Source: Phycisphaerales bacterium (GTDB lineage Bacteria > Planctomycetota > Phycisphaerae > UBA1845 > Fen-1342). Taken from it: a stretch of DNA of 37,008 bases. A program made the position numbers and the translations under genes. This document shows, piece after piece, positions 1-37,008 of this stretch; position 1 is the stretch's first letter; each line of letters starts with the position of its first letter. The notes beneath the pieces were generated by a model. It was given only the letters and a program-made list of their open reading frames with translations, ran no database searches and had not been told where the DNA came from. Location of the stretch: NCBI GenBank assembly GCA_003162245.1, contig PMMM01000046.1, positions 5,761 to 42,768 on the forward strand, in the 5' to 3' direction.

Positions 1-110
1 GGTCCTCGGCGGCGAAGGTCCTTTTGCGGTGGACTGGTAAGCCCGGAAGGCGATGGAGAACATGCAGAATACACAGCCAGGAAACAACGAGCCGCGGCGT
101 TCGCGGCCCG
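1..110 (+). repeat. Leader repeat, copy A (upstream of PEP-CTERM gene)
   Basis: This block is about 95% identical to 35791-35899: I count four substitutions and one single-base gap. Weaker similarity continues through 111-162 down to the ribosome binding site of the next gene. Both copies lie directly before a PEP-CTERM gene in the same orientation. A small hairpin is conserved in both: gccgcg at 91-96, loop gcgtt, cgcggc at 102-107. The copy starts at the first base of the window, so its true 5' limit is unknown. It may be a shared promoter/5' UTR or a dispersed repeat. Confidence 0.85.
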
Positions 111-162
111 ATTAGCGTGCACAAGGTTGACTGTCCCAGGTTCTTGTCGAAAGGTAAGTCCA

Positions 163-957
163 ATGAAAACGAGCATCGTTCGCACCGTTCCAAAGGCACA
201 TACAACGAAGACAAGGAAGCTATCGGTGTTCAGTTGCACTCCGGTCGCGATGTTGTTGATCTGTTGCGCCGCAGTCTTCGGGGCTGGAGTACCGGTGGAA
301 TTGACAGGGCTAAGTGCGACCGGAACGCCAGCTGGAGATCCAACGGGTAAATTCGCGGTCGTTGACGTCACAGGTTATTACGGCAATGTCGGCGCAAGCA
401 TCCTCTTCAGTGCAGCCCAGGCCGCATTGTGGACTGACTCCGGTATTGCTGGGGCGAATGTCGGCTCTCTGGACCCCGCGTTGGGGACGTTCGCAATGAA
501 CTGGGCCACAGAAGCCCTTTTCAGTGTTTTCGACGCGACAGGGAACATTCAAATAGGGACTGGGATGCTACTTGTTGTCTCGCCAGAGGCTGGCAGTTAT
601 GACCCCTTCACTGGGGACTTCACCAGCGAGACGACGGTGCCTGCGCCTGCGCAGATCGTCCTCCACAGGCCAGGGGGGCCCGATTGGGTGCCAGCTCCTG
701 CCGGTTGGATCAATATTAATCGGGGAGAGACGCAACCGAGCTTTTGGGACGCTCCGACGGTCGTTGACGGGGTGTTCCGCGCAGACTGGACGCCTGGCCC
801 AGAGTTGACGATTGGGATGCCCCCAGAACTCGGGTCTGGCACTCTCTACGCCGACCTTTCAGGCACATTCACGCTAAATGTCATACCTGAACCCTCCGCA
901 CTCAGCCTGTTGGCCCCGGGTGGGCTGGCAATGCTCCGCCGTCGCCGCACGACATAG
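163..957 (+). CDS. PEP-CTERM sorting domain protein
   Basis: Predicted secreted protein of 264 aa. The start chosen is ATG 163, preceded by a purine-rich aaagg at about 150-154; an in-frame upstream ATG at 127 lies in the leader repeat and gives no signal-peptide-like start. The N-terminus has a basic stretch (about residues 10-17), then a hydrophobic stretch (about 24-40). The C-terminus has the classic PEP-CTERM layout: PEPS, a short hydrophobic segment, and a terminal RRRR cluster ending RRRRTT. In characterised systems this signal directs export, cleavage by exosortase and surface or extracellular-matrix localisation. The middle of the protein is Gly/Thr/Pro-rich with no domain I recognise. 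Base composition is visibly less GC-rich than the core genes of the window. No exosortase gene is present here. Confidence 0.85.
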   Translation: MKTSIVRTVPKAHTTKTRKLSVFSCTPVAMLLICCAAVFGAGVPVELTGLSATGTPAGDPTGKFAVVDVTGYYGNVGASILFSAAQAALWTDSGIAGANVGSLDPALGTFAMNWATEALFSVFDATGNIQIGTGMLLVVSPEAGSYDPFTGDFTSETTVPAPAQIVLHRPGGPDWVPAPAGWININRGETQPSFWDAPTVVDGVFRADWTPGPELTIGMPPELGSGTLYADLSGTFTLNVIPEPSALSLLAPGGLAMLRRRRTT

Positions 958-1470
958 GCCAACATCACGCGATGATTGTCAACGGCGGGCGGTCGCTTGC
1001 GATTGCCCGTTGTCGTGCGCCAAAAAAGAGAGTTCATCCGGGAATTCCGAATACTGCGGGACAGCCACGAATGGCATTAAGTCAAGCGGCATCTTTCGGT
1101 CTCCGCAGGGCTTGGTGCAGCTTCGCGCGGGGCTGGGTCATGAGGGAGTACTCCGACGGACGGCGTTTGCGGACGCGGGGCTCGTAACGGTCGGGACGGA
1201 GCGGATTCACCCACAAGGGCGGTGGCGCCGTGACAGGCAGCGGCCGGTCGTGGCCGCGAGGGGGGGCGCTTCGGCGCGCGAGACCGACTGGTGATCGCGG
1301 GCGGCGCCCTGCCGGTCGCGGCTCGAACAGAAGCGGTTGCCGGCCGCGGCGGCACGTGCAAGCCGGTTGTCCGTCGATAGTGGCCCGTGTCAGCCAATCC
1401 AGTCACGCCCCGCCGAACAGAGTCTGAATCTGGAGTCGTGGAACGCCTATCAAGACCCGGTCGTTTTGAC
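958..1470. other. Intergenic region with no supported gene
   Basis: More than 500 bases between the PEP-CTERM gene and the end of purB. Short open frames exist on both strands, but they have Arg/Pro/Ala-rich low-information translations, no plausible ribosome binding sites and no recognisable motif. It may hold decayed sequence. Nothing RNA-like was recognised. Confidence 0.5.
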
Positions 1471-1480
1471 CCTCCCCCAG

Positions 1481-1501
1481 CCCCTCCCTGAGAGGGAGGG
1501 G
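1481..1501 (-). terminator. Hairpin repeat downstream of purB
   Basis: A 9 bp perfect stem: cccctccct at 1481-1489 and agggagggg at 1493-1501, with a 3-base loop. It lies 18 bases beyond the purB stop codon on the minus strand, where it could act as a transcription terminator or 3' end stabiliser. There is no clear T-run after the stem on the minus strand. The C-rich stretch at 1470-1480 looks like part of a dispersed repeat type seen in many bacterial genomes. Confidence 0.5.
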
Positions 1502-1518
1502 GGTTCTGTTAGGCACAC

Positions 1519-2967
1519 TTAGACGTGCAGCTCGACCTTCCCGGGCTCGCGCGCACGGAACCGCCGCAGAATTGGACGGACATGCCGGCGGAGGAACGCG
1601 TGCGTCTGCCGGGCCGCGAGGCCGGTGTAGCGCTTCGCATCCAGGACCCTGGACCACGACACCCGCGCGAAACTCGGATCGGCCTGAAGACGAGCCATCA
1701 GATCGTTCGGTCGGCCGTGCTTCCTGGCCTGCTCGCCGGCGCGCTGCGCGTGCCGGCGGATGCGCTCGTGGAGCTGTTGCCGGTCGCCGCCGCGCGCGAC
1801 CGCCGCCATCAGGATGTTCTCAGTCCCGATGAGCGGCAGCTCGGCCTGCACGTGGGCCGCGATGACGGCGGGGTAGACGACCAGGCCGCCGAGGATGTTG
1901 TGCAGCAGAATCGCCAGCGCGTCGGCGGTCAGGAACGCGTCAGGCAGCACGAGCCGCTTGTTGCTGGAATCGTCGAGCGTGCGCTCGAACATCTGGGCGC
2001 CGAGCGTCATCAGCGGCGAATCGGCGAGGCTGATCAGATACCGCGCCAGCCCGGTCGCCCGCTCGCAGCGCATCGGGTTGCGCTTGTAGGGCATCGCGGA
2101 GCTGCCGACCTGCGCTGGCTCGAACGGCTCCTCGATTTCTTTGAGCATCGCGAGCAGGCGGATGTCGTTGCAGGTCTTTTGAGTGCTTGCGGCGAAGGAG
2201 GCGAGTGCGGACACGATCTCCACGTCGACTTTGCGCGAGTAGGTCTGCCCGCAAACCGGGTAGCACTCCGCGAACGCCAGCTTTCGCGCGAAGTTGCGCT
2301 CCAGGCGCTGCACGCGGACGGCAGTGCCGAGCAGCTTCAGGAACGAAGCCTGCGTGCCGGTGGCGCCGCGCAGTCCGCGGCACTTCAGCCCGGTCCGCAG
2401 CGCCTCCAGCCGCTTCAGGTCCGCCAGAAGGTCCTGCAACCACAGGCAGGCCCGCTTGCCGACCGTCGTGAGCTGCGCCGGTTGCAGGTGCGTGAAACCG
2501 AGCGTGGGCAGCGCGGCGTATTCCTCGCAGAAGCGCGCCAGCACGCGCACGACGCCGACGAGCCGTCCGACGAGCAAGCCCAGCGCGTCGCGCATGACGA
2601 GCAGGTCGGCATTGTCGACTATGTCCATGCTTGTCGCGCCGAGGTGGATGATGCCGCGGGCCGCCGGAGCCGCGTCGCCGAAGGCGTGAATGTGCGCCAT
2701 CACGTCGTGCCGCGTGCAGCGCTCGTACGCGGCCACGGCCGCAAAGTCGATGTCGTGCACCGCCCGCCGCAGAGCGCGAACCTGGGCCGAAGTGACGGGC
2801 AGCCCCAACTCGTGCTCGGATTCCGCCAGGGCGACCCAGATTCGCCGCCAAGTGGCGTACCGATGCGACGCGTTCCACAGGCGCGCCATTTCCGGCGACG
2901 CGTAGCGCGTCGTCAGCGGATGCTCGTAGGTATCATGCGGCCGGGGCTTGCGGCGAATCGGCGGCAT
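1519..2967 (-). CDS. purB: Adenylosuccinate lyase
   Basis: Cytosolic enzyme of purine synthesis. It splits SAICAR to AICAR plus fumarate, and adenylosuccinate to AMP plus fumarate. The protein is 482 aa, in the normal range for the larger type of this lyase. Visible motifs of the fumarase/aspartase superfamily are HLGATS (residues 108-113), THLQPAQ with the likely general-acid His160 (159-165), and the signature GSSAMPYKRNP (288-298), whose flexible loop holds the catalytic serine. ERTLDDSSNKR (328-338) resembles the ERTLDDSANRR-type stretch of the eukaryote-like PurB group. The gene begins only 6 bases after the stop codon of the upstream PLP enzyme gene, so the two are probably one operon. 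Confidence in family and function is high. Confidence 0.95.
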   Translation of the reverse strand: MPPIRRKPRPHDTYEHPLTTRYASPEMARLWNASHRYATWRRIWVALAESEHELGLPVTSAQVRALRRAVHDIDFAAVAAYERCTRHDVMAHIHAFGDAAPAARGIIHLGATSMDIVDNADLLVMRDALGLLVGRLVGVVRVLARFCEEYAALPTLGFTHLQPAQLTTVGKRACLWLQDLLADLKRLEALRTGLKCRGLRGATGTQASFLKLLGTAVRVQRLERNFARKLAFAECYPVCGQTYSRKVDVEIVSALASFAASTQKTCNDIRLLAMLKEIEEPFEPAQVGSSAMPYKRNPMRCERATGLARYLISLADSPLMTLGAQMFERTLDDSSNKRLVLPDAFLTADALAILLHNILGGLVVYPAVIAAHVQAELPLIGTENILMAAVARGGDRQQLHERIRRHAQRAGEQARKHGRPNDLMARLQADPSFARVSWSRVLDAKRYTGLAARQTHAFLRRHVRPILRRFRAREPGKVELHV

Positions 2968-2973
2968 CGCGCC

Positions 2974-4155
2974 CTAGTCCTCCAGCGCCTGACGCAGGTC
3001 GTGCAGCAGGTCGTCGATCGTCTCCAGCCCGACGAACAGCCGCAGCAGCCACGTGGGCCGGTCCGGGTCGCGGTCGAAGAACGTGCCGCCGGTCGCGAGG
3101 CTCTCGTAGCCGCCCCAGCTCACGGCAATGCGGAAGACCCGGAGCCGATTGAGAACCCGGTGCGTGGCCTCGCGCGACTGCTCGTGCAGGGCGAAGCTGA
3201 ACAAGCTGCCGTACCCGCGGAGCTGCCGTTGGGCGACGGCGTGGTTCGGATGGGATTCGAGCGCGGGGTGGTTCACCTGTCGCACCTTGGGGTGAGCGGC
3301 CAACATGCTGGCGATAGCCAGTCCGCTGCGCTGATGCTGCTCCATGCGGAGCGCGAGCGTGCGCAGGCCGCGCAGCAGCAGCCAGGCCGCGAATGGGTCG
3401 AGGGTGGCCCCGTGCAGCTCGGCTTCGCGCCGTACCCGGCGGTGCAGGTCCTCGTCGCGCCCGACGACCATCCCGGCCACCACGTCGCTGTGCCCGCCGA
3501 TGTACTTGGTGGCGCTATGGACGATGAGATCGCAGCCGGCGTCGAGCGGTTGCTGGAAGTACGGCGTGGCCCACGAATTGTCGAAGATCGTCACGATCCC
3601 GCGCTGCCGCGCCGCCGCCGTGAGCGGGGCCAGCTCGATGATCTCGTTGAGGCCGAAGGTCGGGCTCTCCAGGTAGAGCACGCGCGTGTTGTCGCGCAGC
3701 GCCGCGAGCAGGTCGGCGGGATTCGTGCCGCGCACGAAGGTGGTCGTGACGCCGAAACGCTGCAAGTATTGCTCCAGGTACTCGCGCGTCGGCGGGTAGC
3801 AGTTGGCGACGGCCACGACGTGCGTGCCGGATTCGACGTTCGCGTTGATGGCGGCGGTGATCGCCCCCATGCCGGAGGCGAGGCCGCGGGCCCAGTGCCC
3901 GTGTTCGAGCAGGGCAAGCTTCGCTTCCAGCATCGCCGTCGTCGGGTTACCGACCCGCGTGTAGTCGTAATACGGGCTCTGTGGCAACAGGCGCCGCTCG
4001 AACGCCTCGGCGTCGGGGTACACGAAGTTCGACGTCTGGTACAGCGGCGGTGCGGTCGCGCCGCCGTGCGCCAGACGGTGCTCGCCATAGTGGGCACAGA
4101 GCGTCTCGAAGCCGCCGTCGACCAACGGATCGCCCGTGACAGGCTGCTCTTCCAC
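2974..4155 (-). CDS. Trans-sulfuration PLP enzyme (cystathionine lyase/synthase family)
   Basis: A 393 aa PLP-dependent enzyme of the Cys/Met metabolism family, which includes cystathionine gamma-synthase, cystathionine beta- and gamma-lyases and O-acetylhomoserine sulfhydrylase. Seen in the sequence: YDYTRVGNPTT (63-73), SGMGA (94-98), FDNSWATP with the pyridine-binding Asp192, and the cofactor motif SATKYIGGHSD with Lys217 forming the Schiff base. Pattern reading does not settle which reaction it catalyses, although the FDNSWATP and SATKYIGGHSD forms are common in beta-lyases. It starts with GTG at 4155, preceded by a near-perfect aggaggt (4160-4166). It probably leads a two-gene operon with purB. 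Confidence 0.88.
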   Translation of the reverse strand: MEEQPVTGDPLVDGGFETLCAHYGEHRLAHGGATAPPLYQTSNFVYPDAEAFERRLLPQSPYYDYTRVGNPTTAMLEAKLALLEHGHWARGLASGMGAITAAINANVESGTHVVAVANCYPPTREYLEQYLQRFGVTTTFVRGTNPADLLAALRDNTRVLYLESPTFGLNEIIELAPLTAAARQRGIVTIFDNSWATPYFQQPLDAGCDLIVHSATKYIGGHSDVVAGMVVGRDEDLHRRVRREAELHGATLDPFAAWLLLRGLRTLALRMEQHQRSGLAIASMLAAHPKVRQVNHPALESHPNHAVAQRQLRGYGSLFSFALHEQSREATHRVLNRLRVFRIAVSWGGYESLATGGTFFDRDPDRPTWLLRLFVGLETIDDLLHDLRQALED

Positions 4156-4276
4156 GGTTACCTCCTGGCGGGCCAGACTCCCCGTCGCCGCTGGTCCCGC
4201 GCCTGACCGTCTAAAGGGTCACCGTTTTCGCGCCGCCGGTCAAGCGGACGCGTCGCCGCGCGCCGGCGCTGCTGCG

Positions 4277-5413
4277 CTACGCGCGCCGGGCAAAGTAGTC
4301 CACGTTCGGCAGGAGCTCGGCCGCGCGGTGGAAGACGATCTCGTTGAAGCCCAGCACGCGGCACGCAGCCGCGGCGCGCTGCGGCCACGAGCGGATCGCG
4401 GCCAGCCGCGCGTAGCTGGGCCCGAGGTCGCGGCGCAGCCGGCATAAGCCCGTTGGCACAGGGAAGTCCGTGCCGAAAAGCAGGTGCGCGTGCAGTTCCG
4501 GCATCCGCAGCAGCCGGCGCAGGTACCCGACCTTCGGCCAGGCGGTCAGCGCCGCGATGTCGCTGTACAGCGGCGCGTCCGCGAACTCCCCCCGCAGCGC
4601 CTTCAATAGCGCCCGGTGCGAGTCGCGGTCGCCCAACGGCGGCACCGGTGTCGCCGCGTGCGCGACGATGACGCACGGCATGGCGTCTTGCCGCCGCAGC
4701 ACACGGAGCGCCGTCAGCAAGGGCTGCACCGAGCGGTATTGCGGCCGCTGCGTCGTCAGCGAGTACTCGTCCCCGCAGTGCACCAGCAGCGGCAGGCCGA
4801 GCGCGGCACATTTGCGCAGCACCGCCACCGTGCGCGGGTCGGCGAAATTGACGTTGTGGTGCAGCGGGATCCACTTCAGCAGGCAGGCCCCCGCCGTGAA
4901 CACCTCTTCCACGCACTCCACCGCGTCGCGGCGGTAGGGGTGCACGGACGCTCCGAACAGAAACCGCTGCGGGAATCGCCGACACAAGTCGCGGATCAGG
5001 CTGTTCGACGTGTAGATGTCGCTGCCGAGCCGGTCCCCCGGCGCCGGCAGCGGCGGGCAACGGCCTTCATCGTCGTACACCGCGTCGAACGCCAGCAAGA
5101 CAAACCGCTCGATCGGTCCGGCGGCGAAAAGGTGCGCCTCGTAACGCTGCGCCAGCGCCCGGTCCAGCTCCGTCCATCCGTCCGGCACCGACACCGTCCG
5201 TGCGTCAGCCGGCGGCGGCAAACGCAAGCCCCAACGCGCGATTCGCCACGCTGGCCGGCGCAGGGCCCGGTCGGACACACATGAGTCGTAGTCCGTCGGC
5301 CGAGGCCGATCGGGCGAAGCGTCGGCCGTGGGCGCCGGCTCGAAGCGGAAGCGGTCGGTTACCGCGGCGCGCAAACGCGTGAACGTATGGTGGCAGTGAA
5401 CGTCAATGATCAT
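4277..5413 (-). CDS. Amidohydrolase-2 type metal-dependent hydrolase
   Basis: A 378 aa protein with the layout of the amidohydrolase (TIM-barrel) superfamily, COG2159-like. Metal-binding features are DVHCHH at residues 4-9 (the HxH of strand 1), a central LVHCGDEYSL, IVAHAATP, and a late FGTDFPVPTG carrying the Asp of strand 8. The substrate is unknown; related proteins are decarboxylases or hydrolases. The ATG at 5413 overlaps the end of the upstream gene by 11 bases, so translation is probably coupled. 121 bases separate it from the downstream PLP enzyme gene. Confidence 0.8.
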   Translation of the reverse strand: MIIDVHCHHTFTRLRAAVTDRFRFEPAPTADASPDRPRPTDYDSCVSDRALRRPAWRIARWGLRLPPPADARTVSVPDGWTELDRALAQRYEAHLFAAGPIERFVLLAFDAVYDDEGRCPPLPAPGDRLGSDIYTSNSLIRDLCRRFPQRFLFGASVHPYRRDAVECVEEVFTAGACLLKWIPLHHNVNFADPRTVAVLRKCAALGLPLLVHCGDEYSLTTQRPQYRSVQPLLTALRVLRRQDAMPCVIVAHAATPVPPLGDRDSHRALLKALRGEFADAPLYSDIAALTAWPKVGYLRRLLRMPELHAHLLFGTDFPVPTGLCRLRRDLGPSYARLAAIRSWPQRAAAACRVLGFNEIVFHRAAELLPNVDYFARRA

Positions 5414-6290
5414 CGCTGCGCTCGGAGCCGTTCTCGCGCGCCTGCCGCTGCGCCCAACTCTCCAGGTCTTCCGCCAAGTTCAGCGGCGCCGCACGTGCGG
5501 CGTGCAGATCGCGAGCATCGTGGCGCTTGCCGCGCCCGGTCTGCCAGATGATGGCGATCACGACCACCAGCCCGGCCGCCAGCGCGCCGACCATCCAGCG
5601 CCAGTCGAGCCCGCCGGCAGTTGTCGCGCGTGGGACCGCGCGCGTGATGACCGTCGGGCCGGGGGCGACGATGAGCGCGGCTTGCTGCGGCCGGCCCGAT
5701 GGCCCGTAGAACTGGTCGATCATCACGAAATAGCCGGTGACCTGGACCGACGCGCCGACGGGAATGTCCGCGACGTTGTTCGTCAGGATGAGCGTGCACG
5801 AGATCGGCTGATCCGGCCGCGACAGCTCGATCTGCCAAAGCTCGCCGAGCTCCGCGTGCCGCGGGAGCACGTAGGGGTCCTTGTTGCGCCCCGCCAGGCC
5901 CTCGACGGTCACCGGCCGTCCGCGAAACTCGCTCGGCCGCTGCAGAAGGTCCCGCCAGTCACTCACGACGATGGGCGTCTGCGCAAAGCCGGGCGAACGC
6001 GGGCCGTGCTTCACCGCCGCGAGGACAGCGTAAAAGCCGGGCTGGTCAAAGTTGAACGTGAAGTCCTGGATTTCGTCCAGCTTCGCCCGCACCTCGGGCG
6101 ACAGCTCCCACGTGACGTCCGGCTGCGTCGCCGGCTGCGTGTCCTCACCGCGGGCGCGGGCCGGAAGAACCCCAGGCACGAGCGCGCTGACAGTGAGCAG
6201 CCCGATTACGCAGCGCGTCGCGCCGGCGCGGGACAGGGGCGTTCCACGCTGTCGCCGAAACCGTCTCAGTAGTCGCCATCCTGGTCCCAT
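5403..6290 (-). CDS. Membrane-anchored periplasmic protein, unknown function
   Basis: I place the start at ATG 6290, giving 295 aa; the open frame extends to 6386, but that part overlaps the upstream gene deeply. The N-terminus has many arginines, then a hydrophobic stretch ending in ARA, consistent with a signal sequence. A soluble middle part follows, in which a GRPVTVEGLAG...VGASVQVTGYF pattern suggests a small beta-barrel (OB-like) fold. One C-terminal membrane helix sits at about 232-249, followed by a charged cytoplasmic tail. The gene overlaps the lipoprotein gene upstream by 25 bases and the amidohydrolase gene downstream by 11 bases, so the three are likely co-translated. The start is uncertain because no strong ribosome binding site is visible. 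Confidence 0.6.
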   Translation of the reverse strand: MGPGWRLLRRFRRQRGTPLSRAGATRCVIGLLTVSALVPGVLPARARGEDTQPATQPDVTWELSPEVRAKLDEIQDFTFNFDQPGFYAVLAAVKHGPRSPGFAQTPIVVSDWRDLLQRPSEFRGRPVTVEGLAGRNKDPYVLPRHAELGELWQIELSRPDQPISCTLILTNNVADIPVGASVQVTGYFVMIDQFYGPSGRPQQAALIVAPGPTVITRAVPRATTAGGLDWRWMVGALAAGLVVVIAIIWQTGRGKRHDARDLHAARAAPLNLAEDLESWAQRQARENGSERSDDH

Positions 6291-6871
6291 GGGTAACTCG
6301 GTGCGGAGCTCGTCGCCGGTGCGGAGGTGGCCGCCTGCGTCTCGGTCGTGGGCTGGAGCTCGGCGGGTGCCAGGGCCAGCCGCCACTCGCCGTCCTCTTG
6401 CAGAGCCAGGATTGCCAACCGGCGTGGTTCGCCGGAGCGGCGTCGCGTCGCCTTCTCATCCAGCACGAATTCCGCCTTGCAAATCACGAGGTACACGGGG
6501 GGCGGGACTTCCTGCAACGAGAGCGGCTCGATGGTCTCCACCGTCAGCCGGTGGAGCGAGTGGAGGATCCGCTCGAAACGGGCCCGACTCTCCGGATCGC
6601 TCCGCCGGGCTACGAGCCGGCGATACCCGGAATAGTCCCCGGCCAGGCACGTCTCCAGGAAGTGCCGCATGAAGCCGACCACCTCGGGGTGGCTTTCCGC
6701 GAGCCCGGCGGCAAACGAATACTCGGGCTTCTCCGCCGGCAACGGGACAAGGTCCTTCGCGGGCTGCGGCGCGGGCTTGGGCGGGGGGGGGCTCTTCCGC
6801 TCGCAAGCGCAGAGGCTGCACGCGAGAGCCGCCATCGCCGCCAAGCCAATCATCCGCCAGGTCTTCGACAC
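6266..6871 (-). CDS. Putative lipoprotein
   Basis: A 201 aa protein. A short basic start and hydrophobic stretch lead to LCAC, with Cys23 as the likely lipidated residue. This is followed by a proline/lysine-rich linker, then a compact soluble domain of about 130 residues. The domain begins with FMRHFLETCLAGDYSGYRRLV and has a final strand EDGEWRLAL; this resembles small NTF2-like or DUF4878-like stress or transport lipoproteins, but that is only an impression. The C-terminal tail is Thr/Ala/Ser/Pro-rich and ends in PWDQDGDY. It is coupled to the membrane-anchored protein downstream by a 25-base overlap. Function unknown. Confidence 0.7.
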   Translation of the reverse strand: MSKTWRMIGLAAMAALACSLCACERKSPPPPKPAPQPAKDLVPLPAEKPEYSFAAGLAESHPEVVGFMRHFLETCLAGDYSGYRRLVARRSDPESRARFERILHSLHRLTVETIEPLSLQEVPPPVYLVICKAEFVLDEKATRRRSGEPRRLAILALQEDGEWRLALAPAELQPTTETQAATSAPATSSAPSYPWDQDGDY

Positions 6872-6900
6872 GTCGCGCTACTCCTGGTCTCGACCGCTAT

Positions 6901-8031
6901 CTACGCACGGCGGGCAAAGCGCACGGCCTGCTTGAGCCACGTCACGGCGTCTGCGGCGCCTTCGCCGAGCCCTTCGAAGTCAAATGTACTCACGCCGGCC
7001 TGGGCCGCTTCTGAAACCAGCCGCACCAACTCCGCTGCCTCGCCGAAGGTCGGCCGCCACACCGGGAGGGCGAGCGCGCTGATCTCCGGCAGGGCTTGCA
7101 GGCGCCCGGTCCAGACCGGCCCGTCCAGCGGGCCGCAGTAGCCGGCCGGGAGGCGCGTCAATCGCACCCAGGGCGCACAGTTCCCCAGCGGCGGTTCGCC
7201 GAACGTCCGCACGAGGAACCGGCGGCGTTCGCTGTCGCCCTCCGCCAGCCGTTGCAGCCACTGGCAGCAATCCGCGGCCCGCGCCGCCACGTAGGCGGCG
7301 ACCACGGGATCGTCCTCGTCGGGCGTCGTCTCGCCGCCCGGCGTGGCCAGCAGGCGCTCGACGCGCACGCGCACGCTGCGGGCGGCCTGCTCGGGGTCGA
7401 TGCCCTCACGCTCGGCGATCTGCCGGCACGAAGCGCAGAAGCAGACATCCAGGAGCCGACGCACGGCTTGGTGCCAGCCGAGCGGCCGCGCCGCGGCCCG
7501 GTCGGCGGCGGTGTCCGGCGCCCAGTCCACCAACTCGTACCCGGCGGGCTCGTAACGGCGCAGGTCGTCGAGCGTTGCCCGCAGCAACTCCCGCAGCTCC
7601 GGGTTGCACGGGCAACCGCCGGCGAACGGGACCTCCTGGCCCCAGGCGTTGCGCTGGGACAGGTGCCGCTCCTGGTCAACCAGGGCGCGGACGGTGCGGA
7701 CGTCGACGCGCAGGAGCAGGCGAACATTCAGCGCGGCCGCCCGCGCCCGGACCTGCGCCAGCGCATCAGCGCCCGTGACCCAGCGGGCCTTCGCCGGCCG
7801 CAACGCCACCCCCGCATACGCTTTCGTGCTCACTCGGTAATGCCAGCCGCCCTCCGTGTGGAAATGCGGGGCCTCTGCGGTTGACCCCAGCCGAAAGTGG
7901 GTCTGCGCGCCGGTCACGACCGGAATCGTCAGGTGCTCGATGCCCACCTCGCCCGCCACGCGTTCCAGCAGGCGGCCTTCGTCCGCGGCGAAGTCCCAGA
8001 GCGGGTACACGACTCCGAATTCAGCAGGCAT
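6901..8031 (-). CDS. TIM-barrel-like protein, possible glycoside hydrolase relative
   Basis: A 376 aa protein with no certain family. The N-terminus (EFGVVYPLWDF, then GIEHLTIPVVTG) and alternating strand-helix segments suggest a TIM barrel. The GGCPCNPELRELL segment and the CFCASCR motif followed by an (I/A)EREGID helix resemble the CFC-x-x-C segment seen in uncharacterised glycoside-hydrolase-like proteins of planctomycetes and relatives. There is no signal peptide. It is the first gene of a minus-strand run (8031 to 4277), 29 bases from the lipoprotein gene. It diverges from the phosphomannomutase gene across 118 bases (8032-8149), which must hold both promoters. No strong ribosome binding site is seen before ATG 8031. 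Confidence 0.55.
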   Translation of the reverse strand: MPAEFGVVYPLWDFAADEGRLLERVAGEVGIEHLTIPVVTGAQTHFRLGSTAEAPHFHTEGGWHYRVSTKAYAGVALRPAKARWVTGADALAQVRARAAALNVRLLLRVDVRTVRALVDQERHLSQRNAWGQEVPFAGGCPCNPELRELLRATLDDLRRYEPAGYELVDWAPDTAADRAAARPLGWHQAVRRLLDVCFCASCRQIAEREGIDPEQAARSVRVRVERLLATPGGETTPDEDDPVVAAYVAARAADCCQWLQRLAEGDSERRRFLVRTFGEPPLGNCAPWVRLTRLPAGYCGPLDGPVWTGRLQALPEISALALPVWRPTFGEAAELVRLVSEAAQAGVSTFDFEGLGEGAADAVTWLKQAVRFARRA

Positions 8032-8149
8032 GGCCGTTCAAACCCATTCACCAGCCCGGATCGGCTCAAAACCGGTCCCACGGCCGGAGGGTAGCCGATT
8101 CGGACCCCTTCGGCTAGCATTCCCAGGGGGAGCGGTTTCGGAGTGCGAC

Positions 8150-9742
8150 GTGCCCACAGACCCGAGCGAGCAGCGGTATTGCCCCGGCGAGGAGCATATC
8201 AAGATCTCCGAGGCCATCTGCATCGGTCGCCGGCGCGCGAACTTCCGCAAGTGTCCCGGCTGCCAGTTCAACGATGACGAGCGGGGCCAGCCGGCTTTCT
8301 TCGGGGCGGGCGCCGTCCAGGCGCGGAACGTGCCCCTCGCGGTGCTCGAATCGGAAAAACGCGACATGATCCATAAGGTCTTCAAAGCGTACGACGTGCG
8401 CGCTACCGTGCCCGACCCCCTCAACGAGGACGTGGCCTGGCGCATCGGGAACGCGACGGCCCAATTCCTGCGGACCTGCCTCACCGGCTACGACCGCAGC
8501 GACTCCACGATGAACACGCTCATCGTCGGGCGCGACATGCGCAAGCACAGCCCCAAGCTCTGCCGGGCGTTCATCGAGGGCGCCGCCGCCGTTAGCACCC
8601 CCGTCGTCGACATCGGGATGATCGACACGCCGCAAATCTACTTCGCCGCCAACTACATGCCCTGCTGCGGCGGGGCGCAGACGACGGCCAGTCACAACCC
8701 GTCGAACTACAATGGCTTCAAGATTTGCGGGCCCAAGGGCAAGCCGATCGGCGCGGAAAGCGGCCTCAAGGAGATCGAGCGCATCGCGCGGGCGATCTCG
8801 CGGCACCCCGTCGCCGAGGCCGCGTCGGTCCGCACGCTGGACCTGTCCGAACCCTACCGGCAGTACCTGCACCGCTTCCTTCGCCCGCCGCGCCCGCTGA
8901 AGGTCGTCGTGGACGCATCGAACGGCATGGCCGGGCGGTGGTTCCCGATCCTGTTTAACGGCGTGCCGAACCTCACGATTATCCCGCTGTACTTCGAGCA
9001 CGACGGCGAGTTTGTGCACCCGCCGAACCCGCTCGTCCCGGCCAACCTGGAGCCGCTGCGGGCGGCGGTCCGCGAGCACCAGGCCGACTTCGGCGCGTGC
9101 TTCGACGGCGACGCTGACCGCTGCGTCTTCGTGGACGAGCAGGCCGAGCCGGTGCGGCCCGACCTGGTCACGGGCCTGCTGGCGGTGGATTATCTCCGCG
9201 AGCGCCCGGGGGCCACGGTCGTGTACGACCTGCGCTCCAGCCGCATCGTCCCGCAGGTCATCGAGAAGGCCGGCGGCCGCCCGCGCCGCGAACGCGTCGG
9301 GCACGTCTTCATGAAGCGCACCATGGCCGAGAACAACGCGGTCTTCGGCGGCGAGCTGAGCGGACACTTCTACTTCCGCGACTTCTACTTCTGCGACTCG
9401 GGCATGATGGCGTTCATCGCCATCCTCAATGCTCTGACGCGCAGCATGAAGTCGCTGTCGCAGCTCATCGAGCCGCTCCAGGTGTACGTCAGCAGCGGCG
9501 AGCGGAACTTCGAGAACGAGGACAAGGAGGGGACGCTGAAACGCCTCGCCGACAAGTACCACGACGCCGAGATCGACCACCTCGATGGCGTCACGGTGCA
9601 GTACAAGGACTGGTGGTTCAACGTTCGCCCGTCGAACACGGAACCGCTGCTGCGCCTGAACGTGGAAGCGGACGACGGCCACCGGCTTCAACAGGCGCTC
9701 GCCGAGCTGACCCCGCTGCTTGGCAAGCCGGTGGACCATTGA
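8150..9742 (+). CDS. Phosphomannomutase/phosphoglucomutase with Cys-rich N-terminal extension
   Basis: A 530 aa enzyme of the alpha-D-phosphohexomutase superfamily, which interconverts hexose 6- and 1-phosphates, here probably mannose and/or glucose for nucleotide-sugar supply. Diagnostic motifs are TASHNP (179-184, phospho-Ser181), the metal loop DGDADRC (319-325), the sugar-binding GGELSGH (400-406) and the phosphate-binding RPSNTEP near the end. The usual domain 1 starts around residue 75 (IHKVFKAYDVR). The first ~70 residues are extra and contain Cys11, Cys24, Cys35 and Cys38 in a possible zinc-binding arrangement. GTG 8150 is chosen because ggag lies 6 bases upstream; a longer reading frame to 7856 crosses the divergent gene. 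The stop codon overlaps the next ATG (tgatg). Confidence 0.9.
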   Translation: MPTDPSEQRYCPGEEHIKISEAICIGRRRANFRKCPGCQFNDDERGQPAFFGAGAVQARNVPLAVLESEKRDMIHKVFKAYDVRATVPDPLNEDVAWRIGNATAQFLRTCLTGYDRSDSTMNTLIVGRDMRKHSPKLCRAFIEGAAAVSTPVVDIGMIDTPQIYFAANYMPCCGGAQTTASHNPSNYNGFKICGPKGKPIGAESGLKEIERIARAISRHPVAEAASVRTLDLSEPYRQYLHRFLRPPRPLKVVVDASNGMAGRWFPILFNGVPNLTIIPLYFEHDGEFVHPPNPLVPANLEPLRAAVREHQADFGACFDGDADRCVFVDEQAEPVRPDLVTGLLAVDYLRERPGATVVYDLRSSRIVPQVIEKAGGRPRRERVGHVFMKRTMAENNAVFGGELSGHFYFRDFYFCDSGMMAFIAILNALTRSMKSLSQLIEPLQVYVSSGERNFENEDKEGTLKRLADKYHDAEIDHLDGVTVQYKDWWFNVRPSNTEPLLRLNVEADDGHRLQQALAELTPLLGKPVDH

Positions 9743-11034
9743 TGTTCCGGGCAGACCACGCCGAGCCCGGAGCGCCGGCGACGGGTTCCGATCGCGTTGC
9801 ACGGTCGGGCAGCCCTTTCTTCCACAGCTCTCTCCCCAGCGGCGTCGAATTCGCAGCCGACGTGCTCCCGCAACGTCAGACCGTCGCCCTCGTTTTTCGG
9901 ATGCTCTGCGGCCTCGTCGACGAGCCGGAGGAATTGACCGGCGTAGGCGAGATCGTCGAGAACGCGCTTTCCAAGGGCACGCACCGATTCAGCGGCCAGG
10001 AGCTGGCGGACGCGTTCGACCGGCTTGGGGCGCAGTGGGCCTCCGCCAGCGGCCGGCAGTCGATGCTCGTGCGCGTGCTGTGTCTGCCGGAGTTCATGCT
10101 CGACGCGACCGACCTCGTGGCGGAGATGATCTGCCGGCCGACGTTCCCGGACGATGCGTGCCGGGTCGCCGTCGAGTTGGCGCAGCAGGAACTGCGGCAA
10201 CTCGAAGATGAGCCGCAGGACCTGTTGCGGATCATCATTCAGCGCCTCACGCTGGGTCCGACGCTGGGGCGGCACCCCGGCGGCACGCCCGAATCGCTGG
10301 CACGGCTGACGCCGGAGGTCGTGCGTGCGCACTGGCGGCGCGTTTACCACGCCGGTCGGCTCCAGGTGACCGCCGCGGGCCCCATCGACCCGGACAAGCT
10401 GGCCGCCCACGTGGAGCGGTGCTTCGCCGGGTTGGGATCGTCGAAGCGCGAGGGCCGCGATCCGGCCCAGTTCGAGTTCACGCCCGCGCGCCAGCACCGG
10501 CACAAGGAGCTGGAGCAGCAGTACCTCGCGCTGACGCTGCCCGGCCTGCCCCGCGAGCACGACGATTTTGCCGTCGAGCAGGTGCTCCTCGGCGTGCTCT
10601 CGGGTGGGATGAGCGGGCGGCTGTTCACCGAGGTGCGCGAAAAGCAGGGGCTCGTGTACTGGGTCGGGGCCTGGCACGAGCAGCCGCGCGGCAAGGGCGT
10701 GCTGCACCTCGGCGCGAGCACGACGCCGGAGCGCAGCGACCGGACGTACGAGACGCTGCTGCGGGAGCTGCGGCGGGTGGGCGAGGACTTGGCCGAGGCG
10801 GAAACGGTCCGTGCCCGCGACGGCCTGATCGCCCAGTTCGAGACAGAAGACGATCTGACGCGTGCCCACGCCGCCGGCCTTGGCGATGACCTGTTCCATT
10901 TCGGGCGGCCCGTCGGCCGCGAGGCCAAGCTCGACGCCCTGCGGGCGGTTACGCTCGACCGCGTGATCGCGTACGCCCGCCGCCTGCCGCTGGACCAACT
11001 CTGCGTCGCGACGCTGGGGCTGCGGGCGATGTAG
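9742..11034 (+). CDS. M16 peptidase family protein, zinc site degraded
   Basis: A 430 aa protein with the two-lobed M16 (pitrilysin/processing peptidase-like) pattern. Where active members have HxxEH, this one reads GVGEIVENALSKGT (67-80), so both histidines are replaced (Glu70 and Asn74). The second-lobe motif LFTEVREKQGLVY keeps Arg299 and Tyr306, the R/Y pair typical of the non-catalytic half of M16B heterodimers. I infer a non-catalytic partner subunit; a catalytic partner is not in this window. There is no signal peptide. The ATG overlaps the phosphomannomutase stop by one base, so translation is coupled. Confidence 0.85.
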   Translation: MFRADHAEPGAPATGSDRVARSGSPFFHSSLPSGVEFAADVLPQRQTVALVFRMLCGLVDEPEELTGVGEIVENALSKGTHRFSGQELADAFDRLGAQWASASGRQSMLVRVLCLPEFMLDATDLVAEMICRPTFPDDACRVAVELAQQELRQLEDEPQDLLRIIIQRLTLGPTLGRHPGGTPESLARLTPEVVRAHWRRVYHAGRLQVTAAGPIDPDKLAAHVERCFAGLGSSKREGRDPAQFEFTPARQHRHKELEQQYLALTLPGLPREHDDFAVEQVLLGVLSGGMSGRLFTEVREKQGLVYWVGAWHEQPRGKGVLHLGASTTPERSDRTYETLLRELRRVGEDLAEAETVRARDGLIAQFETEDDLTRAHAAGLGDDLFHFGRPVGREAKLDALRAVTLDRVIAYARRLPLDQLCVATLGLRAM

Positions 11035-11111
11035 AACGGCCGGTTGGTGTTTTCCGCATCCGCGTGTGCTGGATGTGACGCCATCGGTAGAGCAGGGGGA
11101 AAGATGTGGCC

Positions 11112-12080
11112 CTACTCAATCCCTTGTGCCGCCAGCCACCGTTCCGCGTCCAGGGCCGACATGCAGCCGGTGCCGGCGGCGGTGACCGCTTGACGGTAAA
11201 CATGGTCGGCCACGTCGCCGGCGGCGAAGACACCCTCCACGCTGGCGTACGTGCTCCCCGCCTTCGTGAGCACCAAATACCCCTTGTCGTCCATCGCCAG
11301 CACGGACTTGAACAGCTCGGTGTTCGGCGTGTGTCCGATCGCCAGGAACAGCCCCTTGCACGCGAGGTCGCGCGCCGCGCCCGTCTTCACGTTCTTGAGC
11401 CGTAGGCCGGTGATCGTCTTGTCACCCAGGACGTCGACCACGACCGAGTCCCAGACCGCCTCCATCTTGCCCTCTTTGACGAGCCGGAAGAACCGCTCCT
11501 GCATCGCCTTGCTGGCCCGCAACTGATCGCGGCGGTGAATCAGAAGCACTTTCTTGGCGAATTTCGTGAGGTAGCTACCCTCTTCGATCGCCGAATCCCC
11601 GCCGCCGACGACCGCCACCTCCTGGTTGCGGAAGACCGGCAGCGCCCCGTCGCACACAGCGCACGCGGACACGCCGCCGCCGCTTTTGGCCAGCCGCTGC
11701 TCGTTTTCGAGGTCAAGCCAGTTCGCGCGGGCCCCCGTCGCGACGATGACCGCGTGTGCCTGGACGGTCGTGTCCGGCGTCTGGACGGTAAACGGCCGCC
11801 GCGAGAAATCGACCGCGCTCACGTCGTCGCGGATGAAGCGCGTGCCGAAGCGCTCGGCCTGGTCGCGCAGTGCCTTCATCAGCTCCGGCCCCTGGATTCC
11901 CTGCGGAAAGCCGGGGTAGTTCTCGACCTCGGTCGTGAACATGAGCTGCCCGCCGGGAATGAGCCCGCCCGCGTTGTAGCCCTCAATACAGAGCGGATGC
12001 AGGTTGGCGCGGGCGGCGTAGATCGCTGCCGTCAGGCCGGCCGGTCCGGAACCGACGATCACGAGCTTCTCGACCGCCAT
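11112..12080 (-). CDS. trxB: Thioredoxin reductase
   Basis: A 322 aa flavoprotein that reduces thioredoxin using NADPH, cytosolic. Seen: the N-terminal FAD dinucleotide motif GSGPAG (10-15); the redox-active disulfide CAVCD (Cys140, Cys143); the NADPH-binding GGGDSA (159-164); and a late ATG-like GDVAD segment that contacts FAD. The length is typical for the low-molecular-weight bacterial enzyme. ATG 12080 follows ggagg (12085-12089) at 5 bases. It lies 83 bases after pilT and converges on the M16 gene. Confidence 0.95.
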   Translation of the reverse strand: MAVEKLVIVGSGPAGLTAAIYAARANLHPLCIEGYNAGGLIPGGQLMFTTEVENYPGFPQGIQGPELMKALRDQAERFGTRFIRDDVSAVDFSRRPFTVQTPDTTVQAHAVIVATGARANWLDLENEQRLAKSGGGVSACAVCDGALPVFRNQEVAVVGGGDSAIEEGSYLTKFAKKVLLIHRRDQLRASKAMQERFFRLVKEGKMEAVWDSVVVDVLGDKTITGLRLKNVKTGAARDLACKGLFLAIGHTPNTELFKSVLAMDDKGYLVLTKAGSTYASVEGVFAAGDVADHVYRQAVTAAGTGCMSALDAERWLAAQGIE

Positions 12081-12163
12081 GTCGCCTCCGGTTGCGTTGC
12101 AGGGCGACTCGCCGACGCATTGGCCGCCGGGGAAGACCGCAGCGCCGTCGGCCGCGCGGACCG

Positions 12164-13315
12164 CTAGCCCTGGGCTTCATCCGCCAGTTTCTGTTCTTCG
12201 CCCTTCCCCGACTTGCCCAACATGCCGGTGACGGTCGTGCCGCGGAGCTTGGCTTCGATCTTCATCTGAAACTCCGCCGGCTGCCGGGCGCGCTCGACGC
12301 ACTCGTCGGCCTCGACGATCTCGTTGTCGTACAGCGACCAGAGGTGATCGTCGAGCAACTGCATGCCGTATTTCTTGCCGGTCTGAATCGCCGAGTCGAT
12401 CCGGTAGGTTTTGTTCTCGCGGATCAGGTTAGAGACGGCGGGCGTGACCACCAAAAACTCGTACGCCGCCACGCGGCCGCCGGTGCCTTTCTTGGGCAGC
12501 AGCGACTGCGACAGCACGGCCAGCAGGTTGGTGGAGAGCTGGACGCGGATCTGCTCCTGCTGGCTGACCGGGAACGCGTCGATGATACGGTTGATCGTGC
12601 CCTGGGCGCCGGTGGTGTGCAGCGTTGCGAACACCAAGTGGCCCGTCTCGGCCGCCCGGATCGCCGCCTCCATCGTCTCCAGGTCGCGCATTTCGCCCAC
12701 CAGGATCACGTCGGGGTCCATACGCAGCGAGCGCCGCAGCGCCTCGGCGAAGCTCGGCACGTCCACGCCCACCTCGCGCTGCGAGAAGCAGCACCTTTGG
12801 TGCGTGTGGTAGTACTCGATCGGGTCTTCGATGCTGATGATGTGGCGGTCGCCGACCTCGCGGTTAATGTAGTCCAGCATCGTCGCCAGCGTGGTCGTCT
12901 TGCCCGAGCCCGTCGGCCCGGTCACCAGGAACAGCCCGCGCGGCCGGCGGCACAGCGCCTTGACGATCTTCGGCAGGCCGATCTCGTCGAAGCTCAGGAT
13001 TTTCGACGGGATCAGGCGCAACACCATCGAGACGTTGCCCTTCTGCCGGAACACCGAGACACGGAAACGCCCCTTGTCGCCGAAAGCGAAGCCGTAGTCC
13101 GTCCCGCCTTCCTCCTGCAACTCCTGCTGGTTGCGCTCGGGCGTGACCGACTTCATCAGGGCCTGCGTGTCGTCGGGCTCCAGCGACTTGGTTTCGAGCG
13201 ACCGGAGCCGGCCGTCGATGCGCAGCACCGGCGGGCGCCCGACGTGCAGGTGAATGTCCGACCCGCCCACGCGGATCACGGTCTCCAGCAGACGGTCAAT
13301 ATGAACAGTGGCCAC
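12164..13315 (-). CDS. pilT: Type IV pilus retraction ATPase PilT
   Basis: A 383 aa secretion-type ATPase that depolymerises the pilus at the inner membrane, powering twitching. Seen: an N-terminal SDIHLHVGRPP stretch; the Walker A GPTGSGKTTT (133-142); the Asp box SIEDPIEY; SQREVG; the Walker B VILVGEMRD (203-211); and the His box ETGHLVFATLHT (223-234). The usual PilT C-terminal part is present, with an extra Lys/Gly/Glu-rich tail ending LADEAQG. It starts with GTG 13315 after gaggtg (13321-13326). It is separated from pilB by 20 bases, so they are one operon. A PilT paralogue is encoded at 33121-34272. Confidence 0.92.
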   Translation of the reverse strand: MATVHIDRLLETVIRVGGSDIHLHVGRPPVLRIDGRLRSLETKSLEPDDTQALMKSVTPERNQQELQEEGGTDYGFAFGDKGRFRVSVFRQKGNVSMVLRLIPSKILSFDEIGLPKIVKALCRRPRGLFLVTGPTGSGKTTTLATMLDYINREVGDRHIISIEDPIEYYHTHQRCCFSQREVGVDVPSFAEALRRSLRMDPDVILVGEMRDLETMEAAIRAAETGHLVFATLHTTGAQGTINRIIDAFPVSQQEQIRVQLSTNLLAVLSQSLLPKKGTGGRVAAYEFLVVTPAVSNLIRENKTYRIDSAIQTGKKYGMQLLDDHLWSLYDNEIVEADECVERARQPAEFQMKIEAKLRGTTVTGMLGKSGKGEEQKLADEAQG

Positions 13316-13335
13316 GAAAGCACCTCACCGGCCCG

Positions 13336-15057
13336 TTAATCCTCGGCCAACACGCCCTCCATCTGGGCGATGCGCGCTACCTCGTCGGGCGTGGTGACGC
13401 CGCGGAGGATCTTCAGCTTCCCGTCCTCCAGCAACGTGCGCATGCCGCTGGCGACGGCGGCCCGCCGGAGCTGGTTGGTCGGGGCGCGGTTGAACGCCAG
13501 CTCGCGCAGCTCGTTGTTCATCGCGAGCATCTCGAAAAGGCCCTGGCGGCCGCGGAATCCGACGTTCCCGCAACGGTTGCAGCCCCGGCCGCGATACACG
13601 TGGTGGCCTTCCAGGTCGTCGTCGGTGATGCCGAGCATCTTCAACACGAAGCGGTTCGGGGAGGGATCGACTTCCTTGCACTCGTGGCAGACCACGCGGA
13701 TCAGGCGCTGGGCCATGATCGCCTGGATCGACGAGGCCACGAGGAACGGCTTGATGCCCATGTCGATCAGACGCGTGATGGCGCTGGAGGCGTCGTTGGT
13801 GTGCAGCGTGCTGAAGACCAAGTGCCCGGTCAGGGCGGCCTGGACCGCGACCTCGCCCACCTCGCGGTCGCGGATCTCGCCTACCAGGATGATGTTCGGC
13901 GCCTGGCGCAGCATCGCCCGCAGAATCCGGGCGAACGACAGCCCGATCTCCTCCTTCACCTGACACTGGTTCATGCCCGCGAAGTTGTACTCGACCGGGT
14001 CCTCCGCCGTGATGATCTTGCGGTCGGGCCGGTTCAGCTCCTGCAGGGCGGCGTACAACGTCGTGGTCTTGCCCGAGCCCGTCGGCCCCGTCACCAGGAA
14101 GATGCCGTTCGGCTGGCGGATGATCTTCTGGAACCGCTCGTAGTCATCCTCTTCGAACCCCAGGCCGGTGATGCCGATCTTGACCGAGTCCGGCCGCAGA
14201 ATCCGCAGCACGATGCTTTCGCCGTGGTACGCCGGCAACGAGCTGACGCGGAAGTCGATCGGGCTGGCGCCGATCTTCATCTTGATGCGGCCGTCCTGCG
14301 GCAGGCGTTTCTCGGCGATGTCGATGCCGGACATGATCTTGAGGCGGGCGATCACCGAACCCTGCATGCTCTTGGGAATGTTGTCGCGCTCCAGGCACAC
14401 GCCGTCGACGCGATAGCGCACGCGGACGCGGTCCGCCATCGGCTCGACGTGGATATCCGAGGACCGCATCCGCACCGCTTCGCCGATCAACAGGTTGATC
14501 AGCTTGATGACCGGCGCGTCCTCGTCGGCGGCCTCCAGGGCTTTCTTGTGCGCTTCCACCTCTCGGGCGTGCAGAGTGGCGTCGTGATCGATCTCCTCGA
14601 TCGCGTCATCGACGCTGGTCCCGTAACCGCCGAGGAAGTGGTCGATGAACCGCTGAATCTTGCTGCGCGGGGCCAGGGCGCATTCCAGCTCCATCCCCAG
14701 CAGGAAGCGGAGCTTGTCCAGCAGCTCGAGGTTCAGCGGGTCGCTGATGATGATCTTCAGGCGGTTGTCCACCTTCTCCATCGGGAGGACCCGCTCGTCC
14801 TTGATGATCTTCTCCGGTATCAGGCTGAGCGCCGCCGGTACCTGGACGTTCTTGTCGAGATCCACGTATTCCAGATCGAACTGGGTCGCCAGTGCCTTCG
14901 TCACGTCGTCTTCGCTGGCCAGCTCCAACTCGATCAGCGCTTCCCCGACGCGCTTACCGTGCTGGGTGGCGTAGGCCAGCGCGTCGTTCAAAGCCTCCGG
15001 CGTGACGACGTTCCAGCCGACCAGGATTTCGCCGAGCTTCTTGCGGCGTCGAGCCAT
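13336..15057 (-). CDS. pilB: Type IV pilus assembly/type II secretion ATPase PilB/GspE
   Basis: A 573 aa hexameric ATPase that drives pilus extension (or pseudopilus assembly). Domains: an N-terminal MshEN/T2SSE_N region (about 5-150) with KLGEIL and an EALIELELASEDDV stretch; a linker of charged residues around 150-180; then the ATPase core with GPTGSGKTTT (Walker A, about 324-333), Asp box AEDPVEY, Walker B IILVGEIRD and His box LTGHLVFSTLHTND. The GspE/PilB-type zinc-binding tetracysteine is present (Cys457, 460, 493, 496), which PilT lacks. ATG 15057 is preferred, with aga-gga about 8 bases upstream; an ATG at 15081 would add eight residues. Whether it serves pili or type II secretion cannot be told here, but the adjacent pilT favours pili. 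Confidence 0.9.
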   Translation of the reverse strand: MARRRKKLGEILVGWNVVTPEALNDALAYATQHGKRVGEALIELELASEDDVTKALATQFDLEYVDLDKNVQVPAALSLIPEKIIKDERVLPMEKVDNRLKIIISDPLNLELLDKLRFLLGMELECALAPRSKIQRFIDHFLGGYGTSVDDAIEEIDHDATLHAREVEAHKKALEAADEDAPVIKLINLLIGEAVRMRSSDIHVEPMADRVRVRYRVDGVCLERDNIPKSMQGSVIARLKIMSGIDIAEKRLPQDGRIKMKIGASPIDFRVSSLPAYHGESIVLRILRPDSVKIGITGLGFEEDDYERFQKIIRQPNGIFLVTGPTGSGKTTTLYAALQELNRPDRKIITAEDPVEYNFAGMNQCQVKEEIGLSFARILRAMLRQAPNIILVGEIRDREVGEVAVQAALTGHLVFSTLHTNDASSAITRLIDMGIKPFLVASSIQAIMAQRLIRVVCHECKEVDPSPNRFVLKMLGITDDDLEGHHVYRGRGCNRCGNVGFRGRQGLFEMLAMNNELRELAFNRAPTNQLRRAAVASGMRTLLEDGKLKILRGVTTPDEVARIAQMEGVLAED

Positions 15058-15204
15058 GCCGTCGTTCCTCTGACGAACCACCGTCCGGGGTCGGGTACGT
15101 GGCCGCGTACCTCTGCCCCTCCTGCCCTGTCATCAGATTATACCGTCACGGTCCATTCTGGCCCGCGTCGGGCGGCGACGCAAGGATCGGCGCCGGCCGC
15201 GGGG

Positions 15205-16779
15205 CTAGGGTCGCGTGCCCGGTTCCCCGGGCTGACGGAGCCCTGCGACGCGATATAGGACTCCGGCCGGCTCAAACGTGTAGTGCTCCAGCAGCCACCC
15301 CGGGCAGTAGCCCGGCACCGGCGAGACCACGTATAGCCGGCCCGTTTGAAGCGGCCTCGCGAGGTCCGTTGCGGTCGGCCAGGGTGTGTTTTCGGGGCCA
15401 CCCAGCGCCGGCCACACCGCCACGTCGCGCCGCCAACGATCCGTCTCCATCAGGTAGTGGATGGGACGGACCGCTGTGTCGTCCGCGAGGAGGAGGGCGC
15501 CGTCGGGCAGTGTTCGGCGTACCTCGGTCGCGAAGCGCAGCGGGCCCTGGTCGCCCGCCTTCCACGGCCACAAGAAATATGAATACGTATCCCGATAGGG
15601 AATCTCCCGCCGGACGCCAAGCGACAGCCCCGCCGCCCGCACAATCCGGGGCAGCGGCAGGTAGACCAGCGGCGGCAGCGCGGCCAACGCAACGGCCGCC
15701 ACGACCCACGCGCGACCTCGGCCGGCCAGGAAACGGTCGGCACCGAGCCCGAGCGCGATCGCGATTAACACGATTGCGGGGATGAAGAACGTGTATTGAT
15801 CCGGCACATTGTAGTGCAGGCCCCACAGCAGGTGGATCACGAGCAGGGCGCCGATCGGACGCGTCGCGATCGGCCAACCGGCCGCGGCGGGCCGCCACAG
15901 CGCGCCCAGTCCCAGCAGCGCCAGCAAAGCGACCGGGGTCGGGAAATTGAGCCCCAGGTACAGAAGAGCGCGCCCAATCAAGCCGGCCCCGATGTGTATG
16001 TTCAGCACGTTGCCGGCGTACTGATCGCCAAACAGCGCCGAGCGCAGCACGGCCCCCAGCGATTGCCCAGCGGCCACCTCGTGCGCGATCATCGAAAGAT
16101 AGATGCCCGCGCCGATGACCCAGAGTACGGCTGCGGCCGGCAACAGGACGGCGTTCCGCCGTCGACGCCAAGCGAGCCAGACCAGCAAGACAATCCAAAC
16201 GGGCAGGTTGAGCGCGGCCAGCATGTGATTGCTTACGCCGAGTCCGTTGAGGACGAACAGGGTCAGCAGCCAGGCGCTCTTGCCGGAGCAGGCGTATTGC
16301 ACCAGGCACAGCAGTTCCGCGGTGAGCAGGGCGGTCGAGACCGTGTAAACCTCCGCCAGCGCGCAGTGTTGCCAAAAAGTATGCGCGACCGCCAGGCTGA
16401 TCGTCCCGACCACCGCCGCCGCCCGGCGCGTGGTGAGCAGCCGCAGCAGTAGATACACGTTGCCGACGGTGAGGGCGCCGAACACGCTGGCGACGAGGTT
16501 GGTCTTGTACGCGGACTCGGCGAAGGGCAGCTTCTGAAACGCGATCGCGATCAGGTAGTAGAGTGGGTGACTGAGGGCCAGTCCCAGGCCACCATACAAA
16601 TCGTGCCGCAGAGCGCGGACCTGCGCGAGCCCGTTGTCCTGCCACAAGGGTCCGGGCGCGACGGTGGCCACATAGAGCACGCCGGCGGCTGCGAGAACGA
16701 CGAGGTATTCCCGCCCCAGGCGACTCGACGGCCGCCTCCCCGCGGATTCGGTCGGACCCGGATGCAATCCAGAAGCCAA
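15205..16779 (-). CDS. DUF2723-type polytopic membrane protein (GT-C-like)
   Basis: A 524 aa membrane protein with about ten hydrophobic segments and a soluble C-terminal part (about residues 385-524). The first loop reads GPLWQDNGLAQ with Asp48, followed by SHPLYYL, a pattern of the DUF2723 family. That family includes TMEM260-type mannosyltransferases, so a lipid-linked sugar transferase role is possible but unproven. The start is unusual: the only in-frame candidates are TTG 16779, which lies inside a CCAAAAT triple repeat, and TTG 16767; neither has a clear ribosome binding site. It begins 31 bases after the M29 peptidase stop. Confidence 0.7.
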   Translation of the reverse strand: MASGLHPGPTESAGRRPSSRLGREYLVVLAAAGVLYVATVAPGPLWQDNGLAQVRALRHDLYGGLGLALSHPLYYLIAIAFQKLPFAESAYKTNLVASVFGALTVGNVYLLLRLLTTRRAAAVVGTISLAVAHTFWQHCALAEVYTVSTALLTAELLCLVQYACSGKSAWLLTLFVLNGLGVSNHMLAALNLPVWIVLLVWLAWRRRRNAVLLPAAAVLWVIGAGIYLSMIAHEVAAGQSLGAVLRSALFGDQYAGNVLNIHIGAGLIGRALLYLGLNFPTPVALLALLGLGALWRPAAAGWPIATRPIGALLVIHLLWGLHYNVPDQYTFFIPAIVLIAIALGLGADRFLAGRGRAWVVAAVALAALPPLVYLPLPRIVRAAGLSLGVRREIPYRDTYSYFLWPWKAGDQGPLRFATEVRRTLPDGALLLADDTAVRPIHYLMETDRWRRDVAVWPALGGPENTPWPTATDLARPLQTGRLYVVSPVPGYCPGWLLEHYTFEPAGVLYRVAGLRQPGEPGTRP

Positions 16780-16800
16780 AATCCAAAATCCAAAATGGCT
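16774..16800. repeat. Three tandem CCAAAAT heptamers with short inverted ends
   Basis: CCAAAAT occurs at 16776-16782, 16783-16789 and 16790-16796. The flanks agcca (16774-16778) and tggct (16796-16800) are inverted copies of each other. The repeat covers the apparent start of the DUF2723-type gene. Confidence 0.85.
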
Positions 16801-16810
16801 TGTCGCGCGC

Positions 16811-17947
16811 CTAGCGCGGCCAGGCCGCGTTGGTAAACCGGCCGTTCCGGCTAATGACCTTGCCGTCCACCTCGACGATCCCGCCCTTGTGCAGGTCGCA
16901 GACCATGTCCCAGTGCAGCCCGCTCTCGTTCTTGCTGCCGGTCTCGGGGTAGCCGCTGCCGACGGCGAGGTGAAACGTTCCGCCGAGCTTTTCGTCGAAG
17001 AGCGTGTTCCGGGTGAACTTGCGGATGTCGTAGTTGCAGCCCAAAGCCAACTCGCCGAGGATCCGCGCCCCTTTGTCCTGATCCAACATCTTGACCAGGA
17101 AGCTCTCGCCTTTGGCGGCCGCCGCGTCGACCACCTTGCCGCCCTTGAACTTCAGCCGGACGTCCGCCACCTCCCGCCCGCCCATGACCGCGGGATACGT
17201 GTAATGAACTGTGCCCTCGGTCGCGTCCTCGATCGGCCCCGTGAAAACCTCGCCGTCCGGGAAGTTCTCGTGCCCGCAGCAGTTGACCCAACGCCGGCCT
17301 TTGATGCCGAAGCGGATGTCGGTGCCGCCCGGCGCCCGGATGCGCATTGCCCGCCCGCGGTTCAGCACGTCGGCCAGCCGCTGCTGTGCGATCGAGACTT
17401 TCTGCCACGCCGCCACCGGGTTCGGCTGATCGAGCTTTCCGCCCCGGAAGACGAAATCCGCATATTCGTTGAGCGACATCTCGGCGTCCTGGGCGGCGGC
17501 GTGGGTTGGCATTTGCGTTCCGACCCAGCGGACATGGTCGGGGTCATGGGCCGGCTTGGCGGCCCGCTTGAGGAAGTGCGTCAGAATGGGCTTGCGTGCC
17601 TTGCTGGCCAGCGCCTGCTTCGCGGGGTCGATGTTCGTCAGGTTCCGCGTGTTTTCCTCGCCCCAGAACGCGATGTAGACGTTGCACGTCGCCATCAGGT
17701 GCTTCTCGAACGGCGACGTGTGCGCGATCTGCCAGTCGCGGTCGTACTTGAGCAGCGCTTCCTTGCAGTCGTCCGACGTGATCCGCACCCACGGATGCCC
17801 GCCGGCCGCCAACACCGCCCGGTACGCCGCCACAAGCGCGGGTTCCGTCACCGGCGTGCCCGTGAGCACGACCCGGTCGTCCTTCTTGACGCCGACGCTG
17901 TAGGTTGCCAGTACCGCCGCGAGCTTGTCGAGCCGTGGATCGTGCAT
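16811..17947 (-). CDS. M29 family aminopeptidase (AmpS/AmpT-like)
   Basis: A 378 aa metallo-aminopeptidase of the thermophilic aminopeptidase (M29) family, cytosolic, removing N-terminal residues from peptides. Candidate metal ligands read from the sequence are Glu233 in NFPDGEVFTGP, Glu299 in LGELALG, His326 in FHLAVGSGYPETG, and His345 plus Asp347 in LHWDMVCDL. The 66-residue gap between the two glutamates is as I recall for the family. It is a little shorter than the ~410 aa prototypes. ATG 17947 has an ideal aggagg at about 17951-17956. 110 bases separate it from the membrane protein gene upstream. Confidence 0.88.
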   Translation of the reverse strand: MHDPRLDKLAAVLATYSVGVKKDDRVVLTGTPVTEPALVAAYRAVLAAGGHPWVRITSDDCKEALLKYDRDWQIAHTSPFEKHLMATCNVYIAFWGEENTRNLTNIDPAKQALASKARKPILTHFLKRAAKPAHDPDHVRWVGTQMPTHAAAQDAEMSLNEYADFVFRGGKLDQPNPVAAWQKVSIAQQRLADVLNRGRAMRIRAPGGTDIRFGIKGRRWVNCCGHENFPDGEVFTGPIEDATEGTVHYTYPAVMGGREVADVRLKFKGGKVVDAAAAKGESFLVKMLDQDKGARILGELALGCNYDIRKFTRNTLFDEKLGGTFHLAVGSGYPETGSKNESGLHWDMVCDLHKGGIVEVDGKVISRNGRFTNAAWPR

Positions 17948-18057
17948 GGGGCCTCCTTGTCGCGACCGTGCTGAATGCCCGGGTGTTCGCGCCGTGGATC
18001 ATACGAGCGGCGCGCGGGCCGCTCAAGCCGCGATCCGCCTCACCGCGCCGCCCCGGC

Positions 18058-19857
18058 CTACGGCAACGTGCTCGTTTCGCCCACGGCGGGCGGCGTGAAG
18101 GGCTCGTACGCGCCGTCGCGCCAACACAACCAGCGCAACGACGAATCCTCCAGCGCTACGTCGAAGCGAAACGCCGCTTCGAGTGGCCGACCATCCGCGC
18201 TCACGGCCGTAACCTCGACCGTCAGCCCGGTCAGTTCGACCCGTTCCCCGACGTGCATCGGGTGCCGATCGTCGCGCAGCAGGCTCTCGAACCGCCAGGA
18301 TTGCCAGCCGCGCTCCGGACGCACGACGAGCGTGTGCAGGTCCGTGCGCCGGACCTCAGTCGCCTGTGGTCCCCCCGCCAGCAGATGCATCCGCCGCGGC
18401 ACCGGCAGCCCGCGAAACTCGCGATCCGTCGCCGTGTGTGCGATGTGTAGCAGACTCGGCGGGTTCACCACGATCAGGTCCTGTTGTTCCACGGCCGCAT
18501 CCAGCGGCATACGCAGGAAGAACCGGTCGGTGGACGGCGGCCCGAGTGGGATCGCCACGCGCACCGCCAAGGCGACCGGCGCCAGGACCAGGTGAATCGC
18601 GATCGCTAAGCCTGCCAGACCGACGGTGCCGGCGCGGAGCAACTTCCCGCGCGCTGGATGAGGCGTCTGCGAAAAGACGCCCGCCAGAAGCTGCGCGAGC
18701 AGCCCCATCGCTCCAATGCCGACGAATACCAGCATCCGGTCGGCCGGAAATGTGCTGCAACCCGGCAGCAGCGCCAGAGCACTACCCAGCGCCCAGAAAC
18801 GCGCGGTGCGGTCTCGCCGCAACAACGGTATTAACACCAGCACCAGCAGGATCAGCGCGCCGACGCCGAGCCAGTACACGCCGGCGTACAGCCACGGCGC
18901 GACCAGGTCGCTCAAAACCGCCATGTCGGCAGGCGGCACGCCCCACTGCCCGAGTACGAGAAAAGGCACACGCTCCACCACGGCCGCCGCGAAGCGTCCC
19001 GGCTCGCGCAGCGGATCGACATATAACCCGACGTCTTGCACCCCGTAGCCAAGCTGAGCCCACACCAGCCGCCACGCGATCACGACGACGACGTAGGGCA
19101 GCAGGCTGCGCAGCCGCGGCCACCACGACCCCCGGTCGAGGAACAGTGCGTACGCCGCGAGGTATGCGCACGTGGCCACGCCCTCTTCCTTCGCCAGCAG
19201 GCTTAGCGCCAGCAGTCCCGCCGCGAGGGCGGCGAAGCGCCCCCGCCCGCCTTGCCGCCAGCGGTCGTGCGCGAGCAACGTGAGCACCCCCAGCAACGCC
19301 GCCAGTAGCGTATTGCGGTTGGCGAGAAATCCCACCGGCATGGCGTGCGCGTCGTCGACCGCGAAAAGCAGCCCCGCCAGCCCGGCAATCCACGTCGGAC
19401 CCAGCATCCGCCGGTACAGCAGGGCCACGACGGCGATTAACGCCCCGTACCACGCAATGCTCTGGGCGTGCATGAGCGCCGGACAATCCGGCCACAGGCG
19501 ATAGTCCAACACATGCGTGGCCACCGTCAGCGGCCGCCAGAACGCGGCTTTGACCCCCAAGTACGTCCACCATGGCGGAAAGCCGCGGTCGATCCAGCGC
19601 AGTGTCCGCTGCGGGTTACCGTCGAAGAAGGAGAACATCTCCCACGCGGGCGGAACGATGTCTCCCATGGTGCGCGAGCCGTGCAGCACCGCGCGTTGGT
19701 AGTAGTCATCCCCGATCAGCCCGACGCGCAGCGCCGGGAGGGTCAACAGCATCCCCACCACGGCCACGCCGAGCGGTTGCCATCGGTGTGTCAGCCCCGC
19801 CAGCACGAGAGCATGTACGCGCGCTCGCCTGGTCACGGCCCGTTCCCCAGAAGTCAT
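18058..19857 (-). CDS. Polytopic membrane protein, GT-C glycosyltransferase-like
   Basis: A 599 aa protein with ten or more hydrophobic segments and a soluble C-terminal domain (about 470-599). The first external loop carries GLIGDDYYQ with Asp50-Asp51, a placement typical of GT-C glycosyltransferases that use polyprenyl-linked sugars. ANRNTLLAALLG and a KEEGV segment also occur in such proteins. No specific family is claimed. It starts 13 bases after the etfA stop with no clear ribosome binding site, so it is probably in the etf transcript. It and the DUF2723-type gene flank the M29 aminopeptidase gene. Confidence 0.6.
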   Translation of the reverse strand: MTSGERAVTRRARVHALVLAGLTHRWQPLGVAVVGMLLTLPALRVGLIGDDYYQRAVLHGSRTMGDIVPPAWEMFSFFDGNPQRTLRWIDRGFPPWWTYLGVKAAFWRPLTVATHVLDYRLWPDCPALMHAQSIAWYGALIAVVALLYRRMLGPTWIAGLAGLLFAVDDAHAMPVGFLANRNTLLAALLGVLTLLAHDRWRQGGRGRFAALAAGLLALSLLAKEEGVATCAYLAAYALFLDRGSWWPRLRSLLPYVVVVIAWRLVWAQLGYGVQDVGLYVDPLREPGRFAAAVVERVPFLVLGQWGVPPADMAVLSDLVAPWLYAGVYWLGVGALILLVLVLIPLLRRDRTARFWALGSALALLPGCSTFPADRMLVFVGIGAMGLLAQLLAGVFSQTPHPARGKLLRAGTVGLAGLAIAIHLVLAPVALAVRVAIPLGPPSTDRFFLRMPLDAAVEQQDLIVVNPPSLLHIAHTATDREFRGLPVPRRMHLLAGGPQATEVRRTDLHTLVVRPERGWQSWRFESLLRDDRHPMHVGERVELTGLTVEVTAVSADGRPLEAAFRFDVALEDSSLRWLCWRDGAYEPFTPPAVGETSTLP

Positions 19858-19870
19858 GCCAATCGGACGA

Positions 19871-20854
19871 TCAGCCCTTCAGCCGCCGAACCTCCGCCGT
19901 CATCGCCGGCAGCACCTTAAACAGGTCGCCGACGATCCCGTAGTCCGCGAGCTTGAAGATCGGCGCCTCTTTGTCCGAGTTGATCGCCACGATCACCTTG
20001 CTCCCCCGCATCCCCGCCAAATGCTGGATCGCACCGCTAATGCCGCAGGCGATGTACAGCCGCGGCGTTACGGTCTTGCCGGTCAGGCCGACCTGGCGGC
20101 TGTGCGGCTGGTAGCCGGCGTCGCACGCGGCCCGCGAGGCACCCACCGCGGCGTCCAGCTCCTTGGCCAGCTCGAAGACGATCTTGAAGTTCTCTTCGCT
20201 CTTTAGCGCGCGGCCGCCGGAGACGATGATGTCGGCCTCGGTGACGTCCTTCACCTCGCCGCCGGCCTTGGCAACTTCTTTGACATCGATGCGGTCGTCG
20301 CCCGCCGCCGGCGTATAGGCCAGCGTTTCGCGCGCGGCCCCGCCGCCGCCGGTCGCCGCCGGGAACGTGTTCGGCCGCACCGACGCGATCGCCGGGCGAT
20401 CCTTGGGGAAGCCGACATGGCATGAGGCCTTGCCGTTGTAGACAGGCCGGATGATGTCCAGCGACCCCTCGGCGTTGATGCTCAGCGAGGTCACGTCCGT
20501 CGCCAGCGCCGCACCCACCTTAGCGGCGACGCGCGGCCCCAGGTCGCGCCCCATGAAGGTCGCCGGCAACAGCACCACGCGCGGCTGCACTTTCCCGATG
20601 ACCGCCGCCAGCGCCGTGCGGTACCGCAGTGTGGAGTAGTTCGCCAGCGCCGGGGCGCTGACGGTCACGATTGCGCCGACGCCCGTTTTGTCGATCGCCT
20701 CGACGGCCGCGTTGAGCGTGCCCCCAATCAGGCACGCCACGACCTTACCGCCGGTCTTCGCGGCGAGCTCCTTGGCCGGCGTGACGATCTGCAGCGCCGC
20801 CGGGTGCAGTTTGTCATTCCGTTGTTCGGCGAAGACGAGAATGTCGTTGGTCAT
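19871..20854 (-). CDS. etfA: Electron transfer flavoprotein alpha subunit
   Basis: A 327 aa subunit of the heterodimeric ETF, which carries electrons from acyl-CoA and other dehydrogenases to the quinone pool through ETF:quinone oxidoreductase. The C-terminal FAD domain signature is clear: LYIACGISGAIQHLAGM followed by IVAINSDKEAPIF; the SGGRALKSEENF stretch and the CDAGYQPHSRQVGLTGKTV segment contact FAD. ATG 20854 is preceded by gagag. It lies 57 bases after etfB. No ETF:quinone oxidoreductase or acyl-CoA dehydrogenase gene is in the window. Confidence 0.95.
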   Translation of the reverse strand: MTNDILVFAEQRNDKLHPAALQIVTPAKELAAKTGGKVVACLIGGTLNAAVEAIDKTGVGAIVTVSAPALANYSTLRYRTALAAVIGKVQPRVVLLPATFMGRDLGPRVAAKVGAALATDVTSLSINAEGSLDIIRPVYNGKASCHVGFPKDRPAIASVRPNTFPAATGGGGAARETLAYTPAAGDDRIDVKEVAKAGGEVKDVTEADIIVSGGRALKSEENFKIVFELAKELDAAVGASRAACDAGYQPHSRQVGLTGKTVTPRLYIACGISGAIQHLAGMRGSKVIVAINSDKEAPIFKLADYGIVGDLFKVLPAMTAEVRRLKG

Positions 20855-20858
20855 AAAA

Positions 20859-20886
20859 AGCTCTCAGCGACCAGCTTTCAGCCATC
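20859..20886. repeat. Short repeat-like sequence between etfB and etfA
   Basis: On the minus strand this reads as repeated GCTGA/AAGCT-type words (ggctgaaagctgg then tcgctgagagct), resembling widely dispersed bacterial short repeats. It supplies the gagag that lies before the etfA start codon. Confidence 0.4.
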
Positions 20887-20911
20887 CACTCACTGCGTAC
20901 TGCTCGTCGCA

Positions 20912-21706
20912 CTAAACCACCTTTGCCTCTTCCCGCAGCAGCCGCACCAGCTCTTTCGCCGCCGGCTCCGGATCACCGGGGATCATCTTGCCCGGCGGAC
21001 GCTCGGGCGGCGGCTGGAACGCGTGCATCTTCACTCCGCCCAGGTTCGCCGTCGCTGCGGCGAAACCCGCCACGTCCGCCGCCTTGAGCACTTTCACCGG
21101 CTTCTTCTTGGCCTTCATGAGGTTCGGCAGCGACGGGTAGCGCATCTCGCACAGCCCCTTGTCGGCCGTGATCAGCGCCGGCAGCGGCACCTGCACGACC
21201 TCTTCGGCTCCCTCGATCCGCCGCCGCGCCACGAACGACTTGCCGTCCGCCGCGATTTCGAGCTTCACCGTCGTGCCCACGTGCGGGATGTCGAGCAACT
21301 CCGCCAGCGCCGGTCCGAGCTGGCCGCTGTCGAGGTCGATCTCCTGCTTGCCGATCAGAATCAGGTCGTACCCGCCGTCCTTGACGACACCGGCCACGAG
21401 CGCGGCCGTCTGCAACTCGTCGAGCCGGTCGAACGCCTCGTCTTGCAAGTGGATGCCGTCGTCGGCCCCGACCGCCAGCGCCGTACGCAGCGCCTCGCCG
21501 GCCGTCGCGGGGCCGACGATCAGCGCGGTGACGCTCGCCACGTCCTTCCGCTTCTCCTTGAGCTGGACCGCCTGCTCGATGGCGAACTCGTCGAACGGGT
21601 TCACGACCATCTTCACACCGGCCCGCTCGATGTCCTGCCCGCCGGCCTGGATTTTGATGTTGGTGGTGGAGTCGGGGACCTGGCGAACGATGACTAGAAC
21701 CTTCAT
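20912..21706 (-). CDS. etfB: Electron transfer flavoprotein beta subunit
   Basis: A 264 aa partner of EtfA that binds AMP structurally. Seen: MKVLVIVRQVPD at the N-terminus; VNPFDEFAIEQAVQLKE; the GADDGIHL stretch; the DLILIGKQEIDLDSGQLGP segment; and the ETF-beta signature from ARRRIEGAEE through LCEMRYPSLPNLMKAKKKP. ATG 21706 follows ggagg at 6 bases. It is the first gene of the etfBA unit, which may read on into the membrane protein gene. Confidence 0.95.
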   Translation of the reverse strand: MKVLVIVRQVPDSTTNIKIQAGGQDIERAGVKMVVNPFDEFAIEQAVQLKEKRKDVASVTALIVGPATAGEALRTALAVGADDGIHLQDEAFDRLDELQTAALVAGVVKDGGYDLILIGKQEIDLDSGQLGPALAELLDIPHVGTTVKLEIAADGKSFVARRRIEGAEEVVQVPLPALITADKGLCEMRYPSLPNLMKAKKKPVKVLKAADVAGFAAATANLGGVKMHAFQPPPERPPGKMIPGDPEPAAKELVRLLREEAKVV

Positions 21707-21840
21707 GTGCGCCTCCGCGACACGTCCGCATCGGGGTCTAATGCTTCGCGCGGCATGATAGCGGCCCGCTACAGCCCTGCAAAGCGCCGCCCCACCGCGT
21801 TCGCCGCTCGGATTGCGCGCCGGCGTCTGGCGCGCTGCCC

Positions 21841-22275
21841 TCAGCGCCCGGCCTTCTGCTTAAACGGCAGTCGCATGCTGCAGTCGACGAGCTTGGTGAC
21901 CTTGCGCGGAAAGAAGCCCTCCTCGCCTGTTACCGGTATCGTGAACTCGAGCTGAAGCTCGTCGCCGTTCAGCGTGCACTTCCAGTTCACGCTGAGCGAG
22001 CCACTTGAAAAATCGCCCGAAAACAACGGAGGCGGAGGGAACCAAGGCAGCCCGTTCGGCGGGGGCGGATTCCGCAGGTTCAGATGGATAGCCGGCTCGA
22101 CCATCTCGGACGCCCATTCCGCCAGCCAATTCCGCACTTCAGGAGGCGGGAGAGGGCCAACGCGCGGCGGAGCGAAACCAGATCCGTGGCAAATCGGGCA
22201 ATCGTCGTCAAAAAGCTCGCATTCACCGAAGCATTTCCAGCACTCTGGCAGATCGTCTTCATTTTCCTCAGGCAT
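21841..22275 (-). CDS. Small cysteine-rich protein, putative zinc ribbon
   Basis: A 144 aa protein not matching a family I know. The N-terminus holds CWKC (Cys12, Cys15) and CPICHGSGF (Cys26, Cys29), a C-x2-C-x10-C-x2-C zinc-ribbon layout whose second half resembles a DnaJ-type CxxCxGxG. A Pro-rich linker follows (66-83), then a beta-strand-rich C-terminal domain. ATG 22275 is chosen because ggag precedes it by 6 bases; a GTG at 22287 would add four residues. It lies 31 bases downstream of the nuclease-like gene, and both are less GC-rich than their neighbours. The link to the nuclease-like protein is inferred from context only. Confidence 0.65.
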   Translation of the reverse strand: MPEENEDDLPECWKCFGECELFDDDCPICHGSGFAPPRVGPLPPPEVRNWLAEWASEMVEPAIHLNLRNPPPPNGLPWFPPPPLFSGDFSSGSLSVNWKCTLNGDELQLEFTIPVTGEEGFFPRKVTKLVDCSMRLPFKQKAGR

Positions 22276-22306
22276 GGCCGGCTCCACTCCCGACGTTTCC
22301 GCGACG

Positions 22307-23092
22307 TCATTTCTCTCGCGTCGCTGTGCTTTCCGAGTATTGGCGCATCAGGCTCCCCAGGTGAACCACCGACTCCGTAGCCCATGCGACATATTCCCGG
22401 ACGTGCTTCAGAGAGACGACATCGATGAGCAACTGGCGGCGGCCCGCACTCCAATTCACCCTGCCCCACGCCGCCTCCTTAACGATCAGATCACCCGCGG
22501 CAGGGTCGTATGATGCGTCAAATAGCTGGCCATCTACGACGACAAGCGGCAAGAATAGCACGTGAGCATCGGCACCGCGCATATTGAGTTCGTCAAAAAC
22601 GTCAGCGTAGCTGAACGTCACGTCGGTCAGCTTCATCATGGTCGCGTAGGCGCGATCATCGTTCTTCCCCTTCTTCAGGGCTTCGATCGCGCTATGCGCA
22701 GCTCGCTCACCGCTCCGAAAATGGAAGTTGGATTCGAGCGATTCCAGCACACCCCGCGCCGCGCCCATCCCGGTCAGCGTCTTCGTCCTTGCCGCGAGCA
22801 GAGAAGAAAACAACGCGTCGGTCCGTTGCTCGCCATAAAGCAATATCCAAGGAAATCGGAGGTACTTGCACTCACACATAATCACCACTCGGCCGGACGT
22901 GCAAGCCGTGTGCATCACGCGAAGATCGACCTCGCGTTTGTCCCCCAGTTCGGGCCCGATGCAGGCCCCCATCGTTATGCTCAGCTCGGGGCTTGAGTTC
23001 TGAAAAGCGTGCGCGACTTCAAACTCAACCCGATACCCCTCCTTCTTTAGCCAACATGTGACCTCGTCAGCAGTGTGTTCAGGAGCTGGCAT
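22307..23092 (-). CDS. PD-(D/E)XK nuclease-like protein
   Basis: A 261 aa protein. The first ~90 residues fit the restriction-endonuclease-like fold: a helix (about 7-18) with GYRVEFE strand, then KREVDLRV with Asp56, then RVVIMCECKY with Glu74-x-Lys76, the D...ExK catalytic pattern. Such folds occur in restriction, repair and defence nucleases, and sometimes in non-cleaving relatives. The rest (100-261) is a mixed helix/strand region without recognised motifs. ATG 23092 follows gaggtg. Composition is markedly less GC-rich than the core genes, which suggests acquisition by transfer. It is paired with the Cys-rich small protein downstream and diverges from metF. Confidence 0.6.
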   Translation of the reverse strand: MPAPEHTADEVTCWLKKEGYRVEFEVAHAFQNSSPELSITMGACIGPELGDKREVDLRVMHTACTSGRVVIMCECKYLRFPWILLYGEQRTDALFSSLLAARTKTLTGMGAARGVLESLESNFHFRSGERAAHSAIEALKKGKNDDRAYATMMKLTDVTFSYADVFDELNMRGADAHVLFLPLVVVDGQLFDASYDPAAGDLIVKEAAWGRVNWSAGRRQLLIDVVSLKHVREYVAWATESVVHLGSLMRQYSESTATREK

Positions 23093-23227
23093 TCAGCACC
23101 TCGGTCTGGGCGCCCGACGAATCAACGCGCGGGCCTGCATTTGCCGCAGTATACTCCGCCGCGCGCGGCCAGCCAGTTCGCGGCAGGAGCAGTTGCCGCC
23201 GATTTGCGCTCACGCTAAAAGACCCCT

Positions 23228-24124
23228 ATGCGTATCCGCGAGTTGCTCACCACCGGCCGCCCCAGCTTCTCCTTCGAGTTCTTTCCGCCCCAGGACGAGG
23301 CCGGGTTCGCCCAACTGCGGGAAACCCTCGCTTCCTTGCGCGAGCTCCAGCCCACCTACGTTTCCGTCACGTATGGCACCGGCGGCAGCACCCGCCAGCG
23401 GACCATCGCGCTGGTCACCAGCCTGCGGGCCCAGTACGGCCTCGAGGCCATGGCCCACCTGACCTGCGCCGGCGCGTCCCGCGCTGAAATCCAGACCGTT
23501 CTGGAAAGCCTGCAGGCGGCGGGCGTGGAGAACCTTCTGGCCCTGCGCGGCGATCCGCCCGCGGACCAGGCCACCTTCATCCCGCAGCCCGACGGTTTTG
23601 CCCACGCCAGCGACCTGGCCGCCTTCGCGAAACAGCAGTTCCGCTTCTGCATCGGCGGCGCCTGTTACCCCGAGAGGCACGTCGAGGCCCCGAGCTTCGA
23701 GGTCGACCTGCAGAACCTGCAACGCAAGGTCGAGGCCGGCTGCGAGTACCTGATTACTCAGCTCTTCTTCGACAACCAGCGCTACTTCGACTTTGTCGCG
23801 CGGGCCCGCGCGGCCGGCATCGGCGTCCCCATCATTCCCGGCATCATGCCCATCACCAGCGTCCGGCAGGTCGAACGGTTCACGAAGCTATGCGGTGCAA
23901 CGCTCCCCGAGCCCCTGCTGAGCGAGCTGCAGCGCGTCCGCGACGACCACCACGCCGTCCTGTCGCTCGGCGTGGCCCAGGCGACCGCGCAGTGCCTCGA
24001 GCTGCTGCACCGCGGGGCGCCGGGCATTCACTTCTATACGCTCAACAAGTCGCCCGCGACGCGCACCATCCTGACGGCCCTACGTACCGGTTATCCGCCC
24101 GCCCGCTACCCCGCCGGCCGCTGA
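23228..24124 (+). CDS. metF: Methylenetetrahydrofolate reductase
   Basis: A 298 aa cytosolic FAD enzyme that reduces 5,10-methylene-THF to 5-methyl-THF, the methyl donor for methionine synthesis. Seen: SFEFFPP with the catalytic glutamate (Glu17); YVSVTYGTGGS; the HLTCAG stretch; LALRGDPP with the folate-binding Asp; and the central ITQLFFDN and PGIMPI motifs, all characteristic of MetF. The length is normal for the bacterial form. ATG 23228 lies after a short divergent region with the nuclease-like gene; no recognisable SAM riboswitch is seen in 23093-23227. Confidence 0.95.
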   Translation: MRIRELLTTGRPSFSFEFFPPQDEAGFAQLRETLASLRELQPTYVSVTYGTGGSTRQRTIALVTSLRAQYGLEAMAHLTCAGASRAEIQTVLESLQAAGVENLLALRGDPPADQATFIPQPDGFAHASDLAAFAKQQFRFCIGGACYPERHVEAPSFEVDLQNLQRKVEAGCEYLITQLFFDNQRYFDFVARARAAGIGVPIIPGIMPITSVRQVERFTKLCGATLPEPLLSELQRVRDDHHAVLSLGVAQATAQCLELLHRGAPGIHFYTLNKSPATRTILTALRTGYPPARYPAGR

Positions 24125-24141
24125 GGCAACGTGCAGAAAAG

Positions 24142-24179
24142 AGCGGAGAAGGTGCACGTGTTACGGCGCCTTCTCCGCT
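24142..24179 (-). terminator. Intrinsic terminator between metF and the FAS1 gene
   Basis: A 14 bp stem (24142-24155 with 24166-24179, one G-T wobble) and 10-base loop. On the minus strand it is followed by ctcttttctgc, a T-rich run, so it should terminate the FAS1-protein transcript. It may also stop metF transcription read from the other side, where no T-run follows. Confidence 0.75.
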
Positions 24180-24220
24180 GAAAATCGTCGCGTTTGGGTT
24201 TCGCGAGAGCTGTGAGAGCC

Positions 24221-24865
24221 TTACGGCTTCTTGGGCTCTTCCTTCTTCGGCTCTTCTTTCTTGGGCTCTTCCTTCTTGATCTCGGGCTTCTTCTCGGCCA
24301 CCTTCTCCGGAATGATCACGCCGTCGATCTCGTGGAGCACGCCGTTCTTGGCGGCGATGTCGGCCTTGGTGACGGCAGTCTTGTCATCGAGAATGAGTTT
24401 GCCGTCCTTGAACGCGACCTTGATGTCGCCGAACCAGGCCTTGAGGGGCTCCTTGGCCTTCTCGAGGTCGGCCTTCAGCATCTTGCCCTTGACGATGTGG
24501 TTCTTGAGCACGTCGGTGAGCTTGGCCTTGTTCTCCGGCTTCTTCATCTCATCGAGGTCTTTCCAGGCCTTGAAGGCGGCGTCCGTCGGCGCGAAAACGG
24601 TGAACGCGCCCGGGCTCTGGAGGTCTTTCTCCAGGTCGGCCAGCTTGACGAGCTCCAAGAAGGTGGTGAACTTGAGTTCCTTCGCCATCGCGAGGATGTC
24701 TTTGGCCTCTTCCTTCTTGATCTCTTCCTTCTTGGCCTCTTCCTTCTTCACTTCCGGCTTGGCCTCGGCCTTCTTCGGCGGCTCCTGGGCTAGGGCCCAG
24801 CTTCCGAAGGCCAGCGCGACAACAGGGATCACCACACCCACCAACCGCAGCATTCCGTTCGACAT
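24221..24865 (-). CDS. Secreted FAS1 (fasciclin) domain protein with Lys/Glu repeats
   Basis: A 214 aa protein. The signal peptide covers about 1-26 and ends ...SWALA. A single FAS1 domain occupies about 55-187, with FTVFAPTDAAF (88-98), LKNHIVKGK (120-128) and NGVLHEIDGVI near its end. FAS1 proteins act in cell-surface adhesion. The domain is framed by charged repeats: KKEEAKKEEIKKEEAK before it and repeats of KKEEP after it, which the DNA encodes as near-tandem units. ATG 24865 is preferred over 24901 because aggagag precedes it and the signal peptide then begins normally. Confidence 0.88.
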   Translation of the reverse strand: MSNGMLRLVGVVIPVVALAFGSWALAQEPPKKAEAKPEVKKEEAKKEEIKKEEAKDILAMAKELKFTTFLELVKLADLEKDLQSPGAFTVFAPTDAAFKAWKDLDEMKKPENKAKLTDVLKNHIVKGKMLKADLEKAKEPLKAWFGDIKVAFKDGKLILDDKTAVTKADIAAKNGVLHEIDGVIIPEKVAEKKPEIKKEEPKKEEPKKEEPKKP

Positions 24866-25006
24866 CCGAATCTCTCCTTGCCACTGCTTTAAGGCGACCA
24901 CACGCCCGGGTGGTCTACACTGACCGCACCGTCCGCCTTGAAAGCGAAGCCACGTATGTTAACGATGCGCCGGACGAACGCAAGGGGGCGGCAATTCACG
25001 AGCACG

Positions 25007-25054
25007 GCGCGTCCGTGTCAGAAATCGTCCGACCGGGAACGGTCACGGACGCGC
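25007..25054. repeat. Inverted repeat downstream of the large membrane protein gene
   Basis: Eleven-base perfect arms, gcgcgtccgtg at 25007-25017 and its inverse at 25044-25054, separated by 26 bases. It lies about 70 bases past the stop of the minus-strand gene at 25124 and may serve as its transcription end, but lacks a T-run. Confidence 0.45.
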
Positions 25055-25123
25055 GGCCGAGATGACGTCCGGCCACACCCGGCCCGGATCAGATTCAGCC
25101 GTAATTAGTTCGCCAAAAACGAG

Positions 25124-27661
25124 TTATGATCTGGATCGTCCAGCCACATTCCGCCCCACCGCGAGCGCCGCCACCGACGCGAGCTTCGTCCCCGCCAGCA
25201 CCCACGCGGTCGTCGCCATGCCGAATACCGGCACCAGAAGGACTCCGCATAGCAGCGCCCCGACGCAAGCACCCGCATGATCCGCCCCCACGACACTGCC
25301 GGACGCGCGACCCACTTTGCGCAGAAATCCAAGCTGTAGCTCGCCCGCCAGCGGGAACGCCGCGCCCCCAAGCAGGCCCGTCGCGACGACCAGGGCCGAA
25401 ATGCAGCCCTCGACCAACCGCAGCACGCCGGGCGTCGTCGGCAGGGCGGCCAGCGCCGGCAGCACCAACGGAACGGCCAGCGCCAGCAGCGTCAGCAGCA
25501 CGTCCACGAGAATCAGAAGCCGCCACAGTCGCGACGGAGCGCGGCGGCCGGCATCGCCCGCAGACGGTGCCGCATCCGGCCGCCCGCCGGGCTCGCCGAC
25601 CAGCAGGCACCCCGCGACCAACCCGGCCATGAACAGCGCGATGATCCACCCGATCCGCTGGTAAACGTAGCCATACAACGTCTGAAAGGCGTACAGCCAC
25701 AGGATGCTCAGTGCCATGGTGGCAAACCCGGTCGTGCCGACGGACAGCGTAACGGCTCCGCTGGCCCACCCTTCCCGGCCGCCCAGCCGCAAGCGCGGCA
25801 CGACCACGGCCAAAGCGGCGAACGCGGCCAGCGCCGCCACGAGCTGACCCAGCCGCACCTTCTGCAGCCAGGCGATCACGTGACTGCCGCTTGAAGCGGC
25901 CTCCCAGAGCACGAGTCGTTGCACATAGAGCCCGGGCCGCAAATCCGTGTTGACCCGCGCCCCTTCGGCCGCATCCAGCTCGCGTGCCCGGCTCGCGAGT
26001 TTATCGGGCTTCAGCCAGTCCGTCGCGCCCGCGAACCAGAGTGGATCGAACAGCGGCGAAGCCACGCCCCGCCGCTGGTAGCGCGCCGCCAGCTCCGCCG
26101 GGTCGGTGGAGAGCAGGCCGGTCGCGGTCGCCGCTAGGATCTGCGCCGGGTCGCCCCAGCCGACCACGAGATCGGGGAAATGGCGGGCGAGCGTCTCCCG
26201 CACCGACGCCAGGTACGTCCGCGACGCCGGCGCCAGCTCCGTCGGTCCGGCGGCCGCCGTCAGGCATAGCACAGCCTGCGGCGTCATGGCCCGACGGAGC
26301 TCGCCAAAGAACTCGTCGGTGTAGAAGCGGGCGCAAAGCGCTGAGATCGGTTCCGGCAGGCGGGCGATGACGAGGTCGAAGCGGTCGCGCTGCGTCTTCA
26401 CGAAGTAGCGGGCGTCGACGTTGTGGACTGTGACGCGCGGGTCGTACAGCGCCTGGCGATCGGGTTCCGCGAGGTACGGGCCGACCAGCTCGAGCTGCCG
26501 CGGATCGGGCTCGACGTAGTCGAGGTGTGCGACCGGGTGGCGGAGCAGCTCGGCCAGCAGGCCCTCCGCGGCCCCGCCGAGGACGAGCACCTGCTGCGGG
26601 TGCGGGTGCTCGCACATCCAAAAATGCGCCAGCGGGACGAACGTGTACGGGTCGGGGAAGTCGGCGGACACGTGGCCGTTGCAATACAGCGTGAACTGCC
26701 CGGCCCGGCGGCCCAGGGCGAGATTCTGGTACTTCGACTCGGCCTCGGCGACCAACTCGTACCCGGGCGCGATGTTGCGCCAGCGCCGCTCGACCAGCCG
26801 GCGGTCCAGCGTGTCGCCGGCGAAGATCGCCGTCACCAGCGCCCCGCCCGCGGTCACGCCGAGCAACTTGGCGGCCGCGCGCCGTAGCGTCAACCCTCTG
26901 TGGCTGACGGCGGCGTCGGACGGGGCTTCGCTGGCGCGCCGCGCGAGCACCACCGCCGACAGCGCCGTCGTGAGCGCACCGCACAGCAGCGCCGTCTGAA
27001 GCGGCCCGAGGTGCTCGACGGCCCAGAAGCTGAACGTGGCCCCGCCGATGAGGCTGCCGAGCGACTCCAGGGCGTAGATTCGCCCGAACGACAGGTAGGG
27101 GCCGCCATGCGGACCACCTGCCGCGCCATCGGCCACGTAGGGTCCGCTGTGCGGACCGCCTGCCATTTCGCCGGCCACCGAGCGGTCCGCACAGTGGACC
27201 CTACGGACGCAGCACGCCAGCGGAAACGACAGCCCGACGAGCGCGCTGGTCGGCGACACGAGCAGCAGCGCCGCCAGGGCGATTTTCGGCAACGGCAAAA
27301 GCTCGCCGGGGCCGACTCCCAGCCACGCGCGGGCCCCGCGGAAGACCCACAAATCCACGCACGCCGCGAGGCCGAGCAGCGTCAGGACCGCGACGAGTCC
27401 CACGTCCGCCCGCGTCTGCCCGGCGCGTGTGCTCGTGAGCCCAGCGCCCAGCTTCGCTCCGCCCGCGACGCCCAGCAGCCACGCGCACAGGACGACGCCC
27501 CAGGCGAACTCGCTGCCGTACATCAGCACGATGGCTTCGCGCAGCAGCAGCGTCTGCGTCACGATCGCCTGCGCCCCCCAGGCGACGACCAGCGCGCCGA
27601 GCCACCAACGGCGGCCGCGGTCGCCGGTGGTCGGCGCGAATATGGTCTGGCACGCCGTCAT
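25124..27661 (-). CDS. Large membrane protein with spermidine-synthase-like domain
   Basis: An 845 aa protein with hydrophobic segments in the N-terminal third, a soluble SAM-methyltransferase-like domain (about 300-520) and a second membrane block to the end. The middle carries QNLALGRRAGQFTLYCNGH, VLVLGGAAEG and LDYVEPDP, the pattern of spermidine synthases. At the position of the catalytic DxxDP it reads RLPEP, followed by RFYTDEFF, so aminopropyl transfer is doubtful. Such MFS-fused proteins are known but mostly uncharacterised. Residues 154-189 come from a palindromic repeat translated in frame (27095-27205). ATG 27661 has gggag 8 bases upstream. Confidence 0.75.
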   Translation of the reverse strand: MTACQTIFAPTTGDRGRRWWLGALVVAWGAQAIVTQTLLLREAIVLMYGSEFAWGVVLCAWLLGVAGGAKLGAGLTSTRAGQTRADVGLVAVLTLLGLAACVDLWVFRGARAWLGVGPGELLPLPKIALAALLLVSPTSALVGLSFPLACCVRRVHCADRSVAGEMAGGPHSGPYVADGAAGGPHGGPYLSFGRIYALESLGSLIGGATFSFWAVEHLGPLQTALLCGALTTALSAVVLARRASEAPSDAAVSHRGLTLRRAAAKLLGVTAGGALVTAIFAGDTLDRRLVERRWRNIAPGYELVAEAESKYQNLALGRRAGQFTLYCNGHVSADFPDPYTFVPLAHFWMCEHPHPQQVLVLGGAAEGLLAELLRHPVAHLDYVEPDPRQLELVGPYLAEPDRQALYDPRVTVHNVDARYFVKTQRDRFDLVIARLPEPISALCARFYTDEFFGELRRAMTPQAVLCLTAAAGPTELAPASRTYLASVRETLARHFPDLVVGWGDPAQILAATATGLLSTDPAELAARYQRRGVASPLFDPLWFAGATDWLKPDKLASRARELDAAEGARVNTDLRPGLYVQRLVLWEAASSGSHVIAWLQKVRLGQLVAALAAFAALAVVVPRLRLGGREGWASGAVTLSVGTTGFATMALSILWLYAFQTLYGYVYQRIGWIIALFMAGLVAGCLLVGEPGGRPDAAPSAGDAGRRAPSRLWRLLILVDVLLTLLALAVPLVLPALAALPTTPGVLRLVEGCISALVVATGLLGGAAFPLAGELQLGFLRKVGRASGSVVGADHAGACVGALLCGVLLVPVFGMATTAWVLAGTKLASVAALAVGRNVAGRSRS
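27095..27205. repeat. REP-like palindromic repeat cluster inside a coding sequence
   Basis: Arms of 24 bases at 27136-27159 and 27182-27205 are inverted copies with one mismatch, around a 22-base spacer. A third, degenerate copy of the arm lies at 27095-27115. The core word gtagggtccgc is followed by a triplet loop and gcggacc, a small hairpin. The same type of hairpin occurs at 36936-36955. The cluster is wholly within the membrane protein gene and is translated as repeated GGPHSGPY/GGPHGGPY. Confidence 0.85.
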
Positions 27662-27780
27662 GCACGGGCTCCCGCGCCAGTGTAGTGCCTCCCGCAGCCC
27701 GAATCATGGGGAGCACAGGCCTCCGACGCACTGACGCCTCATCCGATGCGAGCCCCCCCGGGGCGCCACCGGACCACAAG

Positions 27781-28689
27781 TCATTGATCGGCACCGTCGA
27801 TCACGCCGGTCGCCTCCGGTCCTCGGAGGGTGCCCGCGCCGCCCGCCTCCGCGCACGCCTCACCGCACTCCGGGCATCGACCGGAGACGTTGCCGGTGAG
27901 ATCGTAGCCGCATCCGTGACAATGCCCTGGTACGGGGCGGCGCACGTTGGAGAGCCACAGCCAGAGCGTCGGGATGGCAAGAACGGTGAACGGGATCCAC
28001 ATGGGAAGGCCATATACGGTGCCGATGAACACGGGGGGATTCACCATCCCGTTGACGCACTTGGTCGCGTGCGGCCAGTTGAGGCCCCACGATCCCGGAC
28101 TTTGCCACGTCGGAAAAACTCGGAACGGGAGCTTGTTTAGCCGGACGTCGACAAACAAGTGCCCAGAACCGATGCCCCAGAGGCGATTGCCGATGTTCAT
28201 GCGGAGGGAGAACCGGGGGGTGGTCAACCACACGGCACCGAGTACCGCGCAAGCGATGGTGAGATAGAGCTTGGCCCGTTTACGACGGCGAGCCCGGGCC
28301 GGAGAGCCGGGAGCGGGTTCCGGCAAGAGACCCCCGGCGAGGAACCCGGCCGAGGCACCCACGATCCAGCAAATGACCGGCGAGAACGCAAACGCACGCG
28401 TCCATGGTCCGATGACCAGGGTCAAAACGAGGGAGCAACCGAGGGCGACAAGGGCACCGCCGGTGACCGATCCGGCTACGCGTGCCGGAAGGCGCACTCG
28501 ATGCTGCGGGCGAATCGAGAAAACGGCGAGCGCCGCGAATAATAGAGCGAACACGGACGTCAAAGCGGCGAACGGACGAAGGTCGCCTGCTCCGAACCAA
28601 CTCTGCCGCATCAGCAACAGGATGGCGCAGACGACCGCGACAGCTTCAACGATCAAGAAGAGAACAACGAATTGCCATGCCCGCTGCAT
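27781..28689 (-). CDS. Membrane protein with C-terminal zinc ribbon
   Basis: A 302 aa protein with about five hydrophobic segments and a C-terminal ribbon, CHGCGYDLTGN...CPECG (about 256-276). This ribbon is a common ending of uncharacterised planctomycete membrane proteins. ATG 28689 (MQRAWQFVVLFLI) is preferred because the first membrane helix then begins directly; the frame stays open to 28782. No strong ribosome binding site is visible. The base composition is somewhat lower in GC than nearby genes. Function unknown. Confidence 0.65.
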   Translation of the reverse strand: MQRAWQFVVLFLIVEAVAVVCAILLLMRQSWFGAGDLRPFAALTSVFALLFAALAVFSIRPQHRVRLPARVAGSVTGGALVALGCSLVLTLVIGPWTRAFAFSPVICWIVGASAGFLAGGLLPEPAPGSPARARRRKRAKLYLTIACAVLGAVWLTTPRFSLRMNIGNRLWGIGSGHLFVDVRLNKLPFRVFPTWQSPGSWGLNWPHATKCVNGMVNPPVFIGTVYGLPMWIPFTVLAIPTLWLWLSNVRRPVPGHCHGCGYDLTGNVSGRCPECGEACAEAGGAGTLRGPEATGVIDGADQ

Positions 28690-28797
28690 CGTTGCGCGCC
28701 CGCGCAGAGTACTGGACGCGATCTTCGGCCTTCTGCGCAAGAAGAGCAAGCCCATCATGTGCGGCGACCACATACCGTGCATCGTTGCGCAAGTTCG

Positions 28798-29682
28798 TCA
28801 GTCGCGGCCCGTACGGTTCGCCGCCTGGTCGAAGAACTGCGTGACGCGCTCGGCCAGCTCGCGGGGGTGTTCTTCGAGAATCGCCAGGTGCTCGGCGCGC
28901 GGCGCCAGCCAGAAGGACTTCGGCTCGCCCGCGGCGTCGTACAGCTCGCGCGCCAGCTCCGGAAAGCAGATCTGGTCGTTTTCGGCCGCGATCACCAGCA
29001 GCGGCCGCGGCGAAAGGCGGGCGACCACGTCGATCGGATCGTAGCCGCCGGAGATCGAGATCGTCGCCAGGAACCGCGCCAGCCAGTCGAAACGCACCAG
29101 CCGCCGCACGTGCCGCGCCGCGATGCCGCGATGGCTGCTGAACGTCGATTCGGCGACGACCGCGGCGACCTCGGGCCGGTCGGCGGCGACGACGATCGCG
29201 ACCGCCCCGCCGAGCGACTGCCCGTACAGGAACACGGGCAGGCCGGCGGCCTCGGGCCGCGCGCGGGCGTAATCGAGGGCCGCGTGCGCGTCGAGGATCG
29301 TTCCCGCGCGGGTGACCCGGCCTTCCGACTTCCCGTACCCGCGGTAATCGAACATGAGGACGTGATAGCCCGCGTCGGGCAGCCAACTTACGAGCACGAC
29401 GTGCCCCGTCACGTTGGCGGCGTTCCCGTGACAGTGGACAACCATCCCCTTGGCGACGCCGACCGCCGGCAGGAACCACCCGTGCAGCTTGACGCCGTCG
29501 CGCGTGCGAAAGGTGATGTTCTGGTAGCGCAGGCCGAGCTGGGCGGGGTCCACGTAGACCTCGTGGTCGGGGTAGTAGAACTTGGCGTCGAGTCCCACGA
29601 ACTTCAGGTATCCAACCACCAGCGCCAACAGGCCGAGGCGAACGGACCACCTGATGCGCCGCCAGCCCTTGCTCCGCACCAT
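28798..29682 (-). CDS. Alpha/beta hydrolase
   Basis: A 294 aa serine hydrolase fold protein of the BEM46/ABHD13-like type. An N-terminal hydrophobic segment (about 13-30) probably anchors it to the membrane. The oxyanion region reads HCHGNAAN; FDYRGYGKSEG follows; the nucleophile elbow is GQSLGG (Ser156), with Asp236 in AENDQICFPE and His265 in RAEHLAI completing the triad. Substrate unknown, probably an ester or thioester. It starts at ATG 29682 with only a weak upstream purine stretch. Confidence 0.85.
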   Translation of the reverse strand: MVRSKGWRRIRWSVRLGLLALVVGYLKFVGLDAKFYYPDHEVYVDPAQLGLRYQNITFRTRDGVKLHGWFLPAVGVAKGMVVHCHGNAANVTGHVVLVSWLPDAGYHVLMFDYRGYGKSEGRVTRAGTILDAHAALDYARARPEAAGLPVFLYGQSLGGAVAIVVAADRPEVAAVVAESTFSSHRGIAARHVRRLVRFDWLARFLATISISGGYDPIDVVARLSPRPLLVIAAENDQICFPELARELYDAAGEPKSFWLAPRAEHLAILEEHPRELAERVTQFFDQAANRTGRD

Positions 29683-29750
29683 CGCTCTTGCGCCTCGGCG
29701 CGATTCGCGCGGCCGAAAGCCTGCCCGCGCCCGCCGCGGTCGTTGGTCCG

Positions 29751-29768
29751 CGCGGCCTGAAGGCCGCG
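29751..29768. repeat. Short hairpin repeat (CGCGGCC / GGCCGCG)
   Basis: A 7 bp perfect stem, cgcggcc at 29751-29757 and ggccgcg at 29762-29768, with a tgaa loop. It sits between the Asp-box protein gene and the hydrolase gene and looks like a dispersed repeat unit; it may act as a transcript end for the upstream gene. Confidence 0.55.
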
Positions 29769-29808
29769 GCTCAGCCCCTGATACGGTCGGTTTTTCCGAG
29801 ACACTATA

Positions 29809-32166
29809 CTAATGGGCCAGTACGTCCACGAAGGGATCAATGTCCGTGAACGTGACCTGCCCGTCGCCGTTGACATCGGCGTTCAAGATGGCGCACGGCG
29901 CCGGGGCCCCGCTACGCGCCTGGCCGTACGCCGGCGTCCAGGGCGGCGGACGCTGCCCGAGCGCCGCAACAAAGGCGTCGATGTCCGCGGCATTCGCGAC
30001 GCCATCGCAATTGCAGTCGCCCGGGATGCCGAACGGGACGGTCCAGGCCCCGCGGCCCTGCGTGCCGATCACCAGGCGGCTCCGCGCCAACTCCAGCCGC
30101 AGGTCAACGACCGCCGCGTTCGGCAGGCCCGCACCATAGCGGTGCCATGTGCCGCCCCCGTCGACCGAGCGGTACAAACCGTTGTCCGCTCCGGCGTAAA
30201 TCACCGGCCGCCGCGGGCGCACGTCCACCGCGACGGTGTTGACCGGCACGTCGGGAAAGTTCGCGTCGAGCGCCGTCCAGGTCTGTCCGCCGTCCGTCGT
30301 CCGCCGGATCTTGGGTACGCCGAAATACCCCACGGCGAGGTAGACGGTGTTGGGGTCGGTTGGATGGACGAACAACTCGCGCGTCGTCCGCGGCCAGCCG
30401 GAGACGCCGCTCGCGATCAATGCGAAGTTCGCGCCGCCGTCGCCGGAGCGCAGGATGCGGCCGTCGTTCGTCGCCACATAGACGATGTTGGGGTCGGACG
30501 GGGCGAACGCGACGGACCGGATGGCCGCGCTGCCGCCCGCGGTCAGGTCGCCGCTCAACGCGGACCAGCCGGTGCCGCCGTCGGTGCTCCGATAGAGCCG
30601 GTGGGTGGCGTACAGCATCCGGGAGGAGTTGGTCGGATCGATGAGGTAGGGGGCCTCGAAGCAGTTGCGGTCGCTGGTGTTGATGCCCGACCCGCAGAAG
30701 TTGACCGACGCGCCGCCGTCCTGCGAGCGATACACGGTGCCGCTGCCCTGGTACTCGACGAAGAACCGCAGCGGGTTGGTCTGATCGAGTTGGGTCCAAC
30801 CGCCGTCGCCGTCAAAAACCTGCGTCCACACGGGCGAGCCGGGCAGCCGGTAGCCGGAGCCATTGTCCTGCATTCCGCCCAGAAGGAAGCTGTCGTCGGT
30901 GGGGTGCGTGGATAGGCCGGCGTAGAACTGAATCACGCCCAGGCCGTCGTTGAGCGAAGTCCACGTGTTGCCGAGATCGTCGGTTCGATGCACCCCGCCG
31001 TCGTCGCCCACCACGAGCCGTCCGGCCGCGTCCCAGTCGACGCCGTGCAGGTCGACGTGCGGCGGGGTCACGTCGTTGAACGAGAACCCGTCCGTCGCGC
31101 GGCACAGGCTGAGCCCGGCCATGAAGGCGACATTCGGGTCCGTGGGCCGAACGGTGACGAAAGAGAGGTACCAGCCGTAGGTCGCTTGGATGCTCGGCAG
31201 GCCCACCGGAGTCCACGTCGCGCCGCCGTTTAAGCTGCGGTAGGCGCCTTGCGTGGAAGCCCCGCCGCCGGCCGCGTCGCAACGCCGCGCGAGGAGGGCG
31301 TACAAGCGGTTGGGATCGCTCGGGGCCACGGCGACGCTGATGCGCCCGGTGATATTGTAGCTCGGGGTCCAGGGCAGGCCGCCGCGGAGCTGGGTCCAGG
31401 TGTCGCCGCCGTCGGTGGACTTGTAGATTCCGTTTTCGAGCGCGCCGAAGGGGTGGCCGATGCCGGCGTACAGCGTGCTCGGGTTCGTGGGGGCCAGCGC
31501 CAGATCGGTGGCCGCCTGGTTCGGCAGGCCGCCGGCGAGTTGCGTCCAGGTGACGCCCGCGTCGTCGGAGCGGAATACGCCGACCGGACCGTCGCGCGCA
31601 GGATGACCCTTGGCCGCGGCGAGCGCCGGAAACCCGCCGGCGCGCGCGAGCGCGGCGTAGATACGCTGGGGATTCTGCGGGTGCACGATAATGCGGGAGA
31701 ACGTCCGCCCACCGAAGGTGCTCTCGCCGAGCTGGACCCACGTGTTGCCGCCATCCGTGGACTTGTACAGCCCCAGCCCGTACCGGCTGTGATTGGCGTA
31801 GTTCGCCTCGCCGGTGCCTACGTAGATTGTGCTCTCGTTCGTTGGATCGAGCGCCAAAGCGCCGATCGATAGCGTGGGCATCTTGTCGGTCAGCGGCGTC
31901 CATGTCGTCCCCCCGTCGGTCGTCCGCCACACACCGCCGTCCGCGCCCGCGATGTAGTACCGGTTCGGGTCCGTGCGACTGCACGCGACGGCGGAAACGC
32001 GGCCGGTGTAGGCGTTGTACGCGTCGCCCACCGGGGCCGGCCCCAGCTCCTGCGCGATGCCGGCGAGCGTAGGCGCCGCCAGCGCGAGGCAAGTCAGGGC
32101 CGCGGGCTTCAATCCGCGCGGACGAGCCACGCGACCTGTGTTCGTCCATGTGTCTCCGCGCTTCAC
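29809..32166 (-). CDS. Secreted Asp-box (BNR/VPS10-like) protein with dockerin-like end
   Basis: A 785 aa protein. The N-terminus has a hydrophobic export signal (about 20-38). The body is built of repeated Asp-box units of the form S/T-x-DGG-x-TW (for example YKSTDGGNTWVQL, RRTTDGGQTWTAL, YRSVDGGGTWHRY), so a beta-propeller or tandem propellers are expected. Such folds occur in sialidases and VPS10 domains; catalytic residues were not identified. The last 70 residues (716-785) hold two calcium-loop-like motifs, DCNCDGVANAADIDAF and DVNGDGQVTFTDIDPF, as in the dockerin-like ends of planctomycete secreted proteins. It starts with GTG 32166 overlapping the preceding stop (gtga), after aggag. 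Confidence 0.85.
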   Translation of the reverse strand: MKRGDTWTNTGRVARPRGLKPAALTCLALAAPTLAGIAQELGPAPVGDAYNAYTGRVSAVACSRTDPNRYYIAGADGGVWRTTDGGTTWTPLTDKMPTLSIGALALDPTNESTIYVGTGEANYANHSRYGLGLYKSTDGGNTWVQLGESTFGGRTFSRIIVHPQNPQRIYAALARAGGFPALAAAKGHPARDGPVGVFRSDDAGVTWTQLAGGLPNQAATDLALAPTNPSTLYAGIGHPFGALENGIYKSTDGGDTWTQLRGGLPWTPSYNITGRISVAVAPSDPNRLYALLARRCDAAGGGASTQGAYRSLNGGATWTPVGLPSIQATYGWYLSFVTVRPTDPNVAFMAGLSLCRATDGFSFNDVTPPHVDLHGVDWDAAGRLVVGDDGGVHRTDDLGNTWTSLNDGLGVIQFYAGLSTHPTDDSFLLGGMQDNGSGYRLPGSPVWTQVFDGDGGWTQLDQTNPLRFFVEYQGSGTVYRSQDGGASVNFCGSGINTSDRNCFEAPYLIDPTNSSRMLYATHRLYRSTDGGTGWSALSGDLTAGGSAAIRSVAFAPSDPNIVYVATNDGRILRSGDGGANFALIASGVSGWPRTTRELFVHPTDPNTVYLAVGYFGVPKIRRTTDGGQTWTALDANFPDVPVNTVAVDVRPRRPVIYAGADNGLYRSVDGGGTWHRYGAGLPNAAVVDLRLELARSRLVIGTQGRGAWTVPFGIPGDCNCDGVANAADIDAFVAALGQRPPPWTPAYGQARSGAPAPCAILNADVNGDGQVTFTDIDPFVDVLAH

Positions 32167-33008
32167 TGGCCCGCTCCTTTCGCCGCCTCGAATGTCAGCG
32201 TCCCGCTGTAGATCGCCCAGTCGGCGGCAGGATCGTCGGTCACCGGCTCGGCGTGCTCAAACGCGACCCGCCAGATGCCCGCGTCCGTGAGCGGGAAGTA
32301 CCCCGTGCCCGCGCCAACCGCGTGGAAGGCCGAGGTCTTGCAGGCGGCAATGTTCGTGGCCTCGATCTTGATGCCCTCCTTCTTGATGCCGTCGATGTAG
32401 ACCGTCAGCGGCACGTCGCTGCCGACCTTCACCGCGGTCGGGTCGAGCCCCAGCCGCAGCTCGACGGTCAGCGTGGTCTTGCTCGTGGCGAGTGCGGAGG
32501 GGCGGAGCCCGCCTTTTTCCGCCGGCACGCGAATCAGCGTCTTGGCGGATGCGAAGTGACGCACGTGGAGCTTCTGGTCGTCCTTCAGAGCGCCGGCCTT
32601 CTCAATCGCAACCGCGTCGCCCACGTTCCGCTCGACGAAGGTCCGCAGTTCGGCGCCGGTCATGTCCAGCAGCACGGGTTGCTGATCGACCCCGATCACC
32701 GTGACGCCGGGCTGCACGATGTCTACCTTGACGAAGTTGTCCGTGTCGCGCGCGGGTCGCACCGCGTGCCGGTTCTGCTGCGTGCCACCGCTGCGCACCA
32801 GCATCAGCTTGACCTGGTCGCTCGGCCAGCGCGTCGCCGGGGCGTCCTTCGCCGCGCCGGCGACAAACCGCAGCTCCACCGCCTCGCCCAGCCCGGCCAC
32901 GTGCCGGTCCGGCGCCAGGTACGTCGCCGTCGGCGGCGAGGCGTAGGTCGCGCCGGCGACCGCGGCCGCCAGCAGCAAGTTCACAAACCATCCGTTGGGC
33001 CTGTTCAC
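32163..33008 (-). CDS. Secreted protein, DUF4198-like
   Basis: A 281 aa protein when started at GTG 33008, which has aggaga about 7 bases upstream; an upstream ATG at 33050 would add a basic stretch ahead of the signal sequence. The signal peptide ends near ...GATYAS. The rest is beta-rich, with GVTVIGVDQQPVLLDMTG and a final AGIWRVAFEHAE segment, resembling the secreted DUF4198 family linked to metal uptake; this resemblance is modest. It overlaps the Asp-box protein gene by 4 bases, so the two are likely made together. Confidence 0.65.
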   Translation of the reverse strand: MNRPNGWFVNLLLAAAVAGATYASPPTATYLAPDRHVAGLGEAVELRFVAGAAKDAPATRWPSDQVKLMLVRSGGTQQNRHAVRPARDTDNFVKVDIVQPGVTVIGVDQQPVLLDMTGAELRTFVERNVGDAVAIEKAGALKDDQKLHVRHFASAKTLIRVPAEKGGLRPSALATSKTTLTVELRLGLDPTAVKVGSDVPLTVYIDGIKKEGIKIEATNIAACKTSAFHAVGAGTGYFPLTDAGIWRVAFEHAEPVTDDPAADWAIYSGTLTFEAAKGAGQ

Positions 33009-33120
33009 GGGGTGTCTCCTGACCGGGAAGCCGGAAGCCGTCCGTCCCATCCTATCGTATGTATCCCCCTTCCCCGCACCAAGCGCAAAAGCTGCGGGTG
33101 CCCATTGAGGCCCTCGCGGA

Positions 33121-34272
33121 CTAGGTTCTCGCCTCCTGCACCCGCTGCATCTCGTCCACGAACGCGCTGGCGTGGTTCGCCCACTTCTCCGCCTCGAGCG
33201 GGGCCACCGTGCCGCTCGCCACGAGCAGCGCCAGCGAGCGCTCGAGCGTGATCATGCGCTCCTCCGGGACGTCGCGCGTGCGGCTCTGGAGGATTGAGTA
33301 GATCTGCTCCACCTTGGCCAGCCGGATCAGGTTCGCCGTCGCGTAGGTGTTGTTGAGAATCTCCATCGCGACGACGCGGCCCTTGCCGTCCTGCCGCGGA
33401 ATCAGCTTCTGGCACAGGATGTAGCTCAGGCCCAGCGAGAGCTGGCTCGCCACCTCGTCCTGCCGGCTGGGCGGGAACATGTCGAGCACGCGCGTGACGG
33501 TGCCACGGACGTCGCGCGTGTGCAGCGTCGAGAACACCAGGTGCCCGGTCTCCGCCGCCGTCAGCGTCCAACTCGTCGAGTCGCGGTCGCGCATCTCGCC
33601 CACGAAGATCACGTCCGGGTCCTCGCGCAGACAGTCCCGCAGCCCGCGCTCGTAGCTCGGCACGTCGCGCCCCACCTCGCGCTGTGAGACCATCGCCGCC
33701 TTGCTCGCCAGCCGGTATTCGATCGGGTCTTCCAGCGTGATGATCCGGCACGGCCGCGTTTCCGCGATCCGGCGGATCAAAGACGCGATGGTCGTGGACT
33801 TGCCGGCCCCGGTGATGCCGGTCACGAGGACCAGCCCGTGCTGCCGGCCGACGATGTCGTGCCAGGCCGCGTTGGGGAACCCGACTTCCTCGACCGGGGG
33901 CGGGTCGTCCTCCAGCGCCCGGATCGCCACTGCCAGCCCGTCGTTGTCGAAGAACGCGTTCAGGCGGAACTGCATCGTCTCGGTAATGTACGAGCCGTCG
34001 ACCGAGCGGCCCTCCTCCAGCCGCTGCCAGTTCTCTTCGCCCAGGATGCTCTGCACCAGGGCCTGCACCGTCGCGTTGTCCAGCGCCGCGCCCTTCAGCC
34101 GCTGCAGGCTCCCGTCCACGCGGTAGATCGGCGGACAACCGACCTTCAGGTGCAGGTCCGACACGCGCATCGAGCCGTGCTTGACGAAGTACTCCAGCAG
34201 GTCCTTCATGCTCAGCTTGCGCTCGGCGCTGAACGCATACACCGGCGTGTCCACCGAGAGAACGTCGCTCAT
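33121..34272 (-). CDS. PilT-like ATPase, second copy
   Basis: A 383 aa secretion-type ATPase. Compared with the pilT product it has a longer N-terminus (MSDVLSVDTPVYAFSAERKL) and a variant Walker A, GITGAGKSTT (152-161), with an Asp box LEDPIEY, SQREVG, Walker B VIFVGEMRD (221-229) and His box ETGHLVFSTLHTRD. It is probably a PilU-type paralogue or a motor for a different pilus-like machine. ATG 34272 has an ideal aggagg. The start overlaps the end of the small zinc-ribbon membrane protein gene by 4 bases (atga), so the two are translationally coupled. Confidence 0.85.
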   Translation of the reverse strand: MSDVLSVDTPVYAFSAERKLSMKDLLEYFVKHGSMRVSDLHLKVGCPPIYRVDGSLQRLKGAALDNATVQALVQSILGEENWQRLEEGRSVDGSYITETMQFRLNAFFDNDGLAVAIRALEDDPPPVEEVGFPNAAWHDIVGRQHGLVLVTGITGAGKSTTIASLIRRIAETRPCRIITLEDPIEYRLASKAAMVSQREVGRDVPSYERGLRDCLREDPDVIFVGEMRDRDSTSWTLTAAETGHLVFSTLHTRDVRGTVTRVLDMFPPSRQDEVASQLSLGLSYILCQKLIPRQDGKGRVVAMEILNNTYATANLIRLAKVEQIYSILQSRTRDVPEERMITLERSLALLVASGTVAPLEAEKWANHASAFVDEMQRVQEART

Positions 34273-34586
34273 GAAACCTCCTTGCGCTCAACGGCCGCGT
34301 AGCAGGTCGGGCATAGCCGCGCCCCGTCCGGCAAATGGTAAACCTGCTCGTACGCCCGCGCGCAGGCCGTGCAAAGCCCGCGGCTCGCCGGCGGCAACGG
34401 CGTGCCGTCCGGGCGCAGCTTGCGGCGGCGCTCCGCCCGCTCCGCCGAATGCTTCTGCTCTTCCCAAACGAGAATCTTGAGCCCGGTCCACGCGGCGATG
34501 AGCACGACGGCGCCGACGCCCAGGACCGCCAGCGCGCCGATCAGGAAGTACAGGTTCAGCCCGAACATCTTGAGCTGGCCGTTCAT
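34269..34586 (-). CDS. Small membrane protein with zinc ribbon, coupled to PilT-like ATPase
   Basis: A 105 aa protein with a membrane helix at about 12-40, a basic linker (42-65) and a C-terminal ribbon, CTAC (Cys72, Cys75) and CPTC (Cys92, Cys95). ATG 34586 is preferred because ggaga lies 7 bases upstream; a longer frame exists but lacks a site. It is the first of a two-gene unit with the PilT-like ATPase. Its topology (cytoplasmic ribbon, one helix) suggests a membrane anchor or adaptor for the ATPase, but this is inference. Confidence 0.7.
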   Translation of the reverse strand: MNGQLKMFGLNLYFLIGALAVLGVGAVVLIAAWTGLKILVWEEQKHSAERAERRRKLRPDGTPLPPASRGLCTACARAYEQVYHLPDGARLCPTCYAAVERKEVS

Positions 34587-35014
34587 GCGCCGTCTCCAAC
34601 CACCCATCTTACGCCGCGGACGGCGATTTCGCGCGCCCGCCGCGCCGGCCGCACCGTCGTCCCTGCGCCCGTGGCGTTGCCCCTCAAACGTAGTGTCGTC
34701 CCCCGCAAACGTAGCGTCGCCCCCCCGTGGGCGACGTAGGACGCGGAAAACCGTCATCGCGCCGTCGGACGCCCCGCTTGGGCTAGCCGGGGACGGCGGG
34801 GAGACGGTATACTGGACCGCAGGCCCCTAGCCGGGCTCACCGGGCACGGGTTGGTGGGGCCGCAGCGCAGGCTGAATCCGAACATCGCGCGGGCGTACCG
34901 GCATAATGCCAACGGCAACCGCGCGTCGTCTGCAGGCGGCATAGGGCAGGAAATACGCCATTGTCTTGCGCGCTGGAAGGCCCGCTTCTCTTCAGCGGCG
35001 ATGGAGGTGCACCA
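34587..35014. other. Intergenic region with repeats
   Basis: About 430 bases between the zinc-ribbon membrane protein gene (-) and the LuxR-type gene (+). It contains the hairpin repeat at 34685-34740. A tatact at 34808-34813 could be a -10 element for the plus strand but has no convincing -35 at the right spacing. No gene is seen. Confidence 0.5.
34685..34740. repeat. Tandem 21-base repeat ending in a hairpin (cgtcgccc / gggcgacg)
   Basis: Two 21-base units begin at 34685 and 34706, both starting caaacgtag. The second unit forms a hairpin: arms cgtcgccc at 34715-34722 and gggcgacg at 34729-34736, loop ccccgt. It matches the hairpin at 35738-35759 with a compensatory change in the stem. Confidence 0.8.
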
Positions 35015-35353
35015 ATGGCCGAACTCACGAGCGCCACGCTTCCTCGGTTCCTGGACAAGCGCGCCTTCGCTCTGCTACGCGCCCGGCTGCGTTTGTCGCA
35101 GCGCGAGGGCCAGATCGTCGAGCGTATTTTCCGGGATGACAAGGAATCGGCCATCGCCTGTGGCCTGGACATGTCCCCCCACACCTTGCGGACGCATGTC
35201 ACGCGCCTCTACCAGAAACTGGAGGTCACCAGCCGGATGGACCTGGCCATCCGCCTGTACGAGTCCTTCCTGTCGCTGACCTGCGAGTCGCGCAGCCGGC
35301 TCCCACCCTTTTGCAGCCGGTACGCGGCTGGCCGCTGTCGGCTCCGGAGCTGA
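35015..35353 (+). CDS. Stand-alone LuxR-type HTH protein
   Basis: A 112 aa DNA-binding protein. The core (about 27-85) reads LSQREGQIVERIFRD, IACGLDMSPHTLRTHV, LYQKLEVTSRMDLAIRL, the four-helix GerE/LuxR pattern, with the recognition helix SPHTLRTHVTRLYQKL. There is no receiver or ligand-binding domain, which leaves its signal unknown. ATG 35015 has ggagg 7 bases upstream. The C-terminal tail is Cys/Arg-rich and may be unstructured. It lies upstream of the second PEP-CTERM gene, but separated from it by 610 bases. Confidence 0.8.
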   Translation: MAELTSATLPRFLDKRAFALLRARLRLSQREGQIVERIFRDDKESAIACGLDMSPHTLRTHVTRLYQKLEVTSRMDLAIRLYESFLSLTCESRSRLPPFCSRYAAGRCRLRS

Positions 35354-35733
35354 CAGCTCAAGAAGCGACTGGCGGGGCCGCCTGCGGCCGTGTTAAGCTG
35401 TTATTATCGGGGTGCGCGGGGTGCGCGCCTTTTAGCATGTTCGCATGGCGGAGAGGAGTTCGTGCGGGTCCTGGAGGAAGAGGAGGACGGTGGGCAGCGC
35501 TGTTCTACGCACTTTGACCTGCGGGAGTTGCTTTCCCCCTGTTGTCGCTTGAGCCGCGACAGTCGCTTCTCGCATCGTTCCCGGCTCTGCTCCCGCAAAG
35601 CGAAGTGCATGGCGTGACGCGTGCGCGCGGGTGTGCATCTCATCGCCCGCAAAAACCAATGGAGCGCCTGGCAGGGCTGCCGGGGAAACCTCGTTTGGCG
35701 GCCCCGCGTTGAGCGTAACAGTCCGCCGCAGAA
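35354..35733. other. Intergenic region without a supported gene
   Basis: Part of the 610-base gap before the second PEP-CTERM gene. Open frames are present on both strands, but their translations show no coherent fold, no signal peptide and no clear ribosome binding site. I see no RNA gene. It precedes the hairpin repeat at 35734 and the leader repeat at 35791. Confidence 0.45.
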
Positions 35734-35763
35734 GTAGCGTCGGCCCCCCGTGGCCGACGTAGA
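35734..35763. repeat. REP-like hairpin (cgtcggcc / ggccgacg)
   Basis: Arms cgtcggcc at 35738-35745 and ggccgacg at 35752-35759 with the loop ccccgt (35746-35751), flanked by gtag on both sides. Same design as 34715-34736, but one base pair of the stem is swapped (G-C for C-G). It lies 27 bases before the leader repeat copy B. Confidence 0.85.
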
Positions 35764-35790
35764 GCACAAGAAAACACGGCCTTCATGGGT

Positions 35791-35899
35791 GGTCCTCGGC
35801 GGCGAAGGTCCTTTTGCGGCGGACTGGTAAGCCCGGAAGGCGATGGAGAACATGGAGAACACACAGCCAGGAGCAACGAGCCGCGGCGTTCGCGGCCCG
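35791..35899 (+). repeat. Leader repeat, copy B (upstream of second PEP-CTERM gene)
   Basis: Nearly identical to 1-110 and in the same orientation. The internal hairpin gccgcg (35880-35885), loop gcgtt, cgcggc (35891-35896) is conserved. Looser similarity continues to the ribosome binding site at about 35950-35955. Interpreted as a shared 5' UTR/promoter module or a dispersed repeat that landed before both genes. Confidence 0.85.
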
Positions 35900-35963
35900 C
35901 GACCCGATGAGCGTAGAGGTAGGTGACTGTCCTTGGTTTCGAGGGTGTGGAAAGGAATTGGCC

Positions 35964-36938
35964 ATGCACAAGACAACTGTTGTTCTCGTCGCGGGTGTTA
36001 TTGCCATCTGTCATGCCGGCCCGGCGAGAGCAGGTGACGTAGACGTAAATGTCTCATTCCAGGTCCTCGATACCCAAAAGCACGTCAAGGATGCGGGGAT
36101 CAAGATAGTCAACGGCACGCCCAAGGGCTGCAGTGACCTAGGCGGATTCGGGAGCTTTAAACCGGGAACCAACTCCTTCACCTTCGACGGCGGAGACATT
36201 CAGTCAGGTGGTGCACATGAGCTTACCCTGCAAGTAACTCCAACAGACCCGACAAAACCGGTCAAGGCCAAGTGGACGAAGTTCTCGAGCCAAGACAATG
36301 CAAGCATCCCAAGCAAAAAAGAAATGCGGAGCACAAGCGACAAGGACGATATCTTCTCGAAGGCTGTATGGGGCGGACCGTCCGGCACGAGCTTCCTGGG
36401 CGTCAGCATCCCAGCGAACCAGTGGGCGTACTTCTACCAGTTCGATCGATCGCCAGACTACACTGCCACTCCGGACCACTTCGAGATGGACGTAGGCGGC
36501 GGCTCTCCTACTGCCATGGGGTACATCTCCAACACCTGGCCGGTCAATCTGCTCCTCAACGACCTGCCGCAGGACATCGCCATTGACGGATCCGTCACGT
36601 ACGGGATCATAGATCACATGGATGCTGAGAACCTCTCCGGGAACGCCGGCATCGCTCCGAGTCAGTGGTTCTACAGCACCGGAAAGATGACCGCCCTGTA
36701 TACATCGGCATTCAATCCGGGCGACATCTCAGACATCCTTTGGTTCACGCATCCGGGTGAACCTGAGATCGGCGGGCCCCTGGGCATAGACGGCGACAAT
36801 GCCCGGATCTTTTCGGGCGGCGACACGGTGCTTCAGTTTACCAATGGGGTTATCACACCAACTCCAGAGCCGAGCGTAATGGCCCTGCTTGCGCTGGGCA
36901 GCGTTATGCTCCTGCGTGGAAAAAGAAAAAGTTCGTAG
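35964..36938 (+). CDS. PEP-CTERM sorting domain protein, second copy
   Basis: A 324 aa secreted protein. ATG 35964 is chosen: aaagga precedes it by about 8 bases, and MHKTTVVLVAGVIAICHAGPARA is then a normal signal peptide; upstream in-frame ATGs (35814, 35907) fall inside the leader. The C-terminus is PEPS, a hydrophobic segment and the basic end RGKRKSS. The middle, beta-rich part has no recognised domain, and it does not resemble the first PEP-CTERM protein apart from the sorting signal. The TAG stop lies at the edge of a hairpin repeat. Composition is less GC-rich than the core genes. Confidence 0.88.
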   Translation: MHKTTVVLVAGVIAICHAGPARAGDVDVNVSFQVLDTQKHVKDAGIKIVNGTPKGCSDLGGFGSFKPGTNSFTFDGGDIQSGGAHELTLQVTPTDPTKPVKAKWTKFSSQDNASIPSKKEMRSTSDKDDIFSKAVWGGPSGTSFLGVSIPANQWAYFYQFDRSPDYTATPDHFEMDVGGGSPTAMGYISNTWPVNLLLNDLPQDIAIDGSVTYGIIDHMDAENLSGNAGIAPSQWFYSTGKMTALYTSAFNPGDISDILWFTHPGEPEIGGPLGIDGDNARIFSGGDTVLQFTNGVITPTPEPSVMALLALGSVMLLRGKRKSS

Positions 36939-36955
36939 GGTGGGCATCGCCCACC
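36936..36955. repeat. REP-like hairpin at the end of the PEP-CTERM gene
   Basis: Arms ggtgggc at 36939-36945 and gcccacc at 36949-36955 with the loop atc. The first three bases (tag at 36936-36938) are the stop codon of the upstream gene. Same core layout (gtagg, arm, triplet, inverse arm) as the copies at 27095-27205. It may serve as the transcript's 3' end. Confidence 0.8.
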
Positions 36956-37008
36956 AACCTCCTAAAAAGAGTAAAAAGAGGGACAGTGGGGCTGTTGAAA
37001 AACACGCG

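Follow-up and report, generated by a model that had tools for sequence, protein, structure and literature searches.

P0001, a gene in a 37,008-nucleotide window from a Phycisphaerales bacterium (the whole stretch of DNA analysed here), encodes a protein that very probably adopts the PD-(D/E)XK nuclease fold, as judged from its predicted structure and conserved residues. It represents a new family within this already known kind, namely small standalone nucleases, so far uncatalogued, that occur on phages, on a plasmid and at defence-like loci. Together with its small neighbour P0002, the gene was gained horizontally as an insertion between etfB and metF. We see about an even chance that P0001 is a standalone, mobile PD-(D/E)XK nuclease likely acting as a single-gene defence against phages or mobile DNA. 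The locus contains the following features:

20912-21706, minus strand: etfB, flanking the island on the P0002 side
21791-23227, no strand assigned: insert between the divergently oriented etfB and metF genes, as aligned to the empty site of genome G390
21841-22275, minus strand: P0002, an orphan ORF of 144 aa from an ATG, with a Cys-rich N-terminus
22177-22242, minus strand: Cys motif of P0002, residues 12-33, CWKCFGECELFDDDCPICHGSG, a probable zinc site of the half-DnaJ / anti-TRAP type
22307-23092, minus strand: P0001, an ORF of 261 aa with an ATG start; predicted standalone PD-(D/E)XK nuclease family protein (alignment A6, AlphaFold2, structure matches)
22865-22927, minus strand: codons of the predicted active-site residues Asp56, Glu74 and Lys76, from conservation in A6
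23228-24124, plus strand: metF, flanking the island on the P0001 side

The labels etfB and metF follow an earlier sequence-only reading of this DNA and the appearance of the two sequences. P0002 lies downstream of P0001 on the same strand, and the gap of 31 bp indicates that the two genes are probably co-transcribed; an alternative upstream start of P0002, a GTG at 22287, would extend it to 148 aa. The GC content is 0.579 in P0001 and 0.600 in P0002 compared to 0.674 in etfB and 0.687 in metF, and GC3 is 0.68 and 0.70, respectively, compared to 0.89-0.91 in the two flanking genes. The two adjacent ORFs described in the sequence-only reading are present, on the minus strand, and both are lower in GC than etfB and metF (58-60% versus 67-69%). 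The coding order GC3 > GC1 > GC2 is kept in the frames of P0001 and P0002, and alternative ORFs on the opposite strand or in shifted frames across the island were discarded, as their coding signature was weak or absent. The remaining genes of the window look like housekeeping genes; no tRNA was found in the window and no CRISPR genes were noticed there. A second local GC dip, at 24221-24901, coincides with the gene of a secreted, fasciclin-like protein whose ends are rich in Lys and Glu. Since GC3 there is at the native level (0.87), the dip reflects composition and does not mark another island.

The island status of the gene pair, also proposed earlier, is supported by relatives, both within the genus and in other genera of the family, in which this site is empty. 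In the same-genus genome G390, whose metF is 92% identical at the DNA level to that of the window, etfB and metF are adjacent (L043, 3837-3927). Homology to G390 ends at window position 21790 and restarts at approximately 23226-23228, so that ~1.44 kb in the window replaces ~90 bp of G390, with bounds slightly exceeding the two ORFs. The divergent etfB-metF arrangement is found in nine genomes of the family (G390 and eight more), with 142-263 bp between the starts as opposed to 1521 bp in the window. Neither a target-site duplication nor terminal inverted repeats nor att-like boundary repeats were detected at the insertion edges, and no integrase or recombinase was found at this insertion. Taken together, the segment carrying P0001 and P0002 is an insertion that was horizontally gained.

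To assess the P0001 fold and active site, we used alignment A6, which holds 14 members with 15-28% identity to P0001. The D...E-x-K pattern noticed in the sequence alone is indeed located at Asp56, Glu74 and Lys76: D56 and E74 are present in all 14 members and K76 in 13, with an Arg in the remaining one. Only R53, D56, E74 and P182 are fully invariant; C75 is conserved in 13/14 members and E23 of the first core helix in 12/14, which yields the family motif R-x-x-D ... E-C-K. An AlphaFold2 model, computed from an alignment of only 6 sequences, reached a fair quality (pLDDT 77, pTM 0.81), with residues 95-106 poorly defined. It comprises a helix (residues 21-33) followed by the strands 38-45, 53-64 (with D56) and 67-77 (with E74 and K76), and thereby places the catalytic residues on consecutive strands. 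The alpha-beta-beta-beta-alpha-beta core of PD-(D/E)XK proteins could be traced in the model, with these residues on the central strands.

A Foldseek search of the PDB with this model gave weak matches (best E 0.086), and upon structural re-alignment of the candidates nearly all top rows were PD-(D/E)XK domains. The highest Z-scores were obtained for VC1899 (1xmx; 9.6, r.m.s.d. 2.9 over 126 residues) and Cdn1 (9.6), followed by McrC (8.8), Can2 (8.3), XisH (7.2), NucC (7.2), SduA (6.3) and Hjc (6.2). For Can2 and VC1899, the nuclease domain has been described as PD-D/ExK (PMC7969007). While the Foldseek result alone is weak, the Z-scores and the conserved residues taken together make the assignment firm. 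The proposal that P0001 is a PD-(D/E)XK protein is thus upheld by the conservation of D, E and K across the 14 members and by the structure search with the predicted model. Judging from fold and residues, P0001 would be an active nuclease.

Sequence searches with P0001 returned no match in Pfam, PADLOC (up to E 10), PHROGs or the PDB. An NCBIfam match to nicotinate phosphoribosyltransferase was spurious, with 13 bits compared to the 503 needed. Direct scans of genome contigs and viral contigs also yielded nothing, and relatives were obtained only with profiles. Remote homologues were gathered by whole-genome searches, starting with the protein query and continuing with growing alignments; one of these, A8, was too diverse and was set aside for scanning. 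Two first-round matches (L003 and L006) were dropped, as no full-length relative was visible there. Through this approach, homologues of 260-300 aa were found in genomes of the same phylum, in genome contigs labelled Planctomycetota / Phycisphaerae (L061-L063), in viral contigs (L064 and L065) and on a Paracoccus plasmid. Two of the loci reached by the genome searches recur among these contigs as L062 and L063.

The family is present in 9 of the 392 sampled phylum genomes (~2%), in 4 of 150 class genomes and in 2 of 27 family-level genomes, where it occupies different loci in the two. No close homologue was found in the own genome or genus. Two clear relatives were detected among 2.9 million viral contigs and none in the 50,697 phage records searched. 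Pfam, NCBIfam, PADLOC and PHROGs contain no model of the family, and we did not find it described in the open-licence literature. Thus, the P0001 family is uncatalogued, sparse and patchy, and it spans at least Planctomycetota and, by the Paracoccus plasmid, Alphaproteobacteria.

We then compared P0001 with known systems. Shedu is a one-gene anti-phage defence, and its protein SduA (DUF4263) resembles P0001 in being a standalone PD-(D/E)XK accessory gene product whose nuclease domain overlaps (Z 6.3 for E. coli SduA). However, the P0001 family is smaller, and SduA is no closer to it than several other PD-(D/E)XK groups. None of the 14 members matched the SduA models included in the PADLOC library (up to E 0.1), so by sequence model P0001 is not Shedu. 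The best match to the core is the nuclease domain of Card1/Can2/VC1899 (DUF1887) and Cdn1, with Z-scores of 8.3-9.6 over 126-136 residues and an r.m.s.d. of 2.6-3.3. In those proteins the match is confined to the C-terminal part, whereas in our model it spans residues 13-245 of the 261 and therefore leaves no room for a CARF domain. With no such room and no Pfam match, P0001 is not a CARF nuclease. McrC shares the PD-(D/E)XK core over 138 residues, but P0001 lacks the N-terminal McrC region and has no McrB GTPase neighbour; its neighbours are etfB, metF and P0002, which places it outside McrBC. XisH (PF08814) is likewise a small protein with a PD-(D/E)XK-like fold, and it is tied to element excision; it matches the model with a Z-score of 7.2, and 1 of 14 members shows a very weak sequence match to PF08814 (E 0.21) that is not significant. 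P0001 is about twice as long, and no XisI/XisF neighbour was noticed.

The genomic settings of the homologues are diverse. For these loci, gene calls were mechanical, and phage genes (integrase, terminase etc.) were recognised by eye in the translations. In the phage contig L065, the homologue lies between integrase and lysis/terminase genes, in L064 it immediately follows a large terminase gene, and in L021 it is beside a terminase. On the Paracoccus plasmid (L072), genes for a Y-family polymerase and an S24 peptidase are close by. Y-family DNA polymerase genes are situated within a few kb of homologues at L072:9983-11655 and at L056:5538-6770, the latter recognised by eye. Other homologues have candidate defence or conflict genes close by. 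In L020 (genome G048), the neighbour is an ABC-3C pair, HNH-CTD10 and DUF2326 at L020:5782-8530, which PADLOC lists as candidate defence PDC-M68 (PDC-M68A/B). In L059 (G062), the homologue follows a HEPN_Swt1 / PDC-M34B gene, and its stop is overlapped by 4 bp by the start of a 502 aa protein (L059:9058-10566) that has no match in Pfam or PADLOC. In L060 (G045), the homologue precedes an Imm50 gene, ~80 bp downstream, and a HEPN_RiboL-PSP gene, and these together form an immunity/conflict-type cluster (L060:6700-8736). In L057, an HNH-like gene is nearby. In L061, an ORF with a zinc-ribbon repeat (Zn_ribbon_8, E 3e-9; L061:8922-9247) lies ~150 bp downstream and is cut by the contig end; it is a second Cys-rich neighbour, unrelated to P0002.

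The homologues of L062 and L063 are, like P0001 itself, alone among housekeeping genes, L022 is apparently alone, and the majority of homologues are found outside recognisable phages. Read as a plain list of loci, these settings suggest accessory cargo leaning towards defence and mobile elements. The link to defence, conflict or mobile elements drawn in the sequence-only reading survives in part: there are homologues in phages or next to candidate defence genes, but also ones that stand alone, and the link is suggestive only.

Turning to P0002, its N-terminus reads CWKC-x3-C-x6-CPICHGSG (CWKCFGEC..6..CPICHGSG). The motif had been taken for a zinc ribbon; it looks more like one half of a DnaJ CXXCXGXG domain, or like anti-TRAP, with which it shares the CxxC and CPICHGSG spacing and a probable zinc site. 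The best scores were an E of 0.055 for PF00684 (14.2 bits compared to a cut-off of 32.7), covering two CxxC units of the four CXXCXGXG repeats, and an E of 0.01 for RtpA (15.9 compared to 65). P0002 is therefore not a DnaJ CXXCXGXG domain, as it scores below the Pfam cut-off and carries half the repeat set; its other 110 residues match nothing. A single-sequence structure model of P0002 had a pLDDT of 38.5, too low to bear out the beta-rich domain proposed for it in the sequence-only reading. No clear relatives were found in 294 phylum genomes, 198 class genomes, plasmids or phages, and the genome matches L008-L013, L070 and L071 were dismissed as chance, being short and in many cases running across stop codons. 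A small viral protein (L069:1687-2061) combines CPKCKGRG...CPICHGSG with a hydrophobic segment, similar to the P0002 N-terminus; we did not accept it as a relative, since mainly the zinc motif is in common.

None of the examined P0001 homologues has a P0002 relative beside it (tblastn best E 0.46; motif scan). Within this small and remote sample, the pair is thus not a conserved two-gene system. The two genes were never neighbours at the other loci sampled, which is the very observation that the sequence-only reading had named as speaking against its two-gene system of nuclease and partner. Judging from the sequence comparisons, P0002 is an orphan, probably either a passenger that was inserted along with P0001 or an accessory peculiar to this locus that carries a zinc site, and not a defining part of the system.

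From the gene, its insertion, its patchy distribution, its fold class and its conserved catalytic residues, we infer cleavage, target choice and a defence role. The P0001 family would move between genomes as accessory cargo in prophages, plasmids and small genomic inserts. In the protein, Asp56 and Glu74 would bind a divalent metal and Lys76 would assist, so that the core could cut or nick nucleic acid in a metal-dependent manner. Towards the C-terminus, a beta-rich region and a long helix would probably serve dimerisation and/or the sensing of a substrate or trigger. P0001 would then most likely act self-contained against invading nucleic acid in a Shedu-like mode. We hold such a defence role to be evenly balanced: the copies of L062, L063 and the window, alone among housekeeping genes, argue against a single-gene defence, and a nuclease carried by a phage may work for that phage and not for its host. 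Should restriction of phages prove true, the family would add another one-gene defence that is missed by present defence finders; otherwise, P0001 is an ordinary accessory gene.

Service to the carrier is the essence of a different explanation, in which P0001 is a resolvase- or XisH-like helper for the recombination, repair or packaging of a mobile element and was stranded here. The structural likeness to XisH and Hjc, the terminase genes adjoining the homologues in L064 and L021, the phage contig L065 and the Y-family polymerases of L072 and L056 would fit such a helper. Nevertheless, we consider it rather unlikely, as most homologues lie outside recognisable phages, the rarity in viral contigs and absence from the phage records searched is unlike a core phage function, and this insertion has no recombinase or att-like repeats. 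P0002 could also be devoted to P0001 as its zinc-dependent regulator, its immunity protein or its sensor, which would make the pair a toxin-antitoxin or two-component defence module. The short distance on one strand and the joint insertion agree with this, and the zinc-ribbon ORF of L061 and Imm50 of L060 could mean that different small partners fill one role. However, P0002 has no relative beside any other homologue and no clear one in the genomes, plasmids and phages searched, and several homologues lack any small partner nearby, which renders a two-gene module unlikely. A related idea, that lineages recruit differing small zinc-binding or immunity-like partners (P0002, the L061 zinc-ribbon repeat, L060 Imm50) that check or direct a new single-gene nuclease defence, appears distinctly unlikely. 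Finally, P0001 might be decaying or neutral cargo with no present function, as its solo setting and the lack of a close homologue in genome and genus would allow; the open frame of 261 codons, the intact catalytic residues and the coding-like codon usage make this very unlikely.

Elsewhere in the window, two ORFs of 383 aa each (12164-13315 and 33121-34272) have similar-looking N-termini (GGSDIHLHVGRPP and RVSDLHLKVGCPP, respectively) and probably encode two PilT-like ATPases.

Follow-up and report, generated by a model that had tools for sequence, protein, structure and literature searches.

In-frame copies of a GTAG-tagged REP family within a membrane protein gene of a Phycisphaerales bacterium

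The presence of a long inverted repeat inside an open coding sequence raises the question of whether it arose within the gene or came to it as mobile DNA that has since been translated. Such a repeat is found in the DNA analysed here, 37,008 nucleotides of contig PMMM01000046.1 of a Phycisphaerales bacterium (the window). An earlier note, made from the letters of the window, had suggested that it is a palindromic repeat insertion read as protein, comparable with the RPEs of Rickettsia. The source genome of the window (G000) is a draft of 4.76 Mb in 264 contigs, and that of its congener (G001) is likewise a draft.

Three repeat copies within the gene

The host gene encodes a membrane protein with a spermidine-synthase-like domain mid-protein (PF01564, E 2.6e-19, residues 344-469), which is predicted to be flanked by helical regions. 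Its matches in NCBIfam, to polyamine aminopropyltransferase and to fused MFS/spermidine synthase, are all below cut-off. Most of the named relatives that carry the gene are Phycisphaerales and Phycisphaerae assembled from metagenomes, the nearest being AlinenSedimentsCore3_bin-0378 (L225, 86% in the best segment), in which the gene and its linker agree with the G001 orthologue.

At 27095-27205 there are three copies of a 21-nt palindrome, GTAGGGTCCGCTGTGCGGACC, where none is expected from 100 dinucleotide shuffles, and there are no others in the window at up to 5 mismatches (Table 1). The first two in the direction of the gene, A and B, make up the inverted repeat originally noticed, with arms of 24 nt (27136-27159 and 27182-27205) that are 96% complementary across a 22-nt spacer. 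The frame does indeed stay open across it, as had been observed. What had been taken for a third, degenerate arm does exist, but is a third copy of the repeat, pointing the same way as copy B. Copy A is translated as (R)RVHCADR (residues 153-160), while the opposite-strand readings of copies B and C are GPHSGPY (169-175) and GPHGGPY (183-189), so the extent first proposed, residues 154-189, was essentially right.

Table 1. Positions of the repeat copies and associated features (window coordinates unless a locus is named)
Feature	Position	Strand	Remarks
Host gene, 845 aa membrane protein	25124..27661	-	ORF listing; open frame, uninterrupted
REP copy A	27184..27204	-	1 mismatch to consensus; GTAG end first in gene direction
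REP copy B	27137..27157	+	Exact consensus
REP copy C	27095..27115	+	3 mismatches; degenerate; direct orientation relative to B
Head-to-head REP dimer (REPIN), copies B and A	27137..27204	.	68 nt; hairpin fold, head-to-head geometry
Spacer between C and B, translated too	27116..27136	.	21 nt; sequence and translation
REP-derived linker, residues about 152-189	27095..27207	-	Predicted disordered
GTAGCGTCGGCC stretch	L225 around 2299-2460 (G001:C308:7586-7678)		In frame

Copies B and A have their GTAG ends outside, a spacer of 26 nt between them (27158-27183) and a start-to-start distance of 47, and the strand 27136-27205 folds as a single long hairpin (z = -8.45, equalled by 0 of 200 shuffles).

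The repeat family and its candidate transposase

The structure of GTAGGGTCCGCTGTGCGGACC, a GTAG followed by a 7-bp stem (GGTCCGC/GCGGACC) around a 3-nt TGT loop, agrees with the definition of GTAG-tagged REPs, which have an unpaired GTAG at one end, a stem of 5-13 bp and a short loop (Di Nocera, De Gregorio and Rocco 2013, PMC3733652, cited here and below from its abstract and key sections). When 3 mismatches are allowed, G000 has the family at 19 places and G001 at 27; at 2 mismatches or fewer it is found in 51 of 120 genomes, most abundantly in G102, which has 260 copies. The reversed pattern, searched as a control, gave no match in any genome search. Copies are dispersed and mainly intergenic, 13 of the 19 places in G000 having no coding-like frame that spans them. 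Where two copies are close together, as seen in six genomes, 33 pairs are head to head, one is head to tail and none is tail to tail. The start-to-start distance is exactly 52 in 12 of the 18 head-to-head pairs of G102, and the 47 of copies B and A fits the dimers elsewhere, which mostly have 43-54. Genome-wide copies that pair head to head mark this as a GTAG-tagged REP family that forms REPINs, and it is common to an order of planctomycetes; Planctomycetes are listed among the REP hosts in the sections consulted (PMC3733652).

Copies B and A are themselves a REPIN, two inverted REPs in one hairpin. As far as the sections consulted describe them, REPINs (Bertels and Rainey 2011, PMC3116915) are likewise two inverted REPs with a spacer that form one long hairpin and are linked to a RAYT, but those were described in extragenic space, whereas the REPIN of the window is intragenic.

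It could be argued that the palindrome arose by chance in a gene rich in GC, or that a duplication of GGPHxGPY at the coding level happens to be palindromic. The gene is GC-rich and weak palindromes are common in it by chance (18 with no more than 3 mismatches, against 10.8 expected), but the exact 21-mer is found at many unrelated, mostly intergenic places where its reversal is never found, and neither the head-to-head geometry nor the flanking of a transposase gene by the same repeat would follow from chance. Chance is ruled out by the genome-wide copies, and its likelihood here is negligible.

PF01797 matches are present in all 13 genomes tested. With 186 bits for NF047646 (cut-off 80), the protein of L188/L195 belongs to the REP-associated tyrosine transposases (RAYTs), and at L188, in G053, its gene is flanked by five copies of GTAGGGTCCGCTGTGCGGACC: an exact REP just upstream of the start, another that provides the TAG stop codon, and three others nearby. 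Eight of the 30 nearest RAYT loci from the 120 genomes (L195, L196, L197, L198, L200, L201, L202, L205) have at least two copies at up to 4 mismatches, with mostly other GTAG palindromes at the remaining, remoter ones. Five or more REPs are present in 17 of the 22 genomes that have a close RAYT (E<1e-60), against 19 of the 98 others (Fisher p 4e-7, uncorrected for kinship). The flanking of a RAYT by the same REP, as in other GTAG-tagged families, is therefore seen in relatives, whereas G000 and G001 have no close copy of this RAYT.

In these two drafts the best matches have E values of 5.2e-7 and 5.6e-7, that of G000 being far from the cognate RAYT clade. There is no GTAGGGTCCGCTGTGCGGACC copy (up to 4 mismatches) at the three PF01797 loci of G000, L020-L022, two of which (L020 and L022) are close to other GTAG palindromes. 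Close RAYTs are likewise not found in some REP-rich genomes, such as G102 and G033. The RAYT gene could be missing from the drafts, the lineage could have lost it, or the transposase could work from another clade. On the evidence of the sequences flanking it in relatives, the RAYT is the likely mover of this REP family, and it would have made these particular insertions as well.

Two palindromes of a second GTAG type, GTAGCGTCGSCC...GGSCGACGTAG, are present at 34711-34739 and 35734-35762 of the window, outside likely genes, and palindromes that resemble this type are close to RAYT-like genes in L022 and L186.

In-frame copies in other genes

A search of other genes for in-frame copies, as had been suggested, was positive. 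A coding-like frame on both sides spans six of the 19 REP places in G000, in four genes in all: that of the window, with three copies, and mnmA, nadC and dnaE2. All four are shared with G001, in which 5 of 27 places were flagged as coding-spanned and a sixth, in the orthologue of the window gene (L070), fell below the threshold and was counted by alignment. The peptides encoded differ (RVHCADR, GPHSGPY, VGSAART, AQRTL) because four frames are used, which indicates that the DNA, and not the peptide, is the unit. As the unit is 21 nt, a multiple of three, and its consensus is free of stop codons in five of the six frames, the insertion of a single unit keeps the frame.

In nadC there are exactly seven extra residues in G000 and G001 and none in any of 24 relatives. 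The REP sites of mnmA and dnaE2 are in linkers of variable length in relatives, and the ends of these insertions can therefore not be fixed. The mnmA of G001 (L063) has about 30 further inserted residues near RVLPA that are absent from the mnmA of G000 and that, compared by eye, do not match the GTAGGGTCCGCTGTGCGGACC REP. At 3 of the 19 places in G000 a coding-like frame takes its stop codon from the GTAG; one of the three frames is uvrA (L011), which ends in the same way in G001 (L055). This uvrA also appears to have an extra stretch before LYVLDEPTTG.

In four relatives (G021, G007, G015 and G019, with 3 of the 8 places of G019 taken) 2 of 52 copies in 40 loci are coding-spanned, one of them in a linker of DNA polymerase I in G019 (L284, NCBIfam equivalog PRK05755). 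The in-frame REP of L260, in G021, is in what we take to be a thioredoxin-domain-like protein. Among the 260 copies of G102, none of 36 distinct copies in 30 loci is coding-spanned. The difference in intragenic fraction between G000 (4/17) and the four relatives (2/40) is not significant (p 0.058), and the codon model was trained on G000.

GTAG REPs within genes, some of them in frame and adding amino acids, have been reported from several species, and more than half of the intragenic GTAG/CGTC inserts are dimers or groups that encode 20-30 residues (PMC3733652). Their targets include dnaE2, DNA polymerase I and uvrA, and the provision of TAG stop codons by REP ends is described for REPs in general (PMC3733652). 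The REP family of the window is similar to these in being a GTAG palindrome that occurs as singletons and head-to-head dimers, mostly intergenic and sometimes in frame; the case differs from what the sections consulted describe in having a Phycisphaerales host and a history traced through orthologues. No planctomycete intragenic case is named in the abstract and key sections of that paper, and the string GGGTCCGC is absent from its main text. A literature search confined for the most part to main texts outside subscription journals found no report of translated REPs in Phycisphaerales. Translated intragenic GTAG REPs have thus been known since 2013, and what the window case adds is an unusually full record of insertion, sharing and decay.

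A further alternative is that a Rickettsia-type RPE, or an element related to it, was inserted, and not a REP. The outcome is the same, palindromic repeat DNA being translated in frame in unrelated genes, here the four of G000, as it is for RPEs (PMC10969869). The unit of 21 nt and the dimer of 68 nt are nevertheless well short of the about 150 bp of RPEs as first reported, each of which encodes a conserved peptide (PMC10969869, as far as consulted), whereas the REP of the window is read in at least four frames. The intragenic CGTC repeats of R. conorii have been equated with RPE-4 and RPE-6, a group described with a CGTC tag and no transposase (PMC3733652, same sections), in contrast to the GTAG and the RAYT found here. 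Tag, size and RAYT therefore disfavour an RPE, which would be an extremely improbable identity for this insertion. The proposal of a dispersed palindromic repeat translated in frame in a planctomycete thus holds, borne out by a genome-wide family and four genes, while the type of element is to be corrected to a GTAG REP/REPIN.

History and fate of the insertion

The orthologue in G001 has the same linker, with three copies that are all exact and an additional 33 bp, and the frame is kept. Outside the genus the linkers are of variable length, 19-46 residues in the 14 of 18 relatives readable by the motif used, and none of these 14 has GPHSGPY. Since linker length varies in all relatives, the insertion in the window gene has no ends that can be placed with single-base precision. 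Thirteen of the 14 show no trace of the REP at up to 4 mismatches, which, with the absence of a GGPH-type linker, agrees with the insertion suggested by the earlier note; the exception, L227, appears to have a decayed REP.

In L227, which belongs to another genus, a 21-mer with 4 mismatches is present exactly at the site of copy C and in the same frame. The 124,090 bases of the relatives' loci contain three matches at up to 4 mismatches and none to the reversed pattern. Among 21 rows from outside the genus read at the place of copy C (a genome may be represented by two rows, and two more rows gave no match), only L227 has fewer than 9 mismatches. This 21-mer is read here as a decayed ancestral copy, so that some of the inserted DNA probably predates the genus, although the same site may instead have been hit twice.

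A second GTAG repeat, GTAGCGTCGGCC, has three exact in-frame copies at about residue 256 of the G001 orthologue of the window gene. G001 has it at 41 places, where the reversed control gives 3, and G000 at 16, where the control gives 2.

In the structure model (mean pLDDT 84.7) the linker is between helices 124-150 and 192-217, and residues 155-189 have a pLDDT under 50 and are predicted to be disordered, which is partly expected because only two of the 18 aligned rows have residues there. Between G000 and G001, 22 codons of the linker are identical, 5 have silent changes and 11 have replacements, compared with 620, 119 and 68 in the rest of the gene, so that the linker is richer in replacement changes (11:5 against 68:119, p 0.015). 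The predicted disorder and the replacement excess make the linker look loosely constrained, with its frame open. The protein would be made with the linker, which may well be neutral.

Positive selection of the linker as a functional module, His/Gly/Pro-rich and possibly metal-binding or substrate-sensing, for which the REP was recruited, would account for the retention of the element in both congeners, its extension in G001 and the excess of replacement over silent changes (11:5). A relaxed linker would, on the other hand, give the same ratio, copy A is in another frame and has no GPH motif, and nadC and mnmA bear the same DNA in still other frames; in addition the segment is predicted to be disordered and the motif has decayed in L227. 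A selected peptide motif is rejected, as several frames are used, and selection for a functional module is on the whole improbable.

It is very probable, instead, that a REPIN and a third REP of the same family were inserted into a tolerant loop in an ancestor of the genus, and were kept since the frame stayed open. This reading is based on the membership of the copies in the family, its dispersal, the frame, the sharing between congeners, the absence or decay of the element in relatives and the association with a RAYT in relatives, each of which is directly observed. REPs of the GTAGGGTCCGCTGTGCGGACC family would be mobile DNA, with the RAYT as the likely mover, and two head-to-head GTAG REPs together with a third would have entered the loop of the membrane protein. 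Insertions that break genes would be lost, those in floppy loops would survive, and the survivors would now be drifting into ordinary linker sequence.

The locus is a well-resolved case of non-coding mobile DNA that became protein, at one site and in one frame. It can be seen in three states, fresh in G001, where all copies are exact, drifting in G000 and decayed in L227, in addition to the seven-residue insertion of nadC. It also connects a REP family found across a planctomycete order with the transposase that probably moves it, and offers a system for counting how often translated REP insertions arise and what becomes of them.

A broader suggestion, put forward tentatively and rather unlikely at present, is that in this Phycisphaerales family mobile DNA regularly lands and wears down in the flexible linkers of housekeeping and repair proteins, that the 21-nt REP unit, frame-neutral and nearly free of stops, is pre-adapted to be turned into protein, and that the same proteins, dnaE2 foremost, also absorb whole other elements that remain translated. 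Were this so, mobile DNA would be the main source of new linker sequence, and more than chance would lie behind the recurrence in DNA repair genes of different phyla (dnaE2, polA, the end of uvrA).

In dnaE2, an insertion that keeps the frame and adds over 100 residues follows VDCLALGML in 10 of 18 rows from outside the genus (L139, L146, L149, L150, L153, L155 and L156, and also L151, L152 and L154). A brief literature search found nothing on an IVP-type gene nested in dnaE2. In the first seven of these loci, which were read in all frames, the +1 frame of the insertion encodes a protein resembling a four-helix bundle, and the three such proteins compared with family models all score far above the cut-offs of PF05635 (23S_rRNA_IVP) and TIGR02436. 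The insertion is, by these matches, a putative gene nested in another frame of the polymerase gene. The dnaE2 frame is open through it, and it is flanked by translated blocks that resemble inverted repeats (RDQGIEGS / PRSLDP).
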